Shown here: piece after piece, positions 1 to 64,000 of the stretch
Position numbering within the stretch: position 1 is the stretch's first letter
Layout: the number at the start of each line of letters is the position of its first letter
Origin: Paraburkholderia sp. FT54
Lineage (GTDB): Bacteria; Pseudomonadota; Gammaproteobacteria; Burkholderiales; Burkholderiaceae
Assembly (NCBI RefSeq): GCF_031585635.1
Contig: NZ_CP134195.1
Coordinates: 3,162,001 to 3,226,000, forward strand
Length of the DNA stretch: 64,000 nucleotides
Direction: 5' to 3'
Notes under the pieces: model-generated
Databases searched by the model: none
Seen by the model: only the letters and a program-made list of their open reading frames with translations
What the model was told of the DNA's origin: nothing
Translations under genes and position numbers: made by a program

Positions 1-1
1 G

Positions 2-484
2 CTGACCGGCTGGTACGGTTTCGGCAGCGCCGTGGCCGCGCATCTGGACGGCGCGCCGAGCGAGGCCGAGCGCGCGCGCCGTCTCGCGCTGCTGAAGAAA
101 ATGCACAAGACGTGGCCGTTCTTCTCGAACCTGCTGTCGAACATGGACATGGTGCTGGCGAAGACCGACCTCGCGGTCGCCTCGCGCTATGCCGCCCTCG
201 TATCCGACAAGAAACTGCGCAAGCATGTGTTCGAGCGCATTGTCGCGGAATGGGAGCGCACGTCGAAGGTGTTGTCGGAGATCACGGGCAAGAGCGAACG
301 GCTCGCGGAGAACCCGCTGCTCGCGCGTTCGATCAAGAACCGCTTCCCGTATCTCGATCCGCTGAATCACTTGCAGGTGGAACTGCTCAAGCGTCACCGC
401 GCGGGCGACACCAACGCGCGCGTGCGGCGCGGGATTCATTTGAGCATCAACGGGATTGCGGCGGGCTTGCGCAATACGGGCTAA
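2..484 (+). CDS. ppc: phosphoenolpyruvate carboxylase, C-terminal part (5' end outside window)
   Basis: PEP carboxylase makes oxaloacetate from phosphoenolpyruvate and bicarbonate in the cytoplasm, refilling the TCA cycle. Only the last 160 or so codons are here; the frame is open from base 2. The segment carries the family's C-terminal landmarks: a WYGFGSA stretch, WPFF followed by SNMDMVLAK, a [18 protein letters not shown] block, and the terminal [11 protein letters not shown] tail that lies in the allosteric and active site region. It ends in TAA and is followed after 36 bp by a strong terminator. In many Burkholderia ppc lies beside argH; here a methyltransferase/regulator pair lies between them. 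Assignment is secure; the start and N-terminal catalytic residues cannot be seen. Confidence 0.95.
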
Positions 485-520
485 GCACGTACGCGGTTAT
501 CCGCACGCATTGAGCGCACC

Positions 521-560
521 AGCCGGGCGCGACGCTGTTCGTCGCGCCCGGCTTTTTTAT
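521..560 (+). terminator. intrinsic terminator of ppc
   Basis: A perfect 13-bp stem (AGCCGGGCGCGAC, 521-533, with its complement at 541-553) and a 7-nt loop is followed by TTTTTTATT. It ends the ppc transcript. The U tract overlaps the stop codon of the convergent methyltransferase gene. There is no T run on the opposite side, so it works in one direction only. Confidence 0.9.
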
Positions 561-1309
561 TGCGCTTCGATCATCAACGCGTCGAGCTTGAACGAGCCGT
601 CGTCCTGCACGTCGAAATACTGGCGGACTTCATCCGGCGAATTCGCCCACATCGAGCGGATCGCCACCACGCGCGGCTCCGGCGTGCGCATCCGCGCCAC
701 CCACGAACTGAACTCGATGTCGATACGCCAACGCTCGCGAATCGATGCGCTGAACCCGGCCGTGGCGAATAACGCGAGCCACTCGTCGGCGCGGTAATCG
801 CGAATATGCGAGCCGTCGCGCAACAACTCGATGGCCTGAATATGCGTGTCGAGCAACGGATGATCGCTCCCGGCGATGTCGATGAACAACACCTTGCCGC
901 CCGGCTTCAACACGCGCCGCACTTCGGCGAGCGCGAGCGGCACGTCGTGCCAGTGATGCGCGCTCATCCGGCTGATCACCCAGTCGAACGAATGATCGGC
1001 GAACGGCAGCACTTCGGCCGCGCCCTGTTGCGTGCGAATGTTGGCGAGACCGCGCTCCTGCGCAGCGCCTTCCACCGTCGCCAGCATTTGCGGCGCGATG
1101 TCGTAGGCGACTACCGCTTTGGCGTGCGGCGCAACCGCGAAACTCGCGTGGCCCGCGCCGCAACCCATGTCGAGCACCGTGGTATCCGGCGTCGCCGCGA
1201 TCGCTTCGGCCAGCGTGCGCAGATCGGCGCCGGTGGCATGGGTCTGGCTCGTCAAATAGGCGGCGGCGGTCGAGCCAAAGGCGTCGGCGACCTGATCGTG
1301 ATGCTTCAT
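557..1309 (-). CDS. class I SAM-dependent methyltransferase
   Basis: A 250-residue Rossmann-fold methyltransferase of the UbiE/Methyltransf_11 type. Motif I is LDMGCGAGHASFAV near residues 46-59, an acidic motif II follows in VVAYDIAPQML, the post-II segment is PFADHSFDWVISRMSAHHW, and motif IV is RRVLKPGGKVLFIDI. The substrate is unknown; UbiE-like quinone methylation is not implied by this level of similarity. The start at 1309 (MKHHDQ) is chosen because GGAG lies 8-11 nt upstream; an upstream in-frame ATG at 1408 lies in the promoter region. It is divergent from an XRE-MmyB regulator gene, a layout in which the regulator usually controls its neighbour. A good promoter reads into it (-35 TTGTAC, -10 TATTGT). 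Confidence 0.85.
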   Translation of the reverse strand: MKHHDQVADAFGSTAAAYLTSQTHATGADLRTLAEAIAATPDTTVLDMGCGAGHASFAVAPHAKAVVAYDIAPQMLATVEGAAQERGLANIRTQQGAAEVLPFADHSFDWVISRMSAHHWHDVPLALAEVRRVLKPGGKVLFIDIAGSDHPLLDTHIQAIELLRDGSHIRDYRADEWLALFATAGFSASIRERWRIDIEFSSWVARMRTPEPRVVAIRSMWANSPDEVRQYFDVQDDGSFKLDALMIEAQ

Positions 1310-1370
1310 GGGGAGGCTCCGGTTATGTATTTGGGGTGGCGCTGGAAGGCGTGGTGCCGTTCCAGCCGCT

Positions 1371-1399
1371 ACAATAGAGACCGTTGTGTACCAGTACAA
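1371..1399 (-). promoter_or_regulatory. promoter of the methyltransferase gene, with possible operator
   Basis: On the minus strand TTGTAC (1394-1399) and TATTGT (1371-1376) are 17 bp apart, giving a start near 1364 and a 55-nt leader. The -35 lies in an imperfect dyad, GTGTAC-CA-GTACAA (1386-1399), a possible site for the divergent XRE-type regulator. The promoter is seen in sequence; the operator role is inferred. Confidence 0.5.
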
Positions 1400-1463
1400 G
1401 TTGAGCAATTATTCTGGTATCTCCATTACCTCCCTCCACGTTCTCCACGCGCCGCCGATCAGA

Positions 1464-2276
1464 ATGACCACGCCGTCTTCCGCCGACAACCCGCCGCCGC
1501 TCGACCCCACTCCGGCCCGCGCGCTCGGCGACTTCATCCGCGCTCACCGTGAGCGGCTCTCGCCGCAAGCGGTCGGCCTGCCGCCGGGTCCGCGCCGCCG
1601 CACGCCCGGATTGCGGCGCGAGGAAGTGGCGCAACTGTGCGGCGTGAGTCCGACCTGGTACACGTGGATCGAACAGGGGCGCCCGGTCTCCGCTTCCGCC
1701 GACGCGCTCGCGCGCATCGCGGTCGCGTTGCAACTGTCGCGCGCCGAGCGGGCGTATCTGTTCGAACTGGCCGCCCAGCGCGACCCGGCGGAACCCGATC
1801 CGGCCGCCGCCGACGCGCCCGCCACCCTGCTGGAAACCGTACAGCTCGTGAGCGCGCCGGCCTACGTGCTCGACCGCCAGTGGAATGCGCTCGCATGGAA
1901 CGAGCGCGCCACGGGCCTGTTCGTCGGCTGGCTGGACGGCGCGCACGACCGCAATCTGCTGCGCTACACCTTCACCGAGCCGGCCGCGCGCGAGCTGATC
2001 GTCGATTGGGAAACCCGCGCGCGGCGGCTCGCCGCCGAATTCCGCGCCGACTCGATCCGCCATCTGAACGACGCGCCCACGCGCGCGCTGATCGACTCGC
2101 TCACCGCCGCGAGCGACGCGTTCGCGCGCTTCTGGGCCTCGCAGGACGTGGGCGGCCGCGAAGGCGGACGGCGCGAGTTCAACCATCCGCGCGAGGGCCG
2201 CGTCGTGTACGACCAGATCACGTTCAAACCCGCGCATCGCGAGGATCTGAAGCTGGTGGTGCTGGTGCGCGAGTAG
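1464..2276 (+). CDS. XRE-family transcriptional regulator with MmyB-like ligand domain
   Basis: A 270-residue regulator. Residues about 18-95 form a HTH_31/XRE domain (GDFIRAHRERLSP, then LRREEVAQLCGVSPTWYTWIEQ, with a typical RTPGLRREEVA stretch). Residues about 120-265 match the MmyB-like ligand-binding PAS fold (VLDRQWNALAWNERATGLF, the acidic and aromatic LLRYTFTEPAARELIVDWE block, and a C-terminal YDQITFKPAHREDLKLVVLV). In other members this domain binds fatty acid-like ligands. The ATG at 1464 is chosen because the HTH begins about 20 residues later; a longer frame back to 1308 runs through the divergent promoter. It is head to head with the methyltransferase gene, so local control of that gene is the likely job. 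Confidence 0.85.
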   Translation: MTTPSSADNPPPLDPTPARALGDFIRAHRERLSPQAVGLPPGPRRRTPGLRREEVAQLCGVSPTWYTWIEQGRPVSASADALARIAVALQLSRAERAYLFELAAQRDPAEPDPAAADAPATLLETVQLVSAPAYVLDRQWNALAWNERATGLFVGWLDGAHDRNLLRYTFTEPAARELIVDWETRARRLAAEFRADSIRHLNDAPTRALIDSLTAASDAFARFWASQDVGGREGGRREFNHPREGRVVYDQITFKPAHREDLKLVVLVRE

Positions 2277-2611
2277 GCAATGGACGGGTGCCGAGCGCGT
2301 CGCGAGGAAAAGCCGCTGTTGTGCTTGCCGTGCCGAAGGCCAGCAGGCGCGCCGCGCAGCGACTCGGCAATACGCGACACGCGCTCGCCTGACACGACAT
2401 CTCGAGCCACACAGCGCCGCCTCGCCGTCGCGCGCCCAAACCGTTGTGGGCCGTTCGTCTGGACACCTGTGGCGCACGGCGTCTTTAAGCCTCCCGGCCG
2501 GTGTTAAAATCCCTGTCTTTCCTCGCTTCGGCGTCGCTTTTGCACGGCACGTGCATTCGCGTCGTCAGCCTCCTCACCGCTCGCTCAACTGCCGCTTAAC
2601 TGCCCAACACC
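2277..2611. other. intergenic region before argH
   Basis: No credible gene. The only recognisable signal is a TTAAAAT at 2504-2510 about 100 bp before argH, which could be a -10 element (TAAAAT, 2505-2510); upstream at the right distance is only TCTTTA (2482-2487), so the promoter call is weak. No terminator with a T run is seen after the XRE gene. Confidence 0.4.
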
Positions 2612-4018
2612 ATGACGTCCCAACTGCACAAAAAAGGCGAAGCCTGGTCGGCTCGCTTCTCGGAGCCGATGTCGGAACTCGTCAAACGCTACACGTCGTC
2701 GGTTTTCTTCGACAAGCGTCTGGCGTTCGTCGATATCGAAGGGTCGCTTGCGCACGCCTCGATGCTGGCCGCGCAGAAGATCATCGCCGCCGACGACCTC
2801 GCCGAGATCCAACGCGGCATGGCGCAGATCAAGGGTGAAATCGAGCGCGGCGAGTTCGAGTGGCAACTCGATCTCGAAGACGTGCACCTGAATATCGAAG
2901 CGCGCCTGACCGCGCTGATCGGCGACGCCGGCAAGCGCCTGCACACCGGCCGCTCGCGTAACGACCAGGTCGCGACGGACATCCGTTTGTGGCTGCGTGG
3001 CGAGATCGACCGGATCGGCGGCTTGCTGACGGAATTGCGCACGGCCCTGCTCGACATGGCGGAGAAGAACGCGTCGACCATCATGCCGGGCTTCACGCAT
3101 CTGCAAGTGGCGCAGCCGGTCACGTTCGGCCACCACCTGCTCGCTTACGTCGAAATGTTTTCGCGCGACGCCGAGCGCATGATCGATTGCCGCAAGCGTG
3201 TGAACCGTCTGCCGCTCGGCGCGGCCGCGCTCGCCGGCACCAGCTATCCGATCGACCGTCACGCGGTGGCGAAGACGCTGGGCTTCGACGGCATCTGCGC
3301 GAACTCGCTGGACGCGGTGTCCGACCGCGACTTTGCAATCGAATTCACGGCGGCGTCGGCACTCGTGATGACGCACATCTCGCGCTTCTCCGAAGAGCTC
3401 GTGCTGTGGATGAGTCCGCGCGTCGGCTTTATCGATCTGGCCGACCGCTTCTGCACCGGTTCGTCGATCATGCCGCAGAAGAAGAACCCCGACGTGCCCG
3501 AACTCGCGCGCGGCAAGACCGGCCGTGTGAACGGCCACCTGATCGCGCTGCTCACGCTGATGAAAGGCCAGCCGCTCGCGTACAACAAGGACAATCAGGA
3601 AGACAAGGAACCGTTGTTCGACACCGTCGATACGGTTGCGGATACGCTGCGCATCTTCGCTGAAATGGTCGCCGGTATTTCGGTGAAGCCGCAAGCCATG
3701 CGCGACGCCGCGCTGCAAGGCTTCTCCACGGCCACCGATCTGGCCGACTATCTCGTCAAGCGCGGCCTGCCGTTCCGCGACGCGCACGAGGCGGTGGCGC
3801 TGGCCGTGCGCGTATGCGCGGATCGCGGCTGCGATCTGGCCGATCTGACGCTCCAGGAAATGCGCACGGAACTGCCGAACGTCGCGCATCTGATCGGCGA
3901 GGACGTGTTCTCGTATCTGACGCTGGAAGGCTCGGTGGCGAGCCGCAATCATCCGGGCGGCACGGCGCCGGAGCAGGTGCTGGCGGCGGTGAAGGCGGCA
4001 CGCGCAGCATTGAAGTAA
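2612..4018 (+). CDS. argH: argininosuccinate lyase
   Basis: Cytosolic homotetramer that splits argininosuccinate into arginine and fumarate, the last step of arginine synthesis. The 468-residue length is standard. HTGRSRNDQ at about 111-119 is the conserved substrate loop, TVMPG/HLQ-type residues appear as [13 protein letters not shown] near 155-167, and the superfamily signature [11 protein letters not shown] at about 283-293 carries the catalytic serine. The ATG at 2612 is the natural start ([16 protein letters not shown]). It stands alone between the XRE gene and a clear terminator at 4125-4160, so it is probably monocistronic. Confidence 0.98.
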
Positions 4019-4124
4019 CAGGCCGCGCTGCGAGCGGTGTGCGGTGTGCGGTGAGCGCTGAGCGCTGAGACAACACCACACGCTCATCGCTTGCTGGTCT
4101 CTTTCTCGCAGCTTGCAGATCGAA

Positions 4125-4160
4125 AGGCGAACTCGTGATTGGGTTCGCCTTTTGTTTTTT
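4125..4160 (+). terminator. intrinsic terminator of argH
   Basis: Stem AGGCGAAC (4125-4132) with GTTCGCCT (4143-4150), loop of 10 nt, followed by TTTGTTTTTT. It lies about 105 bp after the argH stop. Confidence 0.85.
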
Positions 4161-4193
4161 GTGCTGCACGTGCACGCGTGACCCGCGCTGCAA

Positions 4194-4257
4194 AAAGAAA
4201 AAGCCCGCGCGAAGCGGGCTAAATTAAAGACTTCCACCGATGCCTCCCGAAAGAGGC
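4194..4257 (-). ncRNA. candidate small RNA, about 64 nt, antisense in the argH downstream gap
   Basis: On the minus strand an independent transcription unit can be read directly. A promoter (TTGGTG-N17-TACACT) points to a start near 4257. The transcript opens with hairpin GCCTC-TTTCGG-GAGGC (4257 back to 4242), continues with a 21-nt AU-rich linker (4241-4221), and ends in terminator stem AGCCCGC-TTCGC-GCGGGCT (4220 back to 4202) followed by a U run broken by one C. It overlaps no ORF with coding potential. Size, two-hairpin shape, single-stranded AU-rich linker and U tail are typical of Hfq-dependent trans-acting sRNAs; that role is inference. I do not recognise it as 6S, tmRNA or another named family. 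Confidence 0.6.
4202..4220 (-). terminator. terminator of the candidate sRNA
   Basis: 7-bp GC stem with a 5-nt loop; on the minus strand it runs into TTTTTCTTTTT (4201-4191). No protein gene on the minus strand ends here, which is why a separate transcript is proposed. Confidence 0.75.
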
Positions 4258-4263
4258 AATCAA

Positions 4264-4292
4264 AGTGTAGGCGCGTTTTCGCCGCACACCAA
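4264..4292 (-). promoter_or_regulatory. promoter of the candidate sRNA
   Basis: TTGGTG at 4292-4287 and TACACT at 4269-4264 on the minus strand with 17-bp spacing; matches sigma-70 consensus at 4/6 and 4/6 with a start about 7 nt downstream. Confidence 0.6.
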
Positions 4293-4412
4293 TTCGTTCA
4301 TATTTCAGCCTATTACAAACGGTTGGGTCGTACACAGCGGGAGAACGCCAATTGCTTCCTGGCGGATTTTGACTACCATCAAGTTAGATCCTGTCCTGAG
4401 TTTTCGCCGACA

Positions 4413-4949
4413 ATGCTCGCCCGCGCGCGTCACCTTCGCTGCATGACCGGACGCCGTGTTTCCCGCGTCGGCGGCTGGCCTGATCGTGTGCGCGGCGTGC
4501 TGCTCGCCGCCGGGTTGGGTATCGCCGTGGCGGGCTGCACCATCACGCCGCCGCCGCGCGCCAGCGTGCCGACACCCGCAGCTGCCATCAACAGCGCGAC
4601 GCTCGATCAATACCGCGATGCCGTGGCCAGACGCATCATCGAACGCAATCCCTCTTACGTGCTGCACGGCACCCCGCAAGCGATGCTGCGCTCGCTGGTC
4701 GTGGTGTCGTTCACGGTCGATCGCAACGGCCACGTGGTGGAGTCGTCGGTGTATCGCACCAACGGCGACGACGAAGCCGAGAGCACCGCGCTCGCCACCT
4801 TGCGGCGCGCCGCCCCGTTGCCGCAACCGCCCGGCAAGTTGCTGAACGGCCGTGGCCAGCTCGAACTATTCGAAGACTGGCTGTTCAACGACGACGGCAA
4901 GTTCCAGCTCCGCGAGTTCGCCTCGCCGCAAGCGCAAACCATCGATTGA
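4413..4949 (+). CDS. TonB-family C-terminal domain lipoprotein
   Basis: About 178 residues. A basic, then hydrophobic N-terminus (RVRGVLLAAGLGIAVAGC) ends in a VAGC lipobox, so it should be a lipoprotein. Residues about 75-160 resemble the TonB C-terminal / TonB-like fold (AMLRSLVVVSFTVDRNGHV, then ALATLRRAAPLPQPP). True TonB has a transmembrane anchor and a long Pro-rich arm; this one has neither, so iron-transport energising is not implied. The start is uncertain: ATG at 4413 or at 4443 (MTGRRVS); neither has a strong ribosome binding site, and the signal peptide fits either. Neighbours give no clue. Function unknown. Confidence 0.75.
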   Translation: MLARARHLRCMTGRRVSRVGGWPDRVRGVLLAAGLGIAVAGCTITPPPRASVPTPAAAINSATLDQYRDAVARRIIERNPSYVLHGTPQAMLRSLVVVSFTVDRNGHVVESSVYRTNGDDEAESTALATLRRAAPLPQPPGKLLNGRGQLELFEDWLFNDDGKFQLREFASPQAQTID

Positions 4950-5427
4950 ACACGCTTCGCTTTGCTCGACGCACGCGGCGAACCCGGCGCCGCCTTGCTG
5001 CGGCGCGGCCACGCTCGCTATAATTTTCCGATTCCCGCGCCGGAGCCTTCCGGCATGGCTCGCGCCGCCCGCCCACCCGCCGGCGCGGCATGAGCCCGAT
5101 TGCAGCGCCGCCGCGCCATCCGCGAGCGCCGCCTGCTTGATGCACGATGCGCGCGCTGCCCTGATCCCGAACCGTCAGAGCCTCGCGCCGCATCGGCCGC
5201 CTTGTCTTGCTTTGCCTTGCTAGCCGTACGCGTCATGCATCCCGCCTGGTTAGTCCCCTGGTAGGGCCGCCTTCGCGAGCGAGCTTCGCCGGCCGCCGTT
5301 GTAAGCTGTCACAGCGTCGCCCGCGAGAGACGCGGCGCACGAACTTGAACAAAGATGCCGCCCACACAAGCACCACCGGCTCACGAACCGGGCGCCAGGC
5401 GGCATCACGACACATTGGAGACCCTGC
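4950..5427. other. intergenic region with long leader of the MFS gene
   Basis: No gene is supported. A good promoter sits at 4995-5024; if used it gives a leader of about 400 nt before the MFS start. The leader is GC-rich with several self-complementary stretches (for example around 5255-5300) but no match to a riboswitch class I know and no intrinsic terminator. Confidence 0.5.
4995..5024 (+). promoter_or_regulatory. promoter upstream of the MFS transporter
   Basis: TTGCTG (4995-5000) and a perfect TATAAT (5019-5024) with 18-bp spacing. It reads toward the transporter at 5428, giving an unusually long 5' leader. Confidence 0.6.
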
Positions 5428-6735
5428 ATGTCCACTTCGCCGATTTCCGCGGCCCAGCCCAATGCGGCCGGGCAAAACAAGAGTTCGCGGATCATCTTCG
5501 CGAGCTTTATCGGCACCGCGATCGAGTTCTACGATTTCTACGTCTATGCGACCGCCGCGGCGCTCGTCATCGGACCGGTGTTTTTCCCGCACGGCTCGGC
5601 GACGGCTCAGGCCTTGTCGGCCTTCGTCACGTTCGGCATCGCCTTCGTGGCGCGGCCGATCGGCTCGTTCCTGTTCGGCCACTTCGGCGACCGGATCGGC
5701 CGTAAGTCGACGCTCGTCGCATCGCTGCTAGTGATGGGCCTGTCCACCACGCTGATCGGTTTCGTGCCCGGCTACGACTCGATCGGCAGCCTGGCGCCGA
5801 TCCTGTTGTGCATCTTGCGCTTCGGCCAGGGCATCGGCCTCGGCGGCGAATGGGGCGGCGCGGCGCTGCTCGCCACCGAGAACGCGCCGGCCGGCAAACG
5901 CGGCTGGTTCGGCATGTTCCCGCAACTCGGGCCGTCGATTGGCTTTCTGGCTTCCAACGGCCTGTTCTTCGCGCTGGCGCTGTCCTTGAGCGACGAACAA
6001 TTCCGCAGTTGGGGCTGGCGTGTGCCGTTTCTCGTGAGCGCGGTGCTGGTCGCGCTCGGTTTGTACGTGCGCTTGAAAATCGCCGAGACGCCGGCGTTCC
6101 AGGCGGCGATCGACCGTCAGGAACGCGTGAAGGTGCCGATCGCCACGCTGCTGTCGCAACACTGGCTGCCGACCCTCCTCGGCGCGCTCGCGATGGTGGT
6201 CTGCTACACGCTGTTCTACAACGCCACTACGTTTTCGCTGTCGTACGGCGTCTCCGTATTGCATATTCCGCGGCCGACGTTCCTCGGCTTGCTGTGCATC
6301 GCCGTGGTGTTCATGGCGCTCGCCACGCCGCTGTCGGCCTGGGCAAGCGACCGCTATGGGCGTAAGCCGGTGCTGATCGTCGGCATCATTGCGGCGATCC
6401 TGTCGGGCTTCACGATGGCGCCGCTGCTCGGCAGCGGACAGACGTCACTGGTGCTGCTGTTCCTCGTGATCGAACTGTTCCTGATGGGCGTGACCTTCGC
6501 GCCGATGGGCGCGCTGCTGCCGGAGTTGTTCCCGACCAACGTGCGCTATACCGGCGCGGGCGTGGCGTATAACCTCGGCGGGATTCTCGGCGCGTCCGTC
6601 GCGCCGTATATCGCCCAGATGCTTGCCGCGCGCGGCGGGCTGCCATGGGTCGGCGCGTATGTGTCGATCGCCGCGGCAGTCAGCATGATCGGCGTGCTGT
6701 GCATGCGCGAGACGCGCGACACACGGCTGATGTAA
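5428..6735 (+). CDS. MFS transporter, metabolite:H+ symporter (MHS) family
   Basis: A 435-residue inner-membrane protein with 12 predicted helices. It belongs to the MHS family (ProP, ShiA, KgtP, citrate carriers): ASFIGTAIEFYDFYVYATAAA at the N-terminus is the MHS opening, GHFGDRIGRKSTL is the loop 2-3 MFS motif, and RFGQGIGLGGEWGGAALLATE is the helix 5 signature. The second loop motif is ASDRYGRKPVL. Substrate cannot be told; relatives carry organic acids, shikimate or betaines. The ATG at 5428 has GGAG at 5417-5420. It appears monocistronic, with a promoter about 400 bp upstream and a terminator directly after. Confidence 0.9.
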   Translation: MSTSPISAAQPNAAGQNKSSRIIFASFIGTAIEFYDFYVYATAAALVIGPVFFPHGSATAQALSAFVTFGIAFVARPIGSFLFGHFGDRIGRKSTLVASLLVMGLSTTLIGFVPGYDSIGSLAPILLCILRFGQGIGLGGEWGGAALLATENAPAGKRGWFGMFPQLGPSIGFLASNGLFFALALSLSDEQFRSWGWRVPFLVSAVLVALGLYVRLKIAETPAFQAAIDRQERVKVPIATLLSQHWLPTLLGALAMVVCYTLFYNATTFSLSYGVSVLHIPRPTFLGLLCIAVVFMALATPLSAWASDRYGRKPVLIVGIIAAILSGFTMAPLLGSGQTSLVLLFLVIELFLMGVTFAPMGALLPELFPTNVRYTGAGVAYNLGGILGASVAPYIAQMLAARGGLPWVGAYVSIAAAVSMIGVLCMRETRDTRLM

Positions 6736-6748
6736 CGACGATAACCAG

Positions 6749-6776
6749 AGGCGCCGCGATCGGCGCCTTTGCTCTT
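6749..6776 (+). terminator. terminator after the MFS gene
   Basis: Stem AGGCGCCG (6749-6756) with CGGCGCCT (6761-6768), tetraloop CGAT, then TTTGCTCTTT. The T tract is broken, so efficiency is uncertain. Confidence 0.6.
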
Positions 6777-6886
6777 TGCTCGATGCCCCCGGTGCGATTC
6801 TCGCGCCGCAGGCGGCATCGGCCACTTCCCCGACTCCCCGCTTCACGCCCTCCGCTTGTCGAGCATTCCTGAGTAAATTCCCTGCC

Positions 6887-6914
6887 TTGCGCGTCTTTTT
6901 GACATGCCTATACT
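6887..6914 (+). promoter_or_regulatory. promoter of the 59-aa membrane protein gene
   Basis: TTGCGC (6887-6892) and TATACT (6909-6914) with 16-bp spacing, followed by a 30-nt leader. A perfect TTGACA also occurs at 6899-6904, but its expected -10 position only holds AAATAA-like sequence. Confidence 0.5.
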
Positions 6915-6951
6915 CGACTCAAATAACCCTATGGCGAGCAGGGAGGTACAG

Positions 6952-7131
6952 ATGAACGTTCATCTTCACAACGCGGATGTCGTGATGATCATTGCGCTGG
7001 CGTTGCTATGTTCGCTGCTGCTTGCATTGCGCTTTCGTCCGGCGACATGGAAAGGCATTGTCGTAGAAGCGCTGGCTGCGAATGCCGCTGCCATCGCCGC
7101 GGTAGTCGCGTTCGAAATGCTGCTGGTCTGA
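6952..7131 (+). CDS. small two-helix membrane protein, 59 aa
   Basis: A short protein (MNVHLHNADVVMIIALALL...) with two hydrophobic helices, about residues 10-26 and 38-58, separated by a basic loop (RFRPATWKG). No family recognised. The start at 6952 is fixed by an excellent ribosome binding site, GGGAGG at 6941-6946, six bases before ATG; an in-frame ATG at 6904 would give a longer N-terminus but lies at the promoter. Good promoter and RBS argue that it is a real gene. Likely an inner-membrane protein of unknown function. Confidence 0.7.
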   Translation: MNVHLHNADVVMIIALALLCSLLLALRFRPATWKGIVVEALAANAAAIAAVVAFEMLLV

Positions 7132-7185
7132 CGCGGGTGGATGCCGCAGCGCCCTCATAGGCGCCGCGGCGCTCAGCCCGGATGA

Positions 7186-7317
7186 TTACCGGTAGTAATA
7201 GCCGCCGTGATGGTAGTAGCCACCGCCGTAGTAGCCCGGTGCCGGCGCGACGATGCAACCACTGAGTGCCGTTGCGAGCAACGTGCCTGCAATCAGGCTG
7301 AGGATCAAGCGTTTCAT
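7186..7317 (-). CDS. small Gly/Tyr-rich lipoprotein, 43 aa
   Basis: MKRLILSLIAGTLLATALSGC is a textbook lipoprotein signal with an LSGC lipobox; the mature part is only about 23 residues, rich in Gly, Tyr and His (YYGGGYYHHGGYYYR). The start at 7317 is preferred over the in-frame ATG at 7329 because GGAGAA sits 5-10 nt before it. Such tiny Tyr/Gly-rich lipoproteins are common, poorly studied envelope proteins in Burkholderia. It faces the 59-aa membrane protein gene tail to tail. An inverted repeat without a T tract (7143-7170) follows the stop. Confidence 0.7.
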   Translation of the reverse strand: MKRLILSLIAGTLLATALSGCIVAPAPGYYGGGYYHHGGYYYR

Positions 7318-8007
7318 ATTGTTCTCCATCGAGTCAGATTCATTCGAGCCGAAACCCCGAATGACTCGATTGAACACGACGGCGCCCCGCGCGAGCGTTG
7401 CCATTTGTAAAGGAAAATCACCAACGTGTTACAAGATGGACCCACGCAACACGCTGCATCCGAAGCACGATTAGGACGAATTCACATCAGAGGAAAACAC
7501 CGCCTATACTGGTTGGAACGTGTCGTTCCGCTGCGTGCCGTGCTGGCGGCGCATACGCGCCATAAGCTGACGACGCCGGACAGCGTGCGCACGAATGCGT
7601 GCGCCGCGCCGGCGCCTCTGGCAACGTGAAAAATGGGCGAGTAGCCAATTAGGCACTCAACGAAAAGCGACAGATTTAACAGGCGTGTAATGCGCGGCGC
7701 CTTTTTGGCTCGGCGGCTGCGGGAAGCCGAAGTGCCGCACGACCCGTGCGGACATTCGCACCCATATCCCGCAGATGAACGCGCCGGCCGCCAGGCGGCG
7801 GCCACGTCGACACTGAACGCATGCGTGTTGCCACGGCTCGGTGCGTACCCGGATGTGTGGTTTGCAACGATTCCTCTCCGCCCGCTGTTCCCCGACACGG
7901 GCGTTTTCGGAGGCGTTACGAGGCAGCGCCATTTGCTAGGGCGGACTGTACGTCACGCCTCTTTTCTTTCCGGGCAAACGATTGCGCACGGACGCGAGAC
8001 GCCGCGC
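7318..8007. other. 690-bp region with no supported gene
   Basis: Reading frames here (for example 7482-7898 on the minus strand) show no family, no ribosome binding site and atypical composition. One promoter-like element on the plus strand (TTCACA 7481-7486, N18, TATACT 7505-7510) is followed at once by hairpin GGAACG-TGT-CGTTCC (7515-7529) and a second stem GCGCACG-AATG-CGTGCGC near 7588-7605, but no T-run terminator is seen. It may hold a small RNA or nothing. Confidence 0.4.
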
Positions 8008-9012
8008 TCAGATAGCGGCGGAGCCGTGCTGCATGGCGGCGTCGTGCGTTTCGGTGTGAACGTAGTCGATCGCCTCGAGCGCGGCGCTGATGGGCGGCAC
8101 GGATTGGCCGTCGCCGATGGAGATGGAGCGAAACGGCGATTCGATGCCGAAATGCGACGGCGGGGTCGCCACGAAGATCATCACGGTGCGCTTCTGCAGT
8201 GCGTGCGCGAGGTGGACGAAGCCGGTGTCGGTGCCGACCACGAGCGAGCACGCGTCGATCATCTGTGCGATTTCGGTCACGCTCATTTTCGGCAGGACGG
8301 TCGCGCCCGGCAACTGCGAAGCGATCTGCTCCGCTTCCACTCGCTCGCCTTCCGAGCCCCACGGCAGCACCAGCTTGAAACCGCGTTGCGCCAGTTCATG
8401 GCCGATCGCCACCCAATGACTCACCGGCCATTTCTTGTCGTCTTTCGAGGTGGCGTGAAAGAACGCCGCGACGGGTGCGCCGTTCGACTCGAACGGAAGA
8501 CTGGCCGGCTCCGGCAAGCGCAGACGGAAAACCGCCGGCCCCTCTATCTGGTAGCCCAGCGCCTCGCCTGCGTTGATACGCATGCCATGCCACGCATTGC
8601 ATTTCGGACGCGGCCCGAATCGCCCGGTATAAGCGAACGCGGCGCCCTGCTCTCCAAGATCCGGCGCCCGATAGCCGATGCGCCGCGACGAGCGCGCCAG
8701 AAACGCAATGATCGCGCTCTTGTACACACCTTGAATGTCGATGATGAAATCGTAGCGATAGGCACGCAACTCGGCGATGGATGCCCAGATCGACTTGAAA
8801 TCGGCCCACCGGCGCGCTTTCTTGAAGCGACGCAACGGCGCGCACAGCACGCGGTCGACGTTCTCGCTCCACTGCACCACTTCGGCGAATGCTTCGTCGG
8901 CGGCCCAATCCACCTGAACGCCAGGAAACGCGCGTTTGATATCGGCGACGACCGGCAAGGCCTGCACGATATCGCCGAGTGAAGTGACCTTGACGATAAG
9001 GACTCGCTTCAT
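8008..9012 (-). CDS. waaC: lipopolysaccharide heptosyltransferase I
   Basis: Glycosyltransferase family 9 enzyme that adds the first L-glycero-D-manno-heptose to Kdo2-lipid A on the cytoplasmic face of the inner membrane. The 334-residue protein begins MKRVLIVKVTSLGDIVQALP, the family's N-terminal signature, with the glycine-rich acceptor loop, and continues with DFIIDIQGVYKSAIIAFLARSSRRIGY. The C-terminal half has the nucleotide-sugar part: HATSKDDKKWPVSHW, then CSLVVGTDTGFVHLAHAL around residues 255-272 with the conserved D-T-G-x-x-H. The start at 9012 matches the family N-terminus. It stands alone, divergent from the ClC gene. Confidence 0.93.
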   Translation of the reverse strand: MKRVLIVKVTSLGDIVQALPVVADIKRAFPGVQVDWAADEAFAEVVQWSENVDRVLCAPLRRFKKARRWADFKSIWASIAELRAYRYDFIIDIQGVYKSAIIAFLARSSRRIGYRAPDLGEQGAAFAYTGRFGPRPKCNAWHGMRINAGEALGYQIEGPAVFRLRLPEPASLPFESNGAPVAAFFHATSKDDKKWPVSHWVAIGHELAQRGFKLVLPWGSEGERVEAEQIASQLPGATVLPKMSVTEIAQMIDACSLVVGTDTGFVHLAHALQKRTVMIFVATPPSHFGIESPFRSISIGDGQSVPPISAALEAIDYVHTETHDAAMQHGSAAI

Positions 9013-9225
9013 TGAAGACCTGTCAGTTGTTCGAACATCAAAGCATTTTAGCCGACGGATAGGATAATCATTACCCAACCCGCCAGGGCGTATATCGTTC
9101 GCTCATACAGCGAGTGACATCGAGCGCCTTACACGCAGCCCTTTTACACCATTTCAAAATACTTTCACACCAGTCCACGGGCCCGGCGCGCCTTATACTG
9201 CACCCTTTTGCGTCAGCACTCGCCC

Positions 9226-10722
9226 ATGTCCCGGCCCGTCCCGCTCCGCTCTTCCACCATCGTTCGTCGCGCGCGGCGACTTTGGCGCCAATATGGCGTC
9301 TTCTGGCTCGGCGCGATTGCGGTCGGCCTCGTCGCGGTGCTGTACGCGAGACTGATCGACTGGGGCTACGGCGAGTTCCGCGCCATGCAGCAACAGCATG
9401 TGTGGGCGCCCCTGATCGTCACGCCCGCGGTCGCGGCGCTCGCGGTGTGGCTCACGCGCAAATTCTTCCGCGGCGCCGAAGGCAGCGGCATTCCGCAGGT
9501 CATCGCCACTCTTCACTCGAAACCCGGCGAATACGGTGCGCGTCTGCTGTCGTTCCGGATTCTGTTCGGCAAAATCGCCGTGTCGTTTCTGGCGATTCTC
9601 GGCGGCTTCACGATCGGCCGCGAAGGACCGACCGTGCAGGTCGGCGCCGCGCTGATGTTCAATCTGCGCCGGCTCTATCCACGCTCGAATGCATTGATCG
9701 AACGGCAACTGGTGCTGGCCGGCGCGGCGGCGGGTTTGTCCGCGGCGTTCAATACGCCGCTCGCCGGCATCGTCTTCGCAATCGAGGAATTGACGCGCAG
9801 CTTCGAGGCGCGCGCGAGTGGCGTGCTGATCACCGCGATCATCATCGCCGGCGTGATCGCGCTCGGACTGAATGGCAACTACACCTATTTCGGCACCATC
9901 CAGATCGGCGCGCACTTCCCCGATCTGCTGGCGCTCGCGGTGCTGCTCACGGCGGTCGTCACCGGTCTCGCGGGCGGCGTATTCGGCTGGCTGCTGCTGA
10001 ATACCGCGCGCTGGATTCCGGCGCCGCTGCGTCACTTGCATAGCGAGCGGCCGGTCGCCTTCGCCGCGCTGTGCGGTTTGGTGATCGCGGTGGTCGGCCT
10101 GATTTCGGGTGGCACGACCTTCGGCAGCGGCTACGCGGAAGCGCGTGGCTTGCTCGACGGGCACGCGCAGTTGTCGGTGTTCTATCCGTTCATGAAAATG
10201 ATCTCGATGGTCGGCTCGTATCTGCCGGGCATTCCGGGCGGCATCTTCGCGCCGTCGCTGTCGATCGGCGCGGGCTTCGGCGATCTGCTGCACAGGGTGT
10301 TCGGCTCGCTGGATCTGCCGATGCTGATCGCGCTCGGCATGGTCGGCTATCTGGCCGCCGTCACGCAGTCGCCGATCACGTCGTTCGTGATCGTGATGGA
10401 GATGATCAACGGCCACGCGTTGGTGATCTCGCTGATGGCGACCGCGTTGATTTCGAGCCGCGTGTCGCGGCTGTTCGCGCCGCCGCTGTATGAGTCGCTG
10501 GCAGCGCGCTATATGGCGCCGCTGCCGCAGCCCGCGCCCGCACCGGTACCGGAAGTGCCCGAAGTGGAAGCGCCCACTCCGGTTGTAGAGAAAGCCGACA
10601 GCGAGCCGCCGGTTGATCACGCCGGCGGCAGCGCTCCGCAAATCGACGCGCCTGCTCCGGCTGCTACGGAAGTCGACGGCGAGCCGCCTGCCGAAGACGC
10701 CGGCAGCGCCCCACGTCAGTAA
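9226..10722 (+). CDS. ClC family chloride channel/antiporter
   Basis: A 498-residue inner-membrane protein of the ClC family. The selectivity-filter motifs are all present: GSGIP (86-90), GREGP (131-135) with the gating glutamate E133, and GIPGGIFAP (335-343). FNTPLAGIVFAIEE (175-188) carries the inner glutamates typical of H+/Cl- exchangers such as E. coli ClcA, though exchange versus channel activity cannot be proven. After residue 430 there is a 65-70 residue tail rich in Pro, Glu and Ala with no CBS domains, probably disordered. ATG at 9226 is preferred to the in-frame codon at 9208 as it directly precedes the basic amphipathic N-terminus. A TATACT at 9194-9199 is the likely -10. The last 7 bases overlap the convergent 36-aa lipoprotein gene. 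Confidence 0.92.
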   Translation: MSRPVPLRSSTIVRRARRLWRQYGVFWLGAIAVGLVAVLYARLIDWGYGEFRAMQQQHVWAPLIVTPAVAALAVWLTRKFFRGAEGSGIPQVIATLHSKPGEYGARLLSFRILFGKIAVSFLAILGGFTIGREGPTVQVGAALMFNLRRLYPRSNALIERQLVLAGAAAGLSAAFNTPLAGIVFAIEELTRSFEARASGVLITAIIIAGVIALGLNGNYTYFGTIQIGAHFPDLLALAVLLTAVVTGLAGGVFGWLLLNTARWIPAPLRHLHSERPVAFAALCGLVIAVVGLISGGTTFGSGYAEARGLLDGHAQLSVFYPFMKMISMVGSYLPGIPGGIFAPSLSIGAGFGDLLHRVFGSLDLPMLIALGMVGYLAAVTQSPITSFVIVMEMINGHALVISLMATALISSRVSRLFAPPLYESLAARYMAPLPQPAPAPVPEVPEVEAPTPVVEKADSEPPVDHAGGSAPQIDAPAPAATEVDGEPPAEDAGSAPRQ

Positions 10723-10826
10723 ACGACGACGGCCGGCGCGCGCAGATACACGGGCCGCGCCGGCACGACCACGCAGCCGGCCAGCATGACCGCCAGCACG
10801 GCGATCAGAAGCAGATTCTTTTTCAT
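10716..10826 (-). CDS. tiny lipoprotein, 36 aa
   Basis: Reading the minus strand from 10826 gives MKKNLLLIAVLAVMLAGC, a perfect lipoprotein signal with LAGC lipobox, followed by only 18 residues rich in Val, Pro, Ala and Arg (VVVPARPVYLRAPAVVVY). AGGAACC lies 7-13 nt before the ATG. The TGA lies inside the 3' end of the convergent ClC gene (7-bp overlap). It is 141 bp downstream of the YXWGXW-repeat gene on the same strand and may share its transcript. Similar VxVPxRPVY lipoprotein stubs occur in Burkholderia; no function known. Confidence 0.65.
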   Translation of the reverse strand: MKKNLLLIAVLAVMLAGCVVVPARPVYLRAPAVVVY

Positions 10827-10967
10827 CACATGGTTCCTGAAGCGCGCGCAGACAAGCGTCACGCCGAGCGCGCGCGGCGCCTGCGCTTGTCCGCGCTTGT
10901 CGAAATGGAAAGGGCGGTGCGCACAGCGTTCACCGCACCGCGCCGCTTACTGTTGAAGCCCGCAGCG

Positions 10968-11279
10968 TTACGCCCAATGCCCTTGAACCCAGTGGTAGTT
11001 CGGACCATGTGCGACCCAGTGGCCCGGCACCCAGTGATAGCCGGCACGTTCGGCTTGCCAGTGACCGCCGACCCACACGTAGCGGCCATGATCCCAGCGC
11101 CAATGACCGTGATCCCACACGTAGCCGACGCGCGGCGCCGGCACCGCTTCATAACGCACCGGCGGCGGCGCGGACGGCGCGATCACGACGACTTCCGCGG
11201 CCGAAGCCGATGCCACGGCGGCAGCGCCGGCGGCGATCAATACGGTGTTGGCAAGCAGCAAACGAAAGGTCTTGTTCAT
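10968..11279 (-). CDS. YXWGXW-repeat exported protein
   Basis: A 103-residue protein with an N-terminal signal peptide (cleavage likely after ASASA, residue 28) and a mature region built from W-x-x-G-H-W units: YVWDHGHWRWD, YVWVGGHWQAE, YHWVPGHWVAH and YHWVQGHWA. This matches the YXWGXW repeat family (BcpO-related WVPGHW proteins), periplasmic or outer-membrane-associated proteins of unknown role. GAGGGAAAAC lies directly before the ATG. The small lipoprotein gene 10716-10826 follows on the same strand. Confidence 0.8.
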   Translation of the reverse strand: MNKTFRLLLANTVLIAAGAAAVASASAAEVVVIAPSAPPPVRYEAVPAPRVGYVWDHGHWRWDHGRYVWVGGHWQAERAGYHWVPGHWVAHGPNYHWVQGHWA

Positions 11280-11585
11280 GTTTTCCCTCTGTAGGTGGAC
11301 ACCGAAGGCGGCGTTATCCGTTTAATGCGCGAGGGAACGAAGCGGCTGACCGCGGGCATGTAACGCCACACGCTGAAGTGCAACGGATTATTTCGACGTA
11401 CGGCCGACGCACGCGAGCAAACCCATGCATGCGCACGAAAACCCAGAGGAAATGGGAACGACGATGAGACACAACAGAGCGGCGCACTCGCGCGCCGCCC
11501 TGCGTCACGTCATCTCGACACAACGCAGCGAAGCGCGCAGCACGTCATGGGCAACCGGCCGCGAGAGGGAACAGAGCTTGAACGA
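11280..11585. other. intergenic region between minE and the YXWGXW gene
   Basis: 306 bp. Short frames on both strands have no coding support. No terminator with a T run is visible after minE. It presumably holds the promoter of the YXWGXW gene, which I cannot place. Confidence 0.4.
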
Positions 11586-11840
11586 TCAGGCCTGCGGTAT
11601 TTCGATCTTGACCTCGAGCACTTCGAGATCGTCCTGGCGTTCGAGGCTCACGCGAATATCGTCGTTGGAAATCTTCACGTACTTCGAGATCACGGCCACC
11701 AGTTCGCGTTGCAACGCAGGCAGGTAATCGGCAGGCGCATGGCCGCCGGCGCGCTCATGCGCGATGATCAACTGCAAACGTTCCTTCGCTACCGACGCGG
11801 ACTTCTTCTTCTCGCCCAGCAAAAACGAAAGAATCGACAT
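11586..11840 (-). CDS. minE: cell division topological specificity factor MinE
   Basis: 84 residues, standard length. The N-terminal membrane-targeting and anti-MinCD part is [30 protein letters not shown] and the C-terminal dimerisation/topology domain begins near residue 36 ([20 protein letters not shown]). MinE releases MinD ATPase from the membrane and drives pole-to-pole oscillation so that FtsZ rings form only at midcell. It follows minD by 14 bp, last gene of minC-minD-minE. A longer frame upstream on this strand is only an antisense-type extension through minD. Confidence 0.97.
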
Positions 11841-11854
11841 TACGTGCGCTCCCC

Positions 11855-12670
11855 TTACTTGGTGCCGAAGAGGCGCTGCAGCAGCCCGGGCTTCTGGTAG
11901 TCGGTAAAGCGAAGCGACTTCTGCTCGCCGAGGAAACGCGACACGACGTCTTTGTAGGCTTCGGCCACATCGGTGCCGTCGAGATGCACGGCGGGCAAGC
12001 CCTGGTTCGACGCGTGCAGCACCGCTTCCGATTCCGGAATCACGCCGATCAGATCGATGCGCAGGATTTCCTGGATGTCGGTGAGCGACAGCATTTCGCC
12101 TTCGCTGACGCGCTTGGGGTTGTAGCGGGTGATCAGCAGGTGTTCCTTGATCGGCTCCTTGCTTTCGATCGCGCGCTTGGTCTTCGACGACAGAATGCCG
12201 AGGATGCGGTCGGAGTCGCGCACCGACGAGACTTCCGGATTCGTCACGATCAGCGCTTCGTCGGCGAAATGCATGGCGAGCAGCGCGCCCGATTCGATAC
12301 CGGCCGGCGAATCGCAAACGATGTATTCGAAGTCCATCGCGATCAGATCGTTGATGACCTTCTCGACGCCTTCCATCGTCAGCGCGTCTTTGTCACGCGT
12401 CTGCGAGGCCGGGAGGATAAAGAGGTTCTCGCACTTCTTGTCCTTGATGAGCGCCTGGTTCAGATTGGCTTCGCCCTGGATCACATTGATCAGGTCATAC
12501 ACCACGCGGCGCTCACAACCCATGATGAGGTCGAGGTTACGCAGGCCGACGTCGAAGTCGATCACGGCGGTCTTGCTGCCACGCAGTGCGAGGGCCGATG
12601 CAAAACTCGCGCTCGTGGTCGTCTTGCCCACGCCGCCCTTGCCCGAAGTCACCACAATGATTTTTGCCAT
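11855..12670 (-). CDS. minD: septum site-determining ATPase MinD
   Basis: 271-residue ParA/MinD-type ATPase. The deviant Walker A is [13 protein letters not shown] near residues 9-20 with the signature lysine, D-residues follow in [17 protein letters not shown], and the C-terminal amphipathic membrane-targeting helix is the basic and hydrophobic [13 protein letters not shown] end. MinD binds MinC and carries it to the membrane; MinE stimulates its ATP hydrolysis. ATG preceded by AAGGTAAGGG. Middle gene of the operon, 103 bp after minC. Confidence 0.98.
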
Positions 12671-12773
12671 TACCCTTACCTTGTGTTCGTCAAATTCGTC
12701 AATTATGTGCGGCCATATTTGCCGTGAAACGCCGCGTGCTCCGGATTGATCGAGGCAGCGCGCTTCACGTCGC

Positions 12774-13616
12774 TTAGGTGAGCCGCAGCGGTTCGATCAT
12801 CAACTTTTCTTCTTCGAGCCAGATCTGCACCGGCTTGCCGAGCACGTCGGCCGGCAGTGGGGTCTCGGTCGTTCGATAGATGCCTGCAATCGAGATCAGT
12901 TCCGGCTCGAGACACGTGCAGAAAATGCGCGCGTCGTGATTGCCCTGCACGCCGGCCAATGCCCGGCCGCGCAGCGGCGCATAAATATGGATGTTGCCTT
13001 CCGCGATCACTTCCGCGCCGTAGCTCACGAGGCCGAGTACGACCAGGTCGCCCTTGGCGTAAATACGCTGGCCGGAGCGCAGCGGCTTGTCGACCACCAT
13101 GGTTTGCGACGACGTGGCGAGACGCACCGGCTCCGCGGCAGGAGCGGGCTCGACGGCCGCCGCCGTGGCGGGCGTGCCGTTCTCCGGCGTGGCCGCGGCC
13201 ACTTCGAACAGATCGGCCGGAGGCGTGGCCGTCGCGGCGGTGACAGCCGGCGCCGTAGCGGCGGCGCTGTCTTCGTCAGCGGATTTAGCGGCGGCGCCGC
13301 GGCGGTCACGGGCTTCGAGCAGCGGCAACTGCGACTCCGCCGCCCACACCTGCTGCGCATTGGCGACCACGCCGACCGGGCGCATGCGCACGCTGTCGAG
13401 CAGCTGCGCGATGTCGGCGAGCGGCACGCGTTCGTTCTCGGCGAGACGGCGCACGTCGATGGCGACGACGTCGTTAGCGAAAAATTCGGGGGTCGCCTCG
13501 AAGCGCCGGGTCAGTTCGGCACGCATGGCGTCGAGGTCGGTTGTCTTGACCACGAACAGAAGCGTGTCGACAGAGCCGCTGCGAAGTTCGAAAAAGGGCG
13601 ATTTCTTGGGCGACAT
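12774..13616 (-). CDS. minC: septum site-determining protein MinC
   Basis: 280 residues. N-terminal FtsZ-inhibiting domain about 1-100 ([22 protein letters not shown]), C-terminal beta-helix dimerisation and MinD-binding domain about 168-280 ([27 protein letters not shown], then [15 protein letters not shown]). Between them lies a roughly 70-residue Ala/Pro/Thr-rich linker, much longer than in E. coli MinC. The start at 13616 (MSPKKSPFF) matches the family; another ATG four codons upstream at 13628 is possible. First gene of the operon; TAAAAT on the minus strand (13646-13641) 25 bp upstream is a likely -10 element with a poor -35. Confidence 0.96.
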
Positions 13617-13838
13617 AGCGTTCGGCAAAAAATTTTGCGTATTTTACAGGCGTCGACGCGCGCGGCCAGCTTTTTTGCCGTGAGAACGAGCCGCCGCGAT
13701 CACGGCGCGGCCATGCACAGGCAACGCGACGGCCGCGCGGTGGCCATTCAGGCCGCGCTTCGCGCCGATGACCCGGCGACGGACGCTGAACAGACGCGGA
13801 TGGGAATCGAGCGGCAGACTGTTGCGCCGCTCGCGAGA

Positions 13839-14372
13839 TCACTGCTGAAACACTTGGGACGTGGTCGGCACGTGCCGCACCAGCAGGCTTTCGGCCTGGT
13901 CCGGCGCACGCGTGACACGCCGATGCTCGCCGGTCGGGCCGAACCCGAGCGCCTCGTAAAAGCGCATCGCATTGCGGTTGGCGTCGGCAACCCACGCATA
14001 GATTTCCGTCGCGCCTTCATTCGCGAGCCACGCGGCGGCCGAGTCGACCAGCAACTCACCGCCCCGCAGATGACGCACGGCCGGCGCCACCCACAGTTCG
14101 CAAACGAATGCGCGGCGCGCCGCGGTGTCGTCGAAGTGCGCTTCGATCAGTCCCGCGGGATGGCCCTCGGTGTAAAGGAGGAAGGTGGTGACGGTGAAGG
14201 AAACCGCGTGATTCGCAGCGGTGACGTCGAAACTGGCGGCGTCGGCCGACAACGCGTCCTCGAGCGTGGCGCCGAAGGCATAGGGTGCCTCCCGCAGCGA
14301 CGCAGTACGGAGTTCGCGGAAAACGGCGCCCTGATCAGCGGCGATACGGCGAACGGTCAATGACGGACTCAT
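13839..14372 (-). CDS. GNAT-family N-acetyltransferase
   Basis: 177 residues with the GNAT fold: MSPSLTVRRIAADQGAVFRELR at the N-terminus, beta4 CELWVAPAVRH (about residues 91-101) leading into the acetyl-CoA loop LRGGELLVDSAAAWL (a variant of R/Q-x-x-G-x-G/A with RGGE), and the C-terminal YAWVADANRNAMRFYEALGF typical of motif B. The pyrophosphate loop is slightly degenerate. Substrate unknown; small-molecule or protein N-acetylation are both possible. It stands alone between minC and map on the same strand, with no clear operon link. Confidence 0.85.
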   Translation of the reverse strand: MSPSLTVRRIAADQGAVFRELRTASLREAPYAFGATLEDALSADAASFDVTAANHAVSFTVTTFLLYTEGHPAGLIEAHFDDTAARRAFVCELWVAPAVRHLRGGELLVDSAAAWLANEGATEIYAWVADANRNAMRFYEALGFGPTGEHRRVTRAPDQAESLLVRHVPTTSQVFQQ

Positions 14373-14542
14373 GCAGACGAAAACCCCTTGAAACCCTAAG
14401 CCGTAGCTTTAACCGAACCGGCGCGAGAGTCAAATCATTATTTACCGGATTGTGGGACCACGCACCAAGCGCATGCGGACGCTGCGGCATTTCGCGCGCC
14501 CGTCTCCGCGATAGCGGCCGGACGCGCACGCACCAGGCATGT

Positions 14543-15328
14543 TCACGGTGCTTCGTAGCTGCCGGTGCCGTCCGGCCACGGCGTCAACAGCTCATAGCCG
14601 TCGTCTGTCACGGCGATCATGTGTTCCCACTGGGCCGATAACGAGCGGTCCCTGGTGACGACGGTCCAGCCGTCGCGTTGCACCGCGGTGCCGGCTCGGC
14701 CGGCGTTGATCATCGGTTCGATGGTGAAGACCATGCCCGGCTTCAGACGCACGCCCTGCCCCGGCTGGCCGTAGTGCAGCACTTGCGGGTCTTCGTGGTA
14801 AACCTTGCCGATGCCGTGCCCGCAATAGTCGCGCACGATCGAGAAGCCGTCGCGCTGCGCAACCTTCTGAATCGCATGGCCCACGTCGCCGAGCGTCGCG
14901 CCCGGCTTCACTTCGCGGATGCCGGCGAGCATCGCTTCATAGGTCGTGTCGACTAGCTGGCGCGCCACCGTGCTCGCCTGGCCGACGCAATACATGCGGC
15001 TCGTGTCGCCAAAGTAGCCGTCCTTGATGATCGCGACGTCGATATTGATGATGTCGCCGTCCTTCAGAATCTCGCCGCGATTCGGGATGCCGTGGCACAC
15101 CACCGAGTTGACCGAAGTGCAAACCGTCTTCGGAAAACCCAGATAGCCGACATTTGCCGGAATCGACTTTTGCGTATTGACAATGTAGTCGTTGCACAGT
15201 GCGTCCAGTTCGTCGGTGGAGACACCGGCCTTGACGTGCTCGCCGATCATCGCCAGCACGTCGGCCGCGAGGCGGCCGGAAATGCGCAGCCTGGCGATGT
15301 CGTCGGGAGTCTTGTAGGTAATGGCCAT
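14543..15328 (-). CDS. map: type I methionine aminopeptidase
   Basis: 261-residue enzyme that removes the initiator methionine from nascent proteins in the cytosol. The five metal ligands are in place: NIDVAIIKDGYFGDTSRMY supplies two Asp residues, CGHGIGKVYHEDP the His, FTIEPMIN and the C-terminal QWEHMIAV the two Glu residues. VCHGIPN carries the substrate-contacting His. The start at 15328 (MAITYKTPDDIARLR) matches the family; the upstream extension to 15481 has no similarity. Burkholderia often carry two map genes, one beside rpsB; this one has no ribosomal neighbour and may be the second copy. Confidence 0.95.
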   Translation of the reverse strand: MAITYKTPDDIARLRISGRLAADVLAMIGEHVKAGVSTDELDALCNDYIVNTQKSIPANVGYLGFPKTVCTSVNSVVCHGIPNRGEILKDGDIINIDVAIIKDGYFGDTSRMYCVGQASTVARQLVDTTYEAMLAGIREVKPGATLGDVGHAIQKVAQRDGFSIVRDYCGHGIGKVYHEDPQVLHYGQPGQGVRLKPGMVFTIEPMINAGRAGTAVQRDGWTVVTRDRSLSAQWEHMIAVTDDGYELLTPWPDGTGSYEAP

Positions 15329-15736
15329 GAATTCGGTCGATGTGGGTCGAATGGGAGATCGATGTTCAATCGATCGGCCAATTGTACAGAGGATCGCCGC
15401 GAAGGCTCCGCGAGCCGCGCTGAACTGGCCTTGCGAATGTTTCGTCACGGCGTTTGCCACCACACCGCAATCACCTGTCATCGGTCACGCTCAACGTAAT
15501 TCATGCTGCAAACGCACACGAAATCTTTTGCGAGGTTTGCATCTAACAGCGTTTTCGCTCCGTACAGGCAGTTGAGGACTCGTTCTTTATCCCTTCATCA
15601 TTTAGTTCTTCTCAGAAGAACCGGGGCCTCTTTGCGCCCGCGTTTTTTGCTTCTTTGCGGCGCGTGAGCAGTGATTGTCCACGCAATACGCCGCGAGTCC
15701 GCGGCATCGGCAGCGAACCATTTGAGGAGCATCGCC
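15329..15736. other. intergenic region upstream of map and the ferritin-like gene
   Basis: 408 bp between divergent genes. Frames inside it lack coding support. It must hold the two divergent promoters but I cannot assign convincing -35/-10 pairs; the stretch around 15565-15600 is AT-richer than its surroundings. Confidence 0.4.
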
Positions 15737-16714
15737 ATGTCGGAGTCCAGCAACAAATCAGCATCACTTATCGATGCATTCGATCGACGCGCCGAGCGCC
15801 GCCTGCAACGCAGACAGTTCTTTCGCAACGCGGGCGGGTTGGGCCTGGGACTCGTGGGCGGCACGCTGATCAGCGCGTGTGGCGGCGGTTCAGGCTCGAT
15901 CGTGTCGGCGCAGAGCGCGCCGACCGACGCGGAAATCCTGAACTTCGCACTGAATCTGGAGTACCTCGAATCGCAGTTTTATACGTACGCGACCACGGGC
16001 GCTGGCCTTGCCGCCAGCATGACCGCCGGCGTCGGCACGGTGGGCGTGGTGATTCCAGGGCAGCAGGTGCCCTTTCAGGACCCCGTGGTGAAGGCCTACG
16101 CCAACGAGATCGCCAACGACGAGCGCGAGCACGTCACCTTCCTGCGCAGCGCGCTGGGTTCGGCAGCGGTGGCCATGCCGGCGATCGACATTGGCGGCAC
16201 CGATCCGAACGGCGCGTTCTCGAACGCGGCGCGCGCCGCGGGCCTCGTGCCCGCGGGCACCCCGTTCAATCCGTACGCGAACGACAACAACTTTTTGCTC
16301 GGCGCGTACATTTTCGAGGACGTCGGCGTGACCGCGTATAAAGGCGCCTCGCCGCTCATCACCAACAAGACTTTCCTCGAAGCAGCGGCCGGCATTCTCG
16401 CGGCCGAGGCGTATCACGCCGGACTCGTGCGCACCGTGTTGTACTCGAAAGGTATCGACATGACGAGTCTCGTCACCGCAGCCAACGCGATTTCGACCGC
16501 GCGCAACAGCCTCGACCACAACGGCCACGACGATCAAGGCATTACCGGCGCAACGGCCGGCACGTCGAACATCGTGCCGCTGGACAACAATGGGCTCGCG
16601 TTCAGCCGCAACTACAGCAACGTCCTCAACATCGTCTATCTGACGAGTTCGGCGGCGATGAAAGGCGGCTTCTTCCCGAACGGTGTGAACGGTTCGCTCA
16701 ACATGAGCGCCTGA
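15737..16714 (+). CDS. Tat-exported ferritin-like lipoprotein (Ferritin_2 / desiccation-associated type)
   Basis: 325 residues. The N-terminus holds a twin-arginine motif (LQRRQFFRNAGG, about residues 26-37), a hydrophobic segment (LGLGLVGGTLIS) and a cysteine (SACGGG), which suggests a Tat-dependent lipoprotein. The rest is a ferritin-like four-helix domain of the Ferritin_2 family: ILNFALNLEYLESQFYTYA (Glu pair on helix 1), NEIANDEREHVTFLRSAL (E-x-x-H), and LAAEAYHAGLVRTVLYS (E-x-x-H). These residues could bind a di-metal centre. Relatives include plant desiccation-related PCC13-62 and bacterial proteins of unknown role. Start at 15737 is set by GAGGAG at 15724-15729. It is convergent with the lipid operon. 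Confidence 0.85.
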   Translation: MSESSNKSASLIDAFDRRAERRLQRRQFFRNAGGLGLGLVGGTLISACGGGSGSIVSAQSAPTDAEILNFALNLEYLESQFYTYATTGAGLAASMTAGVGTVGVVIPGQQVPFQDPVVKAYANEIANDEREHVTFLRSALGSAAVAMPAIDIGGTDPNGAFSNAARAAGLVPAGTPFNPYANDNNFLLGAYIFEDVGVTAYKGASPLITNKTFLEAAAGILAAEAYHAGLVRTVLYSKGIDMTSLVTAANAISTARNSLDHNGHDDQGITGATAGTSNIVPLDNNGLAFSRNYSNVLNIVYLTSSAAMKGGFFPNGVNGSLNMSA

Positions 16715-16955
16715 AACACGTGACCTGCTGTGCCAGTTGCACCGGCAACGGGTCGCCGCGATGACGATCGCGCTCACCCGTTGGCCCGCCTTCATGCGTA
16801 TTGTCTTGAGCGCTTGACGACATACAGGAGCAGTCGTGAACGAAGCGATGAGCCAGGGCGCCGTGTGACGGTTCGGCGTCCGCCACCGACACCGATTGCC
16901 AAAAGCAGAACAAGCTGGGCCACAACGAACAAGCGCGGCTGCAACGCGCCGCCAA

Positions 16956-17471
16956 CTACCGCCCCGCCATGCCCAGCAATTGCCTGCGTAAAGCAGGCGC
17001 GCGCGTCGACGGATCGAGCCAGATGCCGAAGAATGCGCGCGCGAACGCGGGATCGTCGAACTCGCCGGTCATACGATCGCCGGCATAGAAACGCACGCCT
17101 TTGTCCGGTAGATACACCGCGCTCAACTGGTCGCCGGGACCGACATCCACGAAGGCCTGCAGCATGTCCGCGCGCCAGCGTTCCAGCGTGTCGGGCGGAA
17201 TCGGCGCGGCCGCCAGGCGTTTGATTTCGCTGATACCGGTGTCCGCGAGACGCTCGCGCGTGATGCCGCGCGCGTAGACGATGTGCAGCGCGAAGCGTTC
17301 GTCGTAATCGACCGGCACGCGTTCACTCCACATCTGCGCACGATAGAGCCGAAAACCGAACACGCTGAAATCGCCTTCGCCGACTAGTTGCGCAGACTGC
17401 AGATCGCCACGCCAATCGGCAAAAGCGGCGCTTGCCCACAACACCAGCGCAAGAGCCACAAACCCGCGCAC
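16956..17471 (-). CDS. chalcone isomerase-like periplasmic protein
   Basis: 171 residues with a signal peptide (MRGFVALALVLWASAAFA, cleavage near residue 18) and a chalcone isomerase-like domain (Chalcone_3 type): VGEGDFSVFGFRLYRAQMWS, then FALHIVYARGITRERLADTGISEIKRL and VYLPDKGVRFYAGDRMTGEFDDPAFARAFFGIWLDP. Bacterial members are not flavonoid enzymes and often lie with CFA synthase and DUF1365 genes, as here; fatty acid binding is a plausible role from the fold. Its ATG is one base after the cfa stop codon, so it is translationally coupled as the last gene of the operon. Confidence 0.85.
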   Translation of the reverse strand: MRGFVALALVLWASAAFADWRGDLQSAQLVGEGDFSVFGFRLYRAQMWSERVPVDYDERFALHIVYARGITRERLADTGISEIKRLAAAPIPPDTLERWRADMLQAFVDVGPGDQLSAVYLPDKGVRFYAGDRMTGEFDDPAFARAFFGIWLDPSTRAPALRRQLLGMAGR

Positions 17472-17472
17472 G

Positions 17473-18684
17473 TCAGTCGGCCTGCGAGAGCACGAACTGC
17501 ATCACGTCCGTGCGTCCTTCGTCGAAGCCCGCTTCGCAATACGCCAGATAAAGCCGCCACGTCCGCACGAAAATCTCGTCGAAGCCTTGTGTGCGGATCG
17601 TGTCGAGTTGCGCTTCGAACGCGCTGCGCCAGCGGCGCAAAGTTTCCGCGTAATCGCGACCGAATGCCAGTGACGTGTGCGTCGTGAGCTTGCCGCGCCG
17701 CGCCGCTTCCGCGAAACGCCGCGGACTCGGCAGCATGCCGCCGGGGAAAATGAACTCGCGGATGAAGTCGCTCGTCGCGCGATACGCGGCAAAACGCGAG
17801 TCGTCGATCGTGATGGTTTGCACCAGCGCGCGAGCACCCGGCCGCAGCCGTTCGCGCAGAATGCGAAAGTACGTCGGCCAGAATTTTTCGCCGACGGCCT
17901 CGAACATTTCAATCGATACGATACTGTCGTACTGACCGGTCAGGCTGCGGTAGTCGCGCAATTCGAGTTGCACGCGATCGCTCAGGCCTGCTTCGTTCAC
18001 GCGCTGCTGGGCGAATTCGAGTTGTGCCGGCGAGATCGTCACGCCATGCACGTGGATGCCCCGACGCGCGGCGTGCAGCGCAAAACCGCCCCACCCGCAG
18101 CCGATTTCGAGAACATGCATGCCCTCGCGCAAACCGAGCGTATCGATGATGCGTTGATACTTCGCACGCTGCGCGTCTTCGAGTGATTGATGGACATTGC
18201 CGCCGAATACCGCGCTCGAATAGGTGAAGGTCGCGTCGAGCCACTGCGCGTAAAACGCGTTGCCGATGTCGTAATGCGCGTGAATGTTGCGCCGGCTGCC
18301 CGAACGCGTATTGGGCCTCAGCTTATGACGCAGCCCGTACCAGATTTGCGCAAGCCAGCCGCCATACACCGTGCGTTGCAGCGCGCGCTCGTTGCGGATC
18401 GCGACGCGCAGCAGCGCGGCCAGATCGGGCGTATCGACCCAGAAGGCGCGCCACGCGTCCGCGAAACCGATATCGCCTTTGCGCAGAATCGCGCCGCACG
18501 CGCGCCAGTCACGCAACTCCAGGCGCGCGCCGGGCGCAGCGTGAGGATCGCCGAACACGCGCTGTTGACCGTCGGGCGTGGTCAGGATCAAATGCCCCAC
18601 CTGGATCCGTTCGAGCAAGGACAAAAAGAGACGACCCGACGCGCAGGCCGTCTGGAGCCCGCTCAGGGTTCTTGAAAGCGCCAT
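17473..18684 (-). CDS. cfa: cyclopropane-fatty-acyl-phospholipid synthase family methyltransferase
   Basis: 403 residues. An N-terminal lipid-binding part (LERIQVGHLILTTPDGQQRVFG) precedes the SAM domain. HAHYDIGNAFYAQWLDATFTYSSAVF (about 133-158) is the CFA signature, LEIGCGWGGFALHAA (about 193-207) is SAM motif I, and SIEMFEAVGEKFWPTYF carries the active-site glutamate region. Members methylate unsaturated acyl chains of membrane phospholipids in place. Because the upstream partners are an FAD oxidoreductase and DUF1365, the product could be a cyclopropane or another methyl-modified acyl chain. It follows DUF1365 by 12 bp. Confidence 0.92.
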   Translation of the reverse strand: MALSRTLSGLQTACASGRLFLSLLERIQVGHLILTTPDGQQRVFGDPHAAPGARLELRDWRACGAILRKGDIGFADAWRAFWVDTPDLAALLRVAIRNERALQRTVYGGWLAQIWYGLRHKLRPNTRSGSRRNIHAHYDIGNAFYAQWLDATFTYSSAVFGGNVHQSLEDAQRAKYQRIIDTLGLREGMHVLEIGCGWGGFALHAARRGIHVHGVTISPAQLEFAQQRVNEAGLSDRVQLELRDYRSLTGQYDSIVSIEMFEAVGEKFWPTYFRILRERLRPGARALVQTITIDDSRFAAYRATSDFIREFIFPGGMLPSPRRFAEAARRGKLTTHTSLAFGRDYAETLRRWRSAFEAQLDTIRTQGFDEIFVRTWRLYLAYCEAGFDEGRTDVMQFVLSQAD

Positions 18685-18696
18685 GGCTGACTCTCC

Positions 18697-19548
18697 TCAA
18701 TCGGACGAAATGGGACGCGTGGCGGCGGACGATTGCCCGGCTGCGGCGTGGTCGGTGGGCGCGTCGGCGGTGCGGCGCGGCGCGCAGTGCTTGCCGTGGA
18801 ACGGCGCTTTCTTGAGAGCGAGGCGCAAGGCCTGCCAGTGAATTCTCGCGACGACGCCGACCGTCAGCAGCGGCTGACGCAGCAGCGCGGCGAGCGCGCT
18901 CGCACGTGTTAGCGGCGTCAGGCGGCCGCCCAGTGCGGTACGGATCAACAGACCGTCGGCGTCGTGATAATCGATCGAGACCGATGCGCTGTTGCACGCT
19001 TGCCTGACGCGGAAGGTGTAGCCGCCTTCAACGCGGCAAAACGGCGACACGTGCAGCACTTTGCGGCACGTGAGCCGCGTATCCGCGGTGATCGGCGCGT
19101 TGCCGCTTGCGCTCAGCAGATAGTTGTGGCGCTCGCCGAATGTGTTGCGCACTTCCGCAAACAATGCGCGCAGTTGGCCGTCGCGGTCGTGACAGAACCA
19201 GAAACTGACCGGGTTGAAGGCGTAGCCGAACACGCGCGGGAAAGCTTGCAGCCAGATCCGGCCGTTCGCTTCTTCCATGCCAGCGGCCGATAGTTGCTCG
19301 CGCATCCATGCGGCAAGGTCGCTGCCGTCGCGCGGACCGTGGTCGCGCCGATACAGGCTGAGCGGCCGCCATCGGTCGATGCCGAACCAGCCACTATCGA
19401 GCGAGGCCAGTCGATCCAGATCGCAGCGCACGTAAAACACCGGATACGTGAAGCGATGATGCTTTGGCCGCAGACGCTCGTGCATCACCTTGCCAGTCAG
19501 AAGCCAGGCTGCTGGATCAGCGCCGGCATGGTCGCTCGGCGGTTTCAT
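18697..19548 (-). CDS. DUF1365 family protein
   Basis: 283 residues. Family landmarks: VMHERLRPKHHRFTYPVFYVRCDLD near the N-terminus, LQAFPRVFGYAFNPVSFWFCHD about residues 107-128, and AEVRNTFGERHNYLL. The biochemical role of DUF1365 is not established, but it lies between an FAD oxidoreductase and CFA synthase in many bacteria. The ATG at 19548 overlaps the TGA of the upstream gene (ATGA), showing translational coupling; a second ATG is four codons upstream at 19560. A much longer frame to 20202 is a shadow of the oxidoreductase. Confidence 0.9.
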   Translation of the reverse strand: MKPPSDHAGADPAAWLLTGKVMHERLRPKHHRFTYPVFYVRCDLDRLASLDSGWFGIDRWRPLSLYRRDHGPRDGSDLAAWMREQLSAAGMEEANGRIWLQAFPRVFGYAFNPVSFWFCHDRDGQLRALFAEVRNTFGERHNYLLSASGNAPITADTRLTCRKVLHVSPFCRVEGGYTFRVRQACNSASVSIDYHDADGLLIRTALGGRLTPLTRASALAALLRQPLLTVGVVARIHWQALRLALKKAPFHGKHCAPRRTADAPTDHAAAGQSSAATRPISSD

Positions 19549-20846
19549 AGCTTGGCCCATGCCGGCGATGCGTCGAAATCGGCGGCCACGCGCAGCGCCG
19601 ATTTCAGACCATCCTCGTGAAAACCATAGCCCGTCCACGCGCCCGCGAACCACGTGCGGCGCTTGCCTTGCAGCGAAGGCAGACGATGCTGCGCCTCGAT
19701 AGCGGCCAGGTCGAACAGCGGATGGTCGTAGACGAAGCGGCGCAGTTCGGTGCCTGGGGCCGGCTGGGTCACCGGGTTGAGCGTGACGACGAGCGGCGTG
19801 CTGAACGGCAGCGGTTGCAACTGATTGACCAGATAACTGACGCACACCGGATGCATGCCGTCGACACTGCGGCTGCCCAGATAATTCCACGCCGACCACA
19901 CGCGCTGACGACGCGGCAGCAGATTCGTATCCGTATGCAGCACCGCGACGTTCGGTTGATAGCGCACCGCGGCGAGCACGCCGCGCTCGTCCTGGTCGGC
20001 GTCTTCCAGAAGGCGCAGCGTGGTCGGCGCGTGCGTGGCGAGCACCAGCGCGTCGAAGCGCTCGGTACCGTTGTCGGTGAACAGATCGACGCCGTCGGCG
20101 TCGCGCCGCACGCCGCGGACTGCCGTGCCGATGCGGACGTCGTCGAGCGCGCTGGTTATACGCTTCACATATTCGCGTCCGCCGCCGACCACGGTCTTCC
20201 ACTGCGGCCGGCGATTCATCTGCAGCAGGGCGTGGTTCAGGCAGAAGCGCAAGAAGGTCGTGGCCGGGAACGCGAGGATGTCGGCGGTGGCGCTCGACCA
20301 GATCGCGGCGGCCATCGGCAGCAAGTATTGACGCTGGAACGCGCCGCCGTAGCCGCCCTCCGTCAGCAGCTCGCCCATCGAGGCGCGCGTTTCAATCGCC
20401 AGTTCGAGGTTACGTTGCGCGCTGCCGTTAAAGCGCACGATGTCGCGCAGCATGCCAATGAAGGTCGGCGAAAAGAGGTTGCGGCGTTGCGCGAACACCG
20501 TGTTCAGACTGGTGCCGGCCCATTCGAGACGGCCTTCGTCGAGCGAGACCGAGAAGGTCATGTCGCTCGGATGCGATTGCACGCCCAGTTCGGCGAATAG
20601 CGCGATCAGGTTCGGATAGGTGCGGTCGTTGAACACCAGGAAGCCGGTGTCGACGGGATGCGTGTGGCCATCGAGCGTGACGTCCACGGTGTTGGTGTGG
20701 CCGCCAAGGTAGCCGGCCGATTCGAACAGCGTGACCTGATGGTTGCGCGCGAGCAGATACGCGCTGGCCAAACCCGAAATGCCGGCGCCGATGACCGCGA
20801 CCCGCGAGCCGCGCGGCACTCGTGAGGTCGGTGCGGAATGGGGCAT
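19545..20846 (-). CDS. FAD-dependent amine oxidoreductase-like protein (NAD(P)-binding)
   Basis: 433 residues. The N-terminus has the dinucleotide fold VAVIGAGISGLASAYLLARNHQVTLFE with GxGxxG and the acidic residue at the end of beta2, followed by GYLGGHTNTVDV, the flavin-containing amine oxidase second motif. The C-terminal WFAGAWTGYGFHEDGLKSALRVA is the FAD-closing motif. Relatives always travel with DUF1365 and CFA synthase and probably act on acyl chains, not amines. The start at 20846 is chosen because AGGAGA lies about 8 nt upstream; an in-frame ATG at 20873 lacks a site. First gene of a four-gene operon. No ECF sigma or anti-sigma gene is nearby, although such operons are stress-controlled elsewhere. 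Confidence 0.88.
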   Translation of the reverse strand: MPHSAPTSRVPRGSRVAVIGAGISGLASAYLLARNHQVTLFESAGYLGGHTNTVDVTLDGHTHPVDTGFLVFNDRTYPNLIALFAELGVQSHPSDMTFSVSLDEGRLEWAGTSLNTVFAQRRNLFSPTFIGMLRDIVRFNGSAQRNLELAIETRASMGELLTEGGYGGAFQRQYLLPMAAAIWSSATADILAFPATTFLRFCLNHALLQMNRRPQWKTVVGGGREYVKRITSALDDVRIGTAVRGVRRDADGVDLFTDNGTERFDALVLATHAPTTLRLLEDADQDERGVLAAVRYQPNVAVLHTDTNLLPRRQRVWSAWNYLGSRSVDGMHPVCVSYLVNQLQPLPFSTPLVVTLNPVTQPAPGTELRRFVYDHPLFDLAAIEAQHRLPSLQGKRRTWFAGAWTGYGFHEDGLKSALRVAADFDASPAWAKL

Positions 20847-21025
20847 GGGCGCGTCTCCTTGAGCTGGGGACACGCGTTGAATTCAAGAGGTGTGACGAGG
20901 CTTGCGGTCCTTGAGGGGATTTACGCAGCGCGGATCTCTTTGGATGCAGCAAGCGGGAATTGCGCTGACGCTGGCAGGTGACTGCCTTGTTCGACGACCA
21001 TTCCGAAGTCGCGTTGCGTCAAAGC

Positions 21026-21061
21026 AAAAGCCCCGCAGAACGTTCGCTCTGCGGGGCTTTT
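21026..21061 (-). terminator. terminator after tRNA-Ser
   Basis: AAAAGCCCCGCAGA pairs with TCTGCGGGGCTTTT (21026-21039 with 21048-21061) around a short loop. T runs on both sides make it bidirectional; its position directly after the tRNA 3' end shows that it ends that transcript. Confidence 0.85.
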
Positions 21062-21066
21062 AAATT

Positions 21067-21157
21067 TGGCGGAAAGGGTGGGATTCGAACCCACGGTACG
21101 GGAAAACCGTACGCCTGATTTCGAGTCAGGTACATTCGACCACTCTGCCACCTTTCC
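21067..21157 (-). tRNA. tRNA-Ser (anticodon CGA, reads UCG)
   Basis: Read from 21157 down: acceptor arm GGAAAGG pairs with CCTTTCC, discriminator G, and CCA is encoded (21069-21067). The anticodon arm is CTGACTCGAAATCAG with anticodon CGA. A long variable arm (TACGGTTTTCCCGTA) marks it as a class II tRNA, and the T arm carries GGTTCGAATCC. Length without CCA is 88 nt. It lies downstream of serS on the same strand with its own promoter and terminator. Confidence 0.97.
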
Positions 21158-21225
21158 GGGTCTACTGAATCACAGTGATTACTGCCTCATCAGTACCAAG
21201 CAGGTCGATCGCTTGGGAGAAAAAG

Positions 21226-21255
21226 ATTATAAAACAGCCTATTTCGGTTTGCCAA
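21226..21255 (-). promoter_or_regulatory. promoter of tRNA-Ser
   Basis: Minus strand TTGGCA (21255-21250) and perfect TATAAT (21231-21226), spacing 18 bp. It gives a pre-tRNA leader of about 60 nt and shows that the tRNA does not depend on read-through from serS. Confidence 0.75.
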
Positions 21256-21362
21256 GCCCCTTGACCCAAAAAAATTCAGAAGCGCTTGGCACGCCGTACA
21301 TGTCTTGATGCAACATCAGCACAGTATCGACGCAATTGCGATCCCGTCGCTCATGGAGCCGC

Positions 21363-22724
<1,362 letters not shown>

Positions 22725-22761
22725 TTAGATGGTGAACACGTGCGAATGCCGCCGCAAATCC

Positions 22762-24075
22762 TCAGCCCTTTTTCGGCTTGTTCTCGCTGCGCCACTGCGC
22801 GTCGAGCTCGGCCAGGCGCGCCATCTTGTCGCCGATCTTGCCTTCGAGACCGCGCGGCGTCGGCTCGTACCAATGCGGATCGCGCATGTTCTCCGGCAAA
22901 TAGGTCTCGCCGGCTGCGTAGGCATCGGGTTCGTCGTGCGCGTAGCGATACTCGTGACCGTAGCCGAGTTCCTTCATCAGCCTGGTCGGCGCGTTGCGCA
23001 GATGCACCGGCACGCCGCGCGACTGGTCCTTGCTCACGAAGCTGCGCGCCGCGTTATACGCGTTGTACCCGGCGTTCGACTTCGGCGCGACCGCCAGATA
23101 GATGATCGCCTGCGCCAGCGCCAGCTCGCCCTCGGGCGTGCCGAGGCGCTCGTAGGTTTCGGCGGCGTCGAGTGCGATGCGTGCGGCGCGCGGATCGGCG
23201 AGGCCGATGTCTTCCCACGCCATTCGCACGATGCGGCGCGCCAGGTAACGCGGGTCCGCGCCGCCGTCGAGCATCCGGCAGAACCAGTACAGCGCGCCGT
23301 CCGGGCTGCTGCCGCGCACCGATTTATGTAGCGCGCTGATCTGGTCGTAGAATGCGTCGCCGCCTTTGTCGAAGCGGCGCAGATTTTCCGCCAAAGCGCT
23401 GCCGAGCAACGCGCCGTCGATCTCGGTGGTTTTTTGCTGCGAAGCCGCCCGCGCGACGATTTCGAGGTTGTTCAGCAGCTTGCGGCCGTCGCCGTCAGCG
23501 GAACCGATCAGCGCGTCGCGGGCTTCGTCGGTGAACGTGAGGCCGCCGAGTTCCTGCTGCGCCCGTTCGAGCAACTCGCGCAGCTCTTCGTCGGTCAGGC
23601 TTTTCAGCACGTAGACGGCGGCACGCGAGAGCAAGGCGCTATTCACCTCGAACGACGGATTCTCGGTCGTCGCACCGACGAACACGAACAGCCCCGACTC
23701 GACGTGCGGCAAGAACGCGTCTTGCTGGCTCTTGTTGAAGCGATGCACTTCGTCGACGAACACCAGCGTCTGATGCCCGTTCGCGCGATGAATCTGCGCG
23801 GTCTCGACCGCCTCGCGGATATCCTTCACGCCCGAGAGCACCGCGGAGAGCGCGATGAACTCGGCATGAAACGCATCGGCCATGAGCCGGGCGAGCGTGG
23901 TTTTGCCGACGCCGGGCGGGCCCCACAGGATCATCGAATGGGCTTCGCCGGATTCGAAGGCGACCCGCAGCGGCTTGTTCGGGCCGAGCAGGTGCTTCTG
24001 GCCGATCACTTCGTCGATATTGCGGGGCCGCAGGCGTTCGGCGAGCGGAACATTGGCACGGGTTTCTTCAAACAT
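22762..24075 (-). CDS. rarA: replication-associated recombination protein A (RarA/MgsA)
   Basis: 437-residue AAA+ ATPase of the clamp-loader-like RarA/WRNIP1 family that works at stalled replication forks. [15 protein letters not shown] precedes Walker [14 protein letters not shown] near residues 47-59. Walker B is [20 protein letters not shown], and sensor 1 is [14 protein letters not shown]. The C-terminal tetramerisation region ([21 protein letters not shown]) is intact. The start at 24075 ([17 protein letters not shown]) fits the family; the frame to 24180 adds an unrelated 35 residues. rarA-serS adjacency is conserved in enterobacteria as lolA-rarA-serS; here lolA is 3.8 kb away. Confidence 0.96.
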
Positions 24076-24367
24076 GACGTTTTGGGGATAATCTCGGCTT
24101 TTCCGGACGCGGTCCGTGTGAAGGCGGCGTACTGCCGGTGAGCCATGCCAGCACGCGAAAGTGCGGGCAACGTCCTGCATTATGACAGCGACGGCGCCCG
24201 GACGAAGGCCGCCTGGCGCGCGGGGACGACTCGGGCGGCTTGGCCTGAGCGAAAATCCGGCACTGAAGACGCGACTGGGTACGCAAGCCAGAACATAACA
24301 GCAGACACAACCGCCGACGCAACTTCACAGGTAAGTTGGCAAGCAACACCAACAGGGACAAGACCAG

Positions 24368-25684
24368 ATGGCACAAGATCCACTCGCCGGCGACGCCGGT
24401 TCCACCTACGCACCGCTCACGCCGGTGCCCGACGCGCGCCGCGCGTTCCGCACCGGCGACGCCTTCGCGCTCTGGTTCTCGCTCGGCATCGGCCTGCTGG
24501 TCGCGCAGGCGGGCGCGCTGCTGGTGCCGGGACTGTCGCTGCCGCATGCGTTGCTGGCTATCGTGATCGGCAGCGTGATCGGCGTGGTGCTGCTGGCGCT
24601 GGCCGGCGTCATCGGCACGGATACGGGGCTCGCGGCGATGTCCTCGCTGCGGCCGACGCTCGGCGTGCGCGGCGCGTCCGTGCCCGCCGTGCTGAACGCG
24701 GTGCAACTGGTCGGCTGGGGCTCGTTCGAGGTGATCGTGATGCGCGATTCCGCCGACGCGCTCGCCAAACAGGCCTTCGGCCTCTCCATGCCGCTCATCT
24801 GGACGGTGATCTTCGGCTTGCTCGCGACGCTGCTGGCGATCAGCGGCCCGCTCTCGTTCGTGCGGCGCTTTCTGCGCACGTGGGGCATCTGGCTGCTGCT
24901 CGCGGGTGCGGCGTGGCTCACGTGGAATCTGCTCGCCAAGCACGATCTGGCCGCGCTGATGCGGCGCCCGGGCACGGGCGAGATGTCGTTCGGCGGCGCC
25001 ATCGATCTGGTGGTGGCCATGCCGCTGTCGTGGCTGCCGCTGATCGCCGACTACACGCGCTTCGGCCGGCGCCCCGGCGAAACGTTCCGCGGCACGCTGC
25101 TCGGCTACGGCATCGCTAACATCTGGTTCTACGCGCTCGGCGCGGTCTACGGCCTCGCGGCAGGCGGCGGCGACGCGCTGCTCACGGGCGCGCTGGCGCA
25201 AGCCGGCGGTGGCCTCGCGCTGCTACTGATCCTGATCGACGAAGTGGACAACGCCTTCGCCGATATCCACTCGGCCGCGGTGTCGACCGGCACGGTCTGG
25301 GCACGCGGCAGCGTGCCTTTGTTGTCGGCGGCGTTCGGCGCGCTGTGCACACTGATCGCCGTGGCCGTGCCGATGGCGAAATACCAGAACTTCCTGCTGC
25401 TGATCGGTTCGGTGTTCGCGCCGCTGTTCGGTGTGGTGCTGGTGGATCACTTCATCGTGCGCAAGCGCCGTATCGAAGCCGCCGCGCTCGCCGACGTGCG
25501 CGGCCGTTATGGCTTCTCGGGCGGCTGGCATCTGAGCGCGTTCCTTGCGTGGGCGATCGGCATCGTCGCGTATCAGGCGATCAATCAATGGCTGCCGAAT
25601 CTCGGCGCGACTTTGCCCGCACTGGTGATCGGCGCGGTGTGCTATCTGATGTTCGTGTCGACGCGCAAGACGGCGTTTGCCTGA
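24368..25684 (+). CDS. cytX: NCS1-family permease, CytX-like
   Basis: 438 residues, about 12 membrane helices, NCS1 family. The opening YAPLTPVPDARRAFRTGDAFALWFSLGIGLLV and the stretch VLNAVQLVGWGSFEVIVMRDSADAL resemble CytX, a putative transporter of the thiamine precursor hydroxymethylpyrimidine, more than CodB. ILIDEVDNAFADIHSAAVS is a conserved later helix. The CytX label is by resemblance from memory; cytosine or another pyrimidine is possible. No TPP riboswitch was found in the 190 bp upstream, which weakens the thiamine link. Convergent with the guanidinobutyrase gene through a shared terminator. Confidence 0.75.
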   Translation: MAQDPLAGDAGSTYAPLTPVPDARRAFRTGDAFALWFSLGIGLLVAQAGALLVPGLSLPHALLAIVIGSVIGVVLLALAGVIGTDTGLAAMSSLRPTLGVRGASVPAVLNAVQLVGWGSFEVIVMRDSADALAKQAFGLSMPLIWTVIFGLLATLLAISGPLSFVRRFLRTWGIWLLLAGAAWLTWNLLAKHDLAALMRRPGTGEMSFGGAIDLVVAMPLSWLPLIADYTRFGRRPGETFRGTLLGYGIANIWFYALGAVYGLAAGGGDALLTGALAQAGGGLALLLILIDEVDNAFADIHSAAVSTGTVWARGSVPLLSAAFGALCTLIAVAVPMAKYQNFLLLIGSVFAPLFGVVLVDHFIVRKRRIEAAALADVRGRYGFSGGWHLSAFLAWAIGIVAYQAINQWLPNLGATLPALVIGAVCYLMFVSTRKTAFA

Positions 25685-25718
25685 GCGTTGAGCGAGCGTC
25701 ACGCGGGACGCAGAAACG

Positions 25719-25748
25719 CGAAAAGGCCTGCAAATGCAGGCCTTTTCT
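25719..25748. terminator. bidirectional terminator between cytX-like gene and guanidinobutyrase gene
   Basis: AAAAGGCCTGC (25721-25731) pairs with GCAGGCCTTTT (25735-25745). A and T runs on either side let it end both convergent transcripts. Confidence 0.9.
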
Positions 25749-25763
25749 TTCATGCGAGTCGCT

Positions 25764-26753
25764 TCAGCGCGTGGACGCCCGATACTCGACGCCCGGAAGC
25801 ACGCACAACAATTCGAACGCGAGATTCGCGCCGAGCAGCGCGGTCGTACCGAACGGATCGTACGGCGGCGCGACCTCGACCAGATCGCAGCCGACGATAT
25901 TCAGCCCGCGCGAGCCGCGAATGATTTCCAATGCCTGCGGCACCGTCAAGCCCGCGATTTCCGGCGTGCCCGTACCCGGCGCAAAAGCCGGGTCGATCCC
26001 GTCGATGTCGAACGTGATGTACACCGGACCGTCGCCCATGCGCTCGCGGATGCGCGCCATCAGCGGCACGAGCGACTGGTTCCAGCAGGCTTCCGCCTGA
26101 ACCACTTCGAAGCCCTGATCGCGGCACCAGTCGAAGTCTTCCGCCGCGTAGCCCGTGCCGCGCAAACCGATCTGCACGACACGGTCGCAATCCAGCAAGC
26201 CCTCTTCCACCGCGCGGCGGAACGGCGTGCCGTGCGCGATCTTCTCGCCCATCATGGTGTCGTTGACGTCGGCGTGCGCGTCGACGTGAATCAGGCCGAC
26301 CTTGCCATGCTTGCGATGAATCGCGCGCAGGATCGGCAGCGCGATGGTGTGATCGCCGCCCAGCGTGATCGGCTTGCAATCGTGCTGGAGAATTTCGTCG
26401 TAGGCGGTTTCGATGCGCTTGATCGAATCGTGCAGGTTGTACGGATTGATCGCGACGTCGCCGAGATCGGCCACGCGCAACGAATCGAACGGCGCCGCGC
26501 GCGTCGCCATGTTGTACGGACGCAGCAGCACGGACTCGCTGCGGATCTGGCGCGGGCCGAAGCGCGCGCCGGTGCGGTTCGAGGTGCCGAGATCGAACGG
26601 CACGCCGACGAAGCAGGCGTCGAACCCTTCGGCCGAACCGACGTTCGGCAGCCGCATCATCGTCGCGATGCCGCCGCAGCGGGGCATGGCGTTGCCGGAC
26701 AGCGGTTGCGGCCGTTCGCCGGCTTCTGGGGAAATGAAGGAAGAGGTATTCAT
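25764..26753 (-). CDS. gbuA: guanidinobutyrase / agmatinase (ureohydrolase family)
   Basis: 329-residue binuclear manganese hydrolase of the arginase fold. Ligand motifs are TLGGDHT, VDAHADVND and FDIDGIDPAFAPGTGTPE. The N-terminal MPRCGGIATMMRLP, RTGARFGP and YNMATRAAPFDSL segments look closest to Pseudomonas GbuA, which cleaves 4-guanidinobutyrate to GABA and urea, rather than to E. coli SpeB (agmatine to putrescine and urea). The divergent LysR gene also mirrors Pseudomonas gbuR-gbuA. Substrate choice remains inference. The start at 26753 (MNTSSFIS) has an AAGGAA-like region inside the divergent gap rather than a strong SD. Ends at a terminator shared with cytX-like. Confidence 0.85.
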   Translation of the reverse strand: MNTSSFISPEAGERPQPLSGNAMPRCGGIATMMRLPNVGSAEGFDACFVGVPFDLGTSNRTGARFGPRQIRSESVLLRPYNMATRAAPFDSLRVADLGDVAINPYNLHDSIKRIETAYDEILQHDCKPITLGGDHTIALPILRAIHRKHGKVGLIHVDAHADVNDTMMGEKIAHGTPFRRAVEEGLLDCDRVVQIGLRGTGYAAEDFDWCRDQGFEVVQAEACWNQSLVPLMARIRERMGDGPVYITFDIDGIDPAFAPGTGTPEIAGLTVPQALEIIRGSRGLNIVGCDLVEVAPPYDPFGTTALLGANLAFELLCVLPGVEYRASTR

Positions 26754-26865
26754 CGTGTCTCGGCAATGAAAAGGGGACAGCAAGCAAAATCGTGCAGACC
26801 GGCCGAGGAGAAGCATCAGAACCGCACCTTGCCGGGCGAATCTCGATTCTTGAGCAGTTTCCCAG

Positions 26866-26892
26866 AAGTTAAAATACCGGTGGAATAAACTT
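26866..26892. promoter_or_regulatory. dyad in the gbuA-lysR divergent region, possible LysR site
   Basis: Inverted half-sites AAGTT (26866-26870) and AACTT (26888-26892) flank a 17-bp core containing ACCGGT. It lies 32 bp before the LysR start and contains T-N11-A spacings. A LysR binding role is inferred from position and symmetry only. Confidence 0.35.
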
Positions 26893-26923
26893 CACATTGA
26901 TTCTCAGCGATGTATCCTGACGC

Positions 26924-27844
26924 ATGTTCTCCCAACTCACCGATCTCGACCTGCGGCTGATCCGCGTATTTCTCGCCATTGTCGACGCGGGCGGCGTGTC
27001 GCCGGCCCAGGCGACCCTGAACGTCGGCCAGTCGACCATCAGCACGCAGCTTGCCACGCTGGAAACGCGCCTCGGCTACCGGCTGTGCGAGCGCGGCCGC
27101 GGCGGCTTCAGCCTGACGGCGCGCGGCGAGCAGTTCATCGACGCCGCCCGCGCCCTGCTCTCGGCCGTCGACACCTTCGGCATGCAGGCGCGCAACGTGG
27201 GCCGCAAGCTGGTCGGCACGCTCGATATAGGCATGATAGGCCACACGCCCGTGTCGGCGAGCGCGCGCATCAGCGACGCAATTGGCCGCTTCCGGGCGCG
27301 CGATCAGTCGGTGCGGTTTTCGATTCTGGTGCGCTCGCCGGGCGAACTGGAGGAACTGCTGCTCAATGGGCGGATTCAGATCGGCATCGGCTATTTCTGG
27401 CATCGTGTGCCGTCGCTCGAATACACCGAGGTGTTCGCGGAAGATCAGTTCGCCTATTGCGCGAAAGGGCATCCGCTGTTCGCTCAGGCCGGCGAGGTGC
27501 CGCCTGCCGAGGCGGCGCAGCACGAATGGGCGTGGCGCAGCTATCCGCTGCCCGAAGCCGAAAGCTCGACCACGCCGCAGAACGTCACCGCCGTCGCCGA
27601 CAACATGGAAGCGGTCGCGATGCTGGTGCTCTCCGGGCATCACCTCGGCTATCTGCCGGGGCATTTCGCGGCGCCGTTCGTCAAGCAAGGGCTGCTCGCC
27701 GCGTTAAATCCGGCGCAGATGCGTTACCGCGTCGCGTTCCATATGGTTACGCGGGCGCGCCAGCATCGAACGGATATCGTCGAAGCGTTTATCGACGATA
27801 TGAAGGCCGCGCATCCCGTCCAGGTTCTGGAAGTGGACGAATAG
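26924..27844 (+). CDS. LysR-family transcriptional regulator (probable gbuA regulator)
   Basis: 306 residues. The winged HTH occupies about 8-65 (DLDLRLIRVFLAIVDAGGVSPAQATLNVGQSTISTQLATLETRLGYRLCERGRGGFSLTARG in overlapping pieces), followed by a substrate-binding domain of the LysR type beginning near LVGTLDIGMIGHTPV. It is divergent from the guanidinobutyrase gene with a 170-bp shared control region, so regulation of gbuA in response to a guanidino compound is likely. Ends at a strong bidirectional terminator shared with lolA. Confidence 0.88.
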   Translation: MFSQLTDLDLRLIRVFLAIVDAGGVSPAQATLNVGQSTISTQLATLETRLGYRLCERGRGGFSLTARGEQFIDAARALLSAVDTFGMQARNVGRKLVGTLDIGMIGHTPVSASARISDAIGRFRARDQSVRFSILVRSPGELEELLLNGRIQIGIGYFWHRVPSLEYTEVFAEDQFAYCAKGHPLFAQAGEVPPAEAAQHEWAWRSYPLPEAESSTTPQNVTAVADNMEAVAMLVLSGHHLGYLPGHFAAPFVKQGLLAALNPAQMRYRVAFHMVTRARQHRTDIVEAFIDDMKAAHPVQVLEVDE

Positions 27845-27865
27845 TGGACGAATCACGCGCGCAAT

Positions 27866-27893
27866 AAAAAGCCACGGCACGCCGTGGCTTTTT
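27866..27893. terminator. bidirectional terminator between lysR and lolA
   Basis: AAAAAGCCACGG (27866-27877) pairs with CCGTGGCTTTTT (27882-27893), loop CACG. A/T tails on both sides serve both convergent genes. Confidence 0.92.
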
Positions 27894-27921
27894 AGCGATC
27901 GCACACCAACTGCGTAACGGC

Positions 27922-28656
27922 TTACCCGTTGATCACATCGGCGCCCTTCGGCACCGTGAACTTGAACGCATCGGCGGGCAGCGGCGGATTCTTCTGAATG
28001 TTCGAGAAGGTCAGCAACGTCACGTTGCCGAACACGTCGTGCAATTCCATCGCTTCGAGATTGCCGTCCTTGAAGCCGATTCCGACGCGCTGGAACTGCG
28101 TGTCCTTCGCCTTCGGCGTCAGTTCGAGCCAGTCGATACCGGCCTTCACGCCCGCATCACGCAGCGTGAAGTTCTTGTCGAGATCGTTGCTGCCGAACAG
28201 GATCGCCGCCGGGCTCGCGCCGAGCGCGCCGCCGAGGCTGCGCACCGTTACCTGATTCAGATCCTTGTCGTAGACGTAGAGCTTGTCGCCGTCGGCCTGC
28301 AGCAGCTGGGCATAGGGCTTCTCGTATTGCCAGATGAACTTGCCGGGACGCGCGAACGTGAACGTTCCGCTCGAGGTGCCGGTCTTGCCGGCGCCCGTGG
28401 TCGACAACGTGCCGCTCGCGCCTTGCGCCTTGCTCGGCGCCCGCACTTCCTGCTGCACGAAGGTGCCGCGCGCCGAATGCACTTGCGCGACGAACGCCTT
28501 CAGTTGCTCGCTGCCGCTGGCGAATGCCTGCGACGCGAACAGCACCGACGCGCCGATCGCCAGGCTGCCGACGCTGCGCACAAGGGTGCGGGCGAACTGG
28601 CCGAAACGGCTGGATTGAGCATTCTCTCGAGCGTGCTGCTGCGCGAATAGCTGCAT
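27922..28656 (-). CDS. lolA: outer-membrane lipoprotein carrier protein LolA
   Basis: 244 residues. Signal peptide with an extended N-region (hydrophobic core [18 protein letters not shown], cleavage near residue 47), then the LolA fold: [53 protein letters not shown]. LolA takes lipoproteins released by LolCDE and carries them across the periplasm to LolB. The start at 28656 has GGGAGA 8-13 nt upstream. The gap to ftsK is 298 bp, larger than usual, so it probably has its own promoter. The neighbouring small lipoproteins in this window would be among its cargo. Confidence 0.95.
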
Positions 28657-28954
28657 GTGGTTTTCTCCCTTGATTGAATTCGTTGAGCGGTCGTGACCGC
28701 TGGCGCATGGGCGATGCTTGCGTGCCCGTGGCGGTGAGCGTCTGGCGCAAAGCCAGGAGGCCTGCCTTCTGCCGGCCGTGCTTGCTTGTCACAGCAGCTT
28801 AGGCAGTCAGCCTTAAATGAGCCTTAGACGGTCCGGCAGGCGGTGCAGAGCCGCAAAACACGGCTTGCCTCAATCCCGCTCCGGTAACGAGCCGCCTCAG
28901 CGTCACAACCGACGGCGCGCCGCCCGCCCTGCCGCAAAGCTAAGGCCCGTCGGT

Positions 28955-31270
28955 CTACTCCGCTTCCCGCGCCGGCGCGAGAATCTCGCGATTGCCATTC
29001 GACGACATTGCCGACACCACGCCCGAGTTCTCCATCTGCTCGAGCAGACGGGCCGCGCGGTTATAGCCGATGCGCAAATGCCGCTGCACCAGCGAGATCG
29101 ACGCGCGGCGGTTCTTCAGCACGACATCGACCGCCTGGTCGTATAACGGGTCCGACTCGCCGTCGCCCGAGCCGGTTCCCCCGGCGCCGGCGGAGCCTTC
29201 ATCGCCCTCGCCTGTCACGCCGCCTTCGAGAATGCCCTCGATGTAGTTCGGCTCGCCCTGCTCCTTGAGTTTGTCGACGACGCGATGCACTTCCTCGTCC
29301 GACACGAACGCGCCGTGCACGCGTACCGGCAAGCCGCTGCCCGGCGGCAGATACAGCATGTCGCCCATGCCGAGCAGCGATTCCGCGCCCTGCTGGTCGA
29401 GAATCGTGCGCGAGTCGATCTTGGACGACACCTGGAAGGCCATCCGCGTCGGCACGTTGGCCTTGATGAGACCCGTGATCACATCCACCGACGGACGCTG
29501 CGTGGCCAGAATCAGATGGATGCCGGCCGCACGCGCCTTCTGCGCGATCCGCGCGATCAGTTCTTCGACCTTCTTGCCGACCACCATCATCAGGTCGGCC
29601 AGTTCGTCGATCACGACGACGATGTTCGGCAGACGCGTGAGTGGCTCGGGATCGTCCGGCGTGAGGCTGAACGGATTCGGCAGCTTTTCTTCGCGTTTGG
29701 CGGCTTCGTCGATCTTGTTGTTGTAGCCGGCGAGGTTGCGCACGCCGAGCTTGCTCATCAGCTTGTAGCGGCGCTCCATTTCGGCGACCGCCCAGTTCAG
29801 CGCGTGACCGGCCTGACGCATGTCCGTCACCACCGGACACAGCAGATGCGGAATGCCTTCGTACACGCTCATTTCGAGCATCTTCGGATCGATCAGGATC
29901 ATGCGGACCTGCTCGGCGCTCGCCTTGTAGAGCAGCGACAGGATCATCGCGTTGATCCCCACCGACTTGCCCGAACCCGTCGTACCCGCCACCAGCAAGT
30001 GCGGCATCTTCGCGAGGTCGGCGCATACCGGCTTGCCGCCGATGTCCTTGCCAAGCCCCATAGTCAGCGGCGACGCGGCATCCGCATAAACCGCCGAGCC
30101 GAGAATCTCCGAGAGACTCACGGTCTGACGACGCTGGTTCGGCAACTCCAGCGCCATGAAATTCTTGCCCGGAATGGTTTCGACGACGCGGATCGACACC
30201 AGCGACAGCGAACGCGCGAGGTCCTTGGCAAGACCGACGATCTGGCTGCCCTTCACGCCCGTGGCCGGCTCGATCTCATAGCGCGTGACCACCGGTCCCG
30301 GATAGGCCGCGACCACGCTCACCTCGACGCCGAAGTCCTTGAGCTTTTTCTCGATCAGACGCGAGGTGAATTCCAGCGTATCCGCCGAAATGGTTTCCTG
30401 CGCGACCGGCGCGGCATCGAGCAGCGAGATGGGCGGCAAGGTGGAATCGCCCGGCAGGTCCGTGAAGAGCGGTACTTGCCGCTCCTTCTCGACGCGCTCC
30501 GACTTGGCCGGCGTGACGACCGGCGGCACGATCATGACCGGCTCGTGCTCCTCGATCCGCACGCGCCCCTTCTCGACCTTGCCTTCGCGCTTCACGGCGG
30601 CCGCTTCACCGAGCTTGCGGTCGCGGCCGGCTTCACGGCGCAGCTTGGCGAACGTCACGGCGGAAATGATCGATTCGCCGACCTTCTCCGATACCGACAG
30701 CCACGAAAAACGGAAATACAGCGACAAGCCGATGCCGAGCACGATCAGCAGCGCCAGCGTACCGCCCGTGAAACCCAGCGCATGCGACACGCCGCGCGCG
30801 ACCGCCTCGCCGATCACGCCGCCCGGCGCGCGCGGCAACTGCACTTTCAGCGACCACATGCGCAGCGCCTCGATGCCGTCGCAGGCGAGCAGCACGAGCA
30901 TGAAGGCGAACGCGTCGGCAAGCCAGCTCACGTCGCGCGGCGCATCTTCCTGCTCTTCCTCGTGACGGGTGATGCGCTTGTAGTTCGCGGAGATATGGCG
31001 GCCGAGCAGCACGATCCACCAGTAGGCGGACAGGCCGAACAGCAGCAGCAGAATGTCGGACGTCCACGCGCCGACGCGGCCCGCCCAGTTGGCGATATGG
31101 TCGACCTGCGCGGCATGGGTCCAGCTCGGGTCGCGCCGGCTGTAGCTGACGAGCGCCATGAGCAGGAATACGCCGAGCGCCACCTGCAGGATCCAGCGGA
31201 TTTCGGTGAAAAGGCGCGACATGCGGTGCGGCAATGCCTGCGCGCTCGCGGAATAGGGAGCTTTTGCCAT
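28955..31270 (-). CDS. ftsK: DNA translocase FtsK
   Basis: 771 residues, SpoIIIE/FtsK family with a short linker. Four or so N-terminal membrane helices (about 20-190: [66 protein letters not shown]) anchor it at the septum. The motor has Walker [18 protein letters not shown] near residue 425 and Walker [17 protein letters not shown]. The C-terminal gamma winged-helix ([40 protein letters not shown] in parts) reads KOPS and activates XerCD. It pumps the chromosome termini into daughter cells at division. Located upstream of lolA and divergent from trxB. Confidence 0.97.
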
Positions 31271-32605
<1,335 letters not shown>

Positions 32606-32692
32606 ACGGCCGCGCCGGTCTGCGCCCCCGCCGGGGAAACTGGCGCAACGGTAAAATGGCGGCTGGGCATGGCCCGGCCACCTGCTTCAAAG

Positions 32693-32726
32693 AAGGCCGC
32701 GGCTGCAAAGCCGGCGGCCTTTTTGC
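32693..32726 (+). terminator. terminator of trxB
   Basis: AAGGCCGC (32693-32700) pairs with GCGGCCTT (32714-32721) around a 13-nt loop that itself can form GGC/GCC pairs; then TTTTTGC. Confidence 0.8.
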
Positions 32727-32787
32727 ATTCCGGTTGCAAGGAAAAACGTCGCGCGACCGATCCACTTTTATTGTGTGTATCACCCCT

Positions 32788-33546
32788 ATGCCGAAGAACC
32801 AGCCCCATCCGAGCGAACCGAAGCGCGCGCGAGCCGTCGCGCGGCCCGCGCCCGAACCGGCTGCGCCCGCCGCCAAACCGAAGCTCGAACCGGCGGCCGG
32901 TCTCGCTGGCCTCGGCGCGTTGCGCGATGCGCTCAAAGGCGACGCGCAACGGCGCGAACGCGAACGGGTGGCTGCCGCGTCCGCGCAGCGCGAAGCGTCG
33001 GCGGACGCCGATCTGTTTCGCCGCGAGATCGGCGCGGTCGCGCCGCTAGCCGTGCCGCCGCGCGCCACGCTGCCCCGCAATCCCCCGCCGCCGCTGCCAG
33101 TGCAAACCAGGCTCGACGAAGAGGCCGTGCTGCACGAAGCGATCTCAGACGAGTTCGACCCCGAGCTACTTCTCGAAACCGACGAGACGCTGCACTACTG
33201 CCGCCCCGGCGTGAGTCACGAAGTCGTGCGTAAGCTGTGGCGCGGCGACTGGATCGTGCAGGCGCAAATCGACCTGCATGGCATGCGGCGCGAGGAAGCG
33301 CGCGAGGCGCTGGCGGATTTCATCCGCGAGGCGGTGAAGCGCGGCTTGCGGTGTTTGCGCGTGATTCACGGCAAAGGGCTGGGATCGATCGGCAAGGAGC
33401 CGGTGTTGAAGGGCAAAGTTCGCGCGTGGCTCGTGCAGAAGTCCGAAGTCATCGCGTTCTGCCAGGCGCGCCCGCATGACGGCGGCGCCGGCGCGGTGGT
33501 CGTGCTGTTGCAGCCGGGCGCATCGCCGGCTCACGCCAGATCCTGA
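32788..33546 (+). CDS. Smr domain protein
   Basis: 252 residues. The first 100 residues are Pro/Ala/Arg-rich and probably disordered. The Smr (small MutS-related) domain lies at about 160-245: AQIDLHGMRREEAREALADFIREAVKRGLRCLRVIHGKGLGS has both family motifs, LDxH-type (here IDLHGM) and HGKG. Smr domains are nucleases or nucleic-acid binders; those outside MutS2 include SmrA/SmrB, and SmrB cleaves mRNA at collided ribosomes. Whether this protein acts like SmrB is unknown. The ATG at 32788 is the first in frame after the trxB terminator. It runs 10 bp before the GTG of the TRIC-type channel gene. Confidence 0.85.
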   Translation: MPKNQPHPSEPKRARAVARPAPEPAAPAAKPKLEPAAGLAGLGALRDALKGDAQRRERERVAAASAQREASADADLFRREIGAVAPLAVPPRATLPRNPPPPLPVQTRLDEEAVLHEAISDEFDPELLLETDETLHYCRPGVSHEVVRKLWRGDWIVQAQIDLHGMRREEAREALADFIREAVKRGLRCLRVIHGKGLGSIGKEPVLKGKVRAWLVQKSEVIAFCQARPHDGGAGAVVVLLQPGASPAHARS

Positions 33547-33556
33547 CGGAGCCGCG

Positions 33557-34180
33557 GTGATCCATCCGAGGCTGACGCTCGCGCTTACCATCATGGAGGC
33601 GCTGGCGATTTTCGCGTACGCCATTTCCGGTTTCATCGAGGCAAAAACCCGCCGGCTCGATGCCGTGGGCACGTTTCTCGTGGCGATCGCCACGGCCTTC
33701 GGCGGCGGTACGTTGCGCGACGTACTGCTGGAGCGGCGGCCGTTTTACTGGGTCGAACATCAGGGTTATCTGATCGCGATCTTCGTGATGTCGCTGTTCG
33801 CGCCGACGCTGTTGAAGATGACCTCGCGCCTGATTTCCGAACGGGCTCTGCTGGTCGCGGATGCGGTGGGTCTTGGCCTGTTCAGCATCGCGGGTACGTC
33901 GATCGCGCACGACGCGCAAATGCCCTGGTTCACTTCGGTGATGATGGGCGTGCTGACCGGCGTTTTCGGCGGCGTGATTCGGGACGTGCTGTGCAACGAA
34001 GTGCCGCTGATTCTGCGCGACTCCCGGCCTTACGCCACGTGCGCGTTCGTGGGCTGCTGGCTGTACGTGCTGCTGGACTACATCGATTTCGACACGGTGT
34101 ATAGCGTGCTGATCGCCACCGCTTTCATCCTGCTCGCCAGGTTGCTGACGTTCAGGTTCAATGTGCGTCTGCCCCACTAG
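33557..34180 (+). CDS. TRIC-type (UPF0126) cation channel family membrane protein
   Basis: 207 residues with about seven hydrophobic segments and the internal two-fold repeat of the UPF0126/YadS-YicG family: AYAISGFIEAKTRRLDAVGTFLVAIATAFGGGTLRDVLLERRPFYW in the first half and VADAVGLGLFSIAGTSIA, then MMGVLTGVFGGVIRDVLCNEVPLIL in the second. The two GGGxxRDVL motifs are diagnostic; bacterial relatives are trimeric potassium-permeable channels. A GTG start at 33557 is chosen since GGAG lies at 33548-33551 and the repeat begins soon after. Probably co-transcribed with the Smr gene. Confidence 0.85.
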   Translation: MIHPRLTLALTIMEALAIFAYAISGFIEAKTRRLDAVGTFLVAIATAFGGGTLRDVLLERRPFYWVEHQGYLIAIFVMSLFAPTLLKMTSRLISERALLVADAVGLGLFSIAGTSIAHDAQMPWFTSVMMGVLTGVFGGVIRDVLCNEVPLILRDSRPYATCAFVGCWLYVLLDYIDFDTVYSVLIATAFILLARLLTFRFNVRLPH

Positions 34181-34418
34181 CGAACGACACCGCTCGCGTT
34201 GAATCACGGCGCACCGCTTGCGAACGGGCAACGCGTTGCAAAATTTTCAACTATTAGCCCTCTTTCTTCATAGCTTTGCGAGGTTTTGTCGTAGCAAATG
34301 CCGGGCGGACGAAACATCGTGGCTGTCGAGTTGTGCAGTTGTCGTTCGTCGTGAGGTAAACGGCCGCTCTTAGCCGTTTCAGCGCCGCAGCCCCCCGCAA
34401 CCGCCCAAGGTGACCACA

Positions 34419-35078
34419 ATGCCCCTGAAGCTCTACGCCCACCCCTTCTCCTCTTACTGCCAGAAGGTCCTGACCGCGCTCTACGAAAACGGCACGCCAT
34501 TCGAATTGCGCCTGCTGGCGCACGACGACCCGCGAGTCATGGCCGAATTCGCCGCGCTCTGGCCGATCAAGCGCTTTCCGGTGCTGGGCGACGGTAGCCG
34601 GACCGTGATGGAGGCGAGCATCATCATCGAGTATCTGGGCCTGTATCATCCCGGGCCAGTGCCGTTGTTGCCAGCCGACGCCCGCGCCGCGCTGGAAGTG
34701 CGCGGCATGGACCGTTTCTTCGACAACTACGTCTCGACGCCGCAGCAAAAGATCGTCTACGACAGCATGCGCCCCGAGTCGGAGCGTGATCCGCAAGCCG
34801 TATCCGATGCGCGCGCGATGCTCGACACCGCGTATGGCTGGCTCAACAAGGTGATGGCGGAGCGCGAATGGGCCACCGGCGATACCTTCAGCCTCGCCGA
34901 TTGCGGCGCCGCGCCATTCCTCTTCTATGCCGACTGGACGCACGCGATCGGCCCGGCGTTCCCGCACGTGCTTGCCTACCGCAAGCGCCTGCTGGCACGG
35001 CCGTCGTTCGCACGCGCGGTCGACGAAGCGCGCCCGTATCGGGCGTATTTCCCGCTCGGCGCGCCGGACCGGGACTGA
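34419..35078 (+). CDS. glutathione S-transferase family protein
   Basis: 219 residues. N-terminal thioredoxin-like domain about 1-80 (KLYAHPFSSYCQKVLTALYENGTPFELRLL; the Ser/Tyr/Cys cluster at residues 9-12 is the catalytic-site position, and MEASIIIEYL contacts glutathione), C-terminal helical domain with FSLADCGAAPFLFY (N-capping box motif). Substrate unknown. The ATG at 34419 is preferred because AAGGTG at 34407-34412 serves as its ribosome binding site; the GTG within that site (34410) is an unlikely start. Confidence 0.88.
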   Translation: MPLKLYAHPFSSYCQKVLTALYENGTPFELRLLAHDDPRVMAEFAALWPIKRFPVLGDGSRTVMEASIIIEYLGLYHPGPVPLLPADARAALEVRGMDRFFDNYVSTPQQKIVYDSMRPESERDPQAVSDARAMLDTAYGWLNKVMAEREWATGDTFSLADCGAAPFLFYADWTHAIGPAFPHVLAYRKRLLARPSFARAVDEARPYRAYFPLGAPDRD

Positions 35079-35141
35079 GGCCAGCGGCGCGGCCGGGCCG
35101 AACCGGAAAGTGAGCGCCGGCGCCCCGCCGACCACCACGGT

Positions 35142-35170
35142 TTGCGACAACAATTTTTCCAACCTATACA
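35142..35170 (+). promoter_or_regulatory. promoter of the LysR gene at 35216
   Basis: TTGCGA (35142-35147) and TATACA (35165-35170), 17-bp spacing, with a leader of about 39 nt. Confidence 0.6.
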
Positions 35171-35215
35171 CTTCACTTCGAAACCTACTTCCGCCAATCA
35201 ACCTTAAGGCAAAAC

Positions 35216-36130
35216 ATGGACCGTTTCGAAGCGATGGAGATATTTACGCGTGTGGTCGAGGCGAACAGCTTCACCAAAGTATCCGAGTCGCTCGACCTGC
35301 CACGCGCCAAAGTCAGCCGCACCATCCAGGCGCTGGAGGAACACGTCGGCGTGCGTCTGCTGAACCGTTCGACCCGCCAGGTCAGCGTCACCGAAGACGG
35401 CGCGCTGTTCTACGAGCGCTGCGTACGCATCCTCGCGGAAGTCACCGACGCCGAAGCGTCGCTGTCGAACAAGCGGGAAAATCCGGCCGGCACGATCCGC
35501 GTGGATACATCGGGCACGCTGGCCCGCGCGCTGCTGCTGCCCGCGCTCGACGATTTCTACCGGCAATATCCCGAGATCGACGTGCGGCTCGGCCTCGCCG
35601 ATCGCAACATCGACCTGATTCAGGACGGCGTGGATTGCGTGATCCGCATGGGCACGCCGGAGGAGTCGAGCCTCGTCGCGCGGCGGATCGGTCAGGCGCG
35701 GATCGTCACGTGCGCGTCCCCGGCGTATCTGGAGAAATACGGCGAGCCGGCCACGCTCGAAGAATTGAGCGAGCATCGCGCGGTCAACTATGTGTCCGCC
35801 CGCACGGGCAGAACGTTTCCGTTCGAATACCAGGTGGACGGCGAGATCGCCAAAGTGTCGCTCAAGAGCGTGCTTGCGGTGAACGACGGCTCGGTCTATA
35901 TCGGCGCGGCCGCACTCGGTCACGGCATCATCCAGCCGTCGCGCTTCATGGTCGCCGATCTGATCGCGCAAGGCGCGCTGAAGGAAATCCTCACCGGCTA
36001 CACGAGCCCCGGCACGCCGTTATCGGTGCTCTACGCGCATCGCCGCAATCTGAGTTCGCGGCTGCGTGCGTTCATCGAGTGGGTGACCGAATTGGCGCGC
36101 AATAATCCGGATCTGCGCATCACGGACTAA
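35216..36130 (+). CDS. LysR-family transcriptional regulator (CrgA/AaeR-like subgroup)
   Basis: 304 residues. The HTH at about 3-60 has the subgroup's MDRFEAMEIFTRVVEANSFTKVSESLDLPRAKVSRTIQALEEHVGVRLLNRSTRQV pattern (read in pieces). The effector domain follows (IRVDTSGTLARALLLPALDDFYRQYPEIDVRLGLADR). It has its own promoter and lies downstream of the GST gene in the same direction, so unlike most LysR genes it has no divergent target. Target and ligand unknown. Ends at a bidirectional terminator shared with the ABC ATPase gene. Confidence 0.87.
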   Translation: MDRFEAMEIFTRVVEANSFTKVSESLDLPRAKVSRTIQALEEHVGVRLLNRSTRQVSVTEDGALFYERCVRILAEVTDAEASLSNKRENPAGTIRVDTSGTLARALLLPALDDFYRQYPEIDVRLGLADRNIDLIQDGVDCVIRMGTPEESSLVARRIGQARIVTCASPAYLEKYGEPATLEELSEHRAVNYVSARTGRTFPFEYQVDGEIAKVSLKSVLAVNDGSVYIGAAALGHGIIQPSRFMVADLIAQGALKEILTGYTSPGTPLSVLYAHRRNLSSRLRAFIEWVTELARNNPDLRITD

Positions 36131-36153
36131 CGAAGCGACGCGCGCAAAAACGT

Positions 36154-36189
36154 AAAAGCCCCATGCGTTGCGAAGCGCATGGGGCTTTT
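36154..36189. terminator. bidirectional terminator, lysR / sugar ABC operon
   Basis: A 14-bp stem, AAAAGCCCCATGCG (36154-36167) with CGCATGGGGCTTTT (36176-36189). It ends the LysR transcript and the converging ABC operon. Confidence 0.93.
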
Positions 36190-36211
36190 CTAATGCAATC
36201 GAGCTCGGCGA

Positions 36212-37327
36212 TCAGGCAATCCGCTCTTCGTTCGACGGGTCGAACAGCACCGCTTTCGACGTATCGAACAGCAGCGTGGTATTCGTCAGCGGCTGCGGAT
36301 TCGACGCCGGGTGCACGCGGCTCACGATGCGCTTGCCGTTGACCTGGGCGAACACCAGCGTGTCCGGACCGGTCGGTTCGATCACGTCGACCTTCACTTC
36401 GATCGGCTGCAGCTTCGCGTTGTCGCCATGCGCGCCGCGCGCGTCGGTGATGCGTTCCGGACGCAGGCCGAGAATCACCTCACGGCCGACATGCGACTTC
36501 ACCTTCGCCGAGTCGAACGGCAGGTTCAGCGCCGTGCGCGCGACACCCGTATCCAGTTCGAGCGCCACGCCCGCGCCCTGCTCGACCAGCTTGCCCTGGA
36601 TGAAGTTCATCGGCGGCGCGCCGATGAAACCGGCCACGAACAGGTTCGACGGCGAGTCGTAGATTTCCTGCGGCGCGCCGAACTGCTGCACGATACCGTC
36701 TTTCATCACGGCGATGCGGTCGCCGAGCGTCATCGCTTCGATCTGATCGTGCGTCACGTAGACGATCGTGGTGCCGAGGCGTTGATGCAGCAGCTTGATT
36801 TCCGAACGCATCTCGATCCGCAGCTTCGCGTCGAGGTTCGACAGCGGTTCGTCGAACAGGAACATCACCGGATCGCGCGCGAGCGCACGGCCCATGGCCA
36901 CGCGCTGACGCTGGCCGCCGGACAGCTGACCCGGCTTGCGGTCCAGCAGGTGCGTGATCTGCAGCGTGTTCGATACGCGGTCGACGATCTGCGCCTGCTC
37001 GTTCTTCGGCACCTTGCGGATATTCAGGCCGAACGAGATGTTCTCGCGCACCGTCATGGACGGATACAGCGCGTACGACTGGAACACCATCGCGATGTCG
37101 CGATCTTTCGGCGACAGGTTGTTCACCGTCTTGCCGTCGATCTGGATCTCGCCCTTGGTCACGGTTTCGAGGCCGGCGATCATGTTGAGCAGCGTCGACT
37201 TCCCGCAGCCCGAACCGCCGACGAGAATCAGGAACTGGCCGTCTTCGATGTCGATGTTGACACCCTTCAGGACCGGCACCCCGTTCGGGTAAGTCTTGTA
37301 CACGTCACGGATGGAAAGGCTTGCCAT
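36212..37327 (-). CDS. sugar ABC transporter ATP-binding protein (UgpC/MalK/GtsD type)
   Basis: 371 residues. Walker A GGSGCGKSTLLNM near residues 36-48, signature LSGGQRQRVAMGRALARDP, Walker B MFLFDEPLSNLDAKLR and H-loop VTHDQIEAM, then a C-terminal TOBE/regulatory domain as in MalK and UgpC (EVILGLRPERITDA). Such ATPases power binding-protein-dependent import of sugars. Last gene of a binding protein - permease - permease - ATPase operon; the 92-bp gap to the upstream permease holds no clear terminator. Context with zwf, pgl and glk points to glucose (gts-like). Confidence 0.93.
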   Translation of the reverse strand: MASLSIRDVYKTYPNGVPVLKGVNIDIEDGQFLILVGGSGCGKSTLLNMIAGLETVTKGEIQIDGKTVNNLSPKDRDIAMVFQSYALYPSMTVRENISFGLNIRKVPKNEQAQIVDRVSNTLQITHLLDRKPGQLSGGQRQRVAMGRALARDPVMFLFDEPLSNLDAKLRIEMRSEIKLLHQRLGTTIVYVTHDQIEAMTLGDRIAVMKDGIVQQFGAPQEIYDSPSNLFVAGFIGAPPMNFIQGKLVEQGAGVALELDTGVARTALNLPFDSAKVKSHVGREVILGLRPERITDARGAHGDNAKLQPIEVKVDVIEPTGPDTLVFAQVNGKRIVSRVHPASNPQPLTNTTLLFDTSKAVLFDPSNEERIA

Positions 37328-37419
37328 GCTGTGAATCCTCTTGTCTCTGGTACTGCTTGAAAACGTCTTTCAGGTCGCGGCGGCGCCGGCTCGAAGCCGC
37401 GCCATCGCGCTCGGATGGA

Positions 37420-38277
37420 TTAGCCCTTCACTGCGCCCGCCGTCAGACCGCGCACGAAATAGCGTCCGGCGATGATGTAGACCAGCAGCGTGGGCAGTGC
37501 GGCGATGATCGCGCCGGCCATGTCCACGTTGTATTCCTTCACGCCGGTCGAGGTGTTCACGAGGTTGTTCAGCGCCACCGTGATCGGCATCGAATCGACA
37601 CCGGAGAACACGATACCGAACAGGAAGTCATTCCAGATCTGCGTGAATTGCCAGATCAGACACACCATGAAAATCGGCAGCGACACCGGCAGCAGAATCT
37701 TCGTGAAGATGGTGAAGAAACCCGCGCCGTCGATACGCGCCGCCTTCACGAGTTCAGCCGGAATGCTGACGTAGAAGTTACGGAAGAACATCGTGGTGAA
37801 GGCGATACCGTAGATCACGTGCACCACCACCAGACCGGTCGTCGTGTTCGACAGGCCGAGAAAGCCTTCGAAACGCGCCATCGGCAGCAGGATTGCCTGG
37901 AACGGAATGAAGCAGCCGACCAGCAGCATCGTGAAGATCGGATCCGCGCCACGGAAACGCCAGTGCGTGAGCACATAACCGTTGAACGCGCCGACGATCG
38001 ACGAGATCAGCACGGCGGGAATCACCATCCGCACCGAGTTCATGAAGAACGGCTGCATGCCGTCGCAACGCACGCCCGTGCAAGCGCCGCTCCATGCCTT
38101 GATCCACGGATCGATGGTCCAGTGCGTGGGCGGCGTGAGCAGGTTGCCGGTGCGCAGCTGGTCGATGTCCTTGAACGACGTGGACAGCATCACGTACAGC
38201 GGGAACAGGAAATACAGGGCGAACAGAATCAAGGCCGCATAAATGACGGCACGGCTGATCGTCATCTTAGGCTGCAT
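37420..38277 (-). CDS. sugar ABC transporter permease, MalG family
   Basis: 285 residues, six membrane helices. The cytoplasmic EAA loop is ELVKAARIDGAGFFTIFTKILLPVSLP (about residues 178-204), the coupling helix that docks on the ATPase. The N-terminal first helix (AVIYAALILFALYFLFPLYVML) is MalG-like. It overlaps the end of the upstream permease gene by 11 bp. With that permease it should form the translocation channel for a sugar, probably glucose or mannose. Confidence 0.92.
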   Translation of the reverse strand: MQPKMTISRAVIYAALILFALYFLFPLYVMLSTSFKDIDQLRTGNLLTPPTHWTIDPWIKAWSGACTGVRCDGMQPFFMNSVRMVIPAVLISSIVGAFNGYVLTHWRFRGADPIFTMLLVGCFIPFQAILLPMARFEGFLGLSNTTTGLVVVHVIYGIAFTTMFFRNFYVSIPAELVKAARIDGAGFFTIFTKILLPVSLPIFMVCLIWQFTQIWNDFLFGIVFSGVDSMPITVALNNLVNTSTGVKEYNVDMAGAIIAALPTLLVYIIAGRYFVRGLTAGAVKG

Positions 38278-39205
38278 TGCGGGTGCTCCTCGATTCCAGA
38301 TACATCAGCGGCACGAGCACGGCCACGACAGTGGCGAGCATCATCATCGACGATGCCGCGCCGACGCCCAGCTGCCCGCGATTGAACGAAAACGTGTACA
38401 TGAAAATAGCCGGCAGCGACGAAGACGTGCCCGGGCCGCCCGCGGTCAACGCGACGACCAGGTCGAAGGTCTTGATCGTGATGTGGCAGAGAATCAGCAG
38501 CACGGAGAAGAACACCGGGCGCATGCTCGGAATCACGATCTTGCGGTAGATGGTGGGCAGGTTCGCGCCGTCCATCTGCGCGGCCTTGAAGATTTCACCG
38601 TCGACACCACGCAAGCCCGCGAGGAACAGCGCCATCACGAAGCCGGTGGACTGCCACACGGCCGCGACCACGACGCAGAAGATCGCCTTGTCCGGGTCGC
38701 CCAGCCAGCTGAACGAAAAACTCGTCCAGCCCCAGTCGTGAAACACCTTTTCGAGGCCGACGCTCGGCGTCATGATCCATTGCCACGCCGTACCCGTCAC
38801 GATGAACGAGAGCGCCATCGGGTAGAGGAACACGGCACGCAGCGCGCCTTCGTTGCGGATCTGCTGATCGAGCAGGATCGCGAGGAACAAACCGAGACCG
38901 ATACAGATACCGATGAACGGGATGCCGAACCAGCCGAGGTTGGCAGCCGACGTCCAGAAGACATCGTTATCGAACAGCTCGCGATAACGATCGAGACCGA
39001 CAAATTCATAACGTGGCATCAGTCGCGAATTGGACAGCGACAGAAAGCCGGTAATGGCGATGAAGCCATACACGAAGACCAGGCTGATCACGACGCTGGG
39101 TGCGAGCACCAGCTTCGGAATCCAGCGATCGGCAAGGGCCGCCATCGGCGACGTGCGGCGGGTCACGGTGGCCGTTTTCCCGTTTCCGCTGATAGAAGCA
39201 GTCAC
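38267..39205 (-). CDS. sugar ABC transporter permease, MalF family
   Basis: 312 residues with six helices. EAA loop EIFKAAQMDGANLPTIYRKIVIPSMRPVF near residues 208-236. The N-terminus (about 30 residues, Thr/Ser-rich, cytoplasmic) precedes the first helix APSVVISLVFVYGFIAITGFL. No large periplasmic P2 domain as in E. coli MalF. It follows the binding-protein gene after a 205-bp gap that contains a GC-rich hairpin. Confidence 0.92.
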   Translation of the reverse strand: MTASISGNGKTATVTRRTSPMAALADRWIPKLVLAPSVVISLVFVYGFIAITGFLSLSNSRLMPRYEFVGLDRYRELFDNDVFWTSAANLGWFGIPFIGICIGLGLFLAILLDQQIRNEGALRAVFLYPMALSFIVTGTAWQWIMTPSVGLEKVFHDWGWTSFSFSWLGDPDKAIFCVVVAAVWQSTGFVMALFLAGLRGVDGEIFKAAQMDGANLPTIYRKIVIPSMRPVFFSVLLILCHITIKTFDLVVALTAGGPGTSSSLPAIFMYTFSFNRGQLGVGAASSMMMLATVVAVLVPLMYLESRSTRNAA

Positions 39206-39354
39206 TACTCGACTCCTGCTGAAACTGCGCCGCGGGGACCTTCACGCTAAAAAACGCGAGACCGCAACGGCATAGGTGTGACTCTATGAAACCAGGATAA
39301 AGCCGCCTGCCAATGCGAGGACTGCAACCTCGCTATCAGCGACACGAAGGGCAC

Positions 39355-39388
39355 GCCCGGCGCCCGTAGCCAACCTGAACCGCCGGGC
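39355..39388 (-). terminator. intercistronic hairpin after the binding-protein gene
   Basis: GCCCGGCG (39355-39362) pairs with CGCCGGGC (39381-39388). There is no T run, so it is more likely a processing or mRNA-stabilising hairpin that keeps binding-protein mRNA in excess over permease mRNA, as seen in many ABC operons, than a full terminator. Confidence 0.4.
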
Positions 39389-39410
39389 GCACCGCTTCGC
39401 CTGAAGCAAC

Positions 39411-40658
39411 TTACTTGGTCTTCGCTGCCTTCGCGAGCGCGGCGACTGCGCTCTTCGAATCCTGCTGCGAGTTCATGAACTTCGTGACCACGTCCGAGAT
39501 CGCGCCGGCTGCTGCATCCGGTTGCGCCATGCCGTGTGCCAGCGAAGGCACATAGCCGCCCGACTTGATCGCCACTTGTTCATCCGCGTACGACTTCTTC
39601 GCGCAGTCGTCGAACTTGGCCATCGACACGCCCAGACGAACCGGGATGGAACCCTTGTTCAGGCTGAACTGCTCCTGGAAGTCCGGCGACATGATCGTCT
39701 TCGCCAGCGCGAGCTGACCCGGCGTTGCCGTCTTCGCGCCCTTCTGCTGGAAGAACACGAACGAGTCGACGTTGAACGTGTAGGACTTTTCGGTGCCCGG
39801 CACAGCGGCGCAGACGTAGTCCGAGCCCGACTTCTTGCCGGCGTTGGCGAATTCGCCCTTCGCCCAGTCGCCCATGAACTGCATGCCGGCCTTGCCGTTG
39901 ATGACCATCGCCGTGGCGAGGTTCCAGTCACGGCCCGTGCGGCCCGCGTCGAAGTAACCCTGGATCTTGCGGACCGTGTCGAACACACCGACCATCTGAT
40001 CCGACGTCAGCGTCTTCTCGTCGAGATCGACCAGTGCCTTCTTGTAGAAGCCCGCGCCTTGCGACAGCACGACGTCTTCCCACAGCGTCAGGTCTTGCCA
40101 CGGCTGGCCACCCATCGCGATCGGCTGGATGCCCGCGGCTTTCATCTTGTCGGCCACCGCGAAGAACTCAGGCCACGTGGTCGGCGCCTTGCCGCCTGCC
40201 TTGTCCAGCGCTGCCTTGTTGATGTACAGCCAGTTCACGCGGTGCACCGAGAACGGCGCGGCCACGTAGTGACCGTCTGCGTGCATGATCTTGTCGATTT
40301 CCGGCGGCAGGTTCTTCTTCCAGTCACCCGCGACGGAGTCGATCGGCACCAGCACGCCTTGCGACGCCCAGTCCTGGATCAGCGGACCCTTGATCTGCGC
40401 AGCGCTCGGTGCGTTGCCCGAGATGACCTGCGTCTTGAGTGCCGTCATGGCAGCCGCGCCGGCGCCACCCGCAACCGCGAAGTCCTTCCACGTGTAACCT
40501 TGCTTCGTCATGTCGTCCTTGAGGACGCCGACGGCTTTCGATTCACCGCCCGAAGTCCACCAGTGCAACACTTCGACCGACTCGGCGGCTTGCACGGCCG
40601 AGACGCCACACATCAGACCTGCGGCGCACAAAGCGCCCATGATCGCGCGAAATTTCAT
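39411..40658 (-). CDS. sugar ABC transporter substrate-binding protein (probable glucose/mannose)
   Basis: 415 residues, extracellular solute-binding family 1. Signal peptide MKFRAIMGALCAAGLMCGVSAVQA cut before AESVEV. The mature protein starts EVLHWWTSGGESKAV and has YVAAPFSVHRVNWLYINKAALDKAG and GMQFMGDWAKGEF, resembling glucose-binding proteins of gts operons in Pseudomonas. It binds sugar in the periplasm for the two permeases. Divergent from zwf with 540 bp between starts. AGGAG-type site (GGAGGAGATAAGC on the minus strand) precedes the ATG. First gene of the operon, transcribed from a promoter at 41100-41128 or a nearer one. Confidence 0.92.
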   Translation of the reverse strand: MKFRAIMGALCAAGLMCGVSAVQAAESVEVLHWWTSGGESKAVGVLKDDMTKQGYTWKDFAVAGGAGAAAMTALKTQVISGNAPSAAQIKGPLIQDWASQGVLVPIDSVAGDWKKNLPPEIDKIMHADGHYVAAPFSVHRVNWLYINKAALDKAGGKAPTTWPEFFAVADKMKAAGIQPIAMGGQPWQDLTLWEDVVLSQGAGFYKKALVDLDEKTLTSDQMVGVFDTVRKIQGYFDAGRTGRDWNLATAMVINGKAGMQFMGDWAKGEFANAGKKSGSDYVCAAVPGTEKSYTFNVDSFVFFQQKGAKTATPGQLALAKTIMSPDFQEQFSLNKGSIPVRLGVSMAKFDDCAKKSYADEQVAIKSGGYVPSLAHGMAQPDAAAGAISDVVTKFMNSQQDSKSAVAALAKAAKTK

Positions 40659-41090
40659 TGCTTATCTCCTCCAGACATCTGAACAAAAAACAAATGGCCC
40701 CTGATGTCGCCAGGGTGCTGTGGTTGGTTCAAACAGGCAAAACACTGGGCGATCGAGCACGGTCGGGCGCATGCGCAAGGCATGTGCCGGCGGACCAATG
40801 TCCGGCCGCTGGAAGCTCAAGAGATGAGTGGTTCGGGATGCAACTGACTGTCTCCTCTTTTGATTTTTGCCTGCCCGCGTCGCGCGCGGCAGACTCGAGG
40901 TGCCTTGCACGTCAACTTGGGGCAGACCCTGCCGGCCGTTCAACTCCCCGGCTTTCCGTAAGGACCGCCGGGCATGTTGGCACGTGCCGACACGCAATGT
41001 CCGTTAACATGCAGGGGACGCCTGCCGATTCGGGAAAACGCGCATCTTGACTCACAGCGCACGCTTTTTTCATCGAATTAGCGCTACCTC
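40659..41090. other. long 5' leader region of the sugar ABC operon
   Basis: About 430 bp between the binding-protein start and the divergent promoters. The only minus-strand frame (40662-40997) is Arg-rich and unlike any family; I reject it. No riboswitch class recognised. If the strong promoter at 41100-41128 is the only one, the operon has a leader of about 435 nt. Confidence 0.4.
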
Positions 41091-41118
41091 TTGATTTGGA
41101 TTGTAGTTAAACTACAAT
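41091..41118 (+). promoter_or_regulatory. zwf promoter
   Basis: TTGATT (41091-41096) and TACAAT (41113-41118), spacing 16 bp, leader about 75 nt. The -10 is the right end of the 19-bp palindrome. Confidence 0.65.
41100..41118. promoter_or_regulatory. HexR-type operator, perfect 19-bp palindrome
   Basis: ATTGTAGTTAAACTACAAT is a perfect palindrome about the central A at 41109. It fits the described TTGT-N-ACAA HexR consensus from Pseudomonas and Shewanella (there N7-8; here N9 between TTGT and ACAA). It covers the -10 boxes of both divergent promoters, so a bound repressor would shut zwf and the sugar ABC operon together. HexR-type DNA-binding and SIS domains are encoded 3 kb downstream in the glk/hexR fusion. 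Confidence 0.75.
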
Positions 41119-41128
41119 TCAGTGTCAA
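41100..41128 (-). promoter_or_regulatory. promoter of the sugar ABC operon
   Basis: On the minus strand a perfect TTGACA (41128-41123), 17-bp spacer and TACAAT (41105-41100). It is the strongest sigma-70 match in this window and overlaps the palindrome. Confidence 0.65.
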
Positions 41129-41198
41129 AAAATATTTTATCGGACTACGGTCGCGTTTTCGCTCACCTTCCGCGGCCCCAGGACATCGACGGAGACTC

Positions 41199-42662
41199 AT
41201 GCAAACCGATTCAAGCTTCACCTTCGTTCTCTTCGGCGGAACCGGCGATCTGTCGATGCGCAAGATCCTGCCCGCACTGTTTGAAGCACACCGTGCAGGC
41301 GGCATGCTGGCCGACAGCGGCAAGATCGTGGCAGTGGCGCGGCACGCGGCGAATCGCGGCGAGTACATTCAGTGGGTGAACGAGCACGTCAAGCCGCACG
41401 TGTCGAAGAACGGTGTGGACGAAACGGCATGGGCAAGTTTTCTGGAGCGCATCGAGTTCGTGAATATCGACCTCGGCAAAGCGGAAGACTTCGTGCATCT
41501 GCGCGACGCGATCAAGGACCTGCCCGGCATCCGCGTGTTCTATCTGGCAACGGGCCCGTCGCTGTTCGTGCCGATCTGCCATGCGCTGGCATCGGTCGGG
41601 CTGAACGAGAATTCGCGCATCGTGCTGGAGAAGCCGCTCGGCTACGACCTCAAGTCGTCGAATGCAATCAATGACGCGGTCGGCGAAATCTTCGCCGAAG
41701 AACAGATCTACCGGATCGACCACTACCTCGGTAAAGAACCGGTGCAGAACCTGCTGGCGCTGCGCTTTGGCAATGCACTGTTCGAGCCGCTGTGGCGCCG
41801 CGAGTGGGTCGAGAGCATCCAGATCACGATTGCCGAAGAACTCGGCGTTGAAGCGCGCGGCGACTTCTACGACAACACCGGCGCGTTGCGCGACATGGTG
41901 CAGAACCATTTGCTGCAACTCCTTTCCATCGTGGCGATGGAACCGCCGCACTCCATGGATTCGGATTCGGTGCGTGACGAAAAGCTGCGCGTGCTGCGCG
42001 CTTTGAAGCCCATCGATCCGCGCGATATCGGCAAGGTTGCCGTGCGCGGCCAGTATCATTCGGGTGGGATCCGCGGCACCGCGGTGCCCGCATACGCAAC
42101 AGAGTCCGGCGTGAGGCCGGACAGCACGACCGAAACTTTCGTTGCGCTGAAGGTCGAGATCGAAAACTGGCGTTGGGCCGGCGTGCCGTTTTTCCTGCGC
42201 ACCGGCAAGCGCCTCGCTGATCGCGTCGCCGAAATCGTGGTGAACTTTCGTGCAGTGCCGCATTCGGCGCTCGGCGCCTCGGCATTGCGCGCCGGCGCGA
42301 ACCGTCTGGTGATCCGCCTGCAGCCGAACGAAACCATTCGCCTCTATTGTCTCGCGAAGCAGCCCGGCGAAGGCATGAACCTCGCCAGCGTCCACCTCGA
42401 TCTCGCGTTCGACCAGTTCTTCCGCGAAGGACAAATGGAGGCGTATCAGCGCCTCCTGCTCGACGTGATCAACGGCCGGCTTGCGCTGTTTGTGCGGCGC
42501 GATGAGCAGGAAGCCGCATGGCGCTGGGTCGAACCGATCCTGAACGAGTGGAAGGCGTCGAACAAGCCGCCCAAGCCGTACGCGTCGGGCACGTGGGGAC
42601 CGGCCGCATCGAGCGCGATGCTGGCGCAGCACGGCACCTGCTGGCTCGAAGAAGAGAATTGA
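41199..42662 (+). CDS. zwf: glucose-6-phosphate 1-dehydrogenase
   Basis: 487 residues. NAD(P) fold at the N-terminus ([19 protein letters not shown], residues 9-27), catalytic motif [22 protein letters not shown] near residues 170-191 with the active His. It oxidises glucose 6-phosphate to 6-phosphogluconolactone, producing NADPH and feeding the Entner-Doudoroff and pentose phosphate routes. Start 41199 has GGAG five bases upstream; the frame back to 41091 passes through the promoter. First gene of zwf-pgl-glk/hexR; edd and eda are not in the window. Confidence 0.97.
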
Positions 42663-42844
42663 ATCACGGCGGCACGTCGTATTGAATGGAATATGACATG
42701 CAGCCCGTAAGACCCACCGACGAACTGAACGGAATGGCGCCGGGATCACGAGGGCGCCTGCAAGTCATCCACCTTGCGGGCATCGCGTGAGAGCAGTACG
42801 GCACATTCCGCAGATCAAACAAGAGAAAGCAGCACGGAGGAGAA

Positions 42845-43552
42845 GTGATCGAGCTTCACGCTTTCGACGATCAACGCGCCCAATCCGACGCGTTGGCGAA
42901 AGCGGTCGGCGACGCGTTACATGCGTCGCTCGCCGCACAGGCCGCCGGTTCCACCCCTGGCGCGCGCCCCGCAGTGCTTGCAGTGTCCGGCGGCAGCAGT
43001 CCGCGCCCGTTCCTGCAGACGTTGTCCACGCAAACCTTCGACTGGGCGCGCATTGCCGTGACCCTGGTCGACGACCGCTGGGTGCCGGAGACGGACAGCG
43101 CGAGCAACTCGCAGCTGGTGCACGCCACGCTGTTGCAGAACGCCGCCAAAGTCACCGCCTTCTGGCCGCTCGTGGACACCACGCAAGATCTCGACGCGCA
43201 TGTTGCCGCGCTGAACGCCGACGCGCGTTTTAGCACGGTGCCGGACGTTGCGATTCTCGGCATGGGTGAAGACGGCCACACCGCGTCGATCTTTGCCGAC
43301 TCGCCCGAATGGGACCATGCGATCACCACCACCGAGCGCTTCGTTGCCGTGCACCCCGGCAGCGCGCCGCACGCACGCGTGAGCTGGTCGCTGTCCGCGT
43401 TGAAAGAAGTGAAGCACCTGTTTCTGCTGATTGCCGGACCGCGCAAGATGGACGTGCTGAATGCCGCCGCCGCTTCGCTACAAAAAAATGCCATCTCGCA
43501 GTTGGCGAACGACAAGGGAGTAAGACTCGATGTCTACTGGTGTGCAAACTAA
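42845..43552 (+). CDS. pgl: 6-phosphogluconolactonase
   Basis: 235 residues, SugarP_isomerase/DevB type. Landmarks: [16 protein letters not shown], then [24 protein letters not shown] segment ([18 protein letters not shown]) and [22 protein letters not shown], which carry the catalytic Asp and His positions. It hydrolyses 6-phosphogluconolactone made by Zwf. The start is GTG at 42845 with GGAGGAGAA directly upstream. The 182-bp gap from zwf has only a short GC hairpin. Its last 23 bases overlap the start of the glk/hexR gene. Confidence 0.94.
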
Positions 43553-45446
43553 GGCTGTTCCGGGCGCGGGCCAGCACGCCGATGGACCAAGGCTGCTGGC
43601 CGACATCGGCGGCACGAATGCGCGCTTCGCGCTGGAGACGAGTCCGGGCGAAATCGGCTCGGTGAAGGTGTATCCGTGCGCGGACTATCCGGGCGTTGCC
43701 GAAGTCATCAAGAAGTATTTGAAGGACACCAGGATCGGCCGCGTGAATCATGCGGCGATTGCGATTGCGAACCCGGTCGACGGCGATCAGGTGAGCATGA
43801 CGAATCATGACTGGAGCTTTTCGATCGAAGCCACGCGCCGCGCGCTCGGCTTCGACACGCTGCTGGTGGTGAACGACTTTACCGCGCTGGCGATGGCGTT
43901 GCCTGGTCTTACCGATGCGCAGCGTGTGCAGGTGGGTGGTGGCGCGCGTCGGCCGAATAGCGTGATTGGTTTGCTCGGGCCGGGCACTGGCATGGGCGTG
44001 TCGGGCCTGATTCCCGCCGACGACCGCTGGATCGCGCTTGGCAGCGAAGGCGGTCACGCTACTTTCGCACCGGCTGACGAACGCGAAGATATCGTGCTGC
44101 AGTATGCGCGTAAGAAGTGGTCGCATGTGTCGTTTGAGCGCGTGGCCGCGGGCCCTGGCATCGAAGTGATTTATCGTGCGCTCGCGGGCCGCGACAAGAA
44201 ACGCGTGGCGGCCAACGTCGACACGGTCGAGGTGGTCAAGCGCGCGCTGGAAGGTGAGCCGCTTGCAGCCGAATCCGTCGATGTCTTTTGCGGCATTCTC
44301 GGCACCTTCGCCGGCAATATCGCGGTGACGCTAGGGGCGTTGGGCGGGATCTATATCGGCGGTGGTGTCGTGCCGCGGCTTGGCGAGTTCTTCTCGCGAT
44401 CGTCGTTTCGCAAGCGCTTCGAAGCCAAGGGCCGGTTCGAGGCGTATCTGCAGAACGTGCCGACGTATGTGATTACCGCTGAATATCCGGCGTTTCTGGG
44501 TGTGTCCGCGATTCTCGCGGAGCAGTTGTCGAATCGCGCGGGCGGCAGTTCATCGGCGGTGTTCGAGCGCATTCGCCAGATGCGCGATGCGTTGACCCCG
44601 GCCGAGCGGCGTGTGGCCGATCTCGCGCTGAATCATCCGCGGTCGATCATCAACGATCCGATTGTGGATATTGCGCGCAAGGCGGATGTGAGTCAGCCGA
44701 CGGTGATCCGGTTTTGTCGATCGCTTGGGTGCCAGGGGCTCTCCGATTTCAAGCTGAAGCTGGCGACGGGTTTGACCGGCACGATTCCGGTGAGTCATAG
44801 CCAGGTGCATCTCGGCGACACGGCGACCGACTTCGGCGCGAAGGTGCTGGATAACACCGTGTCGGCGATTTTGCAGCTGCGGGAGCATTTGAATTTCGAG
44901 CATGTCGAACGGGCTATTGATCTTCTGAACGGTGCACGGCGGATCGAGTTTTATGGGCTCGGCAATTCGAATATTGTCGCGCAGGATGCGCACTATAAGT
45001 TCTTCCGGTTTGGTATTCCGACTATTGCCTATGGCGATTTGTATATGCAGGCAGCGTCTGCTGCTTTGCTCGGCAAGGGCGATGTGATCGTTGCTGTGTC
45101 GAAGTCAGGGCGCGCGCCTGAGTTGTTGCGGGTTCTTGATGTTGCCATGCAGGCTGGTGCCAAGGTTATTGCTATCACTTCGAGTAATACGCCTTTGGCC
45201 AAGCGGGCTACTGTGGCTTTGGAGACCGATCACATTGAAATTCGCGAGTCGCAGTTGTCGATGATTTCGCGGATTCTGCATCTGGTCATGATCGATATTC
45301 TTGCCGTTGGGGTGGCCATTCGGCGCGCTGTGCCTAGCGCGGATGTGGCGGAGACGGTCGCCAAGGCCAGGCAAGGGGCTGATGATGATGCTAGTGCTGT
45401 GCTCGATTGGTTGAGTCATGGGGCCGCTTCTTCGGCGCGGGATTGA
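43530..45446 (+). CDS. glk: bifunctional glucokinase / HexR-type RpiR-family regulator
   Basis: 638 residues, about twice the length of glucokinase. Residues about 1-335 are a Glk-type kinase: [15 protein letters not shown] (phosphate-1 loop), [34 protein letters not shown] (catalytic Asp), [12 protein letters not shown], and [15 protein letters not shown]. Residues about 342-420 are an RpiR HTH_6 domain ([39 protein letters not shown]), and about 460-600 a sugar isomerase (SIS) domain ([40 protein letters not shown]) that senses phosphosugars; HexR responds to 2-keto-3-deoxy-6-phosphogluconate. One frame, no stop between domains. GGGAG precedes the ATG. The last third has more T-ended codons than the kinase part. 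Such fusions are annotated in Burkholderia. Confidence 0.93.
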
Positions 45447-45526
45447 AGTCGGGGTTTGTTTGTTGGCTACGCCGCGGATTGGTGGTTGGTGTTGCTGTGT
45501 TGGTCTTTTCTTGTTTTCTTGGTGGT

Positions 45527-45752
45527 TTCTTGCTTTGTTAGTGGTCTATTAGCGTTGCCCCTGTGCGGGGCGGCACTTACTTCTCTTTGCCGGCCGCAAA
45601 GAGAAGTAAGCAAGAGAAAGCGGCTCACACCGCTAATTCTTAAGTGGGTCCCCCGCACAGTCACGGCAGTGGTGCATCTGGAATCCGTGTTCTCGCACAT
45701 TCCGCTCTGGTGACAAAGCCGTCATTCTTCCGGCGGCGCTGCGCGCGCCGTC
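45527..45752. repeat. left arm of a large inverted-repeat element
   Basis: About 226 bp that recur in reverse complement at 45931-46057 plus 47507-47610 (the right arm is split by the IS). Identity is high, about 85-90% by eye. Starting at the outer end it contains one 19-bp unit (TTTCTTGCTTTGTTAGTGG), the GTTGCCCCTGTGCGGGGCGG block, a 35-nt hairpin, an AAGCGGCTCA block, the GTCCCCCGCACAGTC block and GGTGACAA. I recall similar sequence between genes in Burkholderia/Paraburkholderia genomes; copy number here cannot be tested. Confidence 0.85.
45576..45610. repeat. 35-nt perfect hairpin in the left arm
   Basis: CTTACTTCTCTTTGC (45576-45590) pairs fully with GCAAAGAGAAGTAAG (45596-45610), loop CGGCC. 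The partner hairpin in the right arm differs at two stem positions, each with a matching change on the other side. Confidence 0.9.
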
Positions 45753-45930
45753 GTGGTCATTCTTCAACCAATCGCTTCGTTTCCTCCTTACGTTTCTTCC
45801 GCGCTGTAGTCCTGTACTCAGCGGCTCGGGGCTCGCGGCATCGCGCCGCGCGACGTGAGGCGCGGGCCATGATGGCCGCGAATGTACACCGGCCCACAGA
45901 AAGTCCCACTGGTTTTGAGTGAACCGCTCC
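45753..45930. other. unique spacer between the inverted arms
   Basis: 178 bp between the two arms. No ORF with coding support, no promoter recognised. Together arms and spacer made a unit of about 670 bp before the IS arrived. Confidence 0.5.
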
Positions 45931-46057
45931 GACGAGCGCGAAGCGCGAGGCGGGAAGAATGAGCGCCTTGTCACCGGCGTGGAATGTGCGGGAGCGCAGA
46001 TTCCAGATGTACCACTACCGCGACTGTGCGGGGGACCCGCTTAAGAATTAGCGGTTT
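45931..46057. repeat. right arm of the inverted-repeat element, inner part
   Basis: Reverse complement of 45626-45752 (GACGAGCGCGAAGC..., TTGTCACC, GATTCCAGATG, GACTGTGCGGGGGACC, TTAAGAATTAGCGG). It breaks off at the IS left end; the rest resumes at 47507. Confidence 0.85.
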
Positions 46058-46109
46058 TGAACTGCACCCCAAAAGTTGGACACCGATCCAACCTTTTGGG
46101 GTGTTTTTC

Positions 46110-46637
46110 ATGACGAAGTACAGTGAGCAGTTAAAGCTGAAGCTGGTGAAGCAGTACGTGGCCGGTTCGGCTGGTGTCGAGGTACTTGCAAAGCGGTATG
46201 GAGTGAGTCGCTCGGTTTTACAGCTGTGGATTTCGGCCTACGAGCAACATGGACGGGACGGACTGCGCAAGAAATTCAGTCACTATGACGCGCAGTTCAG
46301 GATGTCGGTACTCATGCACATGTGGCAGAAGGATTTGCCATACCGGCAGGTGGCTGCGGTGTTCGACATCCGCAGTCCGGGCTGCATAGCGCAATGGGAA
46401 CGCCGGTATCATGAAGGCGGTATCGACGCACTGGCGCCTCGTCCACGATGGCGCCGCAAAACCATGACCCAGCCAGTTCCTGAAAAGCCGACCGAAGACA
46501 GTGCGCCAGATAAGCGCACGCGTGAGCAGTTGCTCAAGGAAAACGAGTACCTGCGCGCGGAGGTGGCCTATCTAAAAAAGCTCGATGCCCTGCTTCAGGC
46601 AAAGAAGCAGGGCGTGCAGAAGAAAAAGCGCAAATAG
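46110..46637 (+). CDS. IS3-family transposase OrfA
   Basis: 175 residues. An N-terminal HTH (EQLKLKLVKQYVAGSAGVEVLAKRYGVSRSVLQLW, read in parts), a second HTH-like segment (YRQVAAVFDIRSPGCIAQWERRY), and a C-terminal leucine-zipper-like coiled coil (REQLLKENEYLRAEVAYLKKLDALL). OrfA binds the IS ends and regulates transposition. A slippery A-AAA-AAG lies at 46574-46580 in frame (CTA AAA AAG); a -1 shift there stays open into orfB, giving an OrfAB fusion transposase. The stop TAG shares one base with the orfB GTG. Confidence 0.92.
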   Translation: MTKYSEQLKLKLVKQYVAGSAGVEVLAKRYGVSRSVLQLWISAYEQHGRDGLRKKFSHYDAQFRMSVLMHMWQKDLPYRQVAAVFDIRSPGCIAQWERRYHEGGIDALAPRPRWRRKTMTQPVPEKPTEDSAPDKRTREQLLKENEYLRAEVAYLKKLDALLQAKKQGVQKKKRK

Positions 46638-47473
46638 TGCAGGAGCTCCGGCAGCACCACCCGATGCCCGCTTTGCTGAAGGCAGCGGGTCTGGCGCGCA
46701 GCACGTTCTATTACCAGTTGAGCGTGCCGGATGCCGGTGAGCGGCACAAGGACCTCAAAACCCGCATCAAGACTGTGTATGAACGCCACAAGGGCCGTTA
46801 TGGCTACCGGCGCATCACGGCGGCGATCCGGCAGGCAGGCCCGAGCGTGAACCACAAGACGGTGCAACGTCTGATGGGAGAACTGAAACTGAAATCGCTG
46901 GTGCGCGCGAAGAAATACCGCTCATGGCGCGGCGAAGTCGGCCGTATTGCGCCGAACCTGTTAAACCGCGAGTTCAGCGCACAGCAGCCCAATCAGAAGT
47001 GGGTGACGGACGTGACGGAGTTCAACGTGCTGGGTCAGAAGCTGTATCTCTCGCCGATCATGGATCTGTATAACGGCGAGATCGTGGCTTATCAGATGAA
47101 CACCCGACCGGTCTTCGATCTGGTCAGCAGCATGCTAAAAAAAGCGCTGGCAAAGCTTGGTCCCCAGGAGACCCCGCTGCTGCATTCAGACCAGGGCTGG
47201 CAGTACCAGATGCCTGCTTACCGGAGGCTGCTGGATCAACACGGCCTGACGCAGAGCATGTCGCGCAAGGCAAACTGCTACGACAATGCGGCAATGGAAA
47301 GCTTCTTTGGCACGCTCAAGGCGGAGTTCTTCCGGCTGAGCAGGTTTGAAAGTATCGACGAGTTGAAGGCTGGCATCAGACAATACATTCACTACTACAA
47401 CCACAAACGCATCAAGCTCAAACTGAACGGGCTGAGTCCTGTGATGTACAGAACCCAGCCCGCTCAAACCTGA
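46637..47473 (+). CDS. IS3-family transposase OrfB (DDE integrase core)
   Basis: 278 residues. After an HTH_21 region (RIKTVYERHKGRYGYRRITAAIR) the rve integrase core has all three acidic residues: WVTDVTEF (first Asp), LHSDQGWQYQMPAY (second Asp) and NCYDNAAMESFFGTLKAE (Glu). Ends with YNHKRIKLKLNGLSPVMYR, typical for IS150 relatives. The GTG at 46637 is a formal start; the active form is probably the frameshifted OrfAB. No sign of decay. Confidence 0.92.
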   Translation: MQELRQHHPMPALLKAAGLARSTFYYQLSVPDAGERHKDLKTRIKTVYERHKGRYGYRRITAAIRQAGPSVNHKTVQRLMGELKLKSLVRAKKYRSWRGEVGRIAPNLLNREFSAQQPNQKWVTDVTEFNVLGQKLYLSPIMDLYNGEIVAYQMNTRPVFDLVSSMLKKALAKLGPQETPLLHSDQGWQYQMPAYRRLLDQHGLTQSMSRKANCYDNAAMESFFGTLKAEFFRLSRFESIDELKAGIRQYIHYYNHKRIKLKLNGLSPVMYRTQPAQT

Positions 47474-47506
47474 ACTCAAACTGTCCAACTTTGCGGGGTC
47501 AGTTCA

Positions 47507-47610
47507 TTTGAGCCGCTTTCTTTTGCCTACTTTTCTTTGCGGCCGGCAAAGAAAAGTAGGTGCCGCCCCGCACAGGGGCAACACTAATAGACCACTAACA
47601 AATCAAGAAA
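47507..47610. repeat. right arm of the inverted-repeat element, outer part
   Basis: Reverse complement of the outer half of the left arm, with hairpin CCTACTTTTCTTTGC-GGCCG-GCAAAGAAAAGTAGG at 47526-47560, then the CCCCGCACAGGGGCAAC block. The hairpin stem differs from the left copy at two base pairs, both compensated. Confidence 0.85.
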
Positions 47611-47667
47611 CCACTAACAAGACAAGAAACCACTAACAAAACAAGAAACCACTAACAAAACAAGAAA
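47592..47667. repeat. 19-bp tandem repeat, four units
   Basis: Four head-to-tail units of CCACTAACAAAACAAGAAA at 47592, 47611, 47630 and 47649, with one variant base or so in the first two. One unit occurs at the matching outer end of the left arm (45527-45545, reverse strand). There is no spacer between units, so this is not a CRISPR. Confidence 0.9.
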
Positions 47668-47764
47668 AAACCAACACCAAAAAGCACCACCCCAAACATC
47701 CGCCAAAAAACCCAAAAAAGCGATAATAGGTACCCCAAAGCGCCGCAGGCAAAAGCAAACTCCA

Positions 47765-48691
47765 ATGATCATCCGCCCCCACCTCCATTGGTTCCGCATG
47801 CTGCTAGCCTGGCGAGGCTCGGTCCTCCCACAGCTACTCCCGCGTCTATTCCTGATCTTCTGCATTTCGATCATCGCGGTAGCGGCCTACGACCACCTGC
47901 TGCCGATCTCGCTGAACCTCAACACAACAGCGCCCTTCTCGCTAATAGGCATCGCGTTAGCAGTATTTCTAGGCTTCAGAAACAACGCCAGCTACGACCG
48001 CTGGTGGGAAGCCCGCAAGCTCTGGGGACAACTGCTGAACGAATCGCGCTCACTCACCCGCCAGGCGCTCACGTTACCGACAAGCCAGCTACAAAAAGAA
48101 GACCTCAAAGATTTTACGGCAGCGCTCAGCGCCCTTCCGCACGCGCTGCGTCACCAACTCCGCACGAGCGACCCGCGCGAAGACCTCGCCGCGCGCCTGC
48201 CGCCAGCCCTCTTCGACCGCGTCATGGCGTCCAGGTACAAGCCAACCACCTTGATGCTCTACCTCGGCGAATGGGTGCAACGCCATGCCAAAGCAGGCGC
48301 AATCGACTCAATGGCAGTCATCGCCATCGATCGGAATCTGAATGGAATCTCGGATGTGATCGGCGGATGCGAGCGCATCGTCTCAACGCCGCTGCCGTTC
48401 GCCTATTCGGTGATGATTCACCGCACGGTGTACTTCTTCTGCGCGTCCCTGCCGTTCGGACTGGTGGGCAGCATCGGCATCTTCACGCCCGTCTTCGCGG
48501 TCTTCGTGGCGTACACGTTCATGGCGCACGAAGCCATTGCGTCGCAAATCGAAGAGCCTTTCGGCACCGACGACAACGACCTCGCGCTCAACATGCTGTC
48601 GGTCGTGATCGAGGACGCCATGCGCGATCTACTCGGAGAACCGGCCGTTCAGTTGCCGAAGCCGGAAGCGGAAGACTACGTGCTCGATTGA
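47765..48691 (+). CDS. bestrophin-like (UPF0187) ion channel family protein
   Basis: 308 residues, bestrophin/YneE family. N-terminal MIIRPHLHWFRMLLAWRGSVL with the RP-type family start, membrane helices about 26-46 and 57-72, the conserved FLGFRNNASYDRWWEARKLWGQL block at about 68-90, and late helices TVYFFCASLPFGLVGSIGIFTPVFAVFVAYTFM. The EEPFG(T/D)DDNDLAL motif near residue 263 corresponds to the Ca-clasp acidic region of eukaryotic members. Bacterial homologues are pentameric channels, some cation-selective. It starts 98 bp after the tandem repeat. Codon use is normal for the window. Confidence 0.87.
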   Translation: MIIRPHLHWFRMLLAWRGSVLPQLLPRLFLIFCISIIAVAAYDHLLPISLNLNTTAPFSLIGIALAVFLGFRNNASYDRWWEARKLWGQLLNESRSLTRQALTLPTSQLQKEDLKDFTAALSALPHALRHQLRTSDPREDLAARLPPALFDRVMASRYKPTTLMLYLGEWVQRHAKAGAIDSMAVIAIDRNLNGISDVIGGCERIVSTPLPFAYSVMIHRTVYFFCASLPFGLVGSIGIFTPVFAVFVAYTFMAHEAIASQIEEPFGTDDNDLALNMLSVVIEDAMRDLLGEPAVQLPKPEAEDYVLD

Positions 48692-48727
48692 GCAGGCTTC
48701 GACCGAACCGCGTCGCTCAGCGCATGC

Positions 48728-49459
48728 TCAACTATTGCCGACCGTCTCCGACAAACGCTTGAGCGTGGCCACCCGCGCGCCGATGATATCGACGCGGACG
48801 CGCTCGTCGACCACCGGCGTCGTGGCGTTCAGATACGCGGTCCACGCCTTCTGTGCGCGCGTCAAGGTCGGACGCGCGCGCACCGGCATCTTCGACTGCA
48901 AGCGGCGGTAATAGCGGTTCAGATCGAACATCGCGTGTTCGCACTGCGCGTCCGCGCTACAGGCGCGCACACGGCGCGGTGGATCGCCGCCTGCGCTGAC
49001 CTTCGCCACCGCACTGCGCAGCGCGAGCGCGCGGTCGCGCACCGGCTGCAACTGCATGTCGGCTTCGGCGAGCACATACATTGAGCCATGCGTCGTTGCG
49101 AACACTGCCGCGAGCAACTGCTTCTCGGCATCGCGTGACGCCTGCCAGCTCGCCTGGCTCTTTTCCCACTGCTTGCGCTGAGCGGGCGACAACTTCTGCT
49201 GAAGCTGCTGCCACGCGTTGTCCAAGGCAGTCCTCCAACCGATCCGCGCATTGTCCATGCACTGCACCTGCCCAATCGTCGACGACATATCGCTGCGCGC
49301 AAGACACATGCGCATCGAGGCATCGATCGGATCGGCGGCGGCGACTTCGGCATGCGCCGGCCACGACGCCGCACCGAACACCGTCGCCGAAGCCAGCGCG
49401 CAGAGCACGCGCCGTGGATCCCCGACACAGGCGAGCAGGGACTTCATGCGCAGCAGCAT
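48728..49459 (-). CDS. LprI-like (DUF1311) exported protein
   Basis: About 243 residues. A signal peptide (RRVLCALASATVFGAASWPAHA, cleavage near residue 36) precedes a region with paired Cys and the LprI/DUF1311 pattern: MRMCLARSDMSSTIGQVQCMDNARIGWRTALDNAWQQL, then a second, weaker repeat with CSADAQCEHAMFDLNRYYRRLQ. Members include lysozyme inhibitors, but most are uncharacterised periplasmic proteins. The ATG at 49459 overlaps the decarboxylase stop (TGATG), indicating coupling; an alternative ATG at 49447 (MKSLLACVG) gives a more usual signal peptide. Confidence 0.75.
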   Translation of the reverse strand: MLLRMKSLLACVGDPRRVLCALASATVFGAASWPAHAEVAAADPIDASMRMCLARSDMSSTIGQVQCMDNARIGWRTALDNAWQQLQQKLSPAQRKQWEKSQASWQASRDAEKQLLAAVFATTHGSMYVLAEADMQLQPVRDRALALRSAVAKVSAGGDPPRRVRACSADAQCEHAMFDLNRYYRRLQSKMPVRARPTLTRAQKAWTAYLNATTPVVDERVRVDIIGARVATLKRLSETVGNS

Positions 49460-51744
49460 CAGCCGCGAACGCAATCGACGAAGTATTCGATGCGCCCGTT
49501 GATCGTTTCGCCGACAAGCCCATGGATATCCGTATGGAACCCCGGGAAGCGCTCGTTGAACTCGCGCGCGAAACGCAGATAGTTGACGATGGTCTTGTTG
49601 AAGCGCTCGCCCGGAATCAGCAGCGGAATGCCCGGAGGATACGGCGTCAACAGGATCGAGGTGACGCGGCCTTCGAGTTCGTCGATAGGCACGCGGTCGA
49701 TCTCGCGATGCGCGAGCTTGGCGAACGCGTCCGAAGGCTTCATCGCCGGTTCCATGCTCGACAGGTACATCTCGGTCGTCAGACGCGCAATGTCGTTGGC
49801 GCGGTAGACGCTGTGGATCTGCTCGCACAGATCGCGCAGGCCGACGCGCTCGTACATCGGATGATGCGAAACGAACTCGGGCAGCACGCGCCACAGCGGC
49901 TGGTTGTTGTCGTAGTCGTCCTTGAACTGCTGGAGCTCGGTGACCATCGAGTTCCAGCGGCCCTTGGTGATCCCGATCGTGAACATGATGAAGAACGAAT
50001 ACAGCCCGGTCTTCTCGACGATGATGCCGTGCTCGGCCAGATACTTCGTGACGATCGCGGCCGGAATGCCGGACTCGCCGAAACCGCCGTCCATGTCCAG
50101 ACCCGGCGTGACGATGGTCGCCTTGATCGGGTCGAGCATGTTGAAGCCTTCGGCGAGCGGGCCGAAACCGTGCCACGCGTCGTTCGGGCGCAGCATCCAG
50201 TCTTCGCGCGAGCCGATGCCTTCTTCGGCGAACTGATCCGGGCCCCATACCTTGAAGAACCAGTCGTCGCCGTATTCGGCGTCGACCTTGCTCATCGCGC
50301 GGCGGAAGTCCAACGCCTCAGCAATCGATTCCTCGACCAGCGCGGTGCCGCCCGGCGCTTCCATCATGGCCGCGGCCACGTCGCACGAGGCGATGATCGC
50401 GTACTGCGGGCTGGTCGACGTGTGCATCAGATACGCTTCATTGAAGCGATGCTTGTCGAAGCGGCTGTTCTTCGAATCCTGCACGACGATCTGCGACGCC
50501 TGCGAGATGCCGGCCAGCAGCTTGTGCGTGGAATGCGTGGCGAACACCATCGCGCCGATGCGCGGACGGCCCGCGCCGATCGCGTGCATGTCCTGATAGA
50601 ACTCGTGGAACTCGGCGTGCGGCAGCCAGGCTTCGTCGAAGTGCAGCGTGTCGAGCCAGTCGCCCAGCATCTCCTTGATCATCTCGACGTTGTAGATCAC
50701 GCCGTCGTAGGTGCTCTGCGTGATGGTCAGGATGCGCGGCTTGAGACCCGGATTCTTCGCGAGCGCTTCGCGCGCGAACGGATTCGCCTCAATCTTCTTG
50801 CGGATGTTTTCCGGTTCGAACTCGCTGCGCGGAATCGGCCCGATGATGCCGAAGTTGTTGCGCGTAGGCGTGAGGAACACCGGAATCGCGCCGGTCATGG
50901 TGATCGCGTGCAGGATCGACTTGTGGCAGTTGCGGTCCACCAGCACGATGTCGCCCGGCGCAACCGTGCCATGCCAGACGATCTTGTTCGACGTGGAAGT
51001 GCCGTTGGTCACGAAGAACACGTGGTCCGCGCTGAAGATGCGCGCCGCGTTGCGTTCGGAAGCCGCCACCGGACCCGTGTGATCGAGCAGTTGGCCGAGC
51101 TCGTCGACGGCGTTACACACGTCCGCGCGCAGCATGTTCTCGCCGAAGAACTGGTGGAACATCTGGCCGAGCGGGCTCTTCAGGAACGCCACGCCACCCG
51201 AGTGGCCGGGGCAATGCCACGAATACGAGCCTTCGTCGGCGTACTGCACCAGTTCCTTGAAGAACGGCGGCGCGAGTGAATCCAGATACACCTTGGTCTC
51301 GCGGATGATGTGGCGCGCGACGAACTCCGGCGTGTCCTCGAACATGTGGATGAAGCCGTGCAGTTCGCGCAGGATGTCGTTCGGCAAGTGGCGCGACGTG
51401 CGCGTTTCGCCGTACAGGAAGATCGGAATGTCGGCGTTGCGGCGGCGCACTTCGGTCACGAACGCGCGCAGCGCGACGATCGCGGCGGCCAGCTCCGGCG
51501 TCTCGCCTTCCACCACCACGTTATCGACGTACGGCAGCAGCTCGTCGTCGTCGATCGAAAGGATGAAGCACGAGGCGCGGCTCGACTGCTGCGCGAACGA
51601 CGTCAGATCGCCGTAGCTCGTCAACCCGAGCACTTCCGCGCCTTCTTTCTCGATGGCTTCGGCCAGAGCGCGGATGCCGGAACCCGAGATGTTCTCGGAG
51701 CGAAAATCTTCGTCGATGATGACGACGGGAAAACGAAACTTCAT
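49459..51744 (-). CDS. biodegradative Orn/Lys/Arg decarboxylase
   Basis: 761 residues, fold type I PLP enzyme of the acid-inducible decarboxylase family. An N-terminal response-regulator-like wing domain (about 1-130: FPVVIIDEDFRSENISGSGI), the PLP core with SYSWHCPGHSGGVAF, FVTNGTSTSNKIVWHGTV, HFDEAWLPHAEF and the PLP lysine in FATHSTHKLLAGISQASQI near residue 405, and the C-terminal domain (LTPYPPGIPLLIPGERF). It exchanges a basic amino acid for a polyamine or cadaverine, consuming a proton. Arginine versus lysine cannot be settled from sequence; no antiporter gene lies next to it. SD GGAG at 51753-51756 follows an attenuator-like hairpin. Confidence 0.9.
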   Translation of the reverse strand: MKFRFPVVIIDEDFRSENISGSGIRALAEAIEKEGAEVLGLTSYGDLTSFAQQSSRASCFILSIDDDELLPYVDNVVVEGETPELAAAIVALRAFVTEVRRRNADIPIFLYGETRTSRHLPNDILRELHGFIHMFEDTPEFVARHIIRETKVYLDSLAPPFFKELVQYADEGSYSWHCPGHSGGVAFLKSPLGQMFHQFFGENMLRADVCNAVDELGQLLDHTGPVAASERNAARIFSADHVFFVTNGTSTSNKIVWHGTVAPGDIVLVDRNCHKSILHAITMTGAIPVFLTPTRNNFGIIGPIPRSEFEPENIRKKIEANPFAREALAKNPGLKPRILTITQSTYDGVIYNVEMIKEMLGDWLDTLHFDEAWLPHAEFHEFYQDMHAIGAGRPRIGAMVFATHSTHKLLAGISQASQIVVQDSKNSRFDKHRFNEAYLMHTSTSPQYAIIASCDVAAAMMEAPGGTALVEESIAEALDFRRAMSKVDAEYGDDWFFKVWGPDQFAEEGIGSREDWMLRPNDAWHGFGPLAEGFNMLDPIKATIVTPGLDMDGGFGESGIPAAIVTKYLAEHGIIVEKTGLYSFFIMFTIGITKGRWNSMVTELQQFKDDYDNNQPLWRVLPEFVSHHPMYERVGLRDLCEQIHSVYRANDIARLTTEMYLSSMEPAMKPSDAFAKLAHREIDRVPIDELEGRVTSILLTPYPPGIPLLIPGERFNKTIVNYLRFAREFNERFPGFHTDIHGLVGETINGRIEYFVDCVRG

Positions 51745-51752
51745 GGGCGATT

Positions 51753-51795
51753 CTCCAAAAAGAACGACCGCTGCATTCTGTCAATTGCAGCGGTC
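51753..51795 (-). promoter_or_regulatory. attenuator-like hairpin and U tract before the decarboxylase RBS
   Basis: On the minus strand GACCGCTGCA (51795-51786) pairs perfectly with TGCAGCGGTC (51775-51766) around a 10-nt loop, followed by GTTCTTTTT and then at once the GGAG ribosome binding site. It looks like the dcd terminator, but it is inside the decarboxylase leader, so it could attenuate that gene. Confidence 0.65.
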
Positions 51796-51831
51796 ACCCG
51801 GTAAGGCTGGTGGTTCAATACGCTGCCGACG

Positions 51832-52401
51832 TCACGTCTTGGGCAACGTCACGCCGTGCTGACCTTGATATTTGCCGCCGCGATCCGCGTACGACGTTTC
51901 ACAAATCTCGTCGCTTTCGAAAAACAGCACTTGAGCAACGCCTTCGTTCGCGTAGATTTTCGCAGGCAAAGGTGTCGTATTCGAGAATTCGAGCGTGACG
52001 TGCCCTTCCCATTCCGGCTCGAACGGCGTCACGTTGACGATGATCCCGCAACGCGCATACGTGGACTTGCCCAGACACACGGTCAGGACGCTGCGCGGAA
52101 TGCGGAAATACTCGACCGTGCGCGCGAGCGCGAACGAATTCGGCGGGATGATGCAAACGTCGCCCTTGAAGTCGACAAACGACTTCTCGTCGAAGTTCTT
52201 CGGATCGACGATGGTCGAGTTGATGTTCGTGAAGATCTTGAATTCGTCGGCGCAGCGAATGTCGTAGCCGTAGCTCGACGTGCCGTAGCTGACAATCTTC
52301 CGGCCGTCTTCGGAGACGCGGACCTGATCGGGCGCGAACGGCTCGATCATGTTGTGCGACGCGGCCATGCGCCGGATCCACTTGTCGGATTTGATAGTCA
52401 T
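51832..52401 (-). CDS. dcd: dCTP deaminase
   Basis: 189 residues, trimeric dUTPase-fold enzyme converting dCTP to dUTP for thymidylate synthesis. Signature [31 protein letters not shown] (about residues 110-140, read in parts) with the catalytic Glu in WEGHVTLE and the Arg in YARCG. The C-terminal [11 protein letters not shown] closes over nucleotide. Start ATG at 52401 is in keeping with [13 protein letters not shown]. It lies 87 bp before the decarboxylase gene on the same strand. Confidence 0.97.
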
Positions 52402-52741
52402 AGGTGAACGCTGCTCGACGTGAATGACAGAGGTATGACGGATAACGACCCGGTAAGTGCCGGGCCACTTTTGACTTACTGCGCGCCTGCTTTGCGCTGA
52501 CTTCGGGTGCGGGCCAGGACGGCGTGCCGTTCAGGCGCCCTACGCCCGTTCGGCTGAGTGCCCCGCCTGCACGGCAGAACGGGCGCTCCGAAGAGGCAGC
52601 CGAACGAAAGGCGCTTATTTTACGCGATCGTGAGAATGCTGCCGCAGATTGGGCCGAGGAGCGGCCTGATGCCAGCCGCGAGACCGCCTGACTCGGCGCT
52701 GGAAGCGCGCCCGGACCTCAAGCATGCGGCCCGCTCGCCGC
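52402..52741. other. intergenic region upstream of dcd
   Basis: 340 bp without a supported gene. It holds a short GC hairpin (CCCGG-TAAGTG-CCGGG, about 52450-52465) in the dcd leader and a minus-strand TAAAAT (52622-52617) that may be a -10, with no good -35. Confidence 0.4.
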
Positions 52742-53275
52742 TCACTGGCGAATCAATCCGCAGGCGAGGGCGGGGCCCGCGCCATGCTGCGGATAGGCGT
52801 ACGGATCAGTCGCGTCGTGATGCAGCAGAACCGCGCGCTGCAACACCGAGCGGATACCGTCGAGCGAGACGTCCGGCGCGACGATAAAGCCCGTGGCCAC
52901 GCCGTTCGCGTCCGCGTGAATATTGCCGAGGTCGCCCTCCACCCGCGCGCCCGATTTCAGACGCTCCGCGGCCGGCGAGAACACCTGGCCGGCGCTGGAG
53001 CCGTCGGCGGCATTGCAGTCGCCGCGCTCATGCACTTGCAACGCGTGGTCGCTATTGGGCGGCATGCCCGCGAGATTGTAGGTGACCTGCACGCCGTCCG
53101 AGCGCTCGATGAACGTGACGAGACCGCGCGCCTGATTGCCCACGGTAGGCAGCAACTGCGCGTCGGCGCGTTTTTCCTGTGGTCTCAGGAACGCGCTACA
53201 GCCGCATAACAGCACACTGCTGGCAGCCAGGACGATGAACGCATGCACCGCCTGCCCGTCGATTCGTTTTCCCAT
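52742..53275 (-). CDS. SodC-like lipoprotein lacking most metal ligands
   Basis: 177 residues. A lipoprotein signal (HAFIVLAASSVLLCGC, CGC lipobox) is followed by a Cu,Zn superoxide dismutase fold: HALQVHERGDCNAADGSSAG, EGDLGNIHAD, and AVLLHHDATD ... ACGLI. Aligned by eye to human SOD1, His46 is Gln, His63 is Val (SAGQVFSP instead of SAGPHFNP), the zinc ligands His71 and His80 are absent, and the active-site Arg143 is Ala (GPALACG). His48, Asp83 and His120 remain, as do the two disulfide Cys. It is therefore unlikely to be a normal SOD. AGAGGAT precedes the ATG at 53275. Confidence 0.85.
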   Translation of the reverse strand: MGKRIDGQAVHAFIVLAASSVLLCGCSAFLRPQEKRADAQLLPTVGNQARGLVTFIERSDGVQVTYNLAGMPPNSDHALQVHERGDCNAADGSSAGQVFSPAAERLKSGARVEGDLGNIHADANGVATGFIVAPDVSLDGIRSVLQRAVLLHHDATDPYAYPQHGAGPALACGLIRQ

Positions 53276-53500
53276 GCGATCCTCTTGCCGGCCTGGTGGC
53301 CGCCCCTGCGGCCGCCGAGCCGAACTTGTGAAGTCGACATGATACCGCGAGACCAGGCGAAAACAGACGCTTTGGCCCCTTGTCCGAACGGCTGGTCGAG
53401 CGTGCCCCTCGAACCTGGCGTCTCGTGCCAGGCCGCCCGAGGTCGTGATCCTCAAGAAGACTTCGCGCGCGGCTGAAAACCTGGAGCAGCGCGCATTTTC

Positions 53501-54589
53501 TCAGGTGTTCTGGACCACGATATTGGGAAACTTCGAGGTCATGTCGCGAGCGCGTTCGGCAATATGGATCGCCACCTTGCGCGCGATGGACCGGTAGATC
53601 TCCGCGATACGTCCCTGCGGGTCGGCCACCACGGTCGGTTTGCCCGAGTCGGCCTGCTCGCGGATCGCGATGTCGAGCGGCAGGCTGCCGAGCACGTCGA
53701 CGCCGTATTCCTTGCCCATGCGCTCGCCGCCGCCGGCGCCGAAAATATGCTCTTCATGGCCGCAGTTCGAGCAGATATGCATACCCATGTTCTCGACGAT
53801 GCCGAGAATTGGAATACCGACCTTCTCGAACATCTTGAGGCCCTTCTTCGCGTCGAGCAACGCGATGTCCTGCGGCGTGGTGACGATCACGGCGCCCGTC
53901 ACCGGCACGCGTTGCGACAGCGTCAGCTGAATGTCGCCGGTGCCCGGCGGCATGTCTACAATCAGATAGTCGAGATCGCGCCAGTTGGTCTGCCGCAGCA
54001 GCTGTTCCAACGCGGAAGTCGCCATCGGGCCGCGCCAGACCATCGGGTTGTCCTGCTCGATCAGGAAGCCGATCGAGTTGGCCTGCAAGCCGTGGCCGGT
54101 CATCGGGTTCATCGACTTTTCGTCGGGCGACTCCGGGCGGCCGACGATACCGAGCATCATCGGCAGCGACGGGCCGTAGATGTCCGCGTCGAGAATACCG
54201 ACGGACGCGCCTTCGCTCGCCAGCGCCAGCGCGAGGTTCACGGCGGTGGTGCTCTTGCCGACGCCGCCCTTGCCCGACGCCACCGCGACGATGTTCTTAA
54301 CGTTCGGCAACAGTTTCACGCCGCGTTGCACGGTATGCGCCGCGATCTGCTGCGATACCTGGACTCGCGCGTCGGCCACGCCCGGCACGGCGCGTAGCGC
54401 ATCGGAAAACTGCGAGCGGATGGCGTCGAACTGCCGCATGGCCGGATAGCCGAGTACCACGTCGACGCTGACCGTGTCACCCTGTATCGCGACGTTCCTG
54501 ATGTTCTTGGCGGCGGCGTACGGCCGGCCGGTATTGGGGTCAGCGACGGCCGCGAGGGCGGCGTCGACCATAGCCCGATCGATACTCAT
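53501..54589 (-). CDS. apbC: iron-sulfur cluster carrier protein Mrp/ApbC
   Basis: 362 residues, P-loop ATPase of the Mrp/NBP35 family. An N-terminal MIP18-like (DUF59) domain about 1-85 (VDAALAAVADPNTGRPYAAAKNIRNVAIQGD) precedes the deviant Walker [31 protein letters not shown] follows, and MHICSNCGHEEHIFG near residue 272 carries the CxxC that binds a bridging [4Fe-4S] cluster. It delivers clusters to apoproteins in the cytosol. The start at 54589 (MSIDRAMV) is family-like; the frame to 54640 adds an arginine-rich stretch. mrp is divergent from metG as in E. coli, but an OmpA-family gene lies between. Confidence 0.95.
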   Translation of the reverse strand: MSIDRAMVDAALAAVADPNTGRPYAAAKNIRNVAIQGDTVSVDVVLGYPAMRQFDAIRSQFSDALRAVPGVADARVQVSQQIAAHTVQRGVKLLPNVKNIVAVASGKGGVGKSTTAVNLALALASEGASVGILDADIYGPSLPMMLGIVGRPESPDEKSMNPMTGHGLQANSIGFLIEQDNPMVWRGPMATSALEQLLRQTNWRDLDYLIVDMPPGTGDIQLTLSQRVPVTGAVIVTTPQDIALLDAKKGLKMFEKVGIPILGIVENMGMHICSNCGHEEHIFGAGGGERMGKEYGVDVLGSLPLDIAIREQADSGKPTVVADPQGRIAEIYRSIARKVAIHIAERARDMTSKFPNIVVQNT

Positions 54590-54936
54590 TGACACTCCGT
54601 GGGGACACCTCCGGCGCAGCGAAATCGAAATGTCAGCCACGCGCCGGAATTTGAAAGAAATTGTTAGGCAGCATTGCGAAAACCAGGCTTGCCGGGCACC
54701 CTTCGGGCAGGCGAAACGCCGTAGGGCCGCATCGCTGCGTGCTCAGTCATCATTGTAGTGGCTGGCGCCATGCCTTGCCGGAAGACCCTTCTTTACTGTC
54801 GGACCGAGGCTGAACAGGGCGCAGGATTTTTCGTATTGGCGAGCCGACGGCTTTACTGCCGTTATGTTCGCCATATAAATTTATCGAGAATCGCCGCCTT
54901 GCTTGCCTGACTCGCTTCACTCAAGAGGAATCAAAA
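54590..54936. other. apbC-ompA-like divergent intergenic region
   Basis: 347 bp. Apart from the promoter at 54852-54879 nothing is recognised; small frames have no support. Confidence 0.4.
54852..54879 (+). promoter_or_regulatory. promoter of the OmpA-family gene
   Basis: TTTACT (54852-54857), 16-bp spacer, TATAAA (54874-54879), about 50-nt leader with AAGAGGAA before the ATG. Confidence 0.55.
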
Positions 54937-55590
54937 ATGAATGCAAAAATCATGACTCGCCTGGCTGTCTTTGCCGTCGCCGGCTCGCTGCTGGCGGGTT
55001 GCGCCACCCAACAGGGCACCGACACGGCTGTCGGTACGGGCGTGGGCGCCGGCACCGGCGCGGCGCTCGGCGCGATCTTCGGCGGCGGTAAGGGCGCGGC
55101 GATCGGCGCAGGCGTCGGCGCGGCGGTGGGCGGCATCACCGGCTACAACTGGCAAGCCATTCACAACAAGCTGTCGGGCGCCACTAAGGGCACCGGCACG
55201 CAGATCACCGAACAGCCGGACGGCTCGCTCAAGCTGAACATTCCGAGCTCGGTCACGTTCGACACCAACAGCTACGCGGTCAAGCCGTCGTTCGCGCCGG
55301 TGCTGGACCAACTGGCGCAGACCCTGCAACAGAATCCGGAACTGATCGCTCAGGTGGTCGGCCACACGGATAGCACGGGCCAGCCGGCCTACAACCAGAC
55401 GCTGTCGGTTAATCGCGCGGAAAGCGTGACGGGCTACCTGGGCCAACGCGGCGTCGCGCCGCAGCGCCTGTCGGCACAAGGCCTGGGCCAAACCCAGCCG
55501 ATCGCCGACAACAACACAGAAGCCGGCCGTGCCGCGAACCGTCGCGTGGAAATCTATCTGCGCGCTACGGCTCAACACGCCACGCAATAA
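54937..55590 (+). CDS. OmpA-family lipoprotein with glycine zipper (YiaD-like)
   Basis: 217 residues. Lipoprotein signal MNAKIMTRLAVFAVAGSLLAGC with LAGC lipobox, then a glycine-zipper hydrophobic region (GVGAGTGAALGAIFGGGKGAAIGAGVGAAVGGITG in parts, about 33-68) and a C-terminal OmpA domain (about 100-212) with VVGHTDSTGQPAYNQTLSVNRAESV and AANRRVEIYL, including the Asp and Arg that bind meso-DAP in peptidoglycan. It should tether the outer membrane to the cell wall. AAGAGGAA lies 6-13 nt before the ATG. Confidence 0.92.
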   Translation: MNAKIMTRLAVFAVAGSLLAGCATQQGTDTAVGTGVGAGTGAALGAIFGGGKGAAIGAGVGAAVGGITGYNWQAIHNKLSGATKGTGTQITEQPDGSLKLNIPSSVTFDTNSYAVKPSFAPVLDQLAQTLQQNPELIAQVVGHTDSTGQPAYNQTLSVNRAESVTGYLGQRGVAPQRLSAQGLGQTQPIADNNTEAGRAANRRVEIYLRATAQHATQ

Positions 55591-55988
55591 GGACGAGATT
55601 TTGGGAAAGTGAGGAAGCCGGTCGTCGGGGCAGCATCGCCGGCGGCCTTGCGTGACCGTTAAGCTTTAGAAAGCCGTGCAAGGCGGAAACAAGGAATCTC
55701 GCACGAGAACGAAAAAAATTTCGAACTCTGCCGAAAATCCGCTGTCTGTCTTTACGGTACGTGGTTGGCGAAGCCGCCGCGTCACCATTCTCCTCTTGTC
55801 GTTGTTGCTCCGGGGTTAATAGCCCCGGTTTTTTTTGGGCGCTCGGTTTACGCCCCCGCAAAAAGTCCCCTTGCGGGACGCACCGTCCCAGTCTGCAACG
55901 AACCCGCGCCCCACGCGGCCCGCGCCGCGCCGGCCACCTGCCCTGCTAGAATCAACCTTTCGTCCCACCGCAGGCTCCCACCATCCTT
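55591..55988. other. OmpA-metG intergenic region, possible 3' UTR small RNA
   Basis: 398 bp. A very strong terminator lies 220 bp after the OmpA stop, preceded by a pyrimidine-rich stretch (ATTCTCCTCTTGTCG near 55787-55801) that is complementary to Shine-Dalgarno sequence. The 220 nt may be a long 3' UTR or a separate RNA; no promoter could be fixed. Before metG there is a TAGAAT (55947-55952), a possible -10 without a good -35. Confidence 0.45.
55810..55836 (+). terminator. strong intrinsic terminator
   Basis: CCGGGG (55810-55815) pairs with CCCCGG (55823-55828), 7-nt loop, then eight T. Confidence 0.9.
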
Positions 55989-58124
55989 ATGTCAGCACCC
56001 GCAACCGATCTCTCCGCAGGCGCGCCGTCAGGCCGTCGCCAGATTCTCGTCACGTCGGCCCTTCCGTATGCGAACGGGCAAATCCATATTGGCCATCTGG
56101 TCGAATATATCCAGACGGACATCTGGGTCCGGACGTTGCGAATGCACGGGCACGAGGTCTACTACGTGGGCGCCGACGACACGCACGGCACGCCCGTCAT
56201 GCTGCGCGCGGAGAAGGAAGGTCTCACGCCGAAGCAGCTGATCGAGCGCGTCTGGCAGGAACACAAGCGCGACTTCGACAGCTTCGGGATTTCGTTCGAC
56301 AATTACTATTCGACCGACTCCGAAGAGAACCGCGTGCTCAGCGAAAACGTCTATCTGGCGCTCAAGGAAGCGGGCCTGATCGACGCGCGCGATATCGAAC
56401 AGGCGTATGACCCGGTCAAGGAAATGTTCCTGCCGGATCGCTTCATCAAGGGCGAATGCCCGAAATGCGGCGCGAAAGACCAGTACGGCGACAGCTGCGA
56501 AGTATGCGGTTCGACTTATCTGCCCACCGAACTGATCAATCCGTACTCGGTCGTCTCGGGCGCCACGCCGATCCGCAAGACGTCGACGCACTATTTCTTC
56601 CGCCTCTCCGATCCGCGTTGCGAGAATTTCCTGCGCGCGTGGGTGGGCGGTCTGGCGCAGCCGGAAGCCACCAACAAGATGCGCGAATGGCTCGGCGACA
56701 CCGGCGAAGCCAAGCTCGCCGACTGGGACATCTCGCGCGACGCGCCGTATTTCGGCTTCGAGATTCCGGGCGCGCCGGGCAAGTATTTCTACGTGTGGCT
56801 GGACGCGCCGGTCGGCTACTACGCGAGCTTCAAGAACCTCGCGGAAAAACGCGGCCTCGACTTCGACGCGTGGGTTCGCAAGGGATCGACGGCCGAGCAG
56901 TATCACTTCATCGGCAAGGACATTCTGTATTTCCACACGCTGTTCTGGCCGGCCATGCTCGAGTTTTCGGGCCACCGCACGCCGACCAACGTGTTCGCGC
57001 ACGGCTTCCTGACCGTGGACGGCGCGAAAATGTCGAAGTCGCGCGGCACCTTCATCACCGCGCAGAGCGTGATCGACACGGGTCTGAATCCCGAGTGGCT
57101 GCGCTACTACTTCGCGGCCAAGCTGAACAGCACGATGGAAGACCTCGACCTGAACCTCGACGACTTCCAGGCGCGCGTGAACAGCGATCTGGTCGGCAAA
57201 TACGTGAACATCGCGAGCCGCGCCGCCGGCTTCCTGATCAAGCGCTTCGACGGCCGCGTGCAGGACAGCGCGATGCAGCATCCGCTGCTCGCCTCGCTGC
57301 GCGCCGCCGTGCCGCAAATCGCCGCGAACTACGAAGCGCGCGAGTACAACCGCGCGCTGCGTCAAACCATGGAACTGGCCGACGTCGTGAACGCTTACGT
57401 CGACACCGCCAAGCCGTGGGATCAAGCCAAAGATCCGGCGAACGGCGTGGCGCTGCATGAAACGTGCAGCGTGAGCATCGAGGCTTTCCGCCTGCTGTCG
57501 CTGGCGCTGAAGCCGGTGCTGCCCAAGCTCGCCGAAGCGGTGGAAGGCTTCCTCGGCATCGAACCGCTGGTATGGGCCGACGCCAACGTGCCGCTCAGCT
57601 CCACCCGCCCGATCAACGCGTACAAGCATCTGATGACGCGCGTCGATCCGAAGCAGATCGAAGCGCTGCTGGCTGCCAATCGCGACTCGCTGCAGGCCAC
57701 GCCGGAAGCCGCTGCGCCAGCCGACGCCAAGGGCAAGTCGAAGGCGGCCAAAGCAGGCGCCGTCGACAAGGACGAAACGCCTGGCGTCATCTCGATCGAC
57801 GACTTCGCGAAAATCGATTTGCGCATTGCGAAGATCGTCGACTGCAAGGCGGTGGAAGGCTCGGACAAACTGCTGCAACTCACGCTCGACGTCGGCGAAG
57901 AGAAAACCCGCAACGTGTTTTCGGGCATCAAGTCCGCGTATCAGCCGGAGCAACTGGTCGGCAAGCTGACGGTGATGGTCGCCAACCTCGCGCCGCGCAA
58001 GATGAAGTTCGGTCTGTCGGAAGGCATGGTGCTGGCCGCGTCCGCCACCGACGAGAAAGCGGAACCGGGCCTGTACGTGCTCGAGCCGGATAGCGGCGCC
58101 AAGCCGGGCATGCGCGTGAAGTAA
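55989..58124 (+). CDS. metG: methionyl-tRNA synthetase
   Basis: 711 residues, class I synthetase, long form. HIGH motif at 33-36 ([10 protein letters not shown]), zinc knuckle [18 protein letters not shown] near 157-174 with four Cys, KMSKS at about 347 ([12 protein letters not shown]), anticodon-binding helices near 400-540, and a C-terminal EMAP/tRNA-binding domain from about 600 ([27 protein letters not shown]). It charges initiator and elongator tRNA-Met. An Ala/Lys-rich linker (about 575-595) joins the appended domain. Ends at a strong bidirectional terminator. Confidence 0.98.
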
Positions 58125-58156
58125 AACGCGCGGCGTCTCACGCGAGAATCACGCAT

Positions 58157-58197
58157 AAAAAACGGCACGCCCTGAAAAGGGCGTGCCGTTTTTTTTG
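58157..58197. terminator. bidirectional terminator, metG / tamB
   Basis: AAAAAACGGCACGCCC (58157-58172) pairs with GGGCGTGCCGTTTTTT (58179-58194), 6-nt loop. A and T tracts serve both convergent genes. Confidence 0.95.
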
Positions 58198-58236
58198 ACG
58201 CCCAGCGCTCAGATTCAAGCGCGGCCGATCAGCCCA

Positions 58237-61200
58237 TCACCACCGGATCCGGTCGAAGCGCCGCGTGTAAAGCAGATCGACGCCGTCGAACGTGCCGCCG
58301 TAAGCCGCGACCGACCAGTACCGCGTCAGGTTGACGGTCGCCTTGATCGCATTGCTCGCCGACTGCAGCCCCTGTTCGTAACCGATCACGAGCCACTCGT
58401 TGATCGCCTTCGACACCATCACCACTTGCGGATCGGTCAGCCCGACTTCGCTTCGTCCGATCGAAAACTCGTCGAGCCCGAAGGTCTGCGCGATCCGCTT
58501 GCCGCTCGCGCTGCCAAGCAAGGCGAGCGCCGTCGTCATGGTGCTTTGCTGACCGAGGTTATTGCCCTGATCCGTACCGTGGCCGAACAGCAGCCACGAG
58601 AGCTTTTCGTTATCCGGCACGCTCGGCTCCGACACCAGCTTCGCCGTGGGGAATTGAACCGTGCCTGTGACCTGCACGCCCGCCTCGACCTGCTGATTGC
58701 GGCGCATGGCCAGAATATTGATGCCGGGATTGGCCACCGGCCCGTTGAACGTGAAGAAGCCGTTCTCAATGTTGAGCTTGCGGCCGAACGCCGTGTAGGT
58801 CGAGCCCGGAGTGACGCGCACGTTCCCCACCGCGCGCAGCGGCAGATTCGGCGCGCTCATTGCGGTGATCGTGCCGGTCAGGCCCAGGTCGGCGCCCTGG
58901 CCGCGGAAGCGGAAGTCGTTGCCGAGGCTGATGTCGATATTGGCGCGCGGCGCGAACGGGCCGATCGGCTTGTTGGTGCCCGGCACGGGCCGCGGCCGCT
59001 CGCCCGCCACCGAACCGTCCGGGCGCACCACCACGACGTCGTCGCCGAGCTTCGGCGCGGACTGCTCCGGCATGTCGAACAATGCGTGATCGACCACGAA
59101 TTTGCCGTTGATCGCCATGCCGCCCTGCGCGCCGGCATTCGCGACGCTCGCGCTGCCCGACAGCGACAGATTGCGATCCGGCGCCGCGAACAATTCGAGC
59201 TTATCCGCGACGATGCTCGCGGTCATATCCGGCTGGTCGCCATCCAGACGCACGCGGCCGGTCGCGCGCAAGGTGCCGCTCGCGCCGTGAAATTCGACCT
59301 GCTGGAAGTCCACCAGATTGTGCGAAAGCGCGACGCGCACCACGCCGTCCTTCAATTGCACGCCCTGATCGACCATCGTCGCGGAAAGGCCGTCGCCGAG
59401 CAGCGAGCCGGTCAGGTTCGGCTTGGCGACCGTGCCCTCGAGCGCGAGTTTGAGCGCGAGGTGGCCGTCAAGCAGATAGCTCGGACCGAACAGGCCGCCG
59501 GTCGTTTTCAGCGACGGCACGTTGGCGTTCACATTGCCGTTGAGCGCGCCTTCTTCGTTGACGGTCAGGAAGCCGTCGCGCATCACGAGCGTGGTGTGCG
59601 CGTCGGCGTCGATCACGCCGATGCGGCTCGCCTGCGCGTGCAAGGTGGCATTGAGCCGATTGCCGCCGCTGAATTCGGCGCGCGCGGCGATATTCGTAAT
59701 GCCCAGCGAAGCGAGGCCCCGGCCGATTTCGACCGTGACGTCGCCGCTGCGGCGCTGCAACTGGATGTGGCCGGTCGCCGTGCTGCCGAGCGTGAAGTCC
59801 CAGTCGCCGTCGAACACGAGATCCGTTTTGACATGCGGCGGCTCGCCCGTGATCTCACGGCGCAGGTCCTGCAACCGCGCGACCGAGATGCCAGTCAGAC
59901 TGCCTGCCGACTGAACCTTGCCGTGGTCGAAGGCGAAGGTTTTCAGGCTCAGCACCGCGCCTTCGAGCGTGAGCCGCGTCGTGCCGAGCGTCAGGCGGTT
60001 CGGCCCGGCGCTGACAGCGAGCGGTGACTCGAGATTCAACGCCGGTATGCCGCGGTTCTGCAGTCGGGTGACGGTGCCATCCCAGCGCGTGCCGTCGCGC
60101 GCTTCAGTCAGCTTGCCGTTGGCGGCGAGCGTGAGATCGAGCGGACGGTCCTGCAGCTTGCCGGTGGCGGAGGCCTCGAGCGTGTGATTGGCGCGCGTGC
60201 CGGACAGACGCGCCGTGAGCACGTTCAGATCGACGCCGCCCGCGCTGAGATTGCGCGCGTCGGTGGTGAAGACGAGCGCGCCGTTCGCGCCGTCGCGCAG
60301 TTCGGCGTGCCCTTCCGCATGGCCGATGCGGTTGCTGCTGAACACGACGCTGTCGGCCTTGTAGTTCAGCACGACGTTCGGATGCGCGAACGAACCGGTG
60401 ATGTCGCCATCGGCCGCGACGAGTCCCGCGAGACCGAAGCCGAGGCGCTCCAGTTCCGGCGCGTCGACGCGAAACTTCAGCCGGTCGCCGCGTGCCCCGA
60501 AGCTGCCTTGCAGATCCACCTGGTTACCAGCAACGGAGAGGTTTGCGCGGCTAGGCAGAATGCGCGAGCCCGCCAGTTGGATGGTGCCGCCGCCGGTCAA
60601 CGGCAGGCCGTCGTAGACGCTCGGTCCGAGCTTGAATTCGGCCTTGGTCGTGAAGACCGGCCCGAGCACGCCGGCCGCCGTGAGCGTGCCGTTCACGCGT
60701 GCCTCGATCTTGCGGGCGGGCGGCGCGCCGCGATTCGGCGCCGGCGTTTTGCGCTGGACCACTTCGGCTTTGACCGCCGCCCTGGCGGTATTTTTCACGG
60801 CGGCGGCGGCTTTGTCGGCGGGCGCCGCGCTTTTTGCGCCGGCCGTGCTGCCCACTTGCGCGGTGGCCTGCGCGGTTTTGCTGTTGCTGGCGCCGCTCGC
60901 GCCCGACGCCGCTCCGGTCGCCGGCGTGCGCGACGGCATCTGCGAAGCCAGCGTCAACGGATCGAAATCGGTCAGTTGCGCCTTCAGGTTGTAGGTGGAA
61001 TTCGCGTCGTGCTTCAACGCGCCGGACAGGTCGATGCGGCCTTTGCCCGACGTGATGCGCACGTCGTTGAAGCTCGTCCGGGCGGGATCGAATGTCACCT
61101 TGCCCTGGGCGCGCAGCGCCGCTTTCGGGTCGGCGAGATCGATGGTGAGGCTTTGCACATCGTCGTTCAAGCGGACGCCGATGGGGCCGGAAAGCTGAGT

Positions 61201-62691
61201 GGGCCGCACCGTTGCTTGCAGCGCATTCAGGTCGAGTCGGGCGACCTGCAGGTCGAACTGGCCGCGCTTACCGGCTAGCGTGCCGCGGCCGGTGAGCGTG
61301 GCGTTCTTCACCAGCCGCACGTTGAGGTTCGAGATGCGCTGCGCTTGGGCGTCTAGCCGCACGTCAGCGTTGGCGTCGATTAGCGGCAACAGGTTCTGGT
61401 CGATCGCGCCAGGTTTGGCGTTGACGATCGAAACGTGGCCGGTGACGGCGAAAGTTGCCGCGGATTTGGCGCTGGTGCCCGGATTGGCGTCGGCTTTGCT
61501 GTTTCCGGCCAGGGGCGGTTGCGTCGCGCTGGCGGGTTTGCTTGCGCCCGCAAGCGCGCTTTGGCTGGCAGCGCGGCCGGCACTTGTCGCACCGGTCGCA
61601 CTCGCGGTATTCGCCGTACTCGCCGCACTTGCCGCACTCGCCGCACTCGCGCCGGTTGCCCCAGTTGCCCCGATTGCCCCGGTTGCTCCACTGGCCCCCA
61701 ACGCGACCTCCGCCACCGCATCCTGCCCCACCGGCTGCAATTCCGCCCTCACGGCCAGATCAGCTAGCGGCGCGCCGGGCGCAAAAGCCTGCGGGTTGAT
61801 GTGATCGAAAGTCAGCGTCGCGCGCTGTAAAGGCACGTCGCCGAACGGCGTGGCCTCGACCCGCGCATGACCGGCGAGCTTCATGCCGCTTGCATCGAGT
61901 TCCGCGATGAGATTCTCCAACGAGCCGCTCAGATGGCCGCCCACCTGCACCGCTTCGTCATTGACCTTGCCCGAATAGCCGATGTCTCCGCTCAGCGGAA
62001 ACGGCCGCACGCCGTCGAGTTTGGCTGCCGCCGTCACCGCGCCGAATGGCGTGTCCAAGCGCTCGATCGCGGCCTCGTGGTGGCGCCCGTCGCTACGCCC
62101 ATGAAAGACGAAGCGCGAAAATTCGGTCGTCGACGCGCCTTGATGCAGCAACAGCTTGTCGACCTGGACGTCGCGGACGTCGAGCTGCATCGGCAAGCGC
62201 AAGTCTTGCGGCAGCTTCACCGGCCCGCTGCTGCTCGACGACGAAGAACCGACACGCGCGTCCACTGTGCCGACATGCAGATAGTCGATGGTGAAGCGCC
62301 ACGGCTCGCGCGCCAGCGCCCAGCGGCCCGCCACGCGGTCGATCTGAATATCGGTGCCGCTGCCGTCGAGGCTGCGCCAGCGCACCTGCCGCAATTGCAG
62401 GCCGTTGGCGAGGGCGCCGCGCTCGAGCGTGCCGCTCAGCTTGCCGCCAAGCAGCTTCACCGCCGCCTGCCACGCATAGGCGGTGCCGCGCTCGGTGGTC
62501 AACGCGCCGTACAGCAAACCCACGGCCAACGCGAGGAACAACACCAGAACGGCCGTCGTCCACGCGAACGTTTTCAGCAGCAACCGGCCGAGCCGGCGCC
62601 TGGGCGGCGGCGCCTCGGATGGCGGCGGCTGTCCTGGCGGTTGAGCGCCGGGCGGCTGCGCGGGAGGTTGGGCGGAAACGTCCGTGGTCAT
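58237..62691 (-). CDS. tamB: translocation and assembly module protein TamB
   Basis: 1484 residues, AsmA-like/DUF490 protein. A Pro-rich cytoplasmic start (about 1-33) precedes a signal anchor (TFAWTTAVLVLFLALAVGLLYGALT, about 39-63). The rest is a long beta-taco periplasmic body; the C-terminal DUF490 domain has TGTITAMSAPNLPLRAVGNVRVTPGSTYTAFG and ends with a TRYWSVAAYGG...LLYTRRFDRIRW-type segment that inserts in the TamA barrel. TamB spans the periplasm and acts in phospholipid transport to, and protein assembly in, the outer membrane. Residues about 330-415 and 600-660 are Ala/Gly/Ser/Thr-rich insertions. Start 28 bp after tamA. Confidence 0.95.
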   Translation of the reverse strand: MTTDVSAQPPAQPPGAQPPGQPPPSEAPPPRRRLGRLLLKTFAWTTAVLVLFLALAVGLLYGALTTERGTAYAWQAAVKLLGGKLSGTLERGALANGLQLRQVRWRSLDGSGTDIQIDRVAGRWALAREPWRFTIDYLHVGTVDARVGSSSSSSSGPVKLPQDLRLPMQLDVRDVQVDKLLLHQGASTTEFSRFVFHGRSDGRHHEAAIERLDTPFGAVTAAAKLDGVRPFPLSGDIGYSGKVNDEAVQVGGHLSGSLENLIAELDASGMKLAGHARVEATPFGDVPLQRATLTFDHINPQAFAPGAPLADLAVRAELQPVGQDAVAEVALGASGATGAIGATGATGASAASAASAASTANTASATGATSAGRAASQSALAGASKPASATQPPLAGNSKADANPGTSAKSAATFAVTGHVSIVNAKPGAIDQNLLPLIDANADVRLDAQAQRISNLNVRLVKNATLTGRGTLAGKRGQFDLQVARLDLNALQATVRPTQLSGPIGVRLNDDVQSLTIDLADPKAALRAQGKVTFDPARTSFNDVRITSGKGRIDLSGALKHDANSTYNLKAQLTDFDPLTLASQMPSRTPATGAASGASGASNSKTAQATAQVGSTAGAKSAAPADKAAAAVKNTARAAVKAEVVQRKTPAPNRGAPPARKIEARVNGTLTAAGVLGPVFTTKAEFKLGPSVYDGLPLTGGGTIQLAGSRILPSRANLSVAGNQVDLQGSFGARGDRLKFRVDAPELERLGFGLAGLVAADGDITGSFAHPNVVLNYKADSVVFSSNRIGHAEGHAELRDGANGALVFTTDARNLSAGGVDLNVLTARLSGTRANHTLEASATGKLQDRPLDLTLAANGKLTEARDGTRWDGTVTRLQNRGIPALNLESPLAVSAGPNRLTLGTTRLTLEGAVLSLKTFAFDHGKVQSAGSLTGISVARLQDLRREITGEPPHVKTDLVFDGDWDFTLGSTATGHIQLQRRSGDVTVEIGRGLASLGITNIAARAEFSGGNRLNATLHAQASRIGVIDADAHTTLVMRDGFLTVNEEGALNGNVNANVPSLKTTGGLFGPSYLLDGHLALKLALEGTVAKPNLTGSLLGDGLSATMVDQGVQLKDGVVRVALSHNLVDFQQVEFHGASGTLRATGRVRLDGDQPDMTASIVADKLELFAAPDRNLSLSGSASVANAGAQGGMAINGKFVVDHALFDMPEQSAPKLGDDVVVVRPDGSVAGERPRPVPGTNKPIGPFAPRANIDISLGNDFRFRGQGADLGLTGTITAMSAPNLPLRAVGNVRVTPGSTYTAFGRKLNIENGFFTFNGPVANPGINILAMRRNQQVEAGVQVTGTVQFPTAKLVSEPSVPDNEKLSWLLFGHGTDQGNNLGQQSTMTTALALLGSASGKRIAQTFGLDEFSIGRSEVGLTDPQVVMVSKAINEWLVIGYEQGLQSASNAIKATVNLTRYWSVAAYGGTFDGVDLLYTRRFDRIRW
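61590..61705. repeat. short tandem repeats inside tamB
   Basis: Imperfect 9-bp units, first GCCGCACTC/T-like (61610-61660), then GTTGCCCCA/G-like (61660-61700). They encode Ala-Ser-Ala and Gly-Ala-Thr repeats (for example GATGAIGATGATGAS). In-frame, so length could vary without breaking the gene. Confidence 0.7.
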
Positions 62692-62719
62692 GCGTGGATC
62701 ATGTGAAAGCAGGTATTCA

Positions 62720-64000
62720 TCAGAAGGCGATGCCGAGCGTCAGATACGGCCGCACGCTGTTGTTGCGTATGCCGTACGCGACATCGACGTTGACCGGGCC
62801 GACCGGGCTGCGCCAGCGCGCCCCGACGCCGACGCCGGGGTAAAAGACTTTCTCGCCCCATGTGTCCGTGGCGGTGCCGACGTCGAAGAACGCGGCCGCG
62901 CCCCAGTCGTGGGTGAACCAGTGCTGGTACTCGGCCGTTCCCGTGACGAGGTACTTGGTGGGCAGCACCGAACCGTCGACGTTGTTACCGATACTCTGAT
63001 AGCCATAGCCGCGCACCGAATTCGAACCGCCCGCGCGAAACAGCAGCGAGGCCGGAATGCCGCTCGAAGGGCCGCTCGTGAACACGCCGCCGAGTTCGGC
63101 GCGAAACAGCACGAGGTCTTCCTTGCCGATCGGCAGATACTGCTGGCCGCGCGCGTAGCCGCGAATGAAGGTCTGGTCGGTCAGCGCGCCTTTGACCGCG
63201 AACCCCGCCTCGACGTGAATCAGGTTGCCGCTGCGCGGAAACAACGGGTCGTCGGTATTGCGCCGGGTCCACGACCAGGACGGCACGAGCGCGCGGCTCG
63301 TGGTCGGCGCCGCCGAGTTCTGATCGAGCCGGTCCTGGTAGTACAGGAGCGAGTAGTTGTAGTCGATGAATTGCGAGGTCCGGGCCCGCTGCACGCCGCC
63401 ACGGATACTGTAAATGCGCGTGTCGGAAACGTCGGTCGTGGTGTAGGACGCCAGCACGCTATTGGTCCACGCACGCTTTCCCGGCGGCATGGCGAGCTCA
63501 ATTTGCCCGTATTGCTGGATCTGGTCGACGCGGCCCTGGATGGTGAACGGCCACGCTTTGCCGAACGTGTCGAGATACGAATAGGCACCCTGGACCAGCG
63601 GACCGTTGTCCGTCGAGTAACCCACCCCGCCTCGAATGCTGTTGTACGGATATTCCGACACCTTCACGTGCACCGGCGTGTCGACCGGTTTGGCCGGGTC
63701 GCTGCCCACGTCGATCGCGACGCTCGCGTAGTACGGCGTGTTCTGCAACTGCCGCTGCAATTCGGTGATGCGCTGAACGTCGTAGATATCACCCTCGGAG
63801 ATCGGATTCACGTTCTCAACGATCTGTTCCGGATAGCGCCGCGTGCCCGATACGTCGAGCTTGCCCATCGTGAAAGTCGGGCCGCTGTCGTAGGTGACCG
63901 ACAGCGTGGCCTCGTGCGTGCGCGGATCGACTCGCGCCTCGGAGTGGTAAATCCTGGCGCCCAGATAGCGGCGCGCCTGCAACGCCCTCAGCGCCGCGTT
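62720..64000 (-). CDS. tamA: outer-membrane assembly protein TamA (C-terminal part, 5' end outside window)
   Basis: The frame is open to the window edge, giving at least 426 residues. It holds the end of one POTRA domain and a full last POTRA (PTFTMGKLDVSGTRRYPEQIVENVNPISEGDIYDVQRITELQRQL in parts), then the 16-strand Omp85 barrel (IRGGVGYSTDNGPLVQGAYSYLDTFG onward) with LLFRAGGSNSVRGYGYQSIG, the conserved VRGY/F loop-6 motif, and the terminal FGAF-type LGIAF strand. Partner of TamB, encoded just downstream and likely co-transcribed. Confidence 0.95.
   Translation of the reverse strand, partial: NAALRALQARRYLGARIYHSEARVDPRTHEATLSVTYDSGPTFTMGKLDVSGTRRYPEQIVENVNPISEGDIYDVQRITELQRQLQNTPYYASVAIDVGSDPAKPVDTPVHVKVSEYPYNSIRGGVGYSTDNGPLVQGAYSYLDTFGKAWPFTIQGRVDQIQQYGQIELAMPPGKRAWTNSVLASYTTTDVSDTRIYSIRGGVQRARTSQFIDYNYSLLYYQDRLDQNSAAPTTSRALVPSWSWTRRNTDDPLFPRSGNLIHVEAGFAVKGALTDQTFIRGYARGQQYLPIGKEDLVLFRAELGGVFTSGPSSGIPASLLFRAGGSNSVRGYGYQSIGNNVDGSVLPTKYLVTGTAEYQHWFTHDWGAAAFFDVGTATDTWGEKVFYPGVGVGARWRSPVGPVNVDVAYGIRNNSVRPYLTLGIAF

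Follow-up and report, generated by a model that had tools for sequence, protein, structure and literature searches.

REPINs and BIMEs are REP doublets with a RAYT; they form inverted pairs with palindromic ends, lie between genes and occur in many copies. In REP-RAYT systems a short tag adjoins a palindrome of 20-40 nt. MITEs and fold-back elements carry long inverted repeats, have no transposase of their own and are copied as whole units. Among RNAs, SAM-II, preQ1-II and telomerase RNA fold as H-type pseudoknots whose U-rich L1 lies in the major groove. The accessible text of PMC3733652 names the REP tags GTAG/CGTC, and the accessible part of Khoo 2012 (PMC3521395) reports the RNA candidate Bp1_Cand684 (Rfam RF02421) as RT-PCR positive in B. 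pseudomallei. That part describes a single RNA candidate, and the words "repeat" and "pseudoknot" are absent from the main text of the paper.

Here we describe an element found in a window of 64,000 nucleotides, the whole stretch of Paraburkholderia DNA that was analysed. Like REPINs and BIMEs, it is an intergenic inverted pair with palindromic ends and many copies, but its arms are about 240 bp long, its ends are pseudoknot-like, some copies carry cargo and there is no RAYT link. It shares long inverted repeats, whole-unit copies and the lack of its own transposase with MITEs and fold-back elements, whereas a parent transposase was not seen in the loaded copies that we read, and at two loci a target duplication could not be defined. 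Its topology and a parallel match between L1 and a purine strand are as in SAM-II, preQ1-II and telomerase RNA, but the fold is predicted from covariation only, and the unit is repeated, paired outward and has no known ligand. Our search covered the open literature (including the accessible texts of PMC3521395, PMC3733652, PMC4603805, PMC5688073 and PMC10987360), and within that scope we found no description of the repeat or of an RF02421 pseudoknot. Neither the core string nor any of six hairpin strings occurs in a paper of the open-access literature searched, and the element reads as a dispersed inverted-pair repeat without an earlier description there.

A sequence-only reading of the window had proposed two arms of about 226 bp facing each other across a 178-bp spacer. 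The facing arms are real, but they measure about 240 bp and the spacer 189 nt. Once the insertion sequence in the right arm is skipped, 212 of 242 alignment positions are identical (88%), with 2 gap positions. The parts are as follows.

45447..45556, minus strand: outer flank from the upstream stop codon to H1, T-poor on the outward strand
45507..45746, no strand assigned: left arm of the inverted repeat, with 88% identity to the right arm when the insertion sequence is left out
45747..45935, no strand assigned: spacer of 189 nt, without a recognised cargo gene
45936..46057, no strand assigned: inner part of the right arm, ending with TTT
46058..47506, plus strand: IS3-type insertion sequence inside the right arm, with TTT on both flanks
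47510..47629, no strand assigned: outer part of the right arm, from the arm alignment
47586..47671, plus strand: direct repeats at a spacing of 19 nt, within the A/C-rich outer flank (repeat family D1)

As had been proposed, the repeat is split by an insertion sequence. This is a 1449-bp IS3-type element with orfA/orfB (Pfam HTH and rve domains) and terminal repeats that are 84% complementary. The list of open reading frames gave no recognised cargo gene, in line with the earlier view that this copy has no gene of its own. Each arm does contain a perfect 35-nt hairpin (45576-45610 and 47526-47560), and the two copies differ at two stem pairs with matched changes on both sides, as first reported. 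We found a third linked change. Read on the inward strand, the purine tract that borders the hairpin on its inner side is AAGAGAAA in the left arm and AAAAGAAA in the right arm, and it varies in step with one of the stem pairs. Between H1 and the S1 clamp, the arms differ at 5 positions: two form the foot pair, two form an inner-stem pair, and one is the matching tract base.

These differences fall in a 73-nt end module (45557-45629 on the left, 47507-47579 on the right). Reading outward, it is ordered as S1 5' strand, L1, S2 5' strand, S1 3' strand, a short L3, S2 3' strand and H1. S1 is a predicted 5-bp pairing of the hairpin loop with an upstream clamp, and S2, of 13 bp, is the hairpin noted previously, on the outward strand. 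The folding z-score of the module is -3.2 to -4.0 on either strand, which is beyond chance.

45557..45571, minus strand: H1 hairpin, left copy, outward GCCCC-GCACA-GGGGC
45576..45610, minus strand: S2 hairpin, left copy, 35 nt, perfect
45593..45597, minus strand: putative S1 3' strand, left copy, in the hairpin loop, outward GCGGC, placed by the sequence and the covariation pairing rule
45612..45619, minus strand: L1, left copy, outward TTTCTCTT, a parallel match to the S2 purine strand AAAGAGAA
45620..45624, minus strand: S1 5' strand, left copy, outward GCCGC
47512..47516, plus strand: S1 5' strand, right copy, GCCGC
47517..47524, plus strand: L1, right copy, TTTCTTTT, a parallel match to AAAGAAAA
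47526..47560, plus strand: S2 hairpin, right copy, 35 nt, perfect
47539..47543, plus strand: putative S1 3' strand, right copy, GCGGC, placed by the sequence and the covariation pairing rule
47565..47579, plus strand: H1 hairpin, right copy, from the module alignment

Searches of the genome and its relatives showed that the arms are not confined to the window: in the same genome the left half is matched 62 times and the core 24 times. The end module was matched in 128 of 144 genomes of the genus, at 0-500 matches per genome (247 + 253 in one), which bears out the suspicion of a repeat from Paraburkholderia intergenic DNA. At the family level, core matches turned up in 56 of 299 genomes, which belong to 3 of 25 genera, and model R1 had matches in 60 of 200 genomes and 39 of 109 genera at the order level. 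A reversed-pattern control of the core gave 0 matches in every genome row of the own-genome, genus and family scans. The core, the hairpin and the third segment are common to the species groups; the interior and the outermost caps are group-specific. In genome G001, each of the 13 pairs read measures 582-585 bp from core start to core end, and the copies therefore look like whole units. Full-length R1 matches lay on both strands in 18 of 51 loci (14/40 + 4/11), facing outward in all 18, and on one strand only within the stretch searched in the remaining 33. The arms and spacer did not turn out to be remnants of a known transposon or of a duplicated gene.

By-eye reading of open reading frame lists placed several copies at equal gene junctions in different genomes. 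The names glk, bestrophin, aceF, lpdA, argR and astC were assigned by eye or taken from the sequence-only reading. At the glk locus, the element is present in 13 of 30 loci fetched. At two loci, genomes with the element and genomes without it are entirely unlike in the stretch that follows the upstream stop codon, and for this reason no target duplication could be defined.

We then turn to covariation within the end module. Of 190 distinct arm segments, 151 yielded a parsed hairpin and 39 did not; 149 were reduced to 90 distinct outward sequences, 89 of them fully parsed. S1 is perfect in 76 of the 89, in three allele classes (41, 22 and 13), although alleles are shared by descent and such counts are not independent events. 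For 38 of the 90 distinct sequences, 99.5% of cells were paired and 7 pairs had changed on both sides, compared with 45-60% paired in slid controls. Four of five covariation measures were never reached in 500 shuffles, and the fifth was reached by 1 of the 500. At the centre of S1 (columns 8-35) there were 17 CG, 12 GC and 9 UA pairs, with none broken. In other families, S1 runs were 4-6 bp in 18 of 26 contexts and ≤2 bp in 8; the mean of distinct cases was 3.60, against 3.04 for the highest of 1000 shuffles. S1 is unsupported in the mostly g28/g41 group, where runs of 0-3 bp were no better than shuffled. The proposal that the stem rather than the sequence is kept has held up well against these data.

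Mismatches at the foot of S2 carry information about strand. On the outward strand, 22 of the 23 rows with a mismatched foot pair read G.T, and another 3 rows had a bulge; the 21 solo copies listed for loci L263-L285 had 16 T.G, 3 T-A, 2 C-G and 0 C.A. The foot-pair mismatches thus favour the outward strand as the one that would fold, and are compatible with both RNA and single-stranded DNA.

The crossing of the deep groove in an H-type pseudoknot requires a pyrimidine L1 parallel to the S2 purine strand. L1 has this relation, being the S2 pyrimidine strand read backwards. We counted only asymmetric stems, because symmetric stems say nothing about mirror versus direct copy. Among 79 distinct asymmetric contexts, L1 was the mirror in 67, a direct copy in 0 and neither in 12. 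The respective counts were 30/0/4 in g1/g26/g30, of which we take g1 to be Paraburkholderia, 15/0/1 in the mostly g28/g41 group and 22/0/7 in other families, whose loci were chosen with a model that itself carries the L1 consensus. For distinct asymmetric allele pairs, 12 of 21 were mirrored, against a permuted mean of 2.81 and a maximum of 9 in 20,000 permutations. An alternative Watson-Crick pairing, with the third segment as a direct repeat, was rejected by the same contexts (0/79). To our knowledge, base-triple covariation is seldom seen in natural sequence. With S1 and S2 pairing and L1 parallel to the purine strand all recovered by covariation, the end module fits a predicted H-type pseudoknot in which L1 and S2 are placed as in a U.A-U / C+.G-C triple helix; that this helix physically forms is what we infer from the covariation. 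Several families obey this rule of "mirror, not copy", which is directly testable in vitro.

The alternative that each hairpin is copied as a unit proved inadequate as a whole account, with 27 combinations of S1, L1 and S2-foot alleles among 89 sequences. By our reasoning, a mirrored third segment cannot be templated by DNA synthesis, and copying of the hairpin as a unit therefore cannot explain everything.

Intact copies favour gene 3' ends. For 46 intact pairs with both neighbours called, drawn from a non-random sample of loci after exclusion of 15 pairs with an uncalled neighbour, 18 neighbour pairs were convergent, 24 codirectional and 4 divergent; for the 112 remaining neighbour pairs of these loci the counts were 14, 88 and 10, respectively. 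Gene calls came from a simple codon model with known slips at L046 and L069, and at least two of the divergent calls, those at these loci, are uncertain, since the model missed a galU-like gene on the opposite strand. As a separate observation, intact pairs are more often codirectional (24) than convergent (18), which counts against a role in ending transcripts.

Behind glk, none of the 13 element loci has a terminator-like stem, against 7 of the 17 others, although some of these 17 "element-free" loci resemble element remnants. The second locus gave 0 of 5 versus 9 of 25. Pooled, such a stem was present in 16 of 42 element-free relatives and in 0 of 18 element loci, contrasts that are uncorrected for relatedness. 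After H1 on the outward strand we found no intrinsic terminator, which would need a T run immediately behind a G+C-rich stem. Outside H1, the T content of the outward strand was 12% at 0-20 nt and 4-7% at 20-80 nt in 137 arms, and 58% of the 137 outward flanks exceeded the null 95% point for C minus G, making the flank A/C-rich; this set holds own-genome copies and does not represent the window arms by themselves. An A/C-rich, T-poor tail of this kind would fit Rho-type termination.

On balance, and with modest confidence, we read the element as a dispersed, apparently non-autonomous inverted-pair repeat whose ends would form pseudoknots in outward RNA and serve as a two-way transcript end. 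The outward strand would act as folded RNA, a view to which the RT-PCR-positive candidate Bp1_Cand684 lends support, and a transcript arriving from either side would end in the folded module followed by the A/C-rich, T-poor tail; transcript ending is proposed for both sides because the unit is symmetric. The element would then be a two-way transcript end, either as a stop or as a block to 3'-exonucleases, that replaces the usual terminator at gene 3' ends. Copies may spread as whole units, with cargo genes and insertion sequences gathering later between or inside the arms. The copies would provide a natural series in which to study the spread of intergenic repeats and their possible use in place of terminators.

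The strongest rival is a REPIN-like mobile unit, in which the folded module is a single-stranded DNA signal for an HUH-type or other nuclease and any effects on transcripts are incidental. Uniform whole-unit copies, outward inverted pairs and 0-500 matches per genome all suit this model, and pyrimidine triplexes and G.T pairs are possible in DNA as well. The suggestion of a REP-like element moved by a remote nuclease was sound as to layout, but RAYT mobilisation was rejected, as RAYT presence does not track the element. A Y1_Tnp match occurs in 140 of 141 genomes of the genus, including all 16 without an element match, and the only genome without one (G146, 84% complete) does have element matches. 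The intact Y1_Tnp copy of the window's own genome is >100 kb from the nearest core match, so neither co-occurrence nor linkage places the element in a REP-RAYT system. Carriage of a transposase between the arms also found no support in the loaded copies read, which hold assorted insertion sequences or cargo with no gene in common. A solo module kept at a single junction in several genera and the RT-PCR detection of Bp1_Cand684 (PMC3521395, accessible part) also speak against a mobile unit. We consider the mobile-unit model possible but unlikely.

A second rival regards each end as a small-RNA gene like RF02421, transcribed outward from within the element so that the product is antisense to the 3' ends of the neighbouring genes. 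The window has one match to this family.

45499..45586, minus strand: sub-threshold match to RF02421 (Bp1_684), 35.7 bits against a gathering score of 44

The window copy was not filed as an RF02421 member because its score is below the gathering cut-off; at that cut-off, Rfam gave no match in the window stretch. RF02421 passed it in 3 of 20 loci given (L048, L088 and L100), and the first eleven R1 loci had no Rfam match at E 0.01. In the family scan, RF02421 was matched in 58 of 200 genomes and 5 of 25 genera at E ≤0.001, with 49 genomes over the cut-off, and the best of these matches were solo modules. The family matches the outward strand but covers only part of the module: its aligned model begins inside the S2 3' strand and so is without L1, the S2 5' strand and S1. 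If the relation is true, RF02421, an Rfam family of unknown function, would be extended and joined to a large repeat family.

Antisense placement and the RT-PCR result for the candidate (PMC3521395, accessible part) both speak for the small-RNA model. The solo module is antisense to aceF-like and lpdA-like genes, an operon, in all 4 loci read with flanks (L302-L305), and among 8 single arms between codirectional genes, 7 have a module that is antisense to the gene upstream of it; two of these come from one solo locus in two species. The interiors, where a promoter would necessarily lie, differ between species groups, which argues against this model, and we regard it as improbable. The same antisense single arms (7/8) and solo modules (4/4) count, as an observation of their own, against a plain sense 3'-UTR role and against the transcript-end reading.

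That the covariation is a mere by-product of palindrome-correcting template switches and conversion between copies, with no structure selected, is highly improbable: quasi-palindrome correction, an established mutational process, would maintain a perfect S2, but neither the mirror repeat of 67 of 79 asymmetric contexts nor the unbroken loop-clamp pairing of S1 can be templated, and the 27 allele combinations among 89 sequences contrast with the one haplotype of such a process.

Returning to the two-way transcript end, we offer a broader version more tentatively, and hold it to be less than probable as a whole. The elements might form an order-wide class with RNA pseudoknot ends, a major-groove helix of 7-8 triples kept by base-triple covariation across genera, a function as portable two-way transcript ends, and use as parking sites for cargo, for example a 150-aa Paraburkholderia gene and PAAR/Tae4 genes.

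Two elements of the window's own genome carry P0001-like genes, and the cargo homologue P0035 is from P. aromaticivorans. P0001 was rejected as a mobiliser: it has no Pfam match and a single NCBIfam match (E 0.021) far below cut-off, the model of its homologue P0005 is mostly helical (mean pLDDT 67.9), and 60 of 80 related loci are without the arm core within 3.5 kb. In the g28 genomes, which we take to be Burkholderia, the two matches face outward; both arms are present in 8 of 9 loci read, and the ninth, L300, has one arm near a contig end. Three g28 loci (L294-L296) carry a PAAR gene, the copy in L296 being below the Pfam cut-off, and L295 and L296 have a Tae4-type gene. In a tree of P0001, the 27 in-arm rows comprise one clade of 26 (100/96) plus the copy at L127, where the core is on one side only.

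The number of matches to the arm-derived core differed widely between genomes, ranging from 373 to 500 in genomes G129, G057, G151 and G001 and falling to zero in 16 of the 144 genomes, all of the same genus.

Some copies carry genes between their arms. One such gene encodes 150 amino acids, has no Pfam match and was located in two loci as follows:

L045, 3832-4284: 150-aa cargo gene
L053, 3567-4187, minus strand: 150-aa cargo gene

In a tree of this gene, a single clade held 26 of the 27 copies found within arms. The arm core was absent from the vicinity of 60 of 80 related loci. Elements from a Burkholderia-like genus contain PAAR genes (loci L294, L295 and L296), and two of these three also carry a Tae4-type antibacterial T6SS gene. 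The ORF starts at locus L301 resemble those of L294-L296, as judged by eye.

Two FT54 copies without an interior, L042 and L056, have an IS481-type insertion at the hairpin loop, which may be an insertion hot spot:

L042, 3120-4340: IS481-type insertion, transposase matching Pfam LZ_Tnp_IS481
L056, 3020-4290: IS481-type insertion, ORF start identical to that in L042

A hairpin-like insert of roughly 25-30 nt, alike across L218, L272, L283, L288, L290 and L291, lies within the S2 loop; its carriers are solo or arm copies from several genera.

Several copies also have short tandem repeats in their outer flanks or spacers:

Window, 47586-47671: short tandem repeats
L055, 3040-3100: short tandem repeats
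L206: short tandem repeats
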